Origin: Zingiber officinale
Taxonomy: Eukaryota; Streptophyta; Magnoliopsida; Zingiberales; Zingiberaceae
Assembly (NCBI RefSeq): GCF_018446385.1
Contig: NC_056000.1
Coordinates: 31,140,011 to 31,204,010, forward strand
Length of the DNA stretch: 64,000 nt
Direction of reading: 5' to 3'
Shown: positions 1 through 64,000 of the stretch, piece after piece
How positions within the stretch are numbered: position 1 is the stretch's first letter
How the letters are laid out: each line of letters starts with the position of its first letter
Position numbers and translations under genes: made by a program
Notes under the pieces: generated by a model
What the model was told of the DNA's origin: nothing
The model's input: only the letters and a program-made list of their open reading frames with translations
The model's database searches: none

Positions 1-786
1 TCTTGATTATTATGAAAAATACCAAAAATATCATGTCATGTCATACATACATCATGTAGCTATAACATGCTTTTCTTTTGAAAATTGCTTATTTTGATGT
101 ATGCCATTGATCATCATGCATTATGTCAATTTCCTTGTAATTAAGGACAAAAGGTATTTATCATGAATGGTAAATATCCCAATTAGTGGGATTATACCAA
201 ATGACATTCTAGGTGAATGGTCATAAGTCTTATAATGCCTAGATAGATATACATGATCCCTTAGGTTAGGGTAAAACCAAATATACATCTCACAAAGAAC
301 AATAAAATGACTTGTATGTGTTTTAGTACACATTAGATACAAGTGAGATGTTAGGATGGTGAACAAAACTCAAGATGTTGATTTAGTGCATATTGTTGAG
401 TTTTAGGTTCACCAAAACACATAGTTATGTGTTTTCCAATCATTGGGAAAGCTAATATACAAGTCATGTGCATTGAGCCCAAAGAACATGGTTGGATATT
501 GGTTTTGAAAGTAATTTTAAAATGCTTTTGGAAAACCTTGGTGAAGACTATCTTTTGATAGTAATCATCATAGAATAATTAGACACAAACTTGAAGAAAA
601 CACTAAAATTTTTGTAAGTTTTAAAATTTGTATCAATCTTTGAAAATAGGAAGTATTTTCATAGAAAACTATTTTTCCTTGATAGTATATACTCTAAGTA
701 GTGTCTACATGAATTTTCATAATTTTTGTAGAATTTTTGGGGAGTTTCTGAAGTTCGCTGAAATTGAATTTCAGGAAATCAGAAAC

Positions 787-1000
787 CCAATCGATCAACC
801 GATCAATTGGGTTGGGTTCAATCGATCAGTCGATCGATTGGGAAGCCAATTCCCGTGAACAGAAGGATAGTGAATCGATCAGCTGATCGATTGACCCAGT
901 CTGGATCGATCAGTCGATCGATTCAGAGGGTATTTCTGCGAGCAATAGCTTGCGGAATCGATCAATGGATCGATTGAAGTGATTTCAATCGATTGGGAAG
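787..1000. repeat. Array of GATCGATT-type inverted repeats (internal block of element A)
   Basis: About six short dyads built on AATCGATC / GATCGATT are spaced 25-40 bp apart, for example the pair around 824-841. Element D has GATCGGTC / GACCGATC dyads at the equivalent internal place (27883-27985). The two arrays match in position but differ in sequence. Confidence 0.8.
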
Positions 1001-1058
1001 TCTGAGTTTGGCTGGAAGGGCCTGATTTCAGCACTTCAAGTCACTTCGAGTCCCAATA

Positions 1059-1400
1059 ACCATTCCAAATCCCTTGGAATACATTTGTAGACATTTAGGG
1101 GAAGTTTTCATGATGAAAACAAGTATGGATTGGTTAAAAGAAACTAAAGTGAAGTTTAGGATAAGGTTTAGTTTCAATTCTGAATTTTGGAACCTTAAAA
1201 CTTCAGGTTTTGGTTTTCAAGGGTCATTAACCATTCCTAACCCTTTGGCATACACTTGTATCCATTTAGGGGGAGTTTTCATATTGAAAGCAAGTATGGA
1301 TTGGTTAAGGTAGACTTAGGTGAAGTTTAGGTTGAGGTTTAGCTTCTTTAGTGAATTTTGAACCTCAAAACTTTGAGTTTTGGTTTTCCTAATTATTTAG
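1059..1400. repeat. 171-bp tandem duplication carrying purine tracts
   Basis: Copy 1 (1059-1229) and copy 2 (1230 to about 1400) align through most of their length. Both contain TTTAGGGG(A/G)AGTTTTCAT, a polypurine-tract-like core, followed by a shared AAGTATGGATTGGTTAA. The copies have diverged by several percent. Confidence 0.75.
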
Positions 1401-1439
1401 GAACCCCAAGTCATTGTTGGTGCAATGATAAAAATTTGA

Positions 1440-2100
1440 CCATGTTCTTAGGGGGAGTTACTTTTTGAAAACATAAAAATCTTTTCAAAGACCTTGGAAG
1501 GTGGGTTAAACCTTCGTGATGAATTAATACTCAGGGTCGAGTATTGGAGAGCAATGGAAGGTTGGTTATCTTCATTGCTAGGATGTTAAATGCTCTTGGA
1601 TGAGTATTTTGGAGTAGATGTTTGCTCAAGGGGGAGCATTGAGTTTAATTAAGGGGATCAGACCTTCATTGGTAAAGTGGAAAATGCTCTCGGATGAGCA
1701 TTGTGAAGTGAAATAGAGTTCAAGGGGGAGCTTTGGAGACAATGAAGAATATGAGATCGTCATTGTGGGGTTGTTAACAACATATGAGGTTGTAAACATC
1801 ATAGAGTTAACTCTTATGGAGAAGAGTTTGTTTTCTGATTTGATGTGTGACAAAGGGAGAGAATGGAAGGTTGAGTTAGGCTTTCATCCCAAGCAGAGGG
1901 AGTATGCCCTCTAGGAAAGGGAGAGAATGAAGGAAACCTTCATTCATGCTTTCTCATGAGAGGATTAAGGCTATGGAATTTAGCCTTGTGATAAAGAAAA
2001 GATTAAGACTATGAGATTTAGCCTTGGGTTAAGGAAGAAGTTAAGGCTGTGAGATTTAGCCTAACTTAGAGGAATTGTCAAATATCAAAAAGGGAAATAT
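1440..2100 (+). promoter_or_regulatory. Multiple polypurine tracts ahead of LTR A
   Basis: Repeated AGGGGGAG tracts occur near 1450, 1628 and 1722, with AAAGGGAGAG at about 1851 and 1915. A final purine tract, AAAAAGGGAAA, lies right before the LTR start at 2101. Multiple PPT copies are a reported hallmark of Sireviruses. The last tract would prime plus-strand DNA synthesis. Confidence 0.6.
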
Positions 2101-3957
2101 TGTTGGGGCAATTTCCCTAGGTCAAGTTTGACCAGTTTGACTAAGCTTGAGTTGAGTCAAGCTTGAGTCGGGATTTGAGTTTTGATGTTTGACAATATAT
2201 AGAGATTGTTAGGGCAATCGTCCGTTTGACAATATATGGAGATTGCTGGAGCAGTCGTCCGATTATGGAGATGGTCAAGGGATTGACCAGGTTGATGAGA
2301 AGACAAGTCAAGTGGGTCAGTGTTGACTGGAGACTTGATCGGGTAAGTACTAACTTGAGTTTAGGCAATGGAAAAGTCCTAACTGGAGTTTAGGTAATGA
2401 AAAAGTCCTAACTGGAGGTTAGGTAATGAGAAAGCCTTAATTGGAGAGTAGGCATCTGGAAAAGTCTTAACTGGAGGTTAGGCAAGAGAAAAGTCAAGTA
2501 GGTCAAAGTTGATAGGAGACTTGACTGGGAAAGTCCTAATTGGAGATTAGGCAAAGGTAAGCCCAACAAGAAGGTTGGCAGGAGTGAAAATCCAAGTAGG
2601 TCAGTGTTGACCAGACTTGGTGGTGAAAGTCTTGATAAGTGAGATCAGACAATTGGGAAGTCCAAGTGTGATCTTGACAAAGGTTGTAAGTCCAAGCATG
2701 TGGTCTTAGCAAGGTAAGTCCTAGTGTGATTTGGCAAGGAAAACTCGATAACTAGGATGAGGCTGAAGGAAGCTCCTAAAGGTAAGGCGTGAAGGATGGG
2801 TAGATATCCGAGAGACGCAAGGCTGATGGAGGAGGCTAGAAGGCTAGTTCGAGGTTGATCGAGTGTCGCGTATAATCCGACAACTAGGATAAGGCCGAAG
2901 GAAGCTCCTGAAGGTAAGGCGTGAAGGATGGGAGATATCCGAGGGACGCAAGAATAATGGAGGAGGCTAGAAGGCTAGTTCGAGGTTGGTCGGGGTGGCC
3001 AAATGCTAGGCATGGAGACTCAACAGGTCACGGTTGACCGGGAGTTGGGTTGGAGACTTTGGACTTGAGTTTGAGTCAAGTCCAGGTTGTTCAATCGATT
3101 GAACCAGGCTCTAATCGATCGGTCGATCGATTGGAGTGTGCTCGAGTGTGGGATGGCTCCAATCGATCGGTCGATTGATTGGGAGCATTACTCGCGAGCA
3201 CAGAAGCCATCCCAATCTATCGGTCGATCGATTGGGAGCTACTAATTGATCACTCGATCGATTAGGGAGGAAAAGCTCTCTCACGGACACGAGAGCACAG
3301 AATGGTTCTAAATCGATCGACCGATCGATTCGGATGATCCCAATCGATCGGTCGATCGATTGGGAAGTGACCGTTGAGTAGGAAACGAGCAATGGACGGC
3401 TGGGATTGTGCAAATGTGCCGTGGCAATCGATTGGGACTAATTTGGATCGATTGGGAGCACTGTATAAAGCCTGGCGCGGAGCGTTTTCTTCGATAGAAC
3501 TTTGCGTTCTTCCTGCGATTGTTTGTGCGATCTTCACCGAGCTTCTTCCGATCTTCATCGCCAGTTCTTGAAAGCTCTTGGGGTGCATCTCCAAGGTTCA
3601 AGAGGCAACCTACATCAGCAAGATCAAGCAAGGAGAGGTTTTATTTTATATACTTGTGTATTTTCTTCTTGTTTGCGTGATTATTGTTGTGAGGTGTTTG
3701 TGTAAGGCTTCTCCGCCTTTGGCTGCGACCGAGAAGGAGTGTTTCATAGTGGATGTGTGTGCTCGGTGTGTGGATCCTTGGATTAGTCATCTCTTCTTGA
3801 GGCGGATACCAAGTAAACCATAGGTGTTAGCGTTGTGAGTATTGTGTTTTGTTTTGTCTTTGTATTCCGCTGTACATTATCAAGACGAAGCAAACGACAC
3901 AAGGAGCGCGACGAAACGCTATTCACCCCCCCTCTAGCGGGCACAAAGGTCCCAATA
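2101..3957 (+). mobile_element. 3' LTR of element A (Sirevirus-like Copia)
   Basis: It starts TGTTGGGGCAATTTCCC right after a purine tract. It ends in the usual Sirevirus tail: ATTCACCCCCCCTCTAG at 3920-3936, then GGTCCCAATA, where a final CA appears mutated to TA. A TATA box (TATAAA, 3474-3479) follows a dyad array. The 3' part holds the outer stem CTTGG / CCAAG (3777-3781 / 3809-3813) that other LTRs here share. Its first 100 bp resemble the minus-strand LTR start of element D. The exact 3' end is uncertain by about 12 bp. Confidence 0.75.
3092..3479. promoter_or_regulatory. Dyad array and TATA box in LTR A
   Basis: Seven or so inverted repeats of CCAATCGATC / GATCGATTGG type run from 3092 to 3460. 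The best is 3340-3363, with 10-bp arms around a GGTC loop. They stop just before TATAAA at 3474-3479, so they sit in the U3 promoter-proximal region. Confidence 0.75.
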
Positions 3958-4654
3958 ATAGTTGCCCATGACTTTGCAAGGACCACGTCTTCATTGAAAG
4001 ACCAAAATCTTCATTTTAAGTCATCTTTCTCTGGTTTAATTTTATGCTCTTCTTGTGATGAGTTGGCCACTTAGTTGTTGGAACAAATGATGATGTTAGA
4101 GATTCTTTATCGCTGAAAGATGTCCTTGATTCATTCGAAGGCATGACTTTGGGAATTTAGAAAATTTAGAAGATATTGTGGAGCATACAAAATATTTTAA
4201 AAAATTTAGAGGGTATTATGTGTGTGAGGATATTGGACATTTCATTTCTTTCCCATTTGAAGAATTCAACTGATTTTAAAAAAATATTAAAATTTTTATC
4301 GAGAATAAATGAAAGAAAGAGAGAAAGAAGTAGGGAGATAAGGGAATATGATTAATAAAAAAAAAATTAGAGATTGGAGATGTTTCTATAACTTTTTTTT
4401 TTAATAAAAAAATTAAAATTTTATTATGAAAAGTTCCTAATAAATTAACCGTTGTACACCACCGGCTAATTTGTTAGCCTTTGTGATAGTTTTTTTCTTA
4501 CAAATATTAAAAAAATAAAATTATTTTAATAATTAAAAAAATTTGAAGAAACACTTGGTAAAAATAAAGCAGCTTCTCTCCTATAGATGCTCTCATTAAT
4601 GGGGACGGAGTCTGTATGGATTAATCTATTGGAATGGATCTAACTGTTGTTAAA
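3958..4654. other. AT-rich intergenic sequence
   Basis: No open reading frame of note and no clear repeat structure. A-tracts and T-tracts are frequent. GATGCTCTC near 4588 resembles a MITE terminus, but no partner end was found. Confidence 0.5.
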
Positions 4655-4825
4655 GAACGATAGTGATCCTCTAGTCTGTAAATTATAATCAAAAGATAAT
4701 TTTTTCTTAATTTGGATGGACTCTATTTTTAAATAAGTGAGATCCATCTAAATCAAGGGTTTAAAAAAATGAACCATCCTTTGATCCGTAATTTAAGGAC
4801 CAAAGGATCCGTCCTCGTTAAAGAA
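4655..4825. mobile_element. Fold-back (MITE-like) element
   Basis: The left arm (about 4655-4703) and right arm (about 4774-4823) are imperfect reverse complements. Both carry the ordered blocks CGTT, GGATC, GAC, TAATTT and TTTGAT in mirrored order. The ends and any TSD are unclear, so this is a degenerate non-autonomous DNA element or a chance fold-back. Confidence 0.45.
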
Positions 4826-4878
4826 GTCGAGTCCATCGTAATCCACCAATACAATGGACCGTTGTTTATTAATTATTA

Positions 4879-5342
4879 GAACATCCACAATGCATTGCCA
4901 TTATAACACTCACCATCTCATTAAAAAATATGGAGTCAACTGTCATATACTCATTATAACAACATATCTCTTTCATTTACATCCCTTTTAATATTAACAC
5001 TTATTATTTATGAGTTCTACCGTTCATTTTTAAATTATATCATATTAAATAAATATATTTTAAAATATTTAAATTATTATTATTATTTTTAATAATAATC
5101 TTATTTGTAAAAAAATAATTTTATTAATTTTTAAAATAATATAAAAAAATTTATAATTTAAAAACAAAGAAAATAAAAAAAATTAAGAGAAAGAATGGGA
5201 AAGATGTTCAAATCTTTTTGAACATCCTCTCTCCTTTTTCTTATGAATGAGTATTATAATACTCACTCATAATTAAAAAAAATGTTAAATAGATATTATA
5301 ATATCCATTTAACATCCTATTTATGGTCTACTTGAGGTGTTC
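4879..5342. mobile_element. Harbinger/Tourist-like MITE with TTA target-site duplication
   Basis: The left end GAACATCCACAATG (4879) and right end GAGGTGTTC (ending 5342) form a short imperfect terminal inverted repeat. Both are flanked by TTA (4876-4878 and 5343-5345), the usual PIF/Harbinger duplication. The interior is AT-rich and non-coding, with inner inverted motifs such as ATATTATAAT. Length is about 464 bp. Confidence 0.55.
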
Positions 5343-5531
5343 TTAAAACCACCTTTACGACAACAGTAGACATATTTTCAGTAATAATGTGAGGAAAGCT
5401 GCTATTAATTTTATTGGTAAGAAGTAAGAACTCGTACAAGTTGCACATTGTTACTCATATGACGAGTACACGCATATCAGAAAATTCACTTAGCCGAGAA
5501 CATACACGAACCTGAGCATGCGTCTAGCTAG

Positions 5532-6012
5532 TTACTGGCCGGAGATCTCAATAGACTTCACCTCCGTCTTCTTCACCTCTTCTTTGGTCACAGTCACCGT
5601 GAGCACGCCGTTCTCCATGCTCGCCTTTATTCACTCGCTCCGCCTTGGCGTTCTCGGGCAGCCGGAATCGCCGCAGAAACTTACCGCTGCTGTGCTCCGC
5701 GCGATGCCACTTGTCGTTATTCTCCTCTTTTTCTCTGCTGGGCTCGCCGGTGATGAGGAGGACCCGTCCAGCTTCCTCCACCTCGACCTTCACCTCCTCG
5801 TTGTTGAGGCCGGGGAGATCGGCTTTGAAGATGTGCGCCTCGGGGGTCTCCCTCCAATCGATGCGGGTGTCGACGAAGGCGGAGGTGTCGCTGACGAACC
5901 CGGGCCGCGTCTCGGCGAGCTAGCTGAAGGCGTCGAAGGGGAATCCCTGGAGGGGATCCAAGATGTCGAAGGAGAAGGGATCGAAGACGTTGCTGCGTCT
6001 GACGATCGACAT
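5532..6012 (-). pseudogene. Class I cytosolic small heat-shock protein pseudogene
   Basis: Reading from ATG at 6012, the N-terminus [17 protein letters not shown] and later blocks [36 protein letters not shown] and ISGQ identify a plant class I sHSP, an ATP-independent cytosolic chaperone. The alpha-crystallin domain covers roughly residues 48-150 and the total of about 159 codons is normal for the family. Two lesions are visible. One is an in-frame TAG about 31 codons in (near 5918), just after FDAFS. The other is a 4-bp insertion (AATA sense, near 5628) that shifts the frame before the conserved ENGVLTV segment; that segment is still readable in the next frame, ending at TAA 5532-5534. It is intronless, as most sHSP genes are. 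The promoter is partly preserved. A functional allele elsewhere, or a sequencing error at one lesion, cannot be excluded. Confidence 0.85.
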
Positions 6013-6135
6013 TGATGAGATCGGTAGGCTTGCGATGATACTGTCGGTTACAGACGTACGGGATTTGGTTGAGTTACTCGAGAGAGCGTCTATGGCTTCT
6101 TGTTCGATGTTTGAGCTGCCATGGCGTCGAGCGCT

Positions 6136-6171
6136 CATATAGCCACGTAGGTAGATTCGAAGCATCTAGAA
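6136..6171 (-). promoter_or_regulatory. TATA and heat-shock element of the sHSP pseudogene
   Basis: On the minus strand, TTCTAGATGCTTCGAA (6171-6156) fits a three-unit heat-shock element TTCnnGAAnnTTC with one mismatch. About 15 bp downstream, CTATATGA (6143-6136) is a likely TATA box. They lie about 125-160 bp upstream of the ATG, a normal arrangement for heat-inducible sHSP genes. Confidence 0.6.
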
Positions 6172-6179
6172 AGATGCAG

Positions 6180-7540
6180 ACCCTGACCATTGTTGTTGTA
6201 TGAGGGTATTAAACAATAGTAAATTGTACGTTTAATCCTTTAAAGATCCTACAATTACTCGCATCGTCCGTAGGTGCAGACGAACGACGCACTCGAACTT
6301 AACCTCAGAACCAAGCTTCAGGACACACAAAGAGAGGGAAGAAGGAGAAGAGCAGAATGTTCGAGTGATTTTAAACGAGGAACAGAGGTACAATATTTAT
6401 TCGCTTAGAAGCAGTAAGCACTGCAACGAACAAAAGCGTCGATTCAAAACAAACTAGGTCGCCTGCAAACGTAAGACTCATGAGCTGGGGATTTGCACGA
6501 TTACGTGTGTTGCGCCCGATTTATAGATTTCCGATTCCAATCCCCCCCCGAAACCACTTGATTTGGGCTCGGCTCGCGCATACGTACAGGTCTCCTTAAC
6601 TTTACTAAGTAAGGATGGAAGGGATCCATACCTTCTTAGCTTAGTAATATAGATGAGACTAAATACATTCACATATACATTACCATAATAACTAAAATAA
6701 AAAAAAATACTTGGAATTAAGCACAAAACTCAACAACCATGCCATTTTTATCCATTATTCTCACGATAGTCTCAAATTAAAGAATATATCCGAATTCGAT
6801 ATTGCTGTAGACTGGACATTCTCCCGTGTATAGATATCACTTGTTACATGTATTATGTATGGTCAGATCGTCCTCTGTAATAAAGTTTGTGATTGAATAT
6901 CACTCTCTTCTCGGAATGATCCTCTGTAATAAAGTTTGTGATTGAATATCACTCTCTTCTCGGAATGATTCAGTGATTAATACATAAAATATTATCAAGA
7001 TTTTAAATTTAAATTTCGAATTTTAATAAAGTCGAAATAAATCCATCTTTTATATATTAATTATTATTCTAAAAATTAATAATCATCCGTGATTTATTTT
7101 CTTCTTCGTGTTGATCCTAGGACGAATTGACGGAGACATTAGGGGTAAATGTATATTCATTTTTTTACCATCATGATTGAATATCACTCTTTGAAAAAAA
7201 AAAATATATTCTAGAAAACAAAACATAGTTGCAGCGTTAATATTAAAACGAATGAACTTATCAGTTATTTTATTCACAATCCGACTGCTACTCTAAGGTG
7301 ATCTCCTTGTGAATCATTTTGAATATACAATTTACTAATGCTTTCCTTACAGAAGAACTTTTAGAAAAGGAGGAAAGCTCATACAAAATCTGAAGAGAAT
7401 AGTAATATATTATTATCTCTTTTAATTTAAATATAATTATTAAAATATATCGTCAATGTAAAGAATAGAATTTCATGATAGATTGTCGGAGAGTCTCTCG
7501 GTATATCAACAACAATACTTAATTATATGAACGGAGGAGC
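6180..7540. other. Intergenic, AT-rich, no gene recognised
   Basis: No convincing coding sequence. A TATAAATC on the minus strand near 6517-6524 has no recognisable gene behind it. The only clear structure is the 49-bp duplication at 6871-6968. Confidence 0.5.
6871..6968. repeat. Perfect 49-bp tandem duplication
   Basis: Copies 6871-6919 and 6920-6968 are identical, starting TCCTCTGTAATAAAG and ending TCGGAATGA. Perfect identity suggests a recent duplication or an assembly artefact. Confidence 0.9.
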
Positions 7541-8690
7541 GGAGAGAGATCATTGAGACTTGTTATTGTGTCTTGGATCCCGAGATTCTTATACAGCTTT
7601 GAGCCGTCTACTAAACCCAATCAAATCTCGCCTCCTATCAGTCGATTAAACTGCTATTCTTTTCATGCTTTCTATGATCCAATCATATCATTGCTTTTGC
7701 TGGATCAGTTAATTGATCCTTCTAATCCGTCGATTGAACCTCAAGGATTCCTTTGTTATTTGATATGATCGCATTCGATCTTCGATTTTTATACGCATTT
7801 GGTTGACTAATTATCATCCTAATTAGCCGACTAAACCTTTGTTTCTTTTTGAGTTCAGATTGACTTTGATTTGTGTTTATCTTTGATCGACTGAAGCACT
7901 TTATTCAGTCAACCGAATCCTTCGGTCACAAGAGACTTTATTTTTTGATAAAACAAAATTAGTATAACAATAATAATAGTTTTATAAAACAGAGTTTGAA
8001 ATAGTTTATATATACTTGTTTCATTTTGATAGTACGATTGTCTGATCTCAACTTAAAAATCTCTGTTGATTTTTTTGGTTGGATCAACGCCTAATGTTGT
8101 TCTCAAAGTGAGAACACATCCTCACACCTTTTCAAAAGGACTTCTTTTCTCTAGAATTTTACCTTATTTACCTGTCAAACATCTGGTTTAAATGATTTAT
8201 TTGGACTTTCTTCACTTAGTGTCTAATCGACTTGATCCACTGAGACTTTCTTGCAACATTAAATTATCACAATAGATAGAAGTAGTAATTCAAAATAGTG
8301 TTAGCAACACTATACTTGATCGATCGCACTTGTTTGTAGTTCACTTCTCTAAAACTTCTTACTTCATAAGATTTACTCACCTACAATTTTTTCCTTTGTC
8401 AACATTTGATCATCCTTAATTTACTTGGATTTTTTTCTTTGCTAATCATCTGACCAACCTTAACCCGATTGAACTTTTTACTTGTTTAAATCAATCTTGA
8501 CCTGTCAAAACTTCACACTTAACTATTAAATATATGATCAACTTTAAATTTTTTAGATTTCTGACTAACTCGTTTTTTTATCAGTCATTCCATCAATTTT
8601 GATTAATTAAGCTTTTACCGATAAATATATTATTAAATAATTATTAAATTTTAAAGGTCGATTACCAACACTTGGTGTCCTTAATTTGTA
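7541..8690. other. Degenerate repeat resembling an old Sirevirus LTR
   Basis: No ORF is supported. Scattered ATTGATC, GTCGATTAAAC and GATCGATCG motifs recall the dyad arrays in the LTRs here. CCAACACTTGGTG near 8669 could be a worn minus-strand LTR start. Assignment is weak. Confidence 0.3.
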
Positions 8691-10639
8691 TCGGCACAAA
8701 AGAGCATGACTTAACTTCTACAAATGACAAGTCGGCTCTGGTGGTCAGTTGACCATAAACCAACAATAAACTGGATATATGGGTTTCACACAGTGCTAAC
8801 CCATGGTTGCATGAACCCTGTTCTCTTGAAGTACTCATAACTCTATCAACCCCTTTGTTTGCTTGGGTGAATCAGACTATAAGTCCGTTGGATTTTGTGT
8901 AATTGATTCCTCTCAGCTGAGTCCTAATACGTATCCTCTAGGAGGACAGATCTTCTCGTCTAAAAAAGGGGATCAAAAAATGAATCATTTATAAGTATAA
9001 TTAAATAGTGATCCAATCATAATTAATTGTGATTCCTCTTAGGTTCACCGTCTTCTCTATATTATAATTTGGATCGAAGTAAATGGTCATAGACCGTCCG
9101 GAGACTACCGATGGTGGATAAATGACGAGACTACAAATTAAGGGAGATGAATCTAAAAAGAGATCGTAATCAATTATCATTAGATCACAACTACAATCTA
9201 ACCGTAATTATAATGAGTCCATTAATTAGTCTATTTTTTTATAAACCAGGGATCTAAACTCATCTATTAGGGCTGTAAGTTTGCATGCCTCAAGTATATG
9301 TGATTAATTCATTTAATCCATAATGAACTTTGCTTATCCATGATCATAAGACTTTGGGTAGGAAAACCTTATTTCACACCTTTAGTCTCAAAATTCATAG
9401 TCGCGTTGCTCTTTGGACATGCAAATGTTTGCCATATTAGAGGGTGCCTAGTTGTCCATATAAATCCTCCGCACAGTCCATATACTCATGATTCAATTTG
9501 CCCGCGGACGAAAGTGTGTATATATCATTATCCGGAGTTAGATTTTATCAATAATAATATATACTTGTGCGTGAATAGAGGATCACTTCATAAATAATTA
9601 ATAAAATTAACTGAAATTATCTTTTTTTTACTAGTGCTGTAATTTAAAATCCTAAATTTTCATACTACTAATGGGATATTCATATTCAAATAGAATAATT
9701 ATTATAGGTAGGGGAAAAAATCTTAAGAAAAAATCTAAGGATAGATATATAAATTTATAATCTATTATTTTTATTTTTTATGGGCCCATTATTTTTTTAT
9801 CTATCCTTGAATTTTTTCTAAGATTCTTAAAACTTGAGAGTTGCACAAAAAAAATCCCTATAAAATATTAATATATATTTTTATCTAAATATATCTTTAT
9901 TCTAATATTATTATATAGATACATTAGACTATAGCTGTTACAATATAAAGCAAAATTATTAAAATTACTGCATATGAAACACCTTTATATCAAATTGTTT
10001 TTTTTTTTTTATCAATTTGGTAAAAAAAATTAAACATTGAAACCACTTTAACTTAGTTAACTAAGTTGATAAACAGCATTTTAATATAACAATGCTTCAT
10101 ATATATACTAATTTTGACTAACTTAAAAAACTATTGAGTCCATTTGGGTTGAAAAAAAATATAATAGAATTTTGAGAAATCAAAGTTTCAAGAAAATGAA
10201 AATTATTATATTAAAAACTATGTATGAAAAAAACAGAAGAATTTCCTAACATGCAAAAGAGAGAGAGAGAAACAAGAATATTTTGAGATGAAAAATACAT
10301 GGATGTTGTTTTGACATTTTTTTTAATGTCTTATAACAAACAGAGTATAAATGTGTGGTCCTTATTAATTTATTATTTATTTTCATGTATATCACATACC
10401 GTAGGCGATAGCAACATGTAAGACGCAATGTCACGAGTTAGCCGTTGGCTAAAAGAAGTCACATAAAGCAATCTAATCCAACGTGGACTGTATAATTAAC
10501 CGAATTCATTAGGATTAAATGACGACGTTAATTTGCTCATGAAGAGTGGAATTTAATTGTTTGATCAACGTATCGTTGATAAATCTTGAATTTATTAAAT
10601 GATCCGGTTTGAGATTAGGGGTAGATTAATTTGATATCT
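8691..10639. other. AT-rich intergenic region with a small fold-back near 9720-9835
   Basis: No gene. Between about 9721 and 9835, AAAATCTAAGGATAGATA and its near reverse complement TATCTATCCTTGAATTTT form a stem around an AT-rich loop. This looks like a worn MITE. The rest shows only homopolymer and AT-rich tracts. Confidence 0.4.
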
Positions 10640-11336
10640 TCGTGGCCGAGCTCTTTAATTTGGTAAGTCAGATTTGGGTCGGCTTATCTCAGCTCAGCTC
10701 GACTTCTGTTGGATTTGGCGGTTGCTAGGTTGGCCGTTGTCAGGCCGAGCAACACAGGAATTCGGTGAGGGTGTATGCCGACGACGACTGAAAGGAGAAA
10801 AAATGGGATTAGAAGGCCAAGGCGCCGTATCCTGGCGAGACCCTCTGAAGTCAAAATCTAGAGAAGATAGATGATAATAATAAAGTTAAGGCTGTAAATA
10901 TCAATATCACAATGTGCATCGCTGCTACTATTACCTTATATAAGTAGCGAAGAGCTGACCAAGATTCCCAAGGGATGTACCTCTTTCCTCTCTACCAAGG
11001 GCGCAAGTTTTTTGTAATTGATGCTATTGTAACTGATGTGTCATGTCTGAGCTTTGGCTGGTTAGACTTAACTTGGATGTGACTTGGGCTGACTTGGGTT
11101 GAGCTCGGCCATGAGTCGGCTGATTTGACTTGAGTTAGATCATAAGTTGGTTGACTCAGCCTAAGTTTGACTATGAGTTGGCTGACTCATTCTGAATGCG
11201 TTGACCAAGTCCTAGGCTAGTTGACTGGAGTCAATCTCAAAAGAGCTGGTTCATCTCGACATGCTTGACCTGATCGAGATCCATATTGACTGAGTTCTGG
11301 GTTTACCATGTGGCCCCTGACGTCTACACCACATCA
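10640..11336 (-). mobile_element. Remnant of a Tat-like Gypsy LTR (uncertain)
   Basis: The stretch is rich in GGCTGACTTGGG-type pieces and ends CACCACATCA at 11336, followed by AAGTCTCCTCTATAAG and then TAGTCAAAGGAGG. This resembles the junction at 17756, where the Tat LTR ends GGATCA and is followed by CTTGCCTCCCCCTC and TAGTCGAAGGAGG. It may be an old relative in the same orientation. The left end is not defined. Confidence 0.35.
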
Positions 11337-11423
11337 TAAGTCTCCTCTATAAGTGTAGTCAAAGGAGGAAGTAGGTCGATTGCGAGGATACCAATAGAAG
11401 TCTAGACGGGTCGAAGATTAGAC

Positions 11424-12152
11424 TGTTGAGGTGTAAGCTTGTAAATAAATTAAAGTTCCACATTGAAAACATTCGAGAAAGATCATGGGACTATAAGAGA
11501 AAGATATTTTCATTGGTATGAGACCTTTTGGGTATAGTTCAAAATAAAATCATGAAGATTTAGACCTAAAGTTGATAATATTATATCATTATGGAGATAT
11601 GTGAATTCTTTCGATCCTAACAATTGGTATCAGAGTTCGGACTGTCAATAGATCTAACCACCAATTGTGCATAAGAGATATGGTCTAATCGAGCTATGTA
11701 AGTAGAATATTGACATCGAACAAAAAAAATGAGAGCTCCCATGTCCAAATCAAGAGAACCAGACACCAGATATGAAGTCCTGGTGGACAGCCAGACGAAG
11801 AAGTCCTAGTTGTCGCTAGGCAAGGAAATCCTAATAGGTTGGTTGAACCGAGAGGCAAGAAGACCTAGTGGGTCAAGGATCAGGCGTCAAACGGATATAT
11901 TTTCCGCTTGAGGGGGACCTTGTGGTCCTTTGTTGGGGGGGGGGGGGGGGGGGGAATGTTGGGATTGTAAGGTTACAAATAAAGTCCCACATTGAAAATA
12001 CATGGGAAATATCATAAACTTTTAAGGGAAATATATTTCTATTGATATGAGACATTTTGGGTAAAGTCCAAAAATAAAACCATAAGGGTTTATGCCCAAA
12101 GTGGATAATATCATATCATTATGAAGATATGTGAATTCTTTTGATCCTAATA
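11424..12152 (+). mobile_element. TRIM retrotransposon, copy 1
   Basis: Two similar direct repeats, LTR1 11424-11622 and LTR2 11957-12152, both start TGTTG and end GATCCTAA(C/T)A. LTR1 is followed by a primer-binding site (TTGGTATCAGAG, from 11625) matching initiator-Met tRNA. The 334-bp interior codes for nothing and ends in purine-rich sequence with a run of 20 G (11935-11954). The size of about 0.73 kb fits a terminal-repeat retrotransposon in miniature, mobilised by an autonomous partner. No clear TSD is visible. Confidence 0.75.
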
Positions 12153-12536
12153 TGAAAGTTTACCAGGAAATCCAAAAGGTCAAGATTAGATGCTGAGTAA
12201 AAATCTAAACAGGTCTAGAGAACTAGATGTTTGACAAACATGTAATCTCTCTTAAGAGGAGTGGGCAAGAGCACATTCCCTGATAGGGAAGTAGACGTCA
12301 GTTTGACCTAGGGTTTCATTGAAAATCTAAAAGTCAAGACCAGACGATCCAAATTGGATTGACTCACATCGGTTAAACTTGGAGTAAAAATGTTAAGTAT
12401 CGTTTCCAATCAAAGTTTAACTTCTGAAGAGCAACTTGGATTAATAATGTTAAGCATCGTTTGCAATCCAAGTTTAACTTCAGTAGAGCACATGGGTAGT
12501 TAGGTTAAGTTCTGTGCTTGTACAAATTTTTGTACA
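12153..12536 (+). other. Sirevirus-like leader sequence with a repeated 45-bp motif
   Basis: No ORF. GTTAAGCATCGTTTGCAATC (12449-12468) and a diverged copy about 60 bp before it recur. A matching reverse-complement segment lies at 45050-45100. TTGTACAAATTTTTGTACAG (12519-12538) is a small palindrome just ahead of the decayed ORF. Confidence 0.45.
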
Positions 12537-13730
12537 GGGGAAACAGAACAGAATCCAAGTGTAGCAACCAATAGTACCCCATCCACCGATGCTAGGTTTC
12601 CTACTGAGCGGCATAGGCTAGAGTTCATTAGGCATATATCTTTTCCCTATTAAAGTGTAGATATTTAAGTAGATCTTTTTTTGCTAAATATTATACTACT
12701 ATTATCCAAATGATTGAGCATTACCAGCTAGATAAGATGGTTTACTACAACCATGCAGTTAACCACGACTTGTGTGCTCAGTTTTATAACAATCTAGATA
12801 GAGTAGATGATCTGACTTACTCCACCAGAGTTGGTGGAAAAGATTTTCAGTTTTCTCCCACCCTCTTATGCACTAGTCTAGGACTTAGGCCATTCACATG
12901 TTCATTTTTGTGTTACCCTAGTAGGGACCTGTCATTTGGTGAGCCCTACTTCCATATTACCTTAGATACTATCTATATGTATCTTTTTGGGGAGGAGAGA
13001 CCACCTGTAGTGACTGACTTTGGGTCACTCTCTCTTAGGGTCCAGGACTATATCATGTATCGGGTCCTAACTGCCTGCATTTTGTCGATCACGTCTTGGA
13101 ACATTCCGACGATGCAACCCTCTCATTCCTTCTTTTTGTATGCCCTCAGTCAACATTTAGATATAGATATAGCATTACATATGTTTCATAACATCATACG
13201 TGCATCCGGTCTTGTCACTAGACTCGAGGTCCATATGCCCTATTATCATGTCTTGACATATATGTTTTCGACCTTAGAGATAGACACGACCCAGGGGAGA
13301 GTTACATCCTTATGACGAGTTCGATTAGTGTCAGTTAGCCTTAGTGCATGTAGACATTACCGCTCAGGGAATCCTAGCTTGGAAAGGTCGGCCGCAACTA
13401 GTTGCTCCAGCGAGAGATGAGTTTTATGTCCCAGCCAAGGGAGAGGAGGGGTTAGAGCTTACGGAGGCAGAGATCTTTGGGCATCCTCCTTCTCCGGCAC
13501 AACCCTCGACCTCGACCCAGCCCTCGACTTCACTGTCTGTTGAGGATCGACTAACTCGTCTCGAGGAGTCCTCCATACAGTTACAGCGGTCCATCTTGGA
13601 TGGGTTCAACGCTCTCCGGGGGGAGATGACTATTTTCCAGGATGACATGACTTCCAGACTTTAGCAGATTCTTCAGACTCTGCGTGCTCCTGAGCGACCA
13701 CTACCACAACCTATTGGTGATGATCTGACT
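12537..13730 (+). pseudogene. Decayed ORF resembling a plant-transposon (accessory) protein, Sirevirus-associated
   Basis: A long reading is spread over several frames. About 12543-12650 reads into DARFPTERHRLEFIRHISF. After a frameshift near 12645 the frame continues through LKCRYLSRSFFAKYY and the open stretch 12710-13315 (MIEHYQLDKMVYYNHAVNH...). After another frame change and a TAG at 13326, 13344-13664 encodes a Ser/Thr/Pro-rich linker and a helical, coiled-coil-like end (VEDRLTRLEESSIQLQRSI). The layout resembles the family often labelled putative plant transposon protein, found as an extra ORF in plant retroelements; that is recognition by pattern only. It lies about 1.3 kb upstream of an LTR, where Sireviruses may carry an extra (env-like) ORF. 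The function is unknown, and gag and pol of this element are absent from the window. Confidence 0.5.
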
Positions 13731-15044
13731 TGATCAGACTATATACATTCCTATGTATTGTATATGATTGACATGCTATCTATAGACAGTTTGTTTTGGT
13801 TTGTTTAATGAACATGCTTAGCAGTATAGAATCTACTTTCAAAATTAGTTCTTCTTTAATTGCTATTTCAAAGTTGTTTTTTTTTTTGTTTTAAAATTCT
13901 AGGGAAAATATTTTTCAAAATTTCATTTTTGTTAGTTACTTTCAAAATTTCGACTTAGTTTAGGTATCTACCTCCTAGAAAGCATATACCCCTAGGTTTC
14001 AGCTAGAGCATCTCACAAGCACACTAGGATTACCTTACTTGTGTATGAAAGACACTTAGAATGGTATGAGATGCATAGAGTACTGCTTGGACTTCAGAAT
14101 GCTTATGTCTGTGCATCAATATAAATTTGGGCATTAAATATCAAATTCATATTAATCAAATTAAGTTGTTCATGCTTAGTCAAACTAACTGGAACACTTA
14201 CTTAATTTGACTAACCAAGTAAAAGCTGCTACCTTATAGTAAAACAACCAGTAACTAAGGGTTAGACATTTGTTTGAAAGTAGATATTTGGTTACTCATA
14301 CTTGGACTCTAGGACATTAAATTTTTTATTGACTGACATTAATAAAAAAGGAGTAAAAGAAAGATTTTCAAATTAATCCAAGTTCATATTTTTTTTTCAA
14401 ACAGAAGTTTTTTAAACTTTACTTAAAATTTTTTTTTGGTCATTTTAAAACTTGGTGTTATTTTTCGTGTTTAAACAAATTATTATTAAACTTAGTGTTT
14501 ATTCAAAATTAAAATTATTTTTTCAGCTTATTGTTGAATTAATATCAATTTTTGAAGTAAAATTAGTTTTTAAGCTTAGTGTTTATCAATTTTTTTTTAA
14601 TACTTAACTAAGCTGACGCTTTTATCAGAACTTTTTAAGATGAGTACTTTTAAAGCTAAGTGTTTAATTAACTTCTTTTAAAGCTTGTACTTTAAAGCTA
14701 AGTTATTTTCAATATTTAATTAAAATCTCTTTCAAATTTTTGCTTCTTCTTGCAAAACTACATTTAAGTAATAGCTACCTTTCAGGGGAGCTAATTATCT
14801 TTTATCTTACACTCCTTTCTCTATTATTTTTGAAGTGGGACTTTTGATATATGGCAAAGGGGGAGAGAAAAGTGAAAGTTAAGTAGCAAAGTGATTAAGG
14901 GGGAGATACAATAAACAAATTGCTATGCTATGTTGCATTTATGCTATGATCTAGCTATGTTGTTATGCTATGTTGCATTTATGTTATGATTTTATGTTTT
15001 TACTTAACTTTGAATTTTGTTGCCATAATCAAAAGGGGGGAGAT
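13731..15044 (+). mobile_element. Element C: 3' non-coding internal region with repeated polypurine tracts
   Basis: AT-rich and non-coding. Near its end are three purine tracts: AAGGGGGAGAGAAAAG at about 14858, TTAAGGGGGAGATAC at about 14897 and AAAAGGGGGGAGAT at 15031-15044. The last abuts the LTR start. A short tandem motif ATGCTATGTTGCATTTATG occurs twice at about 14925-14990. Confidence 0.65.
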
Positions 15045-15490
15045 TGTTGGTGCGGGAAGCATCTGACGATCGAACCTAAGTTTTGATAATGGTGAAGGGT
15101 TCAAAGTTAAGGTAATTTGTTGTCTAACATGTTTGAATGAGTTTACAAGAAAGTCCTAAGTGTACTTAGGCAAAAGTCCTAGCTACGGTTAGGCAGGTTG
15201 AAAACCCTAGGGGGTGGTAACCCTAAGTCCTAGGGGATGGTAACTTTAGGTGGAAAGTTTTGGCGGATCGAGGGCTTCGGGCAAAAGTTCTAGAGTCGGG
15301 GACTCTAGGTCGAAAGCCCTGGTATTGCGAACCAGGTGGAAGACTAGACGGGTCATGGAGCGGACGTCCAGTAGAAAGTCCTAGAGCCTCGGACGCTGAA
15401 CAAAAGTCCAGTCGGTCTAGAGAACCGGTCTGGCAACAGGTAAATTCTCCTAAGTGGAGTAGGTGAGGACGCGCTCCCCGGTGAGGGAAT

Positions 15491-16029
15491 TAGGGGTAAT
15501 CGCGGATCGGGTTGGTTCGGTTATTAGGATAAAAAACTATCCGACCCTACTAGATCAGATAATACAATATCAGGACCTACATCCGGTCCTATATCCGGCG
15601 GTTATTATGTTTCAGATATCCGATGGGTTGTCAGTTATTTGGATATCCGACCCTATATCCAATGAAATATAAAATATAAATATAAAACAACAAAAAAATA
15701 AAATATTTTTAAATGATAATAGACATTATTCATTACACGTTGTAGCAGCTAATCACCAGTAGCTGCTAGCTGCTACAACGTATAATAGCTTATCGGTAGT
15801 AATTACTACAACGTGTAGCAATTTATCGACAGTAGTTGCTACAAGTAGGAGTGATCGTGATCGGATTGGTTCGATTATTGGGATAAAAAACTATCCGACC
15901 CTACTAGATCGGATAATGCAATATCAGGACCCTACATCCGACCCTATATCCGACGGATTTTTCTTTTCGGGTTGGTTTGGGTCGATATAAGCGGGTTGGT
16001 CGGTTTAACGGGTTGACTGCTCACCCCTA
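15491..16029. mobile_element. hAT-like MITE inserted in LTR C
   Basis: The termini TAGGGGT...ACCCCTA (inner right TGCTCACCCCTA) form a short terminal inverted repeat typical of hAT-type non-autonomous elements. Inside, two copies of a block of about 100 bp (from 15503 and 15860) run in the same direction and share GGATAAAAAACTATCCGACC. Between them is a hairpin with perfect 14-bp arms (15737-15750 / 15768-15781). An 8-bp target duplication is not convincing (GAGGGAAT versus GAAGGAGC). Confidence 0.6.
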
Positions 16030-16234
16030 GAAGGAGCAGTAAGTGTCGGTTCGACCTAGGATTTTCAGACGAAAAATTCGAAGTCAGAACCGGGGCAGTC
16101 CAGAGACTGTCAAATACTTTATTTATCATGTCTATGTTGTTGTAACTTTGTTTTGCAGGGTATGGTTAGTTTCTGGGACTAACTTATTTTACAGAAAGCG
16201 AATTAGACACATTTGCCTCGGATAAACAGTACCC

Positions 16235-16470
16235 GAGGCGCCCTCCATGGAGCTTGAAGGCGCCTCAGGGTCGCTTGCAGAGATGGCCTCACACCAAGGC
16301 GCGAGGGTGCCTCTATGGAGCTTGGAGGTACCCTGGACACTGGCGCGAGGGCGCCCTCCATGCAGGTTGGAGGTGCCCTCAGGCGGATAAGTAGCAACCA
16401 GTTCAGAGCTCATCCACGCTACGGTTTCGATGGGATTGAAGGCGCCCTCCATGGTGTTGGATTCACCCTC
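16235..16470. promoter_or_regulatory. GGCGCC-type dyad array in LTR C
   Basis: GAGGCGCC (16235-16242) pairs with GGCGCCTC (16259-16266). Further GGGCGCCCTCCATG blocks follow at about 16347 and 16440. The block sits just upstream of the presumed transcription start, equivalent in place to the dyad arrays of LTRs A, D and H. Confidence 0.6.
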
Positions 16471-16714
16471 CACGAGCTACTTAAGCCCAGTTCGACCAGC
16501 AGCAAGGGGACAATGAAAATTGACAATCCTTCTTCTGTGTGCTGCTCAAAGATCGATTCTATAAAGTTGTAACTCGACACCGACGACCTGAAGCTTCAAA
16601 CTCTCTATTTTTCATTGTCGATATAATTTCTATTTTGCTTTATCTTGTAAATCAAAATTGTATATTTCCGAGCTTATAATGATTGCCCAAAGTAAACGCT
16701 CAACGAGTATGGGC

Positions 16715-16749
16715 CTTGGAGTAGGAGTCACCCCAGGCTCCGAACCAAG
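16715..16749 (+). other. Conserved two-tier stem-loop, LTR C copy
   Basis: The outer arms CTTGG (16715-16719) and CCAAG (16745-16749) enclose the inner arms GGAG (16724-16727) and CTCC (16738-16741). The unpaired AGTA and GAA bulges are the same as in LTRs D, F and H. Confidence 0.7.
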
Positions 16750-16854
16750 TAAAACCCTTGGTGTTCGTGTGTTTGCAATTGTTTTATTTATTTCCACTGC
16801 ATATTTTACTTGATAGTTTTCCGAAACAAAAGTGAAAGTCATGAGCGCTATTCA

Positions 16855-16888
16855 CCCCCCCCCCCCCTCCCCCCTCCCCCCTCCCCCT
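16855..16888. repeat. C-rich tract at the LTR C end (G-quadruplex potential on the minus strand)
   Basis: A run of 14 C is followed by C6/C6/C5 blocks separated by single T or CT. It is an expansion of the ordinary ATTCACCCCCCTCTAG LTR tail. The opposite strand has at least four G-runs with short loops. Confidence 0.75.
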
Positions 16889-16917
16889 CTAGCGCTTTCG
16901 ATCCTACACATGATACA

Positions 16918-17756
16918 TGATCCTGTCCGAATGTTGAATCAGCGGACGCTGGGCACGGGGCGCTCTCCGACTGCTGACGTGGATCTTCGACTGGTGGCAC
17001 GAAGCTCCGGCGAATCTGCACAGAAGTCGGGCCGGGAAGGGGTTCCCGGCGGCGACCCTCCGACGCTCAAGTCAGGTAAGCAGATGGTGGAAAAATTAGC
17101 TCCAAAGATGTCTCACGCGTACCTCCGGCGAAGTATGAGGCTCGTTATATAGGATGGTGAAAAGGTTCTTGTGCGTCCACCGAGGCACATACATGTCCGT
17201 AGCCCATACTTCGGTATGTGTCTGTCAGAATGCTTACCTGACGCCATACTGCTACAGTCCAATCACGTCTTCGATGGGACAGCAGAACACCCCGTTGTCA
17301 GACTTGGAGTATGGCCTAGCCATAGGACTTGACGGCTGTCAGAAGATGTTCCTGTTCTCCTTTACACACCGCCGGTCGGGACGTCTGTCCGTCCGGCTGA
17401 ACGGGGAGTTCACGCGCCGGCCGGACGGATCTCATCTCATGCACAGTCCGGGCGGCACTCTCCTCACATCCGGACTGCCGTTTGCAGCGATATGCTGGGG
17501 AGAACTTCGGTAGGGTGCTATGTAAGAACTGTTAGCAGTACATCACCTTCTCTTAGGCCTTCCGCTCGGCTCTTTGCTACTGTTCCATTGAGCGTCGGAA
17601 CCCCAACTTTAGTCGGGGCGCCTATTGCCTCAGCTATTCACCGGTCGGTCTGCATAGGCCGGTCGGTCTGCCTATCCGGTCGGCCACTTGTCCTTTTGAC
17701 TCCAGCGTGGCATGGACCCCTCAGAATGGGGGTCCCCTGTTCTAACCGCCGGATCA
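16918..17756 (-). repeat. 3' LTR of the Tat element
   Basis: On the plus strand it starts TGATCCTGTCCG and ends CCGCCGGATCA. It is a near-identical twin of 24188-25026. Just outside its right edge, the minus-strand purine tract GAGGGGGAGGCAAG (17757-17770) is the PPT. Confidence 0.9.
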
Positions 17757-18141
17757 CTTGCCTCCCCCTCAAGTCTAGTCGAAGGAGGCGAAGTCCGACT
17801 GACTGGACTGCCGATCTGATTGAGTAACGACCACTACATTAGTCCGCTCGGCCAGGTTTAGGAGTGCTCATCCGTTCGGCTGTATCTTGTCCATGCCTTG
17901 TATTCTTCTGGACTCCATGACCAATGCTCTCCCCTACTGCCCATCAAGTGTGCTGCGCACAGTAAGGGGCGCTCATTAAATGCGACCAGTCTTCTGCTGA
18001 CACGTGGCGATCGTGCGTTTGTCAGAGTATGGCGGTGGCGTCACTTCTGATGGGACATCCGCCGTTTGAAATGAACGGCTAGATGATGACCTCGTTATCG
18101 ACGACCTAGATTGGACGGTGTAAATTGATCGCGGCCACCCT

Positions 18142-18147
18142 TATAAA
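18142..18147 (+). promoter_or_regulatory. Putative TATA box for the antisense ORF
   Basis: TATAAA sits about 265 bp upstream of the first possible ATG of the antisense ORF (18409), in the sense direction of that ORF. With the splice signals downstream, this suggests the ORF has its own transcription unit. Confidence 0.4.
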
Positions 18148-18408
18148 GCTCCCGACCCTAGCTCTTCGCCGCATTTCGACCTTATCGTCTCCAGCCATCC
18201 CTCTGTTCCTTTTTTCCGGCGACCTTGCGTTTCAGCTCTCCGACGACTCTACAGCCCCCTTCGATCATCTTCTTTGCCCGTAAGGATTCCTTTTCCTTGC
18301 TGCCTCTCCTTTTTTCTCTCTATTAGCTATTTCTTTCATCATCCCGCATTCTTTCCCTGTTTTTGTTTCTCCCTCCTTCCATCGCGCGTCCATCCCTAGC
18401 CTTATACC

Positions 18409-20593
18409 ATGACCAACACCTCACAGCCGACCGGCGGTGCTCCGGGTCTTTGATATTCGACCATGGAAAGCCGGTTCGACGAGGAGGACGCGTTGCGTCT
18501 CGCTCGGACTTACGACATTCCTTCCGACCACCAAATAGTATTAGCCACACCGGCCGATCGGCCTCATGAACCGCCGTCCGGCACAGTTCTTTTTTTCCGA
18601 GACCAATTTTTGGCCGGGCTGCGTTTTCCACCCCACAAGTTCTTCTTACAAGTCTGCAATTATGTTCGCATTCCGCTCGGCCAAGTAGTCCCTAACTCCA
18701 TTAGGCTGTTGAGCGGAGTGATAGTCCTTTTTAAACTGAACAACATCCCGCTTGACCCCAAGATTTTTCACTACTTTTTTTATCCCAAGCAAGCCGAGTG
18801 GGGTACCTTTATTTTCCAGTCTAGGATAGGTTTCGTCCTTTTTGATAGTATGCCGAGCTCCAACAAACATTGGAAGGAGCACTTTTTCTATGTGTGTTTT
18901 CCCGAGCTGCCAACTTTTCGTACCAAGTGGCAGACGGCGATGCCGGCGCAACTGGAGCTCGGCAAATTTAGAGGTGATGCGGCCTACCTTCATGCGGCCG
19001 AGCGGTTGGTGGGTCAGCGCTATCACATTGACAAGCTGCTCCTCCCAGGAGTAATGTATATATTCGGCCTATCTTCCACCCCAGCCGATCTGCCCTGCAG
19101 CATGAGTAAGCGATTCTCATCCCTCCTTTTTCTTTTGTTCTAATTGATTTAATCTTTGTTTCTGCAGCTGAAGTCATGTGGCGTGCTAAGGCGACCGAGA
19201 AGCTCAAATTGAAAGCCGCTCAGATTGAGGCGGTGACGAACAAGGAGGTCGCCGAGCGGGGCCTTGATCCAGCCGATCCGACCGACGAATTAGGTGAGGG
19301 GACTCAGGATGCCCCTGAAGCCTTAGCAGCTGCTACCTCCCACGACGAGGCAGCGGGCGGCACAGAACCTTCTACCCAAGCCGAGGTGGAAGGTCGTTCG
19401 GCCGATGATGTTCCCCTGCTCACTCGGAAACGCAGACGACTAGAGCAGGCATCTGCATCAACTGCCTTGGATGAGCCACAGCCCGAGTGGAGCGCGGATG
19501 CTCCGATGATATCGGGGACCATTTCTCTAGAGAGTACCCCGACCCAACATGGCTCTCCGAGGGCAAGCTATGAGGTGCCGTCGTCCAGCCCTTCTAGAAC
19601 TCTGCGCCGTATCAGGCGTTTGGGCGAGCTTCCCTCCTCGTCCACCGGTAAGGCCGATGCTTCTCAGAGCGAGCCGAGCGGCTCGAATTTAATTAAAACC
19701 GTTCTGCGCCTCCCCTCAGAGGAATACATGGCTGCTGCTGATCGGCCAGTGGTCCCCGAGCAGCAGATTACCTTGACGGGCCCTCTTGCAAAAGCTTGGG
19801 AGGACGCTCGGCGCCGAATAAAAGGGATGACTCCCGGGCAGCTCGGCGACAACAACCTCCAACAGGCCACCGGGGTATGCTCTTTTTCTTTGTTCGTGTA
19901 TTTGAATTAAGTTTTTAACCTGTTCACTTTTGCTCGTAGAACTGGGTGGAGCAGATTGCCATTAGCAATCGGTTGGACGAGCTGGAGGATGAATTGAAAA
20001 AACTTAAAGCCGTCGGGGACAACCGACAATCAACGACCGCTTTGGAGTAGGCTAAAAAATTACTGGAAGCCGAACGGAAACGGGCTTCCGATCTGGCGAG
20101 CAAGGTCGTTCGGCTTGAAGCGATGGTCAAACAACAAGACAAGGAGATCAAGACGGCGACCACTCGGAAGCGACATGCCATCGATGACATGGACCGAATG
20201 AAGGTGGAGATCAGAGGGCTGGAGCAACACATCAAGGATCTGGATGCTCTTCTGGCCACCGAGAAGGAGAGCCGCTCGGCCGATCTTCATAGATTTGATG
20301 GAAATTTGAAGGATCTCCAAGCTGCCAGCGACGCTGCCCACGCCGAACTCAAAGAGTATCAAGAGGGGGAGTCGGCTCGCTCCGACGAGGTGAGGAAGGC
20401 ATTCGTCCGCTCGGATGCCTTTGGGGAGAAATTTACTGACAAGATCTCCCTCACCTTTGAAGAGGCGATCAAAGCGGCTGTGGATCACTTAAAGGCCAAA
20501 GGCCACCTGCCCGCCGAGCTGACCATCCCTCCCGAGGACCTCGCGACCGTGATGGGCACCATCCCTGATGCTCTTTTTGATTTCGACGCATGA
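18409..20593 (+). pseudogene. Spliced antisense ORF of the Tat element (putative gypsy-type transposon protein)
   Basis: Three exons fit one frame: exon 1 to 19105, intron 19106-19167, exon 2 19168-19874, intron 19875-19939, exon 3 19940-20593. Both introns have GT..AG ends and keep the frame. Exon 1 (from ATG 18463, MESRFDEEDALRLARTY) has the hydrophobic and aromatic pattern of the plant domain called putative gypsy type transposon (Transposase_28). Exon 2 is Ser/Pro/acidic-rich. Exon 3 is a long charged coiled coil (KVVRLEAMVKQQDKEIKTA...). Two stops interrupt it: TGA at 18451, if the older start at 18409 is used, and TAG at 20048-20050. The function of this ORF class is unknown; its place antisense to gag-pol is typical of Tat elements. 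Starting at 18463 leaves only the TAG. Confidence 0.7.
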
Positions 20594-21023
20594 GGAGTGT
20601 TTCTTATGAACTTTTTTGTATCCCCGCCGTTCGGCCAAACTTATTTTTGCTGTAACTTTTTTGGTTAGCCCTGTGCTTAATAGATAATCTTTTCCTTTCC
20701 TTCAACTTTTGTTTTGGCAAGAAATTTTTCTCTCGTCATAACTAAAGTGTTTTTTAAAACTCCTCCGCTCGGCACCACGCTCTGTCAGACAAAAGTCGAT
20801 TGTTTTTAATAACGTCTTTCATCATGCGACTGAGCAGCTGCTCGGCATGAGAACGCCCTTCGTTGGTATGGTAATTATCTTTAGTTCTCATTGACCAATT
20901 TTTGCTTTGTGCCTTACCCCCAAAGGGGTTTTCCGTATATTTTTGATAAGCGAGCCGCTCAGCCGTATGTTGGTCTTAACAACCAGGCTATCGTTGATTG
21001 TATCATGTGAATGGCTATCCGGT
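20594..21023. other. Spacer between the antisense ORF and the tandem array
   Basis: Non-coding, with GCTCGG-rich pieces scattered in T-rich sequence. It occupies the place where integrase would be expected in a full Tat element. Nothing recognisable remains of it. Confidence 0.5.
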
Positions 21024-21471
21024 CGGACGTTTATAGACGCCGGCTCGTCTCTCGATATTTAACGTCGGAGCTCGACGGTCTTCCACTCGGACGTTTATAG
21101 ACGCCGGCTCGTCTCTCGATATTTAACGTCGGAGCTCGACGGTCTTCCGCTCGGACGTTTATAGACGCCGGCTCGTCTCTCGATATTTAACGTCGGAGCT
21201 CGACGGTCTTCCGCTCGGACATTTATAGACGCCGACTCGTCTCTCGATATTTAACGTCGGAGCTCGGCGGTCTTCCGCTCGGACGTTTATAGACGCCGGC
21301 TCGTCTCTCGATATTTAACGTCGGAGCTCGACAGTCTTCCGCTCGGACGTTTATAGACGCCGACTCGTCTCTCGATATTTAACGTTGGAGCTCGACGGTC
21401 TTCCGCTCGGACGTTTATAGACGCCGGCTCGTCTCTCGATATTTAACGTCGGAGTTCGATGGTCTTCCGCT
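21024..21471. repeat. 64-bp minisatellite, seven copies, inside the Tat element
   Basis: The unit begins CGGACGTTTATAGACGCCGG and repeats seven times with a 64-bp period and a few substitutions per copy. It directly abuts the truncated reverse transcriptase, whose frame runs into it just after the YVDD motif. The unit contains the dyad GTCGGAGCTCGAC. Confidence 0.9.
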
Positions 21472-22471
21472 CGGACGGACTTAATGAGAATGTCGTCCAC
21501 ATAAACTTCTAGATTCCGCCCGATCTGCTCTCTGAATACTTTATTCATCAAGCGCTGATATGTGGCCCCCGCATTCTTTAATCCGAACGACATCACATTA
21601 TAGCAATATGTGCCGTCGGCCGTCACGAAGCTGACTTTTTCTTGATCTTCACGGGCGAGCGGCACTTGGTGATAGCCCTGGTAGGCGTCGAGCATACAGA
21701 TTAATTCACAGGCAGCCGTAGAGTCCACCAGCTGATATATCCGAGGCAGAGGATAAAAGTCTTTTTGGCAAGTTTTGTTGAGATCCCGAAAATCTATGCA
21801 TACTCTCCACTTGTTGCCCGGCTTGGAGACTAATACTACGTTAGCCAACCAGCTCGGGAACTGCACCTCGCGGATATGGCCGGCCTCCAAGAGTTTCTCC
21901 ACCTCCGCTCGGATGATGGCATTCTGCTTGGCGCTGAAATCTCTTTTTCTCTGCTTCACGGGCCGTGCGTCCGGTCGGACGTGTAGTTCATGCTGCGCTA
22001 TACTTGGTGAAATTCCGGGCAACTCGTGTGTCGACCAGACGAAGACATCGTGGTTTCTCCTGAGGCATTGAATCACCTCCTCTTTCTGGTTGGCCTCCAG
22101 ATCGGACGCGATGAATGTTGTAGCCTCCGATCGGGTGGGGTGTATCTGTACTTCCTCTTTTTCTTCGTAAACTAAAGAGGGAAGCTTTTCAGTTATAGCA
22201 TTCACCTCGATCCGTGGTGATTTCCGAGCGGAATTGACTTCTGCTCGGACCATCTCGATGTAGCATCACCGAGCGGCCAGTTGGTCTCCCCGTACCTCTC
22301 CTACTTTGTCTTCGACGGGAAACTTGATCTTCTGGTGGAAGGTTGAGACGGCTGCCCGAAACTCGCTAAGCGCCGGTCGTCCCAAAATGACGTTGTAGGA
22401 TGAGGGAGAGTCCACCACCACGAAGTTCACTGTCCTCGTCCTCCTGAGCGGCTCTTCTCCCAGTGAGATGG
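21472..22471 (-). pseudogene. Tat pol fragment: protease tail and N-terminal reverse transcriptase
   Basis: From about 22253 the frame runs through a pol linker and RT: PVKQRKRDFSAKQ, KWRVCIDFRDLNKTCQKDFYPLP, LDAYQGYHQVPL, SFGLKNAGATYQRLMNKVF and the active-site YVDDILIKS (minus strand, about 21503-21477). Three more codons of motif later the sequence passes into the tandem array, so thumb, RNase H and integrase are gone. Between 22265 and about 22535 the protease-RT linker has a TGA and a frameshift separating it from gag. The wording YVDDILIKS and the gag type place it in the Tat/Athila group. It cannot make active enzyme. Confidence 0.85.
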
Positions 22472-24142
22472 CTAGCCGGATTTGCCCGACCGGCAGGACT
22501 TCGTTGCCCGTGAACCCGTAGAGGGGGTTGTCATGGACAGCAGCTCGGCACGGTCAATTTGCAGCTGATCGAATGCTTTCTTGAAGATGATGTTGACCGA
22601 GCTCCCTGTATCAATAAAAACGTGGTGGATAGTATAATTCGCTATTACCGCTTTGATGAGCAGAGCGTCGTCGTGGGGTACTTCAACTCCTTCCAAGTCC
22701 CCTGGACCGAAACTGATTTCCGGTCCGCTCGCCCGCTCTCGGCTACAGCCGACTGCATGGATCTGGAGCTGACGGACGCCCGCCTTTCTTGCTCGGTTGG
22801 AGTCTCCTCCGGTCGGCCCACCAGCAATGATATTGATCTCGCCTCGGGAAGTATTGCTTCTATTTTCTTCCTCCCGAGCGGATGGTCGAGACCTTTCTCT
22901 TGACGCTCGGCGATTCTCTTGCCTTAGAGAACGATGTCGATCGGGAGTCTGTGGCTGTCGCCTATCAGCTCGCGTCCGATCGGCTTCATTAGGTCTCTGT
23001 CGCCTGTCGACTGAGGGAGACCGTCGTCCGACATTCCGGGGCACGGGATGAGTCACGAAGGGAAGACTTCGACAATCCCTTGTGTTGTGTGTATCCGTCC
23101 GGTGGAAGGAGCAGAACATCGGGGTCCATTTCTTCCTTGGCTTGGGCCGGGCGGCAGCTACCTCTTGCACATGGGACCTGGCGTGGGGGGATCGAATTGC
23201 TTCGGCCCTTGGTCCTCTGGGCGGCTGATGAGCGGCGTGCTGTTTCCGCTCGGCAGGAGGAGCCCGCTCGGTTGGAGTTTCTTTTTTCCTGGCCGCTTGC
23301 GCTTCCTCTACGTTGATATATTCGTTGGCCCGGTGTAGCATATGGTCATAATCTCGAGGAGGCTTCCGAACGAGCGAGCGGAAGAAGTCCCCGTCCACGA
23401 GGCCTTGCGTAAAGGCATTCATCATAGTTTCCGAGGTGGCCGTTGGAATGCCCATCGCCACTTTGTTGAACCGCTGGATGTAAGCTCGGAGCGATTCACG
23501 GGCTTCTTGCTTGATGGCGAACAGGCTCACGCTCGTTTTCTGGTAGCGCCGACTGCTCGCAAAATGGTGGAGGAAGGTCGTTCGGAAGTCCTTGAAGCTT
23601 GTGATGGATCCGTCCGGCAGCCTCCGAAACCACCGTTGAGCCGATCCCGAGAGAGTAGTAAGAAAAACTCGACATTTCACTCCATCAGTGTATTGATGGA
23701 GCGTAGCTGTATTATCAAACTTACCCAGATGATCATCCGAGTCGGTCGTCCCATTATACTCGCCGATCGTCGGAGGCACGTAGTGCTTCGGCAAGGGGTC
23801 TCTTAGAATGACCTCCGAAAATTGGCGGTTAATTCGCTCGGGCGATGCATCCGCTGGGGGGGCTTTTCCTTTTCTGTCATCCCGTCTAGGCCTTTCATCA
23901 GAAGAAGATCCCCGATCTCTAGTTGCTGCGGGCTCGGGGGTGCGGAATAGGGCCCGATGAAATGCAACGGTGGCCTGTGGTGCCTCCGCTCGGCCACCAG
24001 ACGCTGACGTTGCTTGCTGCTCCGACCGCTCGGCTGTGACTTTCTGTTTTTGCTCCACAAGCTTGGCGGCCCTTATCTCGATCAAGGCGTCGAGTTCCTC
24101 CGTCGAAAGCGTCACCGTGTGTTGTCGTCCAGCCTCGTCCAT
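22472..24142 (-). CDS. Tat gag-protease ORF (C-terminal frameshift)
   Basis: This is a 556-codon open frame from MDEAGRQHTVTLSTEEL. The retrotransposon gag (capsid) domain lies at roughly residues 125-270 (LTTLSGSAQRWFRRLPDGSI, FNKVAMGIPTATSETMMNAF). An Arg-rich linker and a CxxH..H..C cluster (FCSFHRTDTHNTRDC) near residue 345 could bind nucleic acid. Near the end is the aspartic protease motif FIDTGSSVNIIF, about residue 510. After LQIDRAEL the reading frame slips, so the last residues are not native and the link to RT is lost. The product would be the structural coat precursor. The start is the first ATG after the PBS, about 45 bp from the LTR. Confidence 0.8.
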   Translation of the reverse strand: MDEAGRQHTVTLSTEELDALIEIRAAKLVEQKQKVTAERSEQQATSASGGRAEAPQATVAFHRALFRTPEPAATRDRGSSSDERPRRDDRKGKAPPADASPERINRQFSEVILRDPLPKHYVPPTIGEYNGTTDSDDHLGKFDNTATLHQYTDGVKCRVFLTTLSGSAQRWFRRLPDGSITSFKDFRTTFLHHFASSRRYQKTSVSLFAIKQEARESLRAYIQRFNKVAMGIPTATSETMMNAFTQGLVDGDFFRSLVRKPPRDYDHMLHRANEYINVEEAQAARKKETPTERAPPAERKQHAAHQPPRGPRAEAIRSPHARSHVQEVAAARPKPRKKWTPMFCSFHRTDTHNTRDCRSLPFVTHPVPRNVGRRSPSVDRRQRPNEADRTRADRRQPQTPDRHRSLRQENRRASRERSRPSAREEENRSNTSRGEINIIAGGPTGGDSNRARKAGVRQLQIHAVGCSRERASGPEISFGPGDLEGVEVPHDDALLIKAVIANYTIHHVFIDTGSSVNIIFKKAFDQLQIDRAELLSMTTPSTGSRATKSCRSGKSG

Positions 24143-24162
24143 TGTTTCCGTTCGGATGCAGG

Positions 24163-24187
24163 AGCGTTCCCACAGACGGCGCCAATT
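24163..24187 (-). promoter_or_regulatory. Primer-binding site of the Tat element
   Basis: Directly inside the 5' LTR, the minus strand reads TGGCGCCGTCTGTGGGAAC. TGGCGCC-type sites are usual for the Tat/Athila group, which use elongator tRNAs such as Arg or Asp. The exact tRNA cannot be told here. Confidence 0.65.
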
Positions 24188-25026
24188 TGATCCTGTCCGA
24201 ATGTTGAATCAGCGGACGCTGGGCACGTGGCGCTCTCCGACTGCTGACGTGGATCTTCGACTGGTGGCACGAAGCTCCGGCGAATCTGCACAGAAGTCGG
24301 GCCGGGAAGGGGTTCCCGGCGGCGACCCTCCGACGCTCAAGTCAGGTAAGCAGATGGTGGAAAAATTAGCTCCAAAGATGTCTCACGCGTACCTCCGTCG
24401 AAGTATGAGGCTCGTTATATAGGATGGTGAAAAGGTTCCTATGCGCCCACCGAGGCACATACATGTCCGTAGCCCATACTTCGGTATGTGTCTGTTAGAA
24501 TGCTTACCTGACGCCATACTGCTACAGTCCAATCACGTCTTCGATGGGACAGCAGAACACCCCGTTGTCAGACTTGGAGTATGGCCTAGCCATAGGACTT
24601 GACGGCTGTCAGAAGATGTTCCTGTTCTCCTTTACACACCGCCGGTCGGGACGTCTGTCCGTCCGGCTGAACGGGGAGTTCACGCGCCGGCCGGACGGAT
24701 CTCATCTCATGCGCAGTCCGGGCGGCACTCTCCTCACGTCCGGACTGCCGTTTGCAGCGATATGCTGGGGAGAACTTCGGTAGGGTGCTATGTAAGAACT
24801 GTTAGCAGTACATCACCTTCTCTTAGGCCTTCCGCTCGGCTCTTTGCTACTGTTCTATTGAGCGTCGGAACCTCAACTTCAGTCGGGGCGCCTATTGCCT
24901 CAGCTATTCACCGGTCGATCTGCATAGGCCGGTCGGTCTGCCTATCCGGTCGGCCACTTGGCCTTTTGACTCCAGCGTGGCATGGACCCCTCAGAATAGG
25001 GGTCCCCTGTTCTAACCGCCGGATCA
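24188..25026 (-). repeat. 5' LTR of the Tat element
   Basis: The 839-bp twin of 16918-17756, followed on the plus strand by the ATACA duplication. Only scattered substitutions are seen, for example GGCACGTGGCG at 24225 versus GGCACGGGGCG at 16955. Confidence 0.9.
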
Positions 25027-25540
25027 ATACAAAACCAAATTGAAGCTCAGTAAATTTGGAACAGAGATTGTTCAGTTGTCCGATAAGCTTTATCTGTCAA
25101 CTAATCCACATTTGGTAAGAGATTCTGGATTAGATCGGATCATGCAGAAAAGGTATACTCAGGGTTCTGTCGATGGATCAACTTTATCAGTCAATCGAAC
25201 ACCAAAAATCATAGGATTAGATGGATCTGATCAAAGCAAATAAGTAAAGGCACAAGATTCAGTTGACGAATAGGAGGTTTCGTCAACCAAATTAAAAGGT
25301 TTAGTCAACAGAATATCTTTTTAGTCGAATGAACGTTGCCTATAAAGATCCCTTAAGGTCTTAGCCGAAGAACAACTCTATCTCTACTTCATTTCATCTC
25401 CGTTGATACTGTTCGTGCAAGATCTTATACTACTACGACGTTGTGAGGAGCACCGATAACCTACGCTTCATCTACATTCTAACATTGTTAGTATACTTTA
25501 TTATTTCTTGCATTCATTTAAGGTACTAGTAGGTTATTAC
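25027..25540 (+). mobile_element. Host LTR H, left part (Sirevirus-like, interrupted by element D)
   Basis: This is LTR-type U3/R sequence with a TATA box (TATAAA, 25341-25346). Just upstream is a dyad GTTGACGA (25262-25269) / TCGTCAAC (25280-25287). It continues after element D at 31704. The left end may be lost at the Tat insertion boundary. Confidence 0.55.
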
Positions 25541-25692
25541 TGTTAGGATCGATGGTCGAGACTAGAGAGGGGGGGGGGGTGTGAATAGCCGACCCCAAAT
25601 TCGCGTTTCTTCCTATAATTTTAGTTAGCGCAGCAGAAATACAATGTAGAAATGAAAGTGGAGAATATCAAACCTCAAACACGATGATGTAA

Positions 25693-25723
25693 CGAGGTTC
25701 GGAGATGATACTCCTACTCCTCG
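25693..25723 (-). other. Conserved two-tier stem-loop, LTR D copy
   Basis: Minus strand: outer CGAGG (25723-25719), AGTA, inner GGAG (25714-25711), loop, CTCC (25704-25701), GAA, outer CCTCG (25697-25693). Compared with CTTGG / CCAAG in other LTRs, two outer pairs are changed on both sides. The twin in the 5' LTR (29946-29976) has TGAGG / CCTCG, a G.U-compatible change. Confidence 0.75.
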
Positions 25724-26144
25724 GCGTGTCCGTAATGTGGACGAAGCCTATCAATCCGTCGGTGGATGAGACCCCGGATAACCGGCTAATATGAACTCCT
25801 TCTGGGTGGAGAAACCTCGCCACAATCTCTCTTGCAACAGCAAGAATGGAGTACAACAAATAGAGAAAGAAAACAAGAACAATATAAATGTAAAAACACC
25901 TTGCTTGCCTTCTCGTCGACTGGAGTTCGATGAAGCAGCAACTTCACGATGTCAACAGCAGCTGATCACCCAGTCGAGGGAAGCTCACACGAAGCTTCAG
26001 GAATAGGGAGCTCAGCAAAGCTCAGATCGCAAGAGTGAGGAAGAAGAACTAGTACTGTAGAGGTCCTCGACCTCGATATATAACCTGCGAAGAAGAAGAC
26101 ACATAAACTAGCCGTTGTGTCGCAACGGCTAGAGCCTGGACCGA

Positions 26145-26460
26145 TCATGCACACTCCTGATCGATCCAGGAGTGTTCTAATCGGTCTTGGGACCGATCAG
26201 GCCTTAGGCTAATCGGTCCCCAGACCGATCAGCCAACTCTCTGTGAGAGTTGGCCTCGTCTCTGATCGGTCTGTGGACCGATCAGGACTCAGGTGGATCG
26301 GTCCACAGACCAATCCCCCCTCTTTCTTCTCCCGATCTTCTTCGCTTCTGATCGGTCACCAGACCGATCAGGTAATTCACAGAAACACACTGTTTGGTTA
26401 CTGATCGGTCACCAGACCGATCGACCGAAGATCTGATCGGTCGGTCACAGATCGGGTTTC
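26145..26460. promoter_or_regulatory. GATCGGTC / GACCGATC dyad array in the D 3' LTR
   Basis: At least six inverted repeats are present. The best is CTGATCGGTC...GACCGATCAG at 26348-26371, with 10-bp arms around ACCA. On the minus strand the array lies just upstream of the TATA box at 26077-26082. Confidence 0.8.
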
Positions 26461-26479
26461 CCAGCCCTAAACCCTACCT

Positions 26480-26850
26480 AGTCCGAGAGCGAGCTACCGA
26501 GCCCTCTCCGACGTCGTCCGGGAGCCCTCTCTGACCTAGTCCGGAGAACGAGCTACCGAGCCCTCTCCGACTCCATCCGGTCCAGAGAACGAGCTACCGA
26601 GTCCTCTTTGACCTAGTCCGGAGAACGAGCTACCGAGCCCTCTCCGACTTCCACGTCCAGTCCAGAGAACGAGCTACTGAGCCCTCTCTGACCTAGTCCA
26701 GAGAACGAGCTACTGAGCCCTCTCCGACTTCATCCGGTCCAGAGAACGAGCTACCGAGCCCTCTCTGACCTAGTCCGGAGAACGAGCTACCGAGCCCTCT
26801 CCAACTCTGTCTGGTCCAGAGAACGAGCTCCCGAGCCCTCTCTGACTTCG
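26480..26850. repeat. Minisatellite of about 55 bp in the D 3' LTR
   Basis: The unit GAGAACGAGCTACCGAGCC with alternating CTCTCCGAC / CTCTCTGACC tails repeats about seven times. The same array occurs in the other LTR at 30717-31110 with a different arrangement of variant units. Confidence 0.8.
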
Positions 26851-27004
26851 TATGCCAAGCTTCCATACTTGGACTTTTCCCGTGCCAAGCTCCTTGCTTG
26901 GACTTTTCCGTGCCAAGTCTCCATACTTGGACTTTACTCGTGCCAAGCTCCCTGCTTGGACTTTTCACCAGATGTCTGGTCAACCTTGATCTATCTGGAT
27001 TTCC

Positions 27005-27150
27005 CTTGCCTGACTTCACTCACCAGGACTTTCCAACTGTCTGTCTTCACTCACCAGGACTTTCCCTTGCCTGGCTTCACTCACCAGGACTTTCCAACTA
27101 CCTGGCTTCACTTACCAGGACTTTCACCTGGCTTCACTCACCAGGATTTC
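27005..27150. repeat. CTTCACTCACCAGGACTTTC minisatellite in the D 3' LTR
   Basis: The unit of about 26-27 bp (GGCTTCACTCACCAGGACTT) is repeated five to six times. The 5' LTR has a longer version at 31260-31465. The array is close to the U3 start on the minus strand. Confidence 0.75.
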
Positions 27151-27378
27151 CCGAATCAAGTCGACTTACCTCGGGTCAACCAGGTCAACCTTGACCAAAG
27201 ATGACACCCACAATCTCCCAAGTTTGTATTCTGTCAAACATCAGAATACAACTTTTCTACTCTCGTCAAACATCAGAATAGAGCTTTTCTATTTTCGTCA
27301 AACATCAAAATACAACTCGAGTCAGGTCAACTCGAATCAGGTCAACCAGGTCAACCTTGACCTAAAGTTGCACCAACA

Positions 27379-29089
27379 ATCTCCCCCTTTTTGATGTTTG
27401 ACAAAACCAAAAAGTGGAGTAAGAATATTAGGTTTCCCTATAAGCTAACTTAGGTTTCCCAATATTCTTCCTTGAACATTCTCCCCAAACTCTAATGTTC
27501 TTCCTTGAACATTCTTTGGACATTCTCCCATTCTCCCCCTTTTTGACACACATCAAAAAGAGTGAATCAAGGTCAAGAGTTTATTCCTAATGAAAGTCCC
27601 ATATCTTTCATTGAAACCCTTAATTTCCCCCTTGATACTAAAGTCAGCAATCAACTTAGTGATAATCTCATATCACTCAAGTCTTTAGAGTAAAAACTCC
27701 CCCTAAAAGTCAACTCCCCCTTGACTAATAGGTAAAACTCCCCCTAAAGGTCAACTCCCCCTTGACCATTGCACCAACAATGTCTTGGAGAGTTTCAAAC
27801 CTTTAGAAATCCAAAACACAAACTTTGTTTTAACTTTCAGCTGAAATTTTAGACAACACAGTCGAAAATCAGCATTTTGGCACGCCCGATCGGTCACCAA
27901 ACCGATCAGGAGCTCCCTGGATCGGTCCAGTGACCGATCCAGCATCCCCTGGACCGATCAGGGAACCTCCTGATCGGTCACACATGTCGATTTCTGATTT
28001 TTGAATTTCTTCCTTCCGAAATTCAGAAACCCCTACAAAACTACAGAAAATTTCAAAAATTATGAAATTTTGAGGATACATTCCTCATAATATATACTAT
28101 AATGGAAAAATAGTTTTCTATGAAAATAGCTTCCATTTTCAAATCTTGATACAAAGTTTAAAAACTTTGAAATAGTTCAAGTTTACCTAAACTTTGTATC
28201 AACTTGCTCAAAGATGAATGCTATCACTAGAAAAGCTTCATCAAGGTTTTTCAAATCAATTTTGAAATGATTTTAAACCATTCAATTTAGGACCACAATC
28301 TTAGGGCTAAGTGTACATGACTTGTACGCAAGCTTTCCTTATGATCCTCCATTTTGAATTAGACTCATCTAGGTACAAGAACTATGCACCTTGATCCTAA
28401 CTCATAATCTTAATATCTCACACACATCTAAGGTGTATCAAACACATCCAAGTCAATTTTGATGTGAGATATGGTTTAGGTCATCTTAATCTAAGTTCTC
28501 ATGCATTTTCTAAACAACAATTTGATCTCCATATCAAATTGTGTTTTTATCCTTAAATCAAATTAATTGATAAATGCAAGAGATGATGACATGACATAAA
28601 ATAATATCATAAGTAAAAACATGTGCCAATGTCATGATGTCATGTCATAAAGTATGAAACTTAAATAAGGCATGACATATAACTAACCTAAGTATTATCA
28701 TGACCTTTCAAATGATAATGAATTAAATATGATGTCATGACATGGTATATGACAAACAATACATGGCAAATAATATATAAAGGTATAGAAAATACCTAAT
28801 TCTAGCCTTAGTTGCCATTTTTGATAATTTTGATCATTTGCCATAAATTCCATATTCCTAAGTGTAATAGACCTAAAATCATATACTAAAGATTTTTAGA
28901 TCACTATGTGCCAATTAGATTGACCCTAGAAAACTCCTCAAATGTGATTGGCACATCCTAATCACCTTAGGAATAACTTTCCATTTCATTTTCAAGGCTT
29001 GATTACACCTTGAAAATTCCTAAAGTGCCACCTTTTGCCATGATTAGGTTAACTACCTATTCAAGTAAGGTTGACACACCCTAAACCAT
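27379..29089 (-). other. Non-coding internal region of element D
   Basis: No ORF. Next to the 3' LTR, between 27379 and 27770, at least five CTCCCCC blocks are minus-strand purine tracts (multiple PPTs). A GATCGGTC dyad block sits at 27883-27985. About 27990-28300 aligns with 480-800 of element A. A stretch rich in CATGACAT repeats lies at 28580-28760. Confidence 0.65.
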
Positions 29090-29905
29090 CTAGCGTGATG
29101 GAATCACGCTCTTAGGAACCCAATACCTATTGGAGCTCATTGGATTCACTAAATATTCACTAGGGATGACTTCCCTAGCAACCCTCCTAATGACCCTCCT
29201 AGGCTTTAAAGCCTTGGTCATTTGGGACTCATCAAGATCAACTCTAGGGGTGACTCCCCTTGTGACCTTGGTGATGGTCTTTCTAGCCCTAGGTCTTGTT
29301 CCATAATCGAATGAAACATCATGATAAGTGGGCTTGACTACTTGAGACTTAGGTTTGTGACACAAACCTCTCATGTCCTTGGGCTTTGGTTTTTGACCCT
29401 TAGACCATAGAGTTGACTTCTCTAAATTCTTAAGGGCCTTTTCTAAATTGTCAAGTCTTGACCTCAAGACTTGATTTTCCTTTTCTAATACCTCAAGTTT
29501 TAATTTGTCATTTATCTTTGAGGTATTCCTAGGCATATGTCTAGTTGTTTTGAGATTTCTACCTAGGTTCTCCTTAGCCTTAGATGAGTTAATTCTAGGG
29601 TTAGCATTTCTAGAATTGTCCTTACCTAGGCTAACATGTTTGGCACCTAAGCACATGTATTGATTTCTATTGTTATCATGCCTATCTTTATTGACAATTG
29701 CAACAAAACTACTATTAACATGTGTCTTATTCAAATTGCAAGAATGTGCCTTAAAGGTTACCTTAGGGTTTGCCTTAGCTCCCCCTATCGATGTGCTTGG
29801 TCTCTTGTCCTTGTGAGGTTGCCTCCCCCTCGGACACTGGCTCCTATAGTGTCCCCTTTGCTTGCATTGGAAACACACCACGTGCTCATTTGACCCCGGG
29901 TAGAA
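29090..29905 (-). pseudogene. Sirevirus gag C-terminal fragment (element D)
   Basis: The frame is open from the LTR-derived sequence through a CCHC zinc knuckle (CFQCKQRGHYRSQCP, about 29836-29877) and a basic stretch. A leucine-rich coiled coil follows (LKLEVLEKENQVLRSRLDNL), ending YWVPKSVIPSR and TAG at 29092-29090. The N-terminal capsid part is missing. The frame now begins inside LTR sequence (an ATG near 30106), so any product would be an LTR-gag chimera. The zinc knuckle would bind RNA in a working gag. Element F has the same order of knuckle, coiled coil and WVPK. Confidence 0.75.
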
Positions 29906-31703
29906 ATGAAACAAAGAATAGAAAACCTTAAACTCGATGATGTAACGAGGTTCGGAGATGATACTCCTACTCCTCAGCGTGTCCGTAAGGTGGACGAAGC
30001 CTATCAATCCGTCGGTGGATGAGACCCCGGATAACCGACTAATATGAACTCCTTCTGGGTGGAGAAACCTCGCCACAATCTCTCTTACAACAGCAAGAAT
30101 GGAGTACAATAAATAGAAAAAGAAAACAAGAACAATATAAATGTAAAAACACCTTGCTTGCCTTCTCGTCGACTGGAGTTCGATGAAGCAGCAACTTCAC
30201 AATGTCAACAGCAACTGATCACCCAGTCGAGGGAAGCTCACACGAAGCTTCAGGAATAGGGAGCTCAGCAAATCTCAGATCGCAAGAGTGAGGAAGAAGA
30301 ACTAGTAAAGTAGAGGCCCTCGACCTCGATATATAACCTGCGAAGAAGAAGACACATAAACTAGCCGTTGTGTTGCAACGGCTAGGGCCTGGACCGATCA
30401 TGCACACTCCTGATCGGTCCAGGAGTGTTCTGATCGGTCTTGGGACCGATCAGCCAACTCTCTGTGAGAGTTGGCCTCGTCTCTGATCGGTCTGTGGACC
30501 GATCAGGACTCAGGTGGATCGGTCCACAGACCGATCCCCCCTCTTTCTTCTCCCGATCTTCTTCGCTTCTGATCGGTCACCAGACCGATCAGGTAATTCA
30601 CAGAAACACACTGTTTGGTTACTGATCGGTCACCAGACCGATCAGTCAACCAGCATATCACTGGATCGGTCACCAGACCGATCCAGGTTTAGAGCTCCCA
30701 GCCCTAAACCCTACATAGTCCGGAGAACGAGCTACCGAGCCCTCTCCGACTTCGTCCGGTCCAGAGAACGAGCTACCAAGCCCTCTTTGACCTAGTCCGG
30801 AGAACGAGCTACCGAGCCCTCTCCGACTCCATCCGGTCCAGAGAACGAGCTACCGAGCCCTCTCTGACCTAGTCCGGAGAACGAGCTACCGAGCCCTCTC
30901 CGACTTCCACGTCCGGTCCAGAGAACGAGCTACCGAGCCCTCTCTAACCTAGTCCGGAGAACGAACTACTGAGCCCTCTCCGACTTCATCCGGTCCAGAG
31001 AACGAGCTACCGAGCCCTCTCTGACCTAGTCCGGAGAACGAGCTACCGAGCCCTCTCCAACTCTGTCTGGTCCAGAGAACGAGCTCCCGAGCCCTCTCTG
31101 ACTTCGCATGCCAAGCTTCCATACTTGGACTTTTCCCGTGCCAAGCTCCTTGCTTGGACTTTTCCGTGCCAAGTCTCCATATTTGGACTTTACTCGTGCC
31201 AAGCTCCCTGCTTGGACTTTTCACTAGATGTCTGGTCAACCTTGACTTATCTGGATTTCCCTTGCCTGGCTTCACTCACCAGGACTTTCCAATTACCTGG
31301 CTTCACTCACCAGGACTTTCCCTTGCCTGGCTTCACTCACCAGGACTTTCCCTTACCTGGCTTCACTCACCAGGACTTTCCAACTACCTGGCTTCAGTCA
31401 CCAGGACTTTCCCTTGCCTGACTTCACTCACCAGGACTTTCACCTGGCTTCACTCACCAGGATTTCCCGAATCAGGTCGACTCACCTCGGGTCAACCAGG
31501 TCAACCAGGTCAACCTTGACCAAAGATTACACCCACAATCTCCCAAGTTTGTATTCTGTCAAACATCAGAATACAACTTTTCTACTCTCGTCAAACATCA
31601 GAATAGAGCTTTTCTATTCTCGTCAAACATCAAAATACAACTCGAGTCAGGTCAACTCGAGTCAGGTCAACCAGGTCAACCTTGACCTAAGGTTGCACCA
31701 ATA
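29900..31703 (-). repeat. Truncated 5' LTR of element D
   Basis: It is homologous to about 25649-27378, including a TATATA at 30330-30335, a dyad array at 30391-30690, a 55-bp minisatellite at 30717-31110 and the CACCAGGACTT array at 31260-31465. The inner end stops at GTAGAAATGAAAC (about 29901) and joins gag directly. Confidence 0.8.
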
Positions 31704-31959
31704 ATTACTATTCACCTTCATATATATTTGTATGATTTTATTTCTTTGGAAGAATTATATTAGATTGTCCTCCGAAGCGATCAAGGATCGCGAGTCTTGG
31801 AGTAGTAGTTGTTGGACTACGAACTAAGTAAAAATAAACTATGTTCTTACTTTATTTCCACTACTATTATTTTAATTTGGATTTACAAAACAAGACAAAA
31901 AAAGGTTCTAAAACAAACGAGATTCTCCTCCTCTCTCTCTCGTATTCTACGATCCTACA
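31704..31959 (+). mobile_element. Host LTR H, right part
   Basis: It continues LTR H after element D and ends TACGATCCTACA at 31959. It carries the stem-loop at 31796-31828: outer CTTGG / CTAAG and inner GTAG / CTAC. The inner pair differs from GGAG / CTCC on both sides. Confidence 0.6.
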
Positions 31960-34900
31960 ATGACAAGCCTTTTTTGGAATCACAGGGTCGCACAATGATA
32001 TCAATATACTCAATGAATCACCTTTATTCAACAATGTCCCACAAGGAAACACATCAAAGGTTAATTTTGTAGTAAGCAACACACAATATACAAAAGAGTA
32101 CCATCTAACTGATGGGATATATAAGAATATAATGTGCTACTTTCGCCAAGAGCATTCTCTACACCCTAGGATTCCAAGAGAAAGATATTAAAGCAAAGAT
32201 AAAAAGATATAAGAAATGTCGTTGAGCCAATGTTTTGAGTGTTCCAATCTTATTGGGCAATGATCAGAAGTCCAGGATGATTTTGGTAGGAGAATGACTT
32301 GAAAGAGATCATGTATACATGTATTATTATGCACAATATGATTATTAAGGATGAGAGAGATGCAATAATCTATTAGTTGGATGATGAAGGAAATCCTCTG
32401 ACATAAATATTTTAGGGTTCTACTCAAGAGTTTCAAGAATACCTTTAGAGAAACTTGACGCCAGGTAGGATAGTGATTATCCTATGGGTAAATCAAAAAG
32501 GAAAATTGAAGGAAAATGCAAGAAGAGAACTTGAAAAACACCAAAGAGAATCCCATAGTTTGTCAAAAAAGAGACTTTGTTAATAATAGAGGGATGATTC
32601 CTCAACCATCTAAATGTGTGTTTATATATACTTTAGACCTTAAGACTTAAAAAAAAAATCCTAATATATAAGTCTCTATTCCTATCTTGTAAAGAAATGA
32701 AAGAAATCTTACTAGAAAATAAAATTTTCTCAATAAAAAGGAATTAATAAAACAGAACGTTGATATAGACAAATCATAACCTATAAATATCAGAAATACC
32801 AAAAATACCTTAAATACCCTAGATACTATAAAAATAGAAATTACTTAAAATAATAAAAAGATATTTATAGGCTCAGAATAGGGCCTAAATGGTTGATTTT
32901 GGGCCTGAAACTTAGAGGTTATGAGTTCCCTAGCTAATAACAAGCGTAGATTTTTAAATTCTATATATGTGAGTGCTAACTAAGTCTGATTCCAAATCTT
33001 GAATCAAAAGTTATACCCTTTAGAAGATTGGATTCTCCTATATTGATTTTGTATCAAAACTGTGAGGTACATGATAGTCAAGTACATCATCAACTTTGAG
33101 CTGACTTGGTTGAGCACATCTGGACATGCTACAGGTGTGATCAATGAATGATTAATTTATTAACTATCTTATGTTTTATATAAATTATTTGTTATAATTC
33201 ATTGCTTAATGTTGTACTTCTTCTATTTAAAATTTTATATTTTCAATAATTAAAATGTTGCCAGATCCTCGTGACCGATGAGTGTGCAGGCTGTTCGAAA
33301 GTGTTTCGAGCACTTGAAAGTCTAAATGTGGTGCACATGGAGACACACAGGAGGTCACTTTCATATATATATATATATATGAAAGTGACCATTAAATAGT
33401 AGTTGAAGATTTTTCAAAGATTTGTAAATTGTTGAGTGTGAGACCTGTAAAAAGAAATTATTAGGAGGATTTTTATAGAGAAAAGAGTAAGATTTTTTTC
33501 CCTTTTGACGTAATAATGATGTGACATTTGAAAAACACACAAAAAAAAAAAAAAAAAAAAAATCCAGTTTGAGGTTCTTGCATTGGAGATGCCTTTAGCA
33601 TTACATTCTTTACTTGTTTTATATAAACAGGTCAAACTGATATTAGATGAGCAATAGATAAGCATGGAAGTATAGTGTGATTCATGAATATCAAGGAGCC
33701 AATCTCATAACTTTTTTATTTTTTCATTTCTCTTATGAAGTTTGGTTGGTGATTTTAGTTGTAAGTATACAAGTTCATAAAATTTAACATGAAATTATAA
33801 ATGCAAAAAGCCCTAATAAATTAATGTCGACCAAAAGTTGATAATAAGGAAGTTCAATAAGAATTGTTAAACAAATTAAGATTCATCATATACTTAACAA
33901 ATAAAAAAAATTAACAAAAGTTGTAGATACAAAAAAATATCTTGGCAAATGGAGAAGGTTAATAGAGATAAGAAAGACTTGACCATAAATCCTAAAAGCT
34001 TAACCTCTTGACAAGCAGAAAAAGTCTAAACTCTTGGCATATAGAAGAATATTTAGAGGCAAGGACTCTGGGTTGTGACATGTTATGAGAAAATTTATTG
34101 ATCTTGAATTTCACAATAAACTTGTACTTAAGCATGAAAGTTACATTCAATCAACTAAATAATTGAGTTGATATGATAATTGACTCAAGACGTTCTGCTC
34201 ACAAATATACTTCTACTTTGAATTGAATTTACTAGAATTGAATTAAATCAGCTGAAAATAATTTGAATCGATGAGATAATCGACTGATTCAGTATTTGAA
34301 TTTAAAAAATTAGATCGTTTGTTTGGCTGATAGGTTTTGAATTAACTTAGAGTCAACTGAAAGTGTTTTGAATCAATTGAAATAACAATCAAGTAAAAGA
34401 TATATATGCACACAAATTGACTAAACATATATTTAGTCAATTGGAAATAAGAGTTAACGGTCCACGATCAATATTTCAATTAACTAGTCAAAATATAAGT
34501 CTATTAAATTAAATAGAAGAATTAGATGAAGCACTTCTAAAATCATTATATTTGGAAGACTATATACTTATAAAAGATATAAAAATCATGTATGATTTTT
34601 TTTCCTTTCAATAGCAACATAAACAATAAAACTAAACTTATAATATATAGTTTTTTTATTTTGGATACATTATCTTTGTTTGTCGGGATGCATCATGCAT
34701 GTTCATTTATTTCCTTGGTTTCTTGCATCATCCTAATAATATTAAAAAAGTGTAGATTATCTTTAGTTACTTTCTACAAAAATATAATAGATTATCTTGG
34801 CTGAGGACCTAATGTTCAATGGAGATGTTTATAGAACTTCAATGTGCAGATAAGTACAGGAGAAATGTCTGATGTGGAACTTTAATCTGCTGCACTCGTG

Positions 34901-35661
34901 TCGTTATTATCTGCTCCTTTGTTTACAGATCTGATCTGAAGCTTTACGATAAATCAACAGCAATTGCGCATCGTTCTTTTGCCTTGTCTAGTTTCAAATT
35001 CAATACGATCGGTCGATTCCCATTATCTTTGTGTTCCGAAAAAGATCCAGATTAGCCCCTGCGTTCGGGAAGGAGGAGCCGTCCGATCAAGAGAAGAATT
35101 GATTTCAGTCGTTAGTTCATGAACGAATGAGATTCAAAGGAACGAAACTCATGGCCGCACTGGAGCACACTGCACACGTCGTCCGAGCACGTTTTTATTT
35201 ACGTGCGACGACAGCTGCCTTCCGACTCACCGACTCAGGTGAACGAAGTACGGGTTCATTGCGCCAATAGCGACGCAAACAGCATCTGCCGTGGCGCTTC
35301 CATTTCTGACCGTCCCCAGATAACGACTACCTACGTGGCAATCCTCACCAGACTGATCGCATCCCCCCTTGATCTTGCCAATTAATTAATTAATTAATTA
35401 ACTTCTCCAGATAAAATCATTTTAATTAGCAACCATAACAGTTTCCTGTTTTGACTTTTTTCCACCGCATGCCGTGTTCCCGCATCCACTCGTTTCACGT
35501 TGTTCGCAATTAGAATTAGTATTCGATTTTTTGTGTGTAACGCGGCGGCTTGTCGTGGGAAGAGCCGGAGTGGCCTGCGTGGACCCAGGGTGGAATTTTG
35601 AAATATAAAAAAGGGTCAAATGATTAATTAAATACCAAAATTGTGATGTTCATCTTCAGTC
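31960..35661. other. Intergenic region upstream of the amidotransferase gene
   Basis: No gene is supported. About 34140-34480 has ATTGAGTTGA and AATCGACTGATTC motifs recalling an old LTR dyad block. Poly-A at 33541-33562 and (ATTA)n at 35383-35400 are simple repeats. The last 500 bp are less AT-rich and contain CTACGTGGCA at about 35331, an ACGT-core element that may belong to the gene's promoter. Confidence 0.5.
33353..33390. repeat. Perfect 38-bp palindrome with an AT core
   Basis: The arms GGTCACTTTC (33353-33362) and GAAAGTGACC (33381-33390) flank an 18-bp alternating AT tract. The whole is a perfect inverted repeat and could extrude as a cruciform. Confidence 0.9.
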
Positions 35662-35669
35662 TATAAATA
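35662..35669 (+). promoter_or_regulatory. TATA box of the amidotransferase gene
   Basis: TATAAATA lies 111 bp upstream of the ATG, which puts the start of transcription near 35695. The inferred 5' UTR of about 85 nt has no upstream ATG and contains a short (GGCGA)n repeat at 35738-35760. Confidence 0.7.
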
Positions 35670-35779
35670 GGCAACCCTAATCCTATAGAAGAGCAAGCGA
35701 GAAGCAATTCGTTAGAATTAACTATTAAGCAATAAATAGGCGAGGCGAGGCGAGGCGAGCAGAGCGGATTAGGATCACA

Positions 35780-38700
35780 ATGGCGCCCTCCTCCGATTCC
35801 GATCTCTCCAAACTCCTTCCGCGCGTCCTCATCGTCTCCCGCCGCTGCGTTCGCAAAAACAAGTTCGTCGATTTCGTCGGTGAGTATCCTGCTTTCCGGA
35901 TCATTTTGTTCGTCCAAAGTCGATGAGAAGATTGAGATGGATCGATCTTGAAACAGGGGAGTACCATTTGGATTTGATCGTGGGATACGGCGCGGTGCCG
36001 GTGATCGTGCCGCGGGTCGCGGGCGTGCACATGCTCCTCGAGAGCTTCGAGCCGATCCACGGCGTGTTGCTGTGTGAGGGAGAGGACATCGACCCGTCCC
36101 ACTACGCTGCTGACGCCTCCGGGGGCCTATCTTCCGAGGAGCTCGACGAGATCCGCAGCCTGCACGCCAGCGACGCTACCGTCGACCGCGAGAAGGACTC
36201 CATCGAACTCTGTCTCGCCAAGCTCTGCCTCGAGCGCAATATTCCCTTTCTCGGCATCTGCCGCGGTTCGCAGGTCCTCAATGTGGCTTGCGGCGGATCC
36301 CTGTACCAGGACGTGGAGAAGGAGCTCCACAGGAAGAGCGGTGTCGGGGCCGTCGTCGAGCACATCAACTACGGCGACTACGATGGGCACCGGCACGAGG
36401 TGAAAGTGGCGGAAGGGACGCCGCTGCACGAGTGGTTTGCAGAATCACTGAGGCCAGAGGAGATGACGATCGCGGTGAACAGCTACCACCACCAGGGGGT
36501 GAAGCGGCTGGCGGAGCGGTTCGTGCCGATGGCGTTCGCGGCGGATGGTTTGGTGGAGGGTTTCTATGACCCCGATGCGTACCATCCGGACGAGGGCAAA
36601 TTCATCATGGGCTTGCAGTTTCACCCGGAGCGCATGCGTCGGCCCGGATCCGAAGAGTTCGATTACCCTGGTTGCCCTAAAGCTTATCAGGTACATCAAT
36701 TATATTTGTTATATCTGTTTACATCGATTGCAACTTCCCTTACCGCATATGGAATTTTCATATACTGAAGTGGTGCTACGATCTCATATAGTTTTCATGA
36801 TTAACAATTTTTAGGGAAAATGCCACTGTTAAAATGAGACGTATGCAGATAAACAAGATGAAATAGTTAACATTAGTCGTGATAAAGAGAATTTTATTAT
36901 TGGTCATCATATATGCATCACTTCATCCACACTCTGCAATGAGCTTTTTCAATCATGAGGCAGTAGAATACCATAACAGATAAGAAACCACTGGTACTAC
37001 TTGTTTATATTATTTCCCTATAAATCAGTTGGGGCAAACAACAAACTAAATAATATCGTAAATTCAATACAGTAATCTAATATTTATGAATGCAATTGAT
37101 GTTGGTGGTACCACTCAGAAAATATGAATTCACTTAATCCCAACAATCTAGGTGCAATTTCCTTTCTCTTTTCTTCTGTCTCCAACAGTTTTAGTAGATA
37201 GTTGGCACTAATTACATAGAACTGTACAATAATGACATGACCGATGGAACCCATTGGTAGGTGACTTCATAGCTTTCACGTTGAAAGTAGATAATCAAAC
37301 AAAAAGGTTGTCGACTTTTCTGATTTCAATAAACAAATCAGCACAACCGAATAATACGTAACACTTTCACGGCTACATACATCATTTAATATTTTAGTTA
37401 GTTATTCAATAAAATAAACATTCCTATTAATCAAATCATGATAGTGTGCTAAACTAGTCTCTTGCTCTATCGAAAAAATATTCAGAAAAATTTCTGGAGT
37501 GTCACCCTATACATGAAGCCCTAACTAATCTTGTGCTACAAAATAAAGTCAATATTCAATTAAATTCTATAACAAATAGTTAGTTAAGAAGGATACACTC
37601 TGAATGGACCGAGAAACATCTTCACTTCCCCTCTAAAACTAAACATGGTATGCTTCAATATCTCATATCTCTTATTTTCTTTCTCTAAATATCAACTGCA
37701 CCAGTTCCTCCTCTTCCTCCTCCTCCTCCTCCTCTTTCTCCTTCTTCTTCTAATGTTCTATGCAGGTTTCTTACTCTCCATGCTAGACAATTTTCTCCAA
37801 ATTCAACAGCTCCCACTTCTCTTCCTTTTTGCTCAGTCCTGTGTTGCAAGCCTCTTCTTCTTCCTCTTTTCTTCTCCTGAATTATTCCATTCTTCTCTTT
37901 CGACTCTTCACACTCTATCTTTTCTTGCTCTCTCTCTCCACCGCCCAACCGTCTCTTCTCTTCGCCTTTAATCATCCGCTGACCTGAGCACTCCGTACGC
38001 TGACGCTGGCATCCTATAAAGAGTCCGAGTGTCTATTTTTTTTTTTTTTTTTGTTTGGGCTACACTCTTGGACTGGTCTGTTGGGCCTCACTGTTGCTCT
38101 ACTTCAAGTGAGTTAGAATACTAGACAAGAGTTATAGACTTATCAGATTGATAGAACATCAGCTCAATAATGAAATTATGGAGCTCCCATGGGCTAGCGC
38201 AGATGGTTAACGCAGAAGAGTTATCAAAGCGGGTGCGGAATGCTCCTTTAGTTGCCTCACCGCTCATCCCTTTGATTTACCTCCTTCCAGAAAGTGTAAG
38301 GCCGCTCTAAAGGGGCCGCAATTTCATATTTTGCAACAGAATAATGAAATTATATAGTTAGATACTTGAATTATAAAAAAAAAAATTATACAAAAAGCAT
38401 ATCAAGTAAAATAGTGAATTAATTAGACAGCACTTTCAACAAATGAATTATTATATACGTATATATTATTTTTGAATGTTTGTAAGATGAATCTTTCATT
38501 TTAAGTTTATTTATTGCTGTGTTTGAAATATTACTTTTGATATATAGTATGTTATCATGGGGATCTAAACAGGTGAACGTATCGATTGTGATGGTATCGT
38601 TTTCTGAGGAATTGGGCAGGCTATACATCTACGGTTATAATGTTTTAGTGTGCTGTTTTGTTATGGCACTAGAATTAACTTAACAATGGTTGGTTAGCGA

Positions 38701-39611
38701 TGCAGTAAGAAAGGAATGAAATAGAAATGAAACTATTTCATGTTTATAAGTAGGAAAATTCTGGAATTCTATGCAAAGCTATTGAATTGCAAGGAAATGT
38801 ATCCATTTAAAATGATATTTCTTTATATAGGAATTTGTCAAGGCAGTGGTTGCATATCAAACGAAGGTCAATAGCTATGCAAATCTGAACCATGCCCCAA
38901 AGATTAATCAAGAATTGGAAAAGAAAAGGAAGATCATAATGAGGAGTTTCTCGCTTGCGAAGAACTTGTATGCTGCTGGGCTTGATATGCCACCATCGAA
39001 AGAGCAAGATCTTGAAGCTGGAGCTGAATTCCTTGAGGTACTTATCCAACAAGAAGCTAAGATAATAGGAATGCTGATTTAATCCCCTTGATAACACATT
39101 TGATTGTTGCTATAAGATGAGAATGAGATAAATATCTTCACTCATAAAAGAACATGTGAAGAATGCACACCGTAGTTTATACTTTCATTCTCATAACAGA
39201 ATGTTCGAATTAAATTATAAATATAGTAAGTGAGCTCAGAATTGAACAAGCTTAGTAAGATAAATGAACAAACTTAACTACCAACAAAGTTAAACTTGGC
39301 TATGCTGGTTTCTAGTTGTCTTTCTTACATTCCTCTTGGCTTACTATGAGAATGAGAAATTTAAATCTTAACAGTCAAACATGGCGTTGAGCTCACAGCA
39401 AGAGATAAGGTTAAAACAAATGGGTGCAACTGTGAGGAACTCCTCATCCTATGCGCAAAAGATGAAGATGACCAAGGAGAGAGGAGCGATGGCCAGGAAG
39501 GTAATGCAAAACATGGCAGTAGAGCAATTGGCTGAGTTGCTCTCCTTCTATGATATGATGGGACAAATCTGTTCTGATTTGTTGGAGAAGAAATTGAATA
39601 CCACTCCATAG
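35780..39611 (+). CDS. GAT1_2.1: Class I glutamine amidotransferase-like protein, GAT1_2.1 type (peptidase C26), 4 exons
   Basis: Exons 35780-35879, 35957-36690, 38831-39037 and 39375-39611 all have GT..AG junctions and join into a 425-residue protein. The class I amidotransferase / gamma-glutamyl hydrolase-like domain spans about residues 14-275. It contains the nucleophile Cys135 in [10 protein letters not shown] and the His256/Glu258 pair in [18 protein letters not shown] and NSYHHQGVK are family signatures. Exons 3-4 add about 147 residues of charged helical tail ([18 protein letters not shown]...), also present in the Arabidopsis GAT1_2.1 group. That protein has been linked to glutamine hydrolysis and nitrogen-dependent shoot branching; a role here is inferred. 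The exon 1 N-terminus is short, with no strong signal peptide. GC content falls sharply from exon 2 to exons 3-4. Intron 2 (2140 bp) holds a SINE. This is the only intact host gene in the window. Confidence 0.93.
37695..37755. repeat. CTC/CTT microsatellite in intron 2
   Basis: A pyrimidine-only tract of CTC and CTT units within a wider C/T-rich stretch (37670-37970). It is intronic to the amidotransferase gene. The leucine-rich reading through it is not a gene. Confidence 0.85.
38180..38339 (+). mobile_element. SINE in intron 2 of the amidotransferase gene, 14-bp TSD
   Basis: AATAATGAAATTAT flanks it perfectly at 38166-38179 and 38340-38353. The 160-bp body contains TAGCGCAGATGG, which matches the tRNA/pol III A box TRGYNNARNNG. 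About 36 bp on, GGGTGCGGAATGCTCC is a worn B-box candidate. The long perfect TSD and tRNA-like head indicate a tRNA-derived SINE moved by a LINE. The orientation is the same as the gene. Confidence 0.8.
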
Positions 39612-41948
39612 AAAATCTCATGTTTTTTATAATGTCTGCCACATTGTAACTTGAACTTCAATGTTCTTGCAAATCTTTGTTAGATGTCATTATGTTTCCC
39701 TCTTCCAGGGGGGCTTGAAATATTGCATGTTTCCTCTCTTGGAAAAAAAACACTTTAGCCAAATTCTAGATGATGGATGGCCACAAGAATGGCAACTGAA
39801 AAAAATTGCCGGGTGACTAAAAATACAAATTACCTAAGAAACTATGTTCAAGCACATGCAGCCTAGTGCATAAGCAAAAAGAACAAAAAAAAATAAACGG
39901 GTTATTAGCAAGTGAAGCATAGTGAAGACCAACGCTTTCAATATTTGGCAAGATATCTCTAGCTGTATTTCTCAGCTTTACTGTCCCCTGCAAAATCATT
40001 ACCAAATTTAAAAACCAGAAAAAAAAAAATCCTGGATTCCTGATCCTGAAAATATCCGGTCCGGCTCCATGGAAATTTCTTATCGATTACCAGGATAAAT
40101 TTAAAAAACATAAATGGATATAGGCGGACAACCCAACATCACGAGTGAATCGAAAACACTACGGACATATGATATACCCTGTGTGATGCATAAAGCCAAG
40201 TTTATAATTGATTTACATTGCAAGGGAAGTTAAGTAAAAAATTGTAGAAAATAACATCTAAATTTTTTAAATAGTTAAATCATATTTCATATTTTTAAAA
40301 TTATTTATTCATCCATCCGTTTTCTAAAACACTTTTTTTTCTTGATTATTTATTTATTGATAATCTAGGTGTTTAGATTAGACGAGACCATAGTTCAAAT
40401 CAATGATTCGTCGGTTCAAAACCGTCGATTTAACCGTTATTGAAATATCAATTTTTAATCTTAATCATCCAAGACAATTATAATTCACGATTTGGACTTG
40501 ATCCAACGTTGGGTCTAGATATATATCCTATAAATTATATCTTTTAATTAATTTTATATGTTCATTACTAATAATATATATAATTTTATTGTCAAATAAA
40601 TTTTATTTCTTGATAAATTTATTATTGGATATGCCATGTATGTGAAATAGTTTTTATAAATTCAATATTAAATGAATAAAATAATACTATTTAATAATTA
40701 AGAGTGTTAAATAAAATTAATAAATTTAATGAATTAAAGATAGAATAATCTCGTATCAAATAATTCGATGCAAATATGTTACAAAATTAAACACATCCAA
40801 ATTTTTTAGAGGTAAATGCATTGAAAAATAATAGAAAGATAGAATGATGTCATAATTCAAAATAATATATTAAAAAATAAAAGATAGAATACGTTAATTA
40901 ATATTGAACCAGACTATTAATGTCATTAGGGGCCTAACCTGTTGACCCGAGTCAATAAGCTGTAATCGATCCATTGAAGCTGACTTGTCCTGGGGTTGGA
41001 TCTAGTTTAGACTAATTTTATAGGTAGACGACCTTCTATTGTTTGTCTATCAAGTAAATTCACTTACTCAGAGATTGGCCTTCAAAATATTAGTCCCTAT
41101 TTGAATTTGAATTCTTTTATTTGTTTCCTAAGTAGTTTACTATTGTACTACACTTGTGGGGACAATTACTTTCCTTCTTTTTCTATATAAGATTTACCTT
41201 GGGATACTATGTACTGTAAGAGGTAGGATAAGCTCCCATACAACAAGGGTTTGAATATCTAGGTTATATCATACGTTTACAATGTTCGAATCACTCATGA
41301 TGTTCGATCATCCGCAGGATCCATCTCCACTTTTTGATCGGTGGAAAATTTTTGTAGGATCATGCCAATTACCTCACGAATTAATCGGTTGAAAGTACTG
41401 GATTAAAAAAATAACATGATATATTAAATTACATATATATTTTGTGGCTATTTTGGTCATAATTTTATTATCGTCTTCGTCAACTATTCGAGCAGTAGTC
41501 AATTAAATAGAAGATAGAAGAAAGCAGACTACAAGAATTGATGTCGCCCTTCCTGGTGGGCTCGGATTGGTAGAGCCTCTCTTACTTTTACCATAACTGA
41601 TGTGGCATACGTGATTCCTCGGATGGTCAAGTGATTGAGAAGAAAGAAAAATGGAAAGTAATAAGAATGAGAGTTAGTGTGCTTTACAGAAAAACTTACG
41701 TTCAACCATCTTCACCTGCCTTTGTATACGACTGAGACTCGTTGTCCACATGGGCCGCCACGTTCACCTGCATATTGCAAGGATATGGCAGCGGCGGCGT
41801 ACAAACTACCTGAATAGTTGCTGCGAGTTCCATATGTCACTGCCGGTCTTGCTAGTGGCAATTATTGATAGTTTTATCACAGACGAGACTATTAAGCATA
41901 GTGAGCTAAATTTTACCATGATAGTGAGCTAAATTTTACCATGCTAAT
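39612..41948. other. Downstream intergenic region
   Basis: It contains the 3' UTR of the amidotransferase gene (no sure poly-A signal; AATAAA near 39890 is a candidate) and AT-rich sequence after 40200. A 23-bp motif ATAGTGAGCTAAATTTTACC is tandemly duplicated at about 41898-41942. No other gene is supported. Confidence 0.5.
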
Positions 41949-42010
41949 ACACTACAAGAAAATGCTTAAATAGGGACAAAAATAGTGACCAAAATTATTT
42001 CGGTCGCTAA
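41949..42010 (+). mobile_element. Terminus of a CACTA (En/Spm) transposon
   Basis: CACTACAAGAAAATGC matches the usual plant CACTA terminal inverted repeat. Behind it are subterminal-type motifs (AGTGACCAAAATTATTTCGG, then GTCGCTAAATT). I found no matching CTTGTAGTG end downstream, so this is a lone, truncated end. Confidence 0.5.
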
Positions 42011-43382
42011 ATTTCTGTAGAGGTTCTAAATTTTTCTAACTTAAATCTTTCTTTCTCTTTTAGCATACATAAAAAAAAATATTATCTAAGTTTTTCTTAA
42101 ATTTTGCACCAACAATTGAACGGTTTTCCTTAGTCAACAATCTCATCCATCCCTTTTTAAAAGACTTTAGTCAAAATATTTTCAAAAATGTTTGTTTCTA
42201 AGAATTTTTGTAGAGTCTTTCATATTAAAAATTTTCAGGTAAATAATTTTCAAAATCATTTTGAAAAAAATATTTTGAAAGACCCAATATTTTTCCTGTT
42301 TTCAAAGGGTTTTGAAAGTGAATATATTTCAAAAATAATATTGAAGTCATATTGTTTTTCAAAATATTTTTGCAAAATAATCTTGAAGGTAATGTTAAAC
42401 ATATTTTTGAAGAATTTTTCAAAGAGTTTTTGAAAATAATTTCTAAAATAAATTTTGAAACCTATATTTCCTAAAGGTATTTGTAAAGATTCTCTGAAAA
42501 ATTATTTCCATTTTTCAAACAACTTTCAAAAACTTTGTAATAGTGTTCTTGAAAATTATTCCTTTTCTTAAAAAAAAATTAATAAGCTTCCAGAAGACCT
42601 TCCTCTTAATTTGACACATCTTTTCGACATCCTTCTTAACCATAAACCATAAAGAAAATATACCTAAGTGTCCATAGATCTACGATTCTATAGTTGACCT
42701 AAGGATCTAGAAACTTAGTGTTCGTCAATAATAATCAATTTTCAAAGTATATAAATTTTCAAATATATATATATATATATATATAACACCCAGATAATAT
42801 CATGAAATTCATTAAACATTACTATTACTATGTTAATCACTCTTGTGAGAAATACTTTTAGAAAATAATCGTATAGATTTTAAAAACTTTTTAAAAATAT
42901 TTTTAATTTAATTTTTCTTATCATGCCACCTGTCCTAAGTCTCAATACATAGAATACATAGTTACATTATGAATTCTGTGTGATAGTTTTTCAATTTTAC
43001 TTGATTGAGGTTAAATTTGAATTGGGGAAGATTATTTGATCTTAACTTAGATTCAAGTTTAACTTTAAATCAATTAAATGGACATTTCTATACTTGGCTA
43101 TTAGGTCATAGCAAGGCATGCACAAGGACTCTTCTAATTGGATCAACAATCATTTATTTAGACAAAGTCAATTTAAGAAATTGAATACTTAACTAAGTTA
43201 GTGCAAAATCCTAATTTAGTTAGTTTAGGATATAGTGAGATAGCTTAAGTTAATTCCTCTTAGGTGAGTGGATTAAGTAAGATATTCTTTATCCAACTCG
43301 GATACAGTTAGAATAAATCTCCCTAATGTACTATCATTTTACCACATTCTAATACTATGTTGTCAAGGTCAGACTACCATTT
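42011..43382. other. AT-rich repeat-derived sequence
   Basis: About 42170-42560 repeats TTTTCAAA / TTTTGAAA motifs at short intervals and may form many weak hairpins. An (AT)n microsatellite lies at 42765-42784. GCACCAACAATTGAACG near 42105 could be a worn minus-strand LTR start. There is no gene. Confidence 0.45.
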
Positions 43383-44001
43383 TGTTGAGGTTCAATAAAA
43401 ATTTCACATTGAAAAGATTTAGTAAATATCATGGGTTTAAAAAGGATGTAGAATATCTTCATTGACATGAAACCTTTTTGAGAAAGTCCGAGAGCAAAGT
43501 CATGAGGGTTTAGGTCCAGAGTAGATAATATCATGTCATTATGGAGATATGTGGACATCCTTTGGGTACAACAAATGATATCAAAGTCATGGTCCAAACT
43601 AGATACAATGTGGGGCAGAGTAGGTCAAAGTGACCGGATACTTACAGGGGCGAGTAGGTCAGGGTGACCGGATACCCACGAAGGCCTGAAGCAGGTTAGG
43701 GTGATCGGATGTGGATGCTCGCGGGGAAGCCCAGAGCAAGTCAGGATGACCAAATGCTCGTGGGGAGACCCAAACCATGAGAGTAATTATGATCATTCGT
43801 TTGAGGGGAGGATTGTTGGAGTTCAATAAAAGTCCCATATTGGAAAGATTTGGTAAATATTATAAGTTTAAAAAGAATGTAGAATATTTTCATTGGCATG
43901 AGACTTTTTGGGGAGAGTTCAAGAGTAAAATCATAGAGCGACCCAAAGTTGATAATATCATATAATTATAGAGATATATGAATATCCTTTTAGACACAAT
44001 A
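43383..44001 (+). mobile_element. TRIM retrotransposon, copy 2 (same family as 11424-12152)
   Basis: LTR1 43383-43573 and LTR2 43814-44001 resemble each other and the LTRs of the first TRIM, sharing TATTTTCATTGGCATGAGAC-type and GATAATATCATATCATTATG-type blocks. The PBS is worn (TGATATCAAAG at about 43576). The purine tract TTTGAGGGGAGGA precedes LTR2. The 240-bp interior contains four imperfect copies of GGTCAGGGTGACCGGATAC. It is older than copy 1, judging by LTR divergence. Confidence 0.75.
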
Positions 44002-44979
44002 TTTTTTTCTATCTACCTATACTAGGATAAACAATTAATTTAAGGCTGGCATGTATCACATGACATAATTAGACAAATAATTAAATGCATGTACTTGACA
44101 AATAATTATTAGTTTCTAATAATATATTAAATTTTCAATATGATTATTTCATGTTAATCCATTAATGAGACTAGGTGTGCAAATGAATTGAATCGAGTTG
44201 AATATATAGAAAAATCTAAGACTCAAAATAGGTATATTTGAGTTCGAACTCGATTTAAAGCTGAAAAAATTTAAAAATTTTGATTCGAGTTCAGTTCGAA
44301 TTAGGGCTCGGGTTTTAATTCGGTTTGAAAGATTCGAACATGTTCACAAACTATTCGAATTATTACTCAAAAATAGCTATTCAAAACGTTTAAAATTTAT
44401 TTATTTAATATATATTTAACTTATATTAATAAAATATTAAGACTCATGGGCAGCTCATGGACTATCAAATAATATAAGTTCGGCTAAAAATAAAGTATAT
44501 TTTCTTGAAAAGGATTTTTTTCTTTTATTTTAATCTAATTTTTTTTGAAAGAACTTATTTTCATTATATGATATTTTTTAAGAGAATTTTTTAATTAAAT
44601 AGCTCAAAGGATTCGACGAGTTGATTTATGTTGACAATAAATTAATGATAAATAGCGGGAGTAAAATTAAAAAAGATGTCACTTGGTTAAAGGGGACTTT
44701 TACTTGAATTTATTATAAAAGTGCACTGATTTATGTTTTGTGTCCCGTATATTTCGATGAAATTGCTAAAAGAAATATACTTTTATTTGGTCATCTACAT
44801 AATAATCTTTTACAATAATAATATATCATTTACATTTTCAAAGACCTCAAACTAAAAGATCAACTTGACTAAATTGTTATGTTGGCATTGTTGGATGTTA
44901 TTCGGAATTTCGTTTTATTTTTTTTACAAAAAGTTTATACAAGTATAGAATTTTTCTAACAATCTATGTATTCCTTATA
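44002..44979. other. AT-rich intergenic sequence with a TTCGAACTCGA-rich patch
   Basis: About 44165-44350 has repeated GAGTTCGAACTCGATT-like inverted motifs, as often seen in worn DNA transposons. There are no termini and no gene. Confidence 0.35.
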
Positions 44980-45880
44980 AGTTAAACTTGAATTGGAAAC
45001 GGAATTTAACATTTTTACTTTAAGTTTAACTCATGTGTTCTTTAGTAATTAAAATTTGGATTGCAAACGATACTTAACATTATTAATCCAAGTTCATCCT
45101 ATGTTACAGAAGTTGATTAAATATCTATTTCAAGGATTGACTTCCAGGTTAAACATCGTGAAGCACTTGGCCTTCTTGGGTATCGGATCATCCACCACTT
45201 CCTAGACAAAACCTTTCAAAGAAATTGGATATTTAAACTTCTTACAGGAACCCTACGTTTAACTACAAAGATCTCAATAGAAGCACAAGATCAAAACACT
45301 AAATCGAAACACAAAAAATGAAACACGAAATCGCTAGCCTCTTGTGTTGGTATTTCAGGATCCATACAAAGAAAAACTAAACTAGTACACCGCGGAAATA
45401 ATTAACTAGTTATACCTTTCTTTGTATTTTAAAAGACCTCTTGATTTTCTGTTGTATTCCTCTTCTCTTCTTGGACGTCGTGTCGGTGATAATATACCAA
45501 GACGAAGACACCCGACCTTCTCCTTCTTTTCCAAGCTTTCGGTCACCAAAGAATACAAAGTGAAGAGGCCTCCTCCTCCTTCTTCTCCTCGAAGCAACCG
45601 GCCACCAAGGTAGAGACTTCTCCAAAGGGGCACAGACCCTAATGAAGAAGAAAGGATGGATGCCGCCAGCCTTTAGGGAAAGAAGACAATAAAAGAAGAT
45701 AGAAGAAGGACCGACCATACAAGAGAATAAAAGAGGAGCCTTAGGTTGTGTTTTTTTAGAGAGCATCCCCTCCTCCTCTTTTATAATCTTTGCTAGCGGC
45801 TAATAAAAAAAAGTTTTTATAAAATTAAATCAATTATGTCAAAATTAATCAATAAAGTTGATTAGATTTATCATATTGTT
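44980..45880 (-). mobile_element. Degenerate Copia-like LTR or leader, minus strand
   Basis: TTGGATTGCAAACGATAC (45056-45073) and its surroundings are the reverse complement of the repeated motif at 12380-12470, so the same family is present in opposite orientation. The C/T-rich stretch 45420-45770 is purine-rich on the minus strand. No intact ends can be drawn. Confidence 0.4.
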
Positions 45881-46756
45881 TTTTTTAACGTGCGCTGGTA
45901 AAATCACACAATAAAGCTTAGACCAGGTTGTCGGTCAGATTACGTCACCCTTAGTCTGTCCTGCCTCAATTATTAATACACCCTTAAATCCTTTTTGAAT
46001 CGGTACATTTCTTTCCACTCATTAAAATGATGATTATCTTTGGACAAAAGGTGATAACGTTCGTCCCAGCGTCCTTTTGGACCTTGCCCAAGATTATCAT
46101 GAGGGGGATTAATCATGGTAGTTGAAGGAGTTAAAGGCACAGTGAAAATAATGACTATCCTTGAAACACAAGATAAAAATTCGAATTTAAACGGGATCCT
46201 TAAAATTTAATAAGATGTTAAATTTTACTATATAAACTAATAGGTATACAAAATTCAATAATTTATTGTGTTCATTCCAAAACAATTTTATATAAAAGTA
46301 GAATGGACATTGTATCTAGTTGCATAATTATTGAATAAAAGAGTGTACTATTATAATAATTTTTTCTATTGGTTATTATCTCTAATTAGTAGGTTTAATT
46401 ATAAGTTGTATATATAAGTATAAACTAAACCCATTAAAATAATCTAATTTAGACTTATTGAGTTTCGATTGTTGGATGCAGACCTTATATATATAAAATC
46501 TATAGTCCTGTATCTATTATCTATATAATGATAATAGATGTTCAATATATATAAAAACTTATAGTCTCACATTTATTATTATCTATATGCAGATAATAGA
46601 TATCCACTATACATAAGGTTTGTTTCCAAAGGTTTAGGGGAAAAAAAAAATCCCGACCCTAAGTTCCTTGGAAAACCTTTCTTTTCTTTCTGCTGCATCT
46701 TTTTCCACAGGGATTATTTAGATTTTCTTGTTCTTATATTTCCTATATGTGAGTTC
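45881..46756. other. Intergenic, AT-rich
   Basis: There is no gene. Between 46470 and 46625 an ATTATCTATAT / ATAATAGAT motif is repeated twice in near-tandem with inverted parts. Otherwise it is featureless. Confidence 0.4.
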
Positions 46757-46773
46757 TTTATGTTTTTAGAATT

Positions 46774-46912
46774 GTCGATTCTCATGAACTGACGACCTGG
46801 GGTTTACCCCGTCATGTGTTTATGGCCTGTGTACCTGCATGAACTTCCCTCCCCTCCCTCCATATCCGTGGGGCCGATACTAGGGGGCCGCTAAGGTAGC
46901 GGATCTACCTTT
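46774..46912. mobile_element. Second SINE, 139 bp, with 17-bp TSD
   Basis: TTTATGTTTTTAGAATT occurs perfectly at 46757-46773 and 46913-46929. The body contains GGGGTTTACCCCG, a B-box-like block, and ends in a small hairpin AGGTAGCGGATCTACCT followed by T6, which could be a pol III stop. It differs in sequence from the SINE at 38180, so it is probably another family. The A box is not obvious. Confidence 0.7.
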
Positions 46913-46929
46913 TTTATGTTTTTAGAATT

Positions 46930-47812
46930 TATGTGGTATAGGTTTTACAAGAACTATCAATTGGTATCATGAACCAAGTTTTCGTTTTTATTAGAAGTAA
47001 AATTTAAATTTTCCGTCGATTTATTATTTGTATACTAGATAAGTTTTCTTAGTTAATATAAATTTTTTATTATCAAAAATTATATAATAGAAAATTAGGA
47101 TAGACTTATTTTCCGAATTTTTCGTGTTTCTTATAAGAATATGAAGAATGTCGAAAAATGTCACTATTTAATTTAATTTTAGATAAAATTATAATAATTC
47201 GATTATTTTAGTAAGCAATCAATTTCTAAGTCTAAAAATTTTAAACATAAATGATAGAAAATTTTAATCTATAAGTTTATCTTAAACTCACATGAATGGG
47301 TAATCGATTAAGTTTTTAATCGATTAAAATTTTTCCTTAATCAATTGAATGTTGGTTTTTTCATCGATTAAGTTCTGGTTTTAATCGATAAAGTTTTTTT
47401 TAATCGAATGATTTCGTGAAACAGTAAATAACGGTTTCATGCATGTAATACTATTTCATGTGAATGCATTAAAAAAAATTACAATATATTGTTTCAACGT
47501 GAAACAGTGTACAGAAAAGTTTTTTTTATTAATTATGTATGAATAATTAAATTAATTGATTCATCATCAATCTTAATAGATTAAAGTTTATTTTAATCGA
47601 TTAATATTTACAGTGAATCGATTGCATGCATGTAACCGTGCGTGAATATTCATGTTACATTTGGTTGTGTGTAATGTAATGAAGTTGGTAATAAAATTAA
47701 ATTTGTAATGTAATATAATATAATGTTGATTATATTATTATGTTTGGTAATATAATATATGTAATCTTTGATTACAAGTGTGATTATATTCTTTTGTTTG
47801 ATGTCCATTATT
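46930..47812. other. Worn LTR-retrotransposon leader with TTAATCGATTAA dyads
   Basis: TTGGTATCATGAACCAAG (about 46960) resembles a Met-tRNA PBS. Between 47296 and 47625 about eight copies of TTAATCGATTAA or close variants appear, another family-specific dyad array. No coding sequence. Confidence 0.45.
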
Positions 47813-48117
47813 TTTTAACAAAATTAAAATCTCTCTTTTAACCATTGTAGATAACTACAAAAAAGAAAAGATTTTAACAAAATTAAAATATCTCTTTTAA
47901 CCATTATAGATAACTACAAAAAGGAAAGATTTTAACAAAATTAAAATCTCTCTTTAACCATTGTAGATAACTATAAAAAGGAAAGATTTAAACAAAATTA
48001 AAATATCTATTTTAACCATCGTAGATAACTACAAAAAAGGAAAGATTTTAACAAAATTAAAATATCTCTTTTAACCATTGTAAAAAGCTATAAAAGGAAA
48101 GATTTTAACAAAATTTT
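47813..48117. repeat. 57-59 bp minisatellite, 5.2 copies
   Basis: Unit starts are 47813, 47872, 47930, 47987 and 48046, each beginning TTTTAACAAAATTAAAAT, with small indels between copies. The last partial copy ends at 48117. Confidence 0.9.
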
Positions 48118-48831
48118 ATTTTCAACAAAACTTCCTTTTCTCTTCTTGTATGGCCGACCCCATGCTTGGGCACCAAGCATGGCTTGGCCGGCCCACATCT
48201 TGGGCACCAAGAGAGCTTGGTCGGCCCCTTGCTTGGGCACCAAGCAAGGATGTGGCCGACCCCTCATTTGGGTAAGAAGGAAAATCAAAACGGGTGAACA
48301 CAAGGCTTTATAGAGGCTACAGCAGGGACCGAGAGGAGGAATTGGTTTTGACCTCCCGATGAGCTTGAGCTTCCTGTGTTCGACCCGAACACCGAACTTA
48401 AGTTCATCGATAATAACTCATACCACTAAAGAGTTATTATTAAACTACCGCACAAATCTCATATTACATTATAGACTCCTTCTTATCATGAATGCATTAA
48501 TCTCCCTGTGTTTAAAATATCGAATGCACATTAATTAAATGAGTTACTGACAACTCACTTAATTAATATCTAGCTCCAAAAGTAGTACCACTCAACTTCA
48601 TTGTCATGTCGGACTAAGTCCACCTGCAGGGTTTACATGATAATCCTTATGAACTCCTCAAAAGGACATCATCAACCTAGATAACTAAGACACAGTTTCC
48701 TTTTATAATCAACAATACACCATATAAATAATATTATTTCCCAATTTATCGAATAAATCTCACCCATTGATAAATTAAAGAAATAAATGCTACGTATATG
48801 TGCTTGTTATTATATCGGGATTAAGTGTACG
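48118..48831 (-). mobile_element. Probable degenerate Copia LTR, minus strand
   Basis: GGCCGACCCC and TTGGGCACCAAG units repeat three times at 48153-48250. They are followed by CTCCCTGTGTTTAAAATATC and GAGTTACTGACAACTCAC, pieces I associate with plant Copia LTRs; that is recall, not a search. No ORF. Confidence 0.35.
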
Positions 48832-48872
48832 TGTTGGTGCGGTTAGCACTAACGGTCTAACTCAGGTTTTGA

Positions 48873-51528
48873 TGTAAAATACTGGAAAAATGACGAATAT
48901 TAATAAGGGAATTTTCCAGAATTTTTGGATATTTTTCGGGAATTTTTCGGAGCTCGTATGGACGAGTTAGCGGGGACCGGAACGGGGCCCAGAAAAGTCT
49001 ATTTGGGCTATCCGATTTAAGTGAGGAATTGTTCCTTTAATAAATTCTTTTATTAAATATTTCTTATTCTTTTTTTCTCTCTTATATCGCCGAATTCCTT
49101 AAGCCCGACCCGCACCTCATCTCTTCCCCGACGCCGCCGACTACTCCAAGCCCTAACCGCTGCCCTCTCCGCCGCCGAAGCCTTCACCCCTCGGTGCCCT
49201 AGCCACCCGACGCCGAGCCACTGCCGTCGGCGACGCACAGAGCAGGGCCGGTCAGCTTCCTCCTTTCTCCCAAGTCCGATTTCTCTGTGCCCTTCTTCCT
49301 CTCTGCCGCGTCTTGGCACAGCGCCGATCGCCTCTCCCTCCGCCCGGAGCAGCGCTGCCGCCGGCCTTCCTCAGCCCTAGAGCTTTCCCTCCGATCGTCG
49401 AGCAGAGCTTCTGCCCTAGCCGAGCGCCTTCGATTACTGCCGCCGGCACCTCTTTCATTCCGAGCAGTGCAGATTTGATCTAGGGCTCGAGTTCGGTGGC
49501 ACATCTCTCCCCTTTTGTCAATTCAGTCACGTACGTTTACTGTGATAGTGCTGAATTGGGATTACCGGTGGCCGGATTTGGAGGTAGATTTTCCTTGTAT
49601 ATTTGGATTTAGTAGTAGGGTGTTATCCTTGCTAAATCTGCCAACCAAACTGAGTTGTGCAGGGATATCGTCACTTCCGGCTAGATTCGAGGAAAAACTG
49701 TAGCTTGTTGCTGGAATCAATACTGTCCCACTGTTTCTTGGTGAGTTTTGGATAGAAGTAAGAGCATTGTTATTAGAATAAATATAGATTACATGGTTAG
49801 GTATCAAGTTCATGTATTAATCTGACACAATTTGATTGTAGATAATTGGAGATACCTAATCCATTGTAGTTGTGGAAAGGGTTAGGGTTAGTGAGTTAAC
49901 TCTAATTGAATAATGAAATTATGATTTGGTTTAGTTAATGAAGGCATGATAGAATTAACTAAATTAAATATGGACACAGGACTTTGACGCGAGACGAGTA
50001 TCTCGGAGTCAGGATTTGGACCATTTTATCGGAGGCGGGTACTTTTGACTTATTGTCTTTGATATGCTTAGTAATGAAAATAATATGTTGCATTAATTGT
50101 GTTCCCTATTTACTTCGGTTAGTCACTGCCCAATACATGTTACCTGTTTGATTGATTGTTTGATTGCATCTCGTATTGGTCTTGTACCTGATCTATCATG
50201 CTCATGGGTAGTGATATAACCACGTTTCACATGTTCAGGACCTAGGTTTGATACCTTATTGATCAGTATATCTTGATATGATTCATTCGCTTTTGTGCAC
50301 ATTATGATATGTCCAGAGGTTGGATTAGTATATTACCATGTTTAGTGACATGCACCATTTGCATGATCGCATGCTGTGCGATAGATTGCTCCATTATTGT
50401 CGAGCACATTGCCAGTTTCATCACTGTTCGGTGCTCCGTTGTGACGCTCATGGGTAGCGAGATATAGCGTGGTAGCACGTCAGTTTGACTCTTCCGGTGC
50501 TCCGTTGATCCGCTCAGGGGTGTGATGCAGCGTGTAGCACGTTAGAGATCCCTCCCGTCACAGCGTCCGGGAGTTGAGAGCATTGCGCCCCCATTTATGA
50601 TTTGGGGTAGAAGTACGTATGTACTCCGACAGCATCCGTCCACTCGATCACTCATCGAGTAGTGTTGTTGAGTGCACGGTTGTCACAGCCTACCCATCTC
50701 CCCATCGTTGTGTGAGTGACTGACTGGCGTCGGGGTGACCATGACATTGGCATCATATGCATGATGCATTTTAGTTGTGTTTGTGTTTGTTGCACTTATA
50801 TGCCGCATATTGCTTGGATACCTTGATTGACATGCATACAGGTCTTCTATACCTTCTGACTGTTTTTACCGGGTCCTGGTTAGTATGGATTCTCTCCTGT
50901 CTTCTTTGGTTTGTAGTTACCTTTATCTTTATCAGATGATGCATGATTAGTGCTAGGTGTTATTTCTTTACTTTGCATATCAATTGTACCTGCTGAGTGT
51001 TGGACTCACCCCGCCTCCATTGTTGTTATTTTCAGGTTGATGCTGTCAGGAGGGAGTTCCAGTCGCTAGTCCCCACAGCACGTAGTGCTAGTCCTCTGCT
51101 GGGTTGAGTTGTTATTTTATTTTAGTTTTTTTTTATTCTCTATCAGACTTTGTTTTAGTCTTGTTTTGGATTTTTCATATGGATATTGTATGGAATCCTT
51201 TCGTTTGATGGACCTTTGATATGATTTGGATTTTATTCTACTATATGCCTGCCTGGACGGCAGAAGAGGTGGGTTCGTCGGTTTTGAGCTTTACGAGTGT
51301 AGTGGAGTAGGGTGGATTTCGAGTCAGAGTTTTATTGTTTTGTTTACTATTTTATTAACTGCGTGGTCGTGGCAGCCAGAGGCTGAATACTTATATAAAC
51401 TGCGTGGTGATTGATTTTATTTACTGTTTTTATTCCAGCCGCCTGTGGCTGAGGTATTTATGTATGTAGAAAGTTTCAGATTGTCCGTCGTACAGGGGAG
51501 ATGCTGCCGACTCCTCTGGGGCGTGACA
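48873..51528 (+). repeat. 5' LTR of the Tekay element
   Basis: 2656 bp. Positions 49090-49480 are strongly GC-rich. The first 1.6 kb is nearly identical to the 3' LTR, whereas about 50520-50960 differs by many small indels. No clear TATA box was chosen. Confidence 0.92.
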
Positions 51529-51534
51529 ATTTAG

Positions 51535-51550
51535 TGGTATCAGAGCACAG
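51535..51550 (+). promoter_or_regulatory. Primer-binding site of the Tekay element
   Basis: TGGTATCAGAGCACAG, six bases after the LTR end, is complementary to the 3' end of initiator methionine tRNA, the usual primer of plant chromoviruses. Confidence 0.85.
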
Positions 51551-51918
51551 TTATACGATCTTTTGTTTCGTATTTTGGATTTTCGGGATTTATCTGATAC
51601 CAATTTATTGGTATCAGAGCAGGTTATGGATACCTGCTTTTGGTTTCTGGAGATTTATCGGATACCGGTTGTTGGTATTCTGGATATTTGGGTTAGCCAG
51701 GTTTGCGAGTCAAACTTGGCATTATCGGATTTTCGATATGGTTATGTTTCGGATTTCTGTTTCGGATTTATTTGGATTTCCGACGATATGTACGTTCGGA
51801 ATTTTGAGGTCAAATTGGGGACTGGACAGCGACGGAACATCTCCAGACAGCAAATAGGTATGTTGTTATTTTATGTTGGTTATATTGGTATTGATATCTG
51901 TAATTTAATTTAACAGAT

Positions 51919-54210
51919 ATGAGACGATCTACTCGTATTGCTGCGAGACGTGGTGCTGGTCGACCACGTGCGAGGACCACGGGATCTCTGGATATGCCAG
52001 AGATGCCCACTGTTAGTGAGCCTGTCAGTCAGGGACAGACTCAGGATGCAGCGGGAGCATCGGGCTCTCAAATCCCGATAGCTCCTGTAGAGATACCTAC
52101 TTTGGCCACACCGACGGTATCCACGCCTACCCTATTTACAGTACCATCAGGGGTACCATTGCCAGTGCAGCCTACAGCGTATTCAGTGTCACCACCACTT
52201 GGATCTACGGTGTATCCTATACCAGTGGCACCTGTGCCCCCAGTGCCTACAGTAGCAGCTGCTGCACCACATGCGGTACCTTTTCCTACCGTACCTCCAG
52301 TTGCCACCACTTTTATTCCCCAGGCAGTACCACCGACGGCCTATGCTCCGGTATATACAGCAGCACCGGGAGTTCTTCCTCCGGTTTATTCCGCGGTACC
52401 ACCTGTAGTATCAGCTCCAGTGTTTCCGCCAGTTCCTGCAGCCGTCCCGACACAGCTCACTGATATTGTCGCTGCACGAGCTAGGATTCCAGCACTGGCC
52501 GAGTCGATGAAGACTCGTTTCACTCTTTTCCGCGGAGATCTCGATCCGAGTATGGCTTTGTCGTGGATAGAGACTATGGAGCAGACTTTCTTCTATATGG
52601 CTTGCTCCGAGTGGGAGAAAGCAGAGCTGGCTGCCTATCATTTACGGGATGAAGCAAATGCCTGGTGGATTTCTCAGCGTTCTATTATTGGTGAGCGCAA
52701 CGTCACATGGACCAGGTTCAGAGAGGCTTTTGAGAGCCGTTTCTTTCCACTGTCCTATCAGATGGCTCGCCGACAGGATTTTATGAGTCTGAGGCAGAAT
52801 AATCGCTCTGTGACCGAGTATAATACTGAATTCCTCCGGTTGGCTCAGTTTTGTCCAGAGTTAGTTGCGGAGGACAGAACTCGCATGATGCAGTTTATTC
52901 AGGGATTGGATGGTTATCTGCATGTACAGCTTGCCGGATTAGGGATTACATCTTACTCTGATGCATTGAATCGAGCTTTGATGATAGAGTTAGCTCGGCA
53001 GACAGCATATCCGGACAGGAAAAGAAAGCATACGGGTCAGACTTCAGGGCAGGTCCAGCAGACACAGGCGACAGGACAGCCTCAGAGCAGTCACAGACGG
53101 TCAGGTCAGGGTACTTCTGGGGCGTCTCGTAGGCCTCAGAAATCAGGGCGGTCTTCTTCAGGACGTTCCCGGTTTTCTCAGCAGAACCGGCAACCACCTT
53201 CCGGTGATACTCAGTGTTTCCGATGTGGTTCCAGAGACCACATCACTTCAGCCTGCACTCTGGAACAGTCAGTTTGTTTTTATTGCAAACTGCCTGGGCA
53301 CCAGAGCCGAGATTGTCAGCTGAAGGCTCAGCACACGGCTTCCGGAGGGTCAGAGCAGAGGGGACAGTCTAGTCAGTCAGTGTCTCGACGAGGAGGGCGG
53401 AGATTCACACCCTCACAGCGTCAGCAGGGAGCAGCTCCCTCCGCAGCAGCATTTGGCATGCTTGGACAGGAGTACTCCAGTGCTTCTGTAGCACCCCAGA
53501 GTTATGCACCAGGACCTTATTATCCGACTCAGGGGCAGTATCAGACTCAGTCCCAGCCAGCTGCACAGTATCAGTCACCATCCTCTCAGTCTTCTCTGGC
53601 TCATTATCCAGCACCGCCTCAGTGGCAGGCTTCTGCCCAGCCGCTGGCAGCGTTACCTCCTCCTCCTCCGCCAGAGACTGGACGAGTTCATGCTATTACC
53701 AGAGAGGATGCTCAGCGGGCCGACGGATCCGTTTTCCGCGGTACGATTTTCATTTATGCATTTACTGCTGATATTTTGATTGATACTGGTAGTTCGCATT
53801 CTTTTATATCCCGTACCTTTATGCGGGAGATTGGTAGATTACCTACTGTTAGGTTGCGGCGATTGACTGTCTCTTTACCGTCCGGTGATACTTTAGACGT
53901 CACCCAGGAGATCAGAGGTTGCCCGTTAGACTTTGGCAACATGGTACTTACGGTAGATCTTCTAGTATTGGAGATGGTCGAGTTTGATATCATTCTTGGC
54001 ATGGATTGGCTGTCAATATATCATGCTACCGTTGATTGCCAGACGAGGGTGGTCACCTTCCGGCCTCCGAACCAACCCTCGTGGAGTTTCGCTGGCATCA
54101 GCGGCAGCATCTCGATTATTTCGGCGATTTCTCACGGTTGTCATGGTTTTCTGTTATCGTTGATCGGTATGAGGACGGTAGTAGTTCGCAGACTCTCGAC
54201 GCGTTCGTAG
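51919..54210 (+). pseudogene. Tekay gag and protease (5' part of gag-pol)
   Basis: Open from ATG 51919 for 763 codons. A Pro/Val/Ala-rich N-terminal region leads to the gag capsid domain at about residues 195-360 (WEKAELAAYHLRDEANAWW, EYNTEFLRLAQFCPELV). Then come two CCHC zinc knuckles, CFRCGSRDHITSAC (about residue 433) and CFYCKLPGHQSRDC (about residue 452). A Gln/Ser-rich linker follows, then the aspartic protease DILIDTGSSHSFIS with catalytic Asp622 and the C-terminal LGMDWLS. After VVTFRPPNQPSWSF the frame degenerates from about 54090, so the link to RT is broken. The gag part alone could still be translated. The start sits 22 codons after a strong Arg-rich N-terminus common in this group. 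Confidence 0.85.
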
Positions 54211-55937
54211 TCCGGAGTACCCGGATGTATTTCGGAGTGCGGTTTGCCTCCCGAAGGCCGGTGGAGTTCGCTATTGAGTGATTCCGGAACCGCTACCGAC
54301 ATCAAGCTCCGTGATCGTATGGCACCAAAAGAGTTGAACGAGCTGAAGGTTCAACCCGGGAGCTTTTAGACAGAGGATTCATTCGCCTAGCGTTTCACCA
54401 TGGGGTTCTCCGATTATTTGTCAAGAAGAAAGGCGGCACCATGAGGTTATGTATTGACTACTGACAGATGACCATCGAAATAAATATCCATTACCACGGA
54501 TCGAGGATTTGTTTGATCACTCAGAGTACTTCGATGTATTCTAAGATTGATCTGCGATCCGGATATCATCAGCTGAGAGTCAGAGATTCTGATATCCAGA
54601 AGACAGCTTTCCGTACCAGATACGGTCATTATGAGTTTTTGGTAATGCCATTTGGGCTTACCAATGCTCCAGCGGTGTTTATGGATTTGATGAACCGCAT
54701 CTTTCTGGAGTATCTGGATCAGTTTGTTATCGTTTTCATTGATGACATATTGGTCTACTCTCGTTCCGAGGAGGAGCATGCACAGCATCTTCGCACAGTC
54801 TTGGAGATTCTTCGACGACATCAGCTGTACGCGAAGTTCAGCAAGTGTGCATTCTGGCTATCCTCAGTTGGGTTTTTGGGACACGTGGTTTCTAGCAGAG
54901 GTATTTCAGTTGATCCTCAGAAGATCGAGGCTGTCACCGGTTGGGAGCAGCCGAAGTCAGTTCAGGAGATCCGCAGTTTTCTGGGATTGGCTGGATATTA
55001 CCGACGTTTTGTTGAGGGTTTCTCGCGTATTGCTATGCCACTGACACGTCTTACCCGGAAAGGCGTGAAATTCATATGGTCCGAGGATTGCGAGACCAGC
55101 TTTCAGGAGCTGAAGCGGAGATTAGTGTCGGCTCCAGTTTTGGTTTTACCTTCTGGAGAGGATGGATTTGTACTTTACACCGACGCGTCTCTACAGGGTT
55201 TGGGCGCTGTTCTGATGCAGCACGGCAGAGTAGTCTCTTATGCTTCTCGTCAGTTGAAGGAGCATGAGAAGAACTACCCAGTTCATGACTTGGAGTTAGC
55301 TGCCATCATCTTTGCTCTGAAGTTATGGCGACATCATTTATACGGTATCACATTTGAGATTCTCACTGATCATAAGAGTCTCAAATACATTTTTACTCAG
55401 AAGGAGCTTAATCTCCGACAGAGGAGATGGATGGAGTTCCTGAAGGACTACGATTGTACCATTAGCTACCACCCTGGGAAAGCTAATGTGGTTGCAGATG
55501 CACTCAGCAGGAAGTCCAGAGGGACTTTGGCTTGCCACCGGACTTCAGTCACGGACTTGATTCAGAGTTTCTCGGAGTTAGATCTTGAGGAGCAGGGACC
55601 GACAGAGCAGGGTATTCTTGTTACCATGGTTGCTCAGTCGTCGATCAGGACGAGGATCCGAGAGGCACAGGCTAGTGATCAGCATTTGCAGTTTATTAGC
55701 AGTCAGATAGCTTCCGGGCAGCAGACCGAGTTCACACGAGACGAGGAGGGTGTTATATACTTCCAAGGCAGATTATGCGTACCTCAGTCTCATCCGGTCT
55801 TACAGGAGCTACTCCAGGAGGCTCACCGTTCTCGATTTGCGATCTATCCAGGCAGGACCCGTATGTATCGAGATTTGAGACGTTCCTATTGGTGGAACGG
55901 TATGAAGAAAGACATTGCGGATTTTGTCAGCAGGTGA
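54211..55937 (+). pseudogene. Tekay reverse transcriptase, RNase H and integrase N-terminus (broken)
   Basis: 54211-54540 is riddled with small indels and stops. Fragments such as MAPKEL, FVKKKGGTM and LCIDY are readable in different frames. From about 54545 it is open: [36 protein letters not shown] and the active-site FIDDIL (about 54737-54754). RNase H follows at about 55160-55510 ([32 protein letters not shown]). Next is the start of the integrase zinc-binding region ([20 protein letters not shown]). The frame stops at TGA 55935, where the second half of the HHCC zinc finger (the paired cysteines) appears deleted. The polymerase would lack its fingers N-terminus. Confidence 0.85.
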
Positions 55938-57052
55938 AGGCTGAGCACTAGAGACCTGCAGGATTACTTCAGCGGATTCCTATTCCTGAGTGGAAGTGGG
56001 ATCACATTACCATGGACTTTGTGGTAGGGTTGCCGAGGACACGACGAGGCCATGACGCGATTTGGGTAATCGTTGATCGATTAACCAAATCCGCGCACTT
56101 CTTAGCGATTCGAAGGACTGATTCCCTGGATCGATTGGCAGATCTGTATTGCCGGGAGATCATCAGACTACATGGTGTTCCGTTGAGTATCATTTCGGAT
56201 AGAGATCCACGGTTTACGTCTCGTTTCTGGCAGAGTCTGCAGCAGGCCTTGGGCACACAGCTCCGTTTCAGTACAGCTTTCCATCCACAGACAGATGGAC
56301 AGTCAGAGCGGACCATTCAGACTTTAGAGGATCTGCTGAGGTCATGTGTTATGGATTTCGGAGGCAGTTGGGAGGACCATCTGCCATTAGTAGAGTTTGC
56401 CTACAACAACAGCTTCCATTCGGCTATCCAGATGGCACCGTTCGAGGCGTTGTATGGTAGACCTTGTCGGACACCCGTCCTTTGGGATGAGGTTGGAGAG
56501 GCTCAGTTGTTGGGACCTCATAGAGTTCAACAGGATGCAGAGTTGGTCCGTACTATCAGACGGAGGATGTCAGAGGCGCAGGATCGCCAGAAGAGTTATG
56601 CTGATCGGAGACGCAGACCACTAGAGTTCTCTGTTGGCGACCATGTATTTCTACGAGTTTCACCCACGAAAGGGGTGAAGAGATTTGGCCTCAGAGGTAA
56701 GCTAGCTCCGCGGTACATTGGTCCCTTCGAGATCTTGGAGAGGATCGGAGCAGTAGCTTACCGACTGGCACTACCACCGTCCCTGTCAGGCGTGCACGAT
56801 GTATTTCATGTATCCATGCTGAGGAGATATGTACCCGATCCGACGCATGTGCTGGCAGATATCCCAGTTCCAGTTCAGCCTGACATTACCTATGAGGAGG
56901 TTCCGGTACGGATTCTCGACCGGAAAGAGCGTCAGTTGCGGAACAAGACTATCCGGCTGGTTAAAGTCGGATGGCAGCATCACTCGGACGAGGAGGCTAC
57001 TTGGGAGCTCGAGGATACTATCCGAGCTCGATATCCCCATCTTTTCACTTGA
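55938..57052 (+). pseudogene. Tekay integrase core and chromodomain-like C-terminus
   Basis: After a frame change and a TAG near 55948, the integrase core reads from about 56000. The first catalytic Asp is in MDFVVGLP, the second in ISDRDPRF and the Glu in TDGQSERTIQTLE (DDE triad present). VFLRVSPTKGVKRFG and APRYIGPFEIL form the GPY/F-type region. The end, VRILDRKERQLRNKTI to WELEDTIRARYPHLF, is a chromodomain-like module thought to guide insertion to heterochromatin. The frame ends at TGA 57050-57052, about 100 bp before the PPT. The core itself looks intact, but it is cut off from the zinc finger. Confidence 0.88.
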
Positions 57053-57150
57053 GGTATGTGATTTATTTACCGTTCAGCATTTATACACTATGTATGTTGT
57101 TTGTACTTGCTGATGGTAGATATTGAAATTTGGGGACCAAATTTTTATTA

Positions 57151-57161
57151 GTGGGGGAGAA
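57151..57161 (+). promoter_or_regulatory. Polypurine tract of the Tekay element
   Basis: GTGGGGGAGAA directly precedes the 3' LTR start at 57162. Confidence 0.85.
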
Positions 57162-59835
57162 TGTAAAATACTGGAAAAATGACGAATATTAATAAGGGAA
57201 TTTTCCAGAATTTTTGGATATTTTTCGGGAATTTTTCGGAGCTCGTATGGACGAGTTAGCGGGGACCGGAACGGGGCCCAGAAAAGTCTATTTGGGCTAT
57301 CCGATTTAAGTGAGGAATTGTTCCTTTAATAAATTCTTTTATTAAATATTTCTTATTTCTTTTTTCTCTCTTATATCGCCGAATTCCTTAAGCCCGACCC
57401 GCACCTCATCTCTTCCCCGACGCCGCCGACTACTCCAAGCCCTAACCGCTGCCCTCTCCGCCGCCGAAGCCTTCACCCCTCGGTGCCCTAGCCACCCGAC
57501 GCCGAGCCACTGCCGTCGGCGACGCACAGAGCAGGGCCGGTCAGCTTCCTCCTTTCTCCCAAGTCCGATTTCTCTGTGCCCTTCTTCCTCTCTGCCGCGT
57601 CTTGGCACAGCGCCGATCGCCTCTCCCTCCGCCCGGAGCAGCGCTGCCGCCGGCCTTCCTCAGCCCTAGAGCTTTCCCTCCGATCGTCGAGCAGAGCTTC
57701 TGCCCTAGCCGAGCGCCTTCGATTACTGCCGCCGGCACCTCTTTCATTCCGAGCAGTGCAGATTTGATCTAGGGCTCGAGTTCGGTGGCACATCTCTCCC
57801 CTTTTGTCAATTCAGTCACGTACGTTTACTGTGATAGTGCTGAATTGGGATTACCGGTGGCCGGATTTGGAGGTAGATTTTCCTTGTATATTTGGATTTA
57901 GTAGTAGGGTGTTATCCTTGCTAAATCTGCCAACCAAACTGAGTTGTGCAGGGATATCGTCACTTCCGGCCAGATTCGAGGAAAAACTGTAGCTTGTTGC
58001 TGGAATCAATACTGTCCCACTGTTTCTTGGTGAGTTTTGGATAGAAGTAAGAGCATTGTTATTAGAATAAATATAGATTACATGGTTAGGTATCAAGTTC
58101 ATGTATTAATCTGACACAATTTGATTGTAGATAATTGGAGATACCTAATCCATTGTAGTTGTGGAAAGGGTTAGGGTTAGTGAGTTAACTCTAATTGAAT
58201 AATGAAATTATGATTTGGTTTAGTTAATGAAGGCATGATAGAATTAACTAAATTAAATATGGACACAGGACTTTGACGCGAGACGAGTATCTCGGAGTCA
58301 GGATTTGGACCATTTTATCGGAGGCGGGTACTTTTGACTTATTGTCTTTGATATGCTTAGTAATGAAAATAATATGTTGCATTAATTGTGTTCCCTATTT
58401 ACTTCGGTTAGTCACTGCCCAATACATGTTACCTGTTTGATTGATTGTTTGATTGCATCTCGTATTGGTCTTGTACCTGATCTATCATGCTCATGGGTAG
58501 TGATATAACCACGTTTCACATGTTCAGGACCTAGGTTTGATACCTTATTGATCAGTATATCTTGATATGATTCATTCGCTTTGGTGCACATTATGATATG
58601 TCCAGAGGTTGGATTAGTATATTACCATGTTTAGTGACATGCACCATTTGCATGATCGCATGCTGTGCGATAGATTGCTCCATTATTGTCGAGCACATTG
58701 CCAGTTTCATCACTGTTCGGTGCTCCGTTGTGACGCTCATGGGTAGCGAGATATAGCGTGGTAGCACGTCAGTTTGACTCTTCCGGTGCTCCGTTGATCC
58801 GCTCAGGGGTAGTGTGACGCAGCGTGTAGCACGTTAGAGATCCCTCCCCGTCACAGCGTACCAGGAGATTTGGGGTAGAAGTACGTATGTACTCCGACAG
58901 CATCCCGTCCACTCGATCACTCATCGGGAGTAGTGTTGCTGAGTGCACGGTTGTCACAGCCCTACCCACTCGGTCCCACTGTTGTTGTGAGTCGGCTGAC
59001 TGGCGTCAGGGGTGACCATGACATTGGCATCATATGCATGATGCATTTACTGTTTGTGTTTGTGTTTGTTGCACTTATATGCTGCACATTGCTTGGATAC
59101 CTTGATTGACATGCATACAGGTCTTCTATACCTTTCGGACTGTTTGTCCTTTTACCGGGTCCTGGTTAGTACAGATTCTCTCCTGTCTTCTTCGGTTTGT
59201 AGTTACCTTTATCTTTATCAGGAGACTGTACGCATGATTAGTGCTAGGTGTTATTTCTTTACTTTGCATATCAATTGTACCTGCTGAGTGTTGGACTCAC
59301 CCCGCCTCCATTGTTGTTATTTTCAGGTTGATGCTGTCAGGAGGGAGTTCCAGTCGCTAGTCCCCACAGCACGTAGTGCTAGTCCTCTGCTGGGTTGAGT
59401 TGTTATTTTATTTTAGTTTTTTTATTCTCTATCAGACTTTGTTTTAGTCTTGTTTTGGATTTTTCATATGGATATTGTATGGAATCCTTTCGTTTGATGG
59501 ACCTTTGATATGATTTGGATTTTATTCTACTATATGCCTGCCTGGACGGCAGAAGAGGTGGGTTCGTCGGTTTTGAGCTTTACGAGTGTAGTGGAGTAGG
59601 GTGGATTTCGAGTCAGAGTTTTATTGTTTTGTTTACTATTTTATTAACTGCGTGGTCGTGGCAGCCAGAGGCTGAATACTTATATAAACTGCGTGGTGAT
59701 TGATTTTATTTACTGTTTTTATTCCAGCCGCCTGTGGCTGAGGTATTTATGTATGTAGAAAGTTTCAGATTGTCCGTCGTACAGGGGAGATGCTGCCGAA
59801 ATTTCTTCGGACAGGGACTCCTCTGGGGCGTGACA
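57162..59835 (+). repeat. 3' LTR of the Tekay element
   Basis: 2674 bp, the twin of 48873-51528. It has an extra block AAATTTCTTCGGACAGGG near 59799 and several small indels between 58805 and 59235 relative to the 5' LTR. Confidence 0.92.
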
Positions 59836-59929
59836 TTTGATGAATGACAAATCAGATTAAGTTAGGTTTGTCGTGATCTAAGACTTTGTTCGAGTGTGCA
59901 GGCTAAGTCCAGACAGATCGACGGAACGA

Positions 59930-60134
59930 AATCTAAGCGGGTTGACGGGCTGACCGGACGCTTAGCGAGAAGTCCAGTTAGGCCGACGGACTGACTGGAT
60001 AGCTTGCGAGAAGTCCAAGCGGGTCGAAGGGCTGATCGGACGCTTGGCGAGAAGTCCAGCTAGGTCGACGGGCTGACCGGATAGCTGGCGAGAAGTCCAG
60101 ACGGGTCGAAAGGCTGACCGGATGTCTGACAGGT
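59930..60134. repeat. 41-bp minisatellite in LTR F, five copies
   Basis: AGTCCA unit marks fall at 59971, 60012, 60053 and 60094, exactly 41 bp apart, with a first diverged copy before. The unit core is GGTCGACGGGCTGACCGGA. Confidence 0.85.
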
Positions 60135-60781
60135 GAGTAAAGGTAAGTCACTGGAAGGGAGTGACTGTGAGGTCGCGTTCCCGGGAAGGGAACATTAGGC
60201 GTCGATCCGGCTTAGATCCATTTCGGATATCTAAGTCAAGATCGTGACTAGATTTCGGTCTCGGAAAGACAGAATCTAAATCATACTCTTTTATGTTAAA
60301 CTTATGAACTGTGCTAACACTTTATTTTGCAAGATATACATTATCTATTTGCCTCGGACTAACCTTGTTTTGCAGGAAAGGTGTTCCCTGGAAAAACGTG
60401 GTCCGGCCACCCGGAGGTCCGGGCGCTCGGAAGGGATCCGGGCGCTCGGGAGACAACTTTTATCCTGAACGAGTCGTCGCCACGTGGAGCTCGCTGGTTG
60501 GACCTGTCACATCTCATCAGGGTGCCCGGAAGGGATCCGGGGCGCCCCGAGCCTCATATAAAAGAAGGGACAGAGGCAGAGCTTCAACAACAACTTAGAA
60601 CTCTCAGACTGCTCTACTGTGCTCCTGCGACGCCTCAAGGCTACTCTGACAAAGCGCTGTCTTCAGTTTACTTCTTTTCAGTTTGTTGGTATTAATTTTT
60701 TATTAGCATTCCTGTAATTCTTTATTGTAACATTCTGAATTGCTAGTGAATTGCCCAACGAAAGCACCCTTGTGTGCGGGC

Positions 60782-60816
60782 CTTGGAGTAGGAGTCGCCA
60801 AAGGCTCCGAACCAAG
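60782..60816 (+). other. Conserved two-tier stem-loop, LTR F copy
   Basis: Outer CTTGG (60782-60786) / CCAAG (60812-60816), AGTA bulge, inner GGAG (60791-60794) / CTCC (60805-60808), GAA bulge. It lies about 220 bp downstream of the TATA box and therefore within the transcript leader. Confidence 0.75.
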
Positions 60817-60931
60817 TAAAATTGGTTCTTGTGTTATCATTGCATTGTTTTACTTTTTCGCTGCATTTACTCAACGAATTTTTCGTAATCGATATTCACC
60901 CCCCTCTATCGAACGTCTACGATCCAACAAG

Positions 60932-60948
60932 TGGTATCAGAGCAGGTA
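60932..60948 (+). promoter_or_regulatory. Primer-binding site of Sirevirus F
   Basis: TGGTATCAGAGCAGGTA, two bases after the LTR, is the Met-tRNA primer site typical of Copia elements. Confidence 0.85.
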
Positions 60949-61194
60949 CCGCTCTGATTTGGTGCAACCACCAATCAGACAAGGGGTGATTTACTTTTTA
61001 TTTTTTTCTTTGGATTTCAGTTTTTTCGTAAAGATCCAAACTGGTATTATTACCTTTTTAGAAGTTTCTTTCTGTCGTAATTAAAACTAAATTGGTGCAA
61101 CACCTATTTAGTTATTTTTATTTCTTCCCGCACTACTAATCCAAGACCAAGTCTTGGAACCTCTCTATATATTTTTTGTGTGTGCAGATTAAAA

Positions 61195-62868
61195 ATGTCG
61201 CAGATCGAGGGCTTCAGCACAGTGCGACCTCCCCTTTTCAACGGGGATGATTTCCCGTACTGGAAGAAGCGAATGGAAGTGTATCTCAAGACAGACTTCG
61301 ACTAGTGGTTGAGCGTCACAAGACCCTACAAAATACCAGTAGACAGTTCCGGGAATCTGCTGGATCCAGAAGATTGGACAACAGACTTAAAGAAGAAGGC
61401 ATCAACAAAGAACAAGGCAATCAACACCTTACAGTGCGGATTAACTAGAGAAGAACTGAATCGGGTTGGACCACATAAAAATGCCAAAGAACTGTGGGAC
61501 AAACTGATCGAGCTGCACGAAGGAACGAGCGACGCTAAGGTAACAAAGCGAGACTTGCTTCTAAATAGAATATTTAACATAAAAATACAAGAAGGAGAAT
61601 CAGCCAGCCAACTTCACGCAAGAATCAAGGATATTCTAAACGAACTCCACGCAATAGGACACCAAATGGAGAACCGGGACTTAATAAGGTATGCTCTAAA
61701 CGCTTTTCCACGCAACAACTTGTGGGCATCTATCGTAGATGCCTACAAGATCTCTAAAAATTTATCAAAATTAAAACTAGATGAGATTTTCTGTGAATTA
61801 GAACTACATGAGCAAACTAACGCCGGGGTCGAGAAAGGTGTAGCGTTATTTGCAGGTCCCTCAAAAGAAAAGAAGAACAAGTCTGAACCTGAAGAAGATT
61901 CTGACCAGAACTCTGAAGATGAAGAACACCTGGTGAACCTGGTAAGGAAGATGTTCACCAGGAGGAAAAGAAGCTTCAGCAAGAAGGACCTTCAAAAGAT
62001 CAATTCTTCAACCGAATCAAGGAGTGTGACGTGCTTCGGATGCAACAAGAAGGGCCACTATAAGAATGAGTGCCCGAGATTGAAGATCGACAAACCGAAG
62101 CCGACCAAAAAGAAGGCCCTCAAGGCGACGTGGGACGACTCCTCCTCGGAAGAATCGGAAGCAGAAGATTAGAAGCACCAGAGCCACCTTGCGCTGATGG
62201 CCCATGAAGCAGAATCGGAAGAAGAATCGGAAGACGGGTCCGAACCCGAATCGAGCCACGAGTCCGTACTCGTTTCTGGAGGTTCCGAAGAGGTATTCCT
62301 AACCTTAAACCGATTTTTTTTAAAAATTATTTCATGTTTAAATAATAAATTAGTTAAATTAGAAAATGAAAACAAATTGCTCCTCGAGGAAAATCAAATC
62401 CTCAAGGAACAAGTTGTAAATAATAAACCAACTCAAGATCTAACACTTGAGGAGGAAAATTCATCATTAAAATTAGAAATTAATAATTTTAAAAATATGT
62501 TAAAAAAATTTACTACCAGATCAAAAAATTTAGACTTAATTCTAAATAATCAAAAAACATGTTATAATAAAATCGGACTCGGATATAAGTCGAACTCAAA
62601 TAAAACTTTTAAATCATTAATAATCCAATACAAACCAACAAATAAAGCCTGGGTTCCGAAAGCGTGTTTAATCACGCAAATAGGACCTAACCAATATTAT
62701 ATTCCTAAAGATAAAATATATTACGTAAAGTCAAATAAAAAACCAGAGCACAAACCCAAACCAAAAATTTTAAAATCTAAACATATTAGAACTCAACAAA
62801 ATTTAAACTATCACCAAGTAAAATATAATTATAAAAGAAATAGACATAAACTGAAAATTAAAAATTAA
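61195..62868 (+). pseudogene. Sirevirus F gag with two in-frame amber codons
   Basis: From ATG 61195 (MSQIEGFSTVRPPLFNGD) one frame runs 557 codons, broken only by TAG at 61303 (after KTDFD, before WLS) and TAG at 62170 (after SEAED, before KHQ). The N-terminal Copia gag domain (UBN2-type) covers about residues 15-200 (LNRVGPHKNAKELWDKLIEL, IRYALNAFPRNNLWASI). The CCHC zinc knuckle CFGCNKKGHYKNEC is at residues 280-293. Behind it are acidic Ser/Glu-rich stretches, a Leu/Glu/Asn coiled coil (LVKLENENKLLLEENQIL) and a Lys-rich end with AWVPKACL, the Sirevirus gag extension also seen in element D. Each stop is a single-base change in otherwise good coding sequence. The role would be the virus-like particle shell and RNA binding. 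Confidence 0.88.
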
Positions 62869-63890
62869 ATTAATGGTCATTAATTCAGGGGGAGGCTCCA
62901 GAATAGCTGGCACCTCCAAAACTAACCTACCCGGCAGGGAAACCCTAACCAACCTACCCGACAGGGTAATTATGATTAGTTAAAAAGGTTCAAGTTTAAA
63001 TTGAAAAATGTTACTGGTGAAATTTTGGATGATAGTACGTTAGGGAAGCTTAGTCTATGCATGTCTAGGAAGATATGGCTTCGACCTGGTGCATTTGGCT
63101 AAGTGAAACTGACCGAAGCTATCCTTTATGGATCCTAACCAGTTATACCAAGGTTTTGTACTAAGTCCAGTGGATAGGACTATTTGGAAAACCTCGAAGG
63201 CATGGTTACTTTAATGATGTCCAAGTGACTCACCATAGCCCAGAAGTTTATCCAGAGAACGTCTATTTGTTGAATCCAAAACTAAACCTGAATCTAACAC
63301 AAGTTAAAAACAAACCCTAAAATTGAATCTAATTCATCTCACAAAATTATAGGATTCCCTGATTGAAAACATAGATCGGGTGAGATGACTAAGGACTTTA
63401 AATTAAATTTAAATTTAAATTTAAATTAAAATAAATTAAAATTAAAATTAATCGTAATTTTTTTTGTTTAAAAATCTCTTTAACTTAAAATCTTTTTTAA
63501 CTTAAAAATTTATTTTAATTTTTTTTTAAAACTTAAAAATTTATTTTAAAAATTAAAACTTAATTTTTTTAAAAAAAACTTAAAAATTTATTTTAAAAAC
63601 TTAATTCTATTTTAACTTAAAAATTAATTTTAAAATTAAATTTTTTAAAAAACTTAAAATTTTATTTTAAAAATTAAAACTTAATTTTTTAAAAAACTTA
63701 TTTTTTTTTAAAACTTTAAAATTTATTTTAAAAATTAAAACTTAATTTTTTTTAACTTAAATTCTTTTTTAACTTAAAAATTTATTTTTAAAAAATTTAC
63801 TTTTTTTTACAAATTATTCAACTTACTTTTATCAAAAATGACTATAAGCCCAATAGTTAGACTAACCCCAATTCCTACCTATTGTAGGAA
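62869..63890 (+). other. Gag-pol spacer of element F, extremely AT-rich
   Basis: 62880-63340 is non-coding with two CCTACCCG(G/A)CAGGG repeats. 63395-63810 is almost only A and T, built from TTTAAAA / AAATTTA pieces, and probably low-complexity expansion. A clean pol frame is absent. Confidence 0.6.
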
Positions 63891-64000
63891 ACTAAGTGGA
63901 TTTTAGATAGTGGTTGCTCCAAACATATGACTGGAGATCACACAAAATTCACTTAACACACCTACAAAAGCCAGGCTAGTTGCTAAGGGGTTCAGTCAAG
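63891..64000 (+). pseudogene. Sirevirus F protease motif fused to the start of reverse transcriptase
   Basis: WILDSGCSKHMTGDHTKF (from 63897) is the Copia protease / pol N-terminal motif. A stop follows. From about 63967, KARLVAKGFSQ, the conserved first block of Copia RT (RVT_2), reads to the window edge. In a full element the integrase of several hundred codons lies between these. Here only about 15 bp separate them, so an internal deletion is inferred. Confidence 0.75.

What the first reader, a model, noticed from the sequence alone, without database searches (positions are those of the whole stretch)
60782..60816. A two-tier stem-loop with compensated base changes is shared by the Sirevirus-type LTRs
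Seen directly: LTRs C (16715-16749), F (60782-60816), H (31796-31828) and D (minus, 25723-25693; twin 29976-29946) all fit outer arm, AGTA, inner arm, loop, inner arm, GAA, outer arm, with fixed spacing outside the loop. LTR A keeps the outer arms (3777-3781 / 3809-3813). Stem changes are paired. Outer CTTGG/CCAAG becomes CGAGG/CCTCG in D and TGAGG/CCTCG (wobble) in its twin. Inner GGAG/CTCC becomes GTAG/CTAC in H. H outer CTTGG/CTAAG stays pairable through G.U. Bases outside the stems diverge much more. Inference: it is selected as RNA structure in the transcript leader or 3' end, perhaps for packaging, dimerisation, translation or poly-A control. I do not know of it being described as a structured element.
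Basis: partly seen in the sequence, partly recalled or inferred. Interest (0 to 1): 0.85.

Follow-up and report, generated by a model that had tools for sequence, protein, structure and literature searches.

The report
Sarcin-ricin-type hairpin in Sirevirus leader RNA
A family of jumping genes that fills a ginger-family plant genome carries, near the start of its RNA, a small hairpin whose pairing has been kept by matched mutations and whose fixed core looks like a well-known ribosomal RNA fold; behind it lie short stretches that match the plant tRNA these elements use to start copying themselves.

Summary
In the window's own 3.09 Gb genome I sampled 100 Sirevirus LTR ends by their polyC integrase signal, not by the hairpin: 33 carry the two-tier hairpin with AGTA/GAA, and 53 more carry a hairpin at that place with another internal loop. 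With stems free, the loop-10 form has 62,411 pattern hits, 9,669 for the reversed pattern.

In 97 copies of the C/F lineage 90.4% of stem cells pair, at most 69.5% in a tree-aware null; 28.4 of 40.8 double changes keep pairing, null 5.0 of 16.0. A second covarying hairpin lies directly upstream.

New here: AGUA/GAA between helices is the letter signature of the sarcin-ricin motif (recalled). Downstream, U5 can pair with the D arm (33 of 38 LTRs) and T loop (22 of 38) of the genome's initiator tRNA-Met, besides the 9-nt PBS.

Best reading: a structured R/U5 leader domain for primer placement and/or packaging. Structure is shown; 3D motif, tRNA pairing and function are inferred; other plants are untested.

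The parts
60557..60564 (+). TATA box of the LTR of element F (TATAAAAG), about 225 nt upstream of the hairpin
   Evidence: 23 of 28 C/F-lineage LTRs show TATA[AT]A in the fetched upstream stretch
60753..60781 (+). Upstream hairpin of element F: GCCC (60753-60756) opposite GGGC (60778-60781) as P1, and the variable stem P2 (in F GCAC 60764-60767 opposite GTGC 60774-60777) directly before the reported hairpin
   Evidence: alignment and folds of the lineage; P2 covariation E = 4.2e-5 and 0.0012 over structure pairs; P1 has no covariation support
60782..60816 (+). Reported two-tier hairpin, copy F: outer stem P3 60782-60786/60812-60816, internal loop AGTA 60787-60790 / GAA 60809-60811, inner stem P4 60791-60796/60803-60808, loop 60797-60802
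   Evidence: P3 covariation E = 4.2e-5 over structure pairs
60817..60820 (+). TAAA directly after the outer stem; TAA or TAAA follows it in the 33 sampled AGTA/GAA copies and in the A-type copies
   Evidence: the window's D copies have TTAC
60856..60864 (+). Putative contact with the D arm of initiator tRNA-Met (all 9 positions pairable to GCAGCGGAA, G.U allowed)
   Evidence: TTCCGCTG is the commonest 8-mer, 67 of 100 LTRs; D-arm helix in 33 of 38 LTRs with a PBS
60894..60908 (+). polyC integrase signal (ATTCACCCCCCTCTA), Sirevirus hallmark
   Evidence: PMC2829016 section 13; 60,999 genome hits versus 18 for the reversed pattern
60918..60925 (+). Putative contact with the T loop of initiator tRNA-Met (TACGATCC) at the LTR end
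60935..60943 (+). PBS TATCAGAGC, complementary to the last 9 bases of the initiator tRNA-Met gene
   Evidence: PMC2829016 section 12
16715..16749 (+). Two-tier AGTA/GAA hairpin, copy C (same lineage as F)
31796..31828 (+). Two-tier AGTA/GAA hairpin, copy H; upstream stem GCGATC/GATCGC also present
25693..25723 (-). Two-tier AGTA/GAA hairpin, copy D (3' LTR of element D, minus strand)
29946..29976 (-). Two-tier AGTA/GAA hairpin, twin of D; the sequence after it runs into a frame with a weak zinc-knuckle match, so this LTR seems cut short
3777..3813 (+). Related hairpin of LTR A: same outer stem, internal loop of the ATTAGT/GATA lineage instead of AGTA/GAA

Best explanation
A structured RNA domain in the R/U5 leader of Sirevirus genomic RNA. 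In the C/F lineage hairpin 1 (P2, flanked by GCCC/GGGC) abuts hairpin 2 (P3, a sarcin-ricin-type internal loop AGUA/GAA, P4), followed by UAAA, a U-rich stretch and U5 segments that can pair with the D arm and T loop of initiator tRNA-Met, besides the 9-nt PBS. I think the domain organises the leader for replication: it holds U5 and primer tRNA in place for the start of reverse transcription and/or marks genomic RNA for packaging by Gag, the sarcin-ricin-type loop being a rigid protein- or RNA-docking site. Shown: hairpins conserved by paired changes, position before the integrase signal and PBS (and after a TATA box in F and most C/F copies), complementarity to the genome's own initiator tRNA. 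Inferred: the 3D motif, actual tRNA pairing, the replication role.
For: 33 of 100 unselected Sirevirus LTR ends have the hairpin, its end 61-144 nt before the integrase signal. In 97 C/F-lineage copies P3 38-66 and P2 19-27 exceed every null score (200 nulls, 2,485 pairs each; E 0.005 over all pairs, 4.2e-5 over the 21 structure pairs), and P2 18-28 has E 0.0012 over structure pairs; 1836 of 2031 cells pair versus null mean 63.8%, maximum 69.5% of 60 nulls. Of 40.8 double changes 28.4 keep the pair, null 5.0 of 16.0, maximum kept 11. In hairpin 2 of 43 C/F and D copies the four top-ranking column pairs are all stem pairs, two of them with E below 0.05 over structure pairs. The AGTA/GAA letters are nearly invariant there (43, 43, 42, 41 / 40, 43, 43 of 43) while stems change. 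Longest Watson-Crick run to initiator tRNA-Met is 9 or more in 20 of 28 C/F, 41 of 53 A-type and 2 of 10 D-type LTRs, in none to the reversed tRNA or tRNA-Gly, and in 0-2% of shuffles. Of 38 LTRs with a PBS, 33 have a D-arm helix of 8-14 bp (G.U allowed), 22 a T-loop helix at the LTR end, 21 both; the T-loop pattern is in 23 of 38 versus 0.8% shuffled. Ty1 has contacts to the T and D arms of initiator tRNA-Met and Ty3 a primer site in three segments (PMC4974528 section 5).
Against: P1 has no covariation support and P4 almost none, being nearly invariant; P2 17-29, significant with 31 copies, is not with 97 (E 0.34). In hairpin 2 taken alone no pair reaches 0.05 over all pairs (best 0.34). A whole-duplex energy test of tRNA pairing did not separate D-type, A-type and the CAACC/GGTTG lineage from shuffles. 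That lineage (0 of 5) and the unclustered LTRs (0 of 4) lack the long D-arm run. The commonest lineage here (53 of 100) lacks AGTA/GAA, so the sarcin-ricin-type loop is not required by all Sireviruses. TATA box not found in the fetched stretch of D (0 of 10) and most A-type copies (4 of 53). No transcript, probing or binding data.
Confidence: 0.45

Rival explanations
1. The hairpin is a 3'-end formation element: it lies in R, and in the 3' LTR it brings an upstream TTGTA/TGTAA signal close to GTAAA and the U-rich cleavage region, so that poly(A) addition happens just after it.
For: TAA or TAAA follows the outer stem in the sampled AGTA/GAA copies and all 53 A-type copies have CAAGTAAA. The nearest TTGTA/TGTAA lies 92-97 nt before the hairpin end in 23 of 28 C/F and 112-116 nt before it in 49 of 53 A-type copies, and T content is 40-72% in the 10-40 nt after it.
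Against: The hexamer varies (AAGTAAA versus CGTAAA between lineages); in D-type copies the upstream signal is scattered and in the CAACC/GGTTG lineage the nearest match lies inside the hairpin. PMC3601003 (passage) puts the poly(A) site of a Sire LTR model at CAACAAA; that word is in 10 of 100 sampled LTR pieces at scattered places, which helps neither side. A poly(A) role does not explain a sarcin-ricin-type loop. No transcript ends are available.
Confidence: 0.25
2. The element acts in translation or stability of the RNA, for example by recruiting a host protein or a ribosome to a long leader.
For: Sarcin-ricin motifs are protein- and RNA-docking sites in ribosomal RNA (recalled); in element F the hairpin is in the 5' leader.
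Against: Nothing here links it to translation; the Ty1 leader serves translation, packaging and priming at once (PMC5454406, abstract in the listing and passages).
Confidence: 0.15
3. It is a DNA-level element (protein-binding inverted repeat) or an inherited remnant with no RNA role.
For: LTRs are DNA regulatory regions; single-copy folding z-scores are modest.
Against: Asymmetric internal loop kept while stems change in pairs, beyond a tree-aware null. The stems carry many different sequences (16 fully paired P2 forms), which fits pairing rather than a DNA site.
Confidence: 0.05
4. It is a kissing-loop dimer initiation site.
For: Ty1 and retroviruses dimerise through leader hairpin loops (PMC5454406 passages).
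Against: The loops listed are a variable triloop and a variable 6-10 nt loop; by eye I saw no conserved self-complementary hexamer.
Confidence: 0.05

Closest known systems
Sarcin-ricin (bulged-G, loop E) RNA motif
   Same: 5'-AGUA-3' opposite 5'-GAA-3' between two helices, as in the 26S rRNA sarcin-ricin loop, whose sequence AGUACGAGAGGA is printed in PMC8739226 (one passage seen); that AGUA/GAA is the motif's letter signature is recalled
   Different: Here in a retrotransposon leader, with a 6-10 nt apical loop instead of GAGA; geometry not tested
Ty1 and Ty3 multi-part primer binding sites
   Same: Ty1 segments complementary to T and D arms of initiator tRNA-Met besides the PBS; Ty3 primer site in three segments (PMC4974528 section 5)
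   Different: Here both extra segments lie 5' of the PBS, inside the LTR; in Ty1 they lie 3' of the PBS and in Ty3 two of three lie in the 3' UTR
Retroviral U5-tRNA contacts (HIV-1 primer activation signal, RSV U5-TPsiC), recalled
   Same: A U5 segment 5' of the PBS pairing with the T arm
   Different: Plant Pseudoviridae, initiator tRNA-Met, with a possible D-arm contact as well
Conserved Sirevirus motifs of Bousios et al. 2010 (PMC2829016)
   Same: Same LTR landmarks: polyC integrase signal, TATA box, PBS junction; an inverted repeat at the PPT is described there as a stem-loop
   Different: The abstract, passages and sections 11-13 seen do not mention this hairpin or a D-arm match and call the 9-bp PBS paradoxically short; the rest of the paper was not read

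Membership tests
Sirevirus (Pseudoviridae) | polyC integrase signal near the LTR 3' end | tested here: met
   ACCCCCC after A, C, D and F; not in simple form after H
Sirevirus (Pseudoviridae) | PBS TATCAGAGC complementary to initiator tRNA-Met | tested here: met
   Element F at 60935; TATCAGAG within 90 nt in 38 of 100 sampled LTR ends
Sirevirus (Pseudoviridae) | copia-type gag | tested here: met
   Retrotran_gag_2 PF14223, E 5.8e-16, in element F
Sirevirus (Pseudoviridae) | integrase before reverse transcriptase in pol; multiple PPTs | not tested
   pol of F lies outside the window
Sarcin-ricin motif | AGUA / GAA letters between two Watson-Crick helices | tested here: met
   (C/F, D and H copies; not the A-type lineage)
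Sarcin-ricin motif | non-Watson-Crick pairs and bulged-G base triple in 3D | not testable with these tools
   needs NMR, crystal or probing data
Ty1/Ty3-type multi-part primer binding site | complementarity to T and D arms of the primer tRNA beyond chance | tested here: met
   for C/F and A lineages, weaker in D (2 of 10 with 9 or more); not met in the CAACC/GGTTG lineage (0 of 5) and the unclustered LTRs (0 of 4); whole-duplex energies not discriminating outside C/F
Ty1/Ty3-type multi-part primer binding site | the pairing forms and is needed for packaging or priming | not testable with these tools
   needs in-particle probing
Kissing-loop dimer initiation site | conserved self-complementary apical loop | tested here: not met
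   loops variable; none seen conserved and self-complementary, judged by eye from the listings
Rfam families | match above gathering score | tested here: not met
   0 matches in the window

The most novel reading that the evidence does not exclude
The hairpin is a convergent copy of the rRNA/viroid loop E module that captures a host RNA-binding protein (a ribosomal or 5S-rRNA-binding protein such as TFIIIA) into the replication complex, and Sirevirus lineages have exchanged this internal loop for other docking loops on one shared scaffold next to a three-part initiator-tRNA binding site.
Probability: 0.12. Interest if true: 0.88.

Novelty: new variant of a known kind. Interest (0 to 1): 0.7.

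Why it matters
Sireviruses are abundant plant retrotransposons (about 21% of the maize genome according to an abstract listed), yet my searches (listings, plus parts of nine papers) found no such leader hairpin described for them. A covarying hairpin with sarcin-ricin letters, in tens of thousands of copies by pattern count, next to stretches complementary to two further parts of the primer tRNA, offers an answer to why their PBS looks too short and makes packaging, priming and 3'-end models testable with short RNAs.

Tried and rejected
Other collections: IMG/VR gave no plant Sirevirus. A hairpin pattern found three IMG/VR contigs that share nearly one sequence; read by eye they lack the outer stem, and I treat them as a chance match of one virus without having tested it. 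One scan of GTDB genomes for an integrase signal plus PBS found nothing. So other plants are untested.

Whole-duplex energies of LTR against tRNA were not discriminating outside the C/F lineage; uninterrupted Watson-Crick runs were, but I chose that measure second. P1 was proposed from folds and is not supported by covariation. Twelve of 78 newly fetched places were dropped before the 97-copy test because the sequence around the core looked unrelated by eye (the 12 are named in the script). By the script's pattern 25 of the 78 lacked an integrase-like signal; 14 of those were kept because the surrounding sequence is clearly homologous, and one dropped place did have a signal-like match. The 97-copy test contains the 31 copies and is not independent of it. 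One search counted tRNA positions from one base before the gene and cut its last two bases; one search repeats it on the 72-nt gene, and the numbers here are.

The covariation test is my own script in the manner of R-scape, not R-scape itself; its tree comes from alignments that include the hairpin. The tools for building RNA models were not used because the genome tool asks for no consensus of proviral stretches.

Full report
What was claimed and whether it is there. The five copies (C, F, H, D and its twin) are exact at the given coordinates: 5-nt outer arm, AGTA, 4-nt inner arm, loop, 4-nt arm, GAA, 5-nt arm, 9 of 9 pairs in each; no match with 9 of 9 pairs occurred in 30 first-order shuffles. 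Each copy is predicted to fold this way at minimum energy, with modest z-scores (-1.1 to -2.0); LTR A is not. Rfam has no match in the window at gathering scores.

Where it is. Element F has a TATA box at 60557, the hairpin at 60782-60816, the polyC integrase signal at 60894, the LTR end near 60929 and the PBS TATCAGAGC at 60935. F encodes a copia-type gag (PF14223). Of its 30 protein matches the best one that bears a plant name is from Curcuma longa, with Zingiber further down (the top match is filed under Salmonella, see Noticed in passing), so the host is probably of the ginger family. The polyC signal and the short PBS are the Sirevirus hallmarks described in PMC2829016 (abstract, passages and sections 11-13 seen).

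Unselected sample. The integrase-signal pattern has 60,999 matches in the window's own genome (3.09 Gb) and 18 when read backwards. I fetched the first 100 places. 33 of 100 have the AGTA/GAA hairpin with at least 4 of 5 outer and 3 of 4 inner pairs, its end 61-144 nt before the signal; among 300 drawn loop-letter pairs (draws equal to AGTA/GAA skipped) the mean is 0.75, and the highest, 19, is TAGC/TTT. By similarity the 100 fall into an A-type group (53, none with AGTA/GAA), a C/F group (28, 26 with it), a D group (10, 7 with it), a group of 5, and 4 that cluster with nothing. In the A-type group 53 of 53 can form an outer stem (at least 4 of 5 pairs) and a 6-bp inner stem (at least 5 of 6), 48 of them fully, in the best-pairing register; the internal loop is ATTAGT/GATA in 39, ACTAGT/GATA in 11 and other variants in 3. 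Four of the group of 5 show ATTAA or similar opposite TAA with CAACC/GGTTG-like inner arms, and L045 shows ACGTA/GAA (read by eye). I read this as one scaffold with lineage-specific internal loops; that reading is inference.

Position. A TATA[AT]A occurs in the fetched stretch in 23 of 28 C/F, 0 of 10 D, 4 of 53 A-type and 6 of 9 other copies; for D and A lineages the promoter may lie further upstream and was not sought. 38 of 100 sampled ends have the PBS within 90 nt.

Covariation. In C/F copies a second hairpin P2 (6 bp, mostly a 3-nt loop) sits directly upstream, itself flanked by GCCC/GGGC. The null keeps each branch's substitutions and moves them to random columns. With 31 copies: P2 19-27 E 2.8e-5, 18-28 E 0.0026, 17-29 E 0.028, P3 38-66 E 0.006 over structure pairs; over all pairs only 19-27 is below 0.05. 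With 97 copies, 66 of them new and chosen by a pattern that leaves stems free (62,411 hits, 9,669 for the reversed pattern): P2 19-27 and P3 38-66 beyond every null score (E 0.005 over all pairs), P2 18-28 E 0.0012 over structure pairs but 0.145 over all pairs, 17-29 no longer significant (0.34), other pairs not significant; 1836 of 2031 stem cells pair against a null mean of 63.8% and maximum of 69.5% in 60 nulls. Changes on both sides of a pair: mean 40.8, of which 28.4 keep a standard pair; null 16.0, of which 5.0, maximum 11 in 50 nulls. Sixteen fully paired P2 forms cover 66 of 97 copies; 44 P2 forms occur in all. In hairpin 2 of 43 C/F and D copies the four top-ranked column pairs are all stem pairs (E 0.0075, 0.029, 0.06, 0.1 over structure pairs), although over all pairs the best is 0.34. 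P1 shows no covariation, P4 is nearly invariant.

The fixed letters. AGTA/GAA is nearly invariant (43, 43, 42, 41 / 40, 43, 43 of 43; three D-type copies have AAA). Between two helices these are the letters of the sarcin-ricin (bulged-G, loop E) motif as I recall it; the plant 26S loop AGUACGAGAGGA is printed in PMC8739226 (one passage). The geometry was not tested. This would explain why a 4+3 internal loop is held fixed while both flanking stems change.

Primer tRNA. TTCCGCTG is the commonest 8-mer in the 140 nt before the signal (67 of 100). Eighty-five places in the genome match an initiator tRNA-Met pattern and ARAGORN finds tRNA-Met(cat) in 5 of the 6 loci tested. On the 72-nt gene, the PBS matches positions 64-72, GGATCGAAA of the T loop starts at 51 and GCAGCGGAA of the D arm at 12. 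Of 38 LTRs with a PBS, 33 have a D-arm helix (8-14 bp with G.U, starting 78-119 nt before the PBS), 22 a T-loop helix at the LTR end, 21 both (first seen). Uninterrupted Watson-Crick runs of 9 or more to this tRNA within 105 nt before the signal: 20 of 28 C/F, 2 of 10 D, 41 of 53 A, 0 of 5 and 0 of 4 of the rest; none to the reversed tRNA or tRNA-Gly; 0-2% of shuffles. The T-loop pattern is at the LTR end in 23 of 38 junctions, 0.8% of shuffles. The whole-duplex energy test was not discriminating for D, A and the CAACC/GGTTG lineage. Of the window copies, A, D and F can pair all 9 D-arm positions, C 8 and H 7. Ty1 has T- and D-arm contacts too, placed 3' of the PBS (PMC4974528 section 5 read). 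PMC2829016 calls the 9-bp Sirevirus PBS paradoxically short; extra contacts would resolve that. That the pairing occurs in particles is inference.

Mechanism. I favour a replication role (start of reverse transcription and/or packaging), because the domain lies in the leader before the PBS, next to the tRNA-complementary segments. A 3'-end role is the main rival: TAAA and a T-rich stretch (40-72% T) follow the hairpin, and TTGTA/TGTAA precedes its end by 92-97 nt in 23 of 28 C/F and 112-116 nt in 49 of 53 A-type copies. The poly(A) word CAACAAA that PMC3601003 (passage) gives for a Sire model is in 10 of 100 sampled pieces at scattered places.

Novelty. Searches (listings), with passages or sections of PMC3601003, PMC2829016, PMC3362945, PMC10975798, PMC5393176, PMC3854523, PMC4974528, PMC5454406 and PMC8739226, showed no report of this hairpin, of a sarcin-ricin-type loop in an LTR retrotransposon, or of D-arm contacts in Sireviruses. 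A sequence-word search found 11 papers, each holding only the short string AGTAGGAGTCG, with unrelated titles. No paper was read whole, and the library lacks most subscription papers.

Limits. One genome, one plant family; the sample comes from the first 7.4 Mb of one contig plus the window; my own covariation script; no RNA data.

Noticed in passing
window 60856-60864, 60918-60925, 60935-60943 and LTR ends of L012-L111: Segments complementary to D arm and T loop of initiator tRNA-Met besides the PBS, suggesting a three-part primer contact in Sireviruses.
   Followed up: yes
L013, L022, L037, L038, L052, L053, L103 upstream of hairpin 2: D-type LTRs have other hairpins upstream (GTCC..GGAC, and AATCC..GGATT or GATC..GATC) that also seem to change in pairs; no test was made.
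   Followed up: partly
proteins P0001 and P0003: Two proteins filed under Salmonella enterica are 67% and 58% identical to this plant element's gag, on contigs of about 1.1-1.3 kb: probably plant DNA in bacterial assemblies.
   Followed up: no
L001 1332-1361, L002 824-853, L003 1777-1806: Three IMG/VR contigs share GGAGTAGGAGT..CTCCGAACC in nearly the same surrounding sequence; probably chance, outer stem not seen.
   Followed up: partly
window 20954-21540: A tandem array of 64-base units (seven register copies).
   Followed up: no
window 35884-36768: Open frame with Peptidase_C26 / class-I glutamine amidotransferase domain, possibly a host gene between retroelements.
   Followed up: no
window 48872-51510 and 57161-59799: LTR pair, 97% identical, of an element whose frames carry Ty3-type capsid, aspartyl protease, RT-RNaseH and integrase zinc-binding domains and which also has TATCAGAGC after its first LTR.
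   Followed up: no
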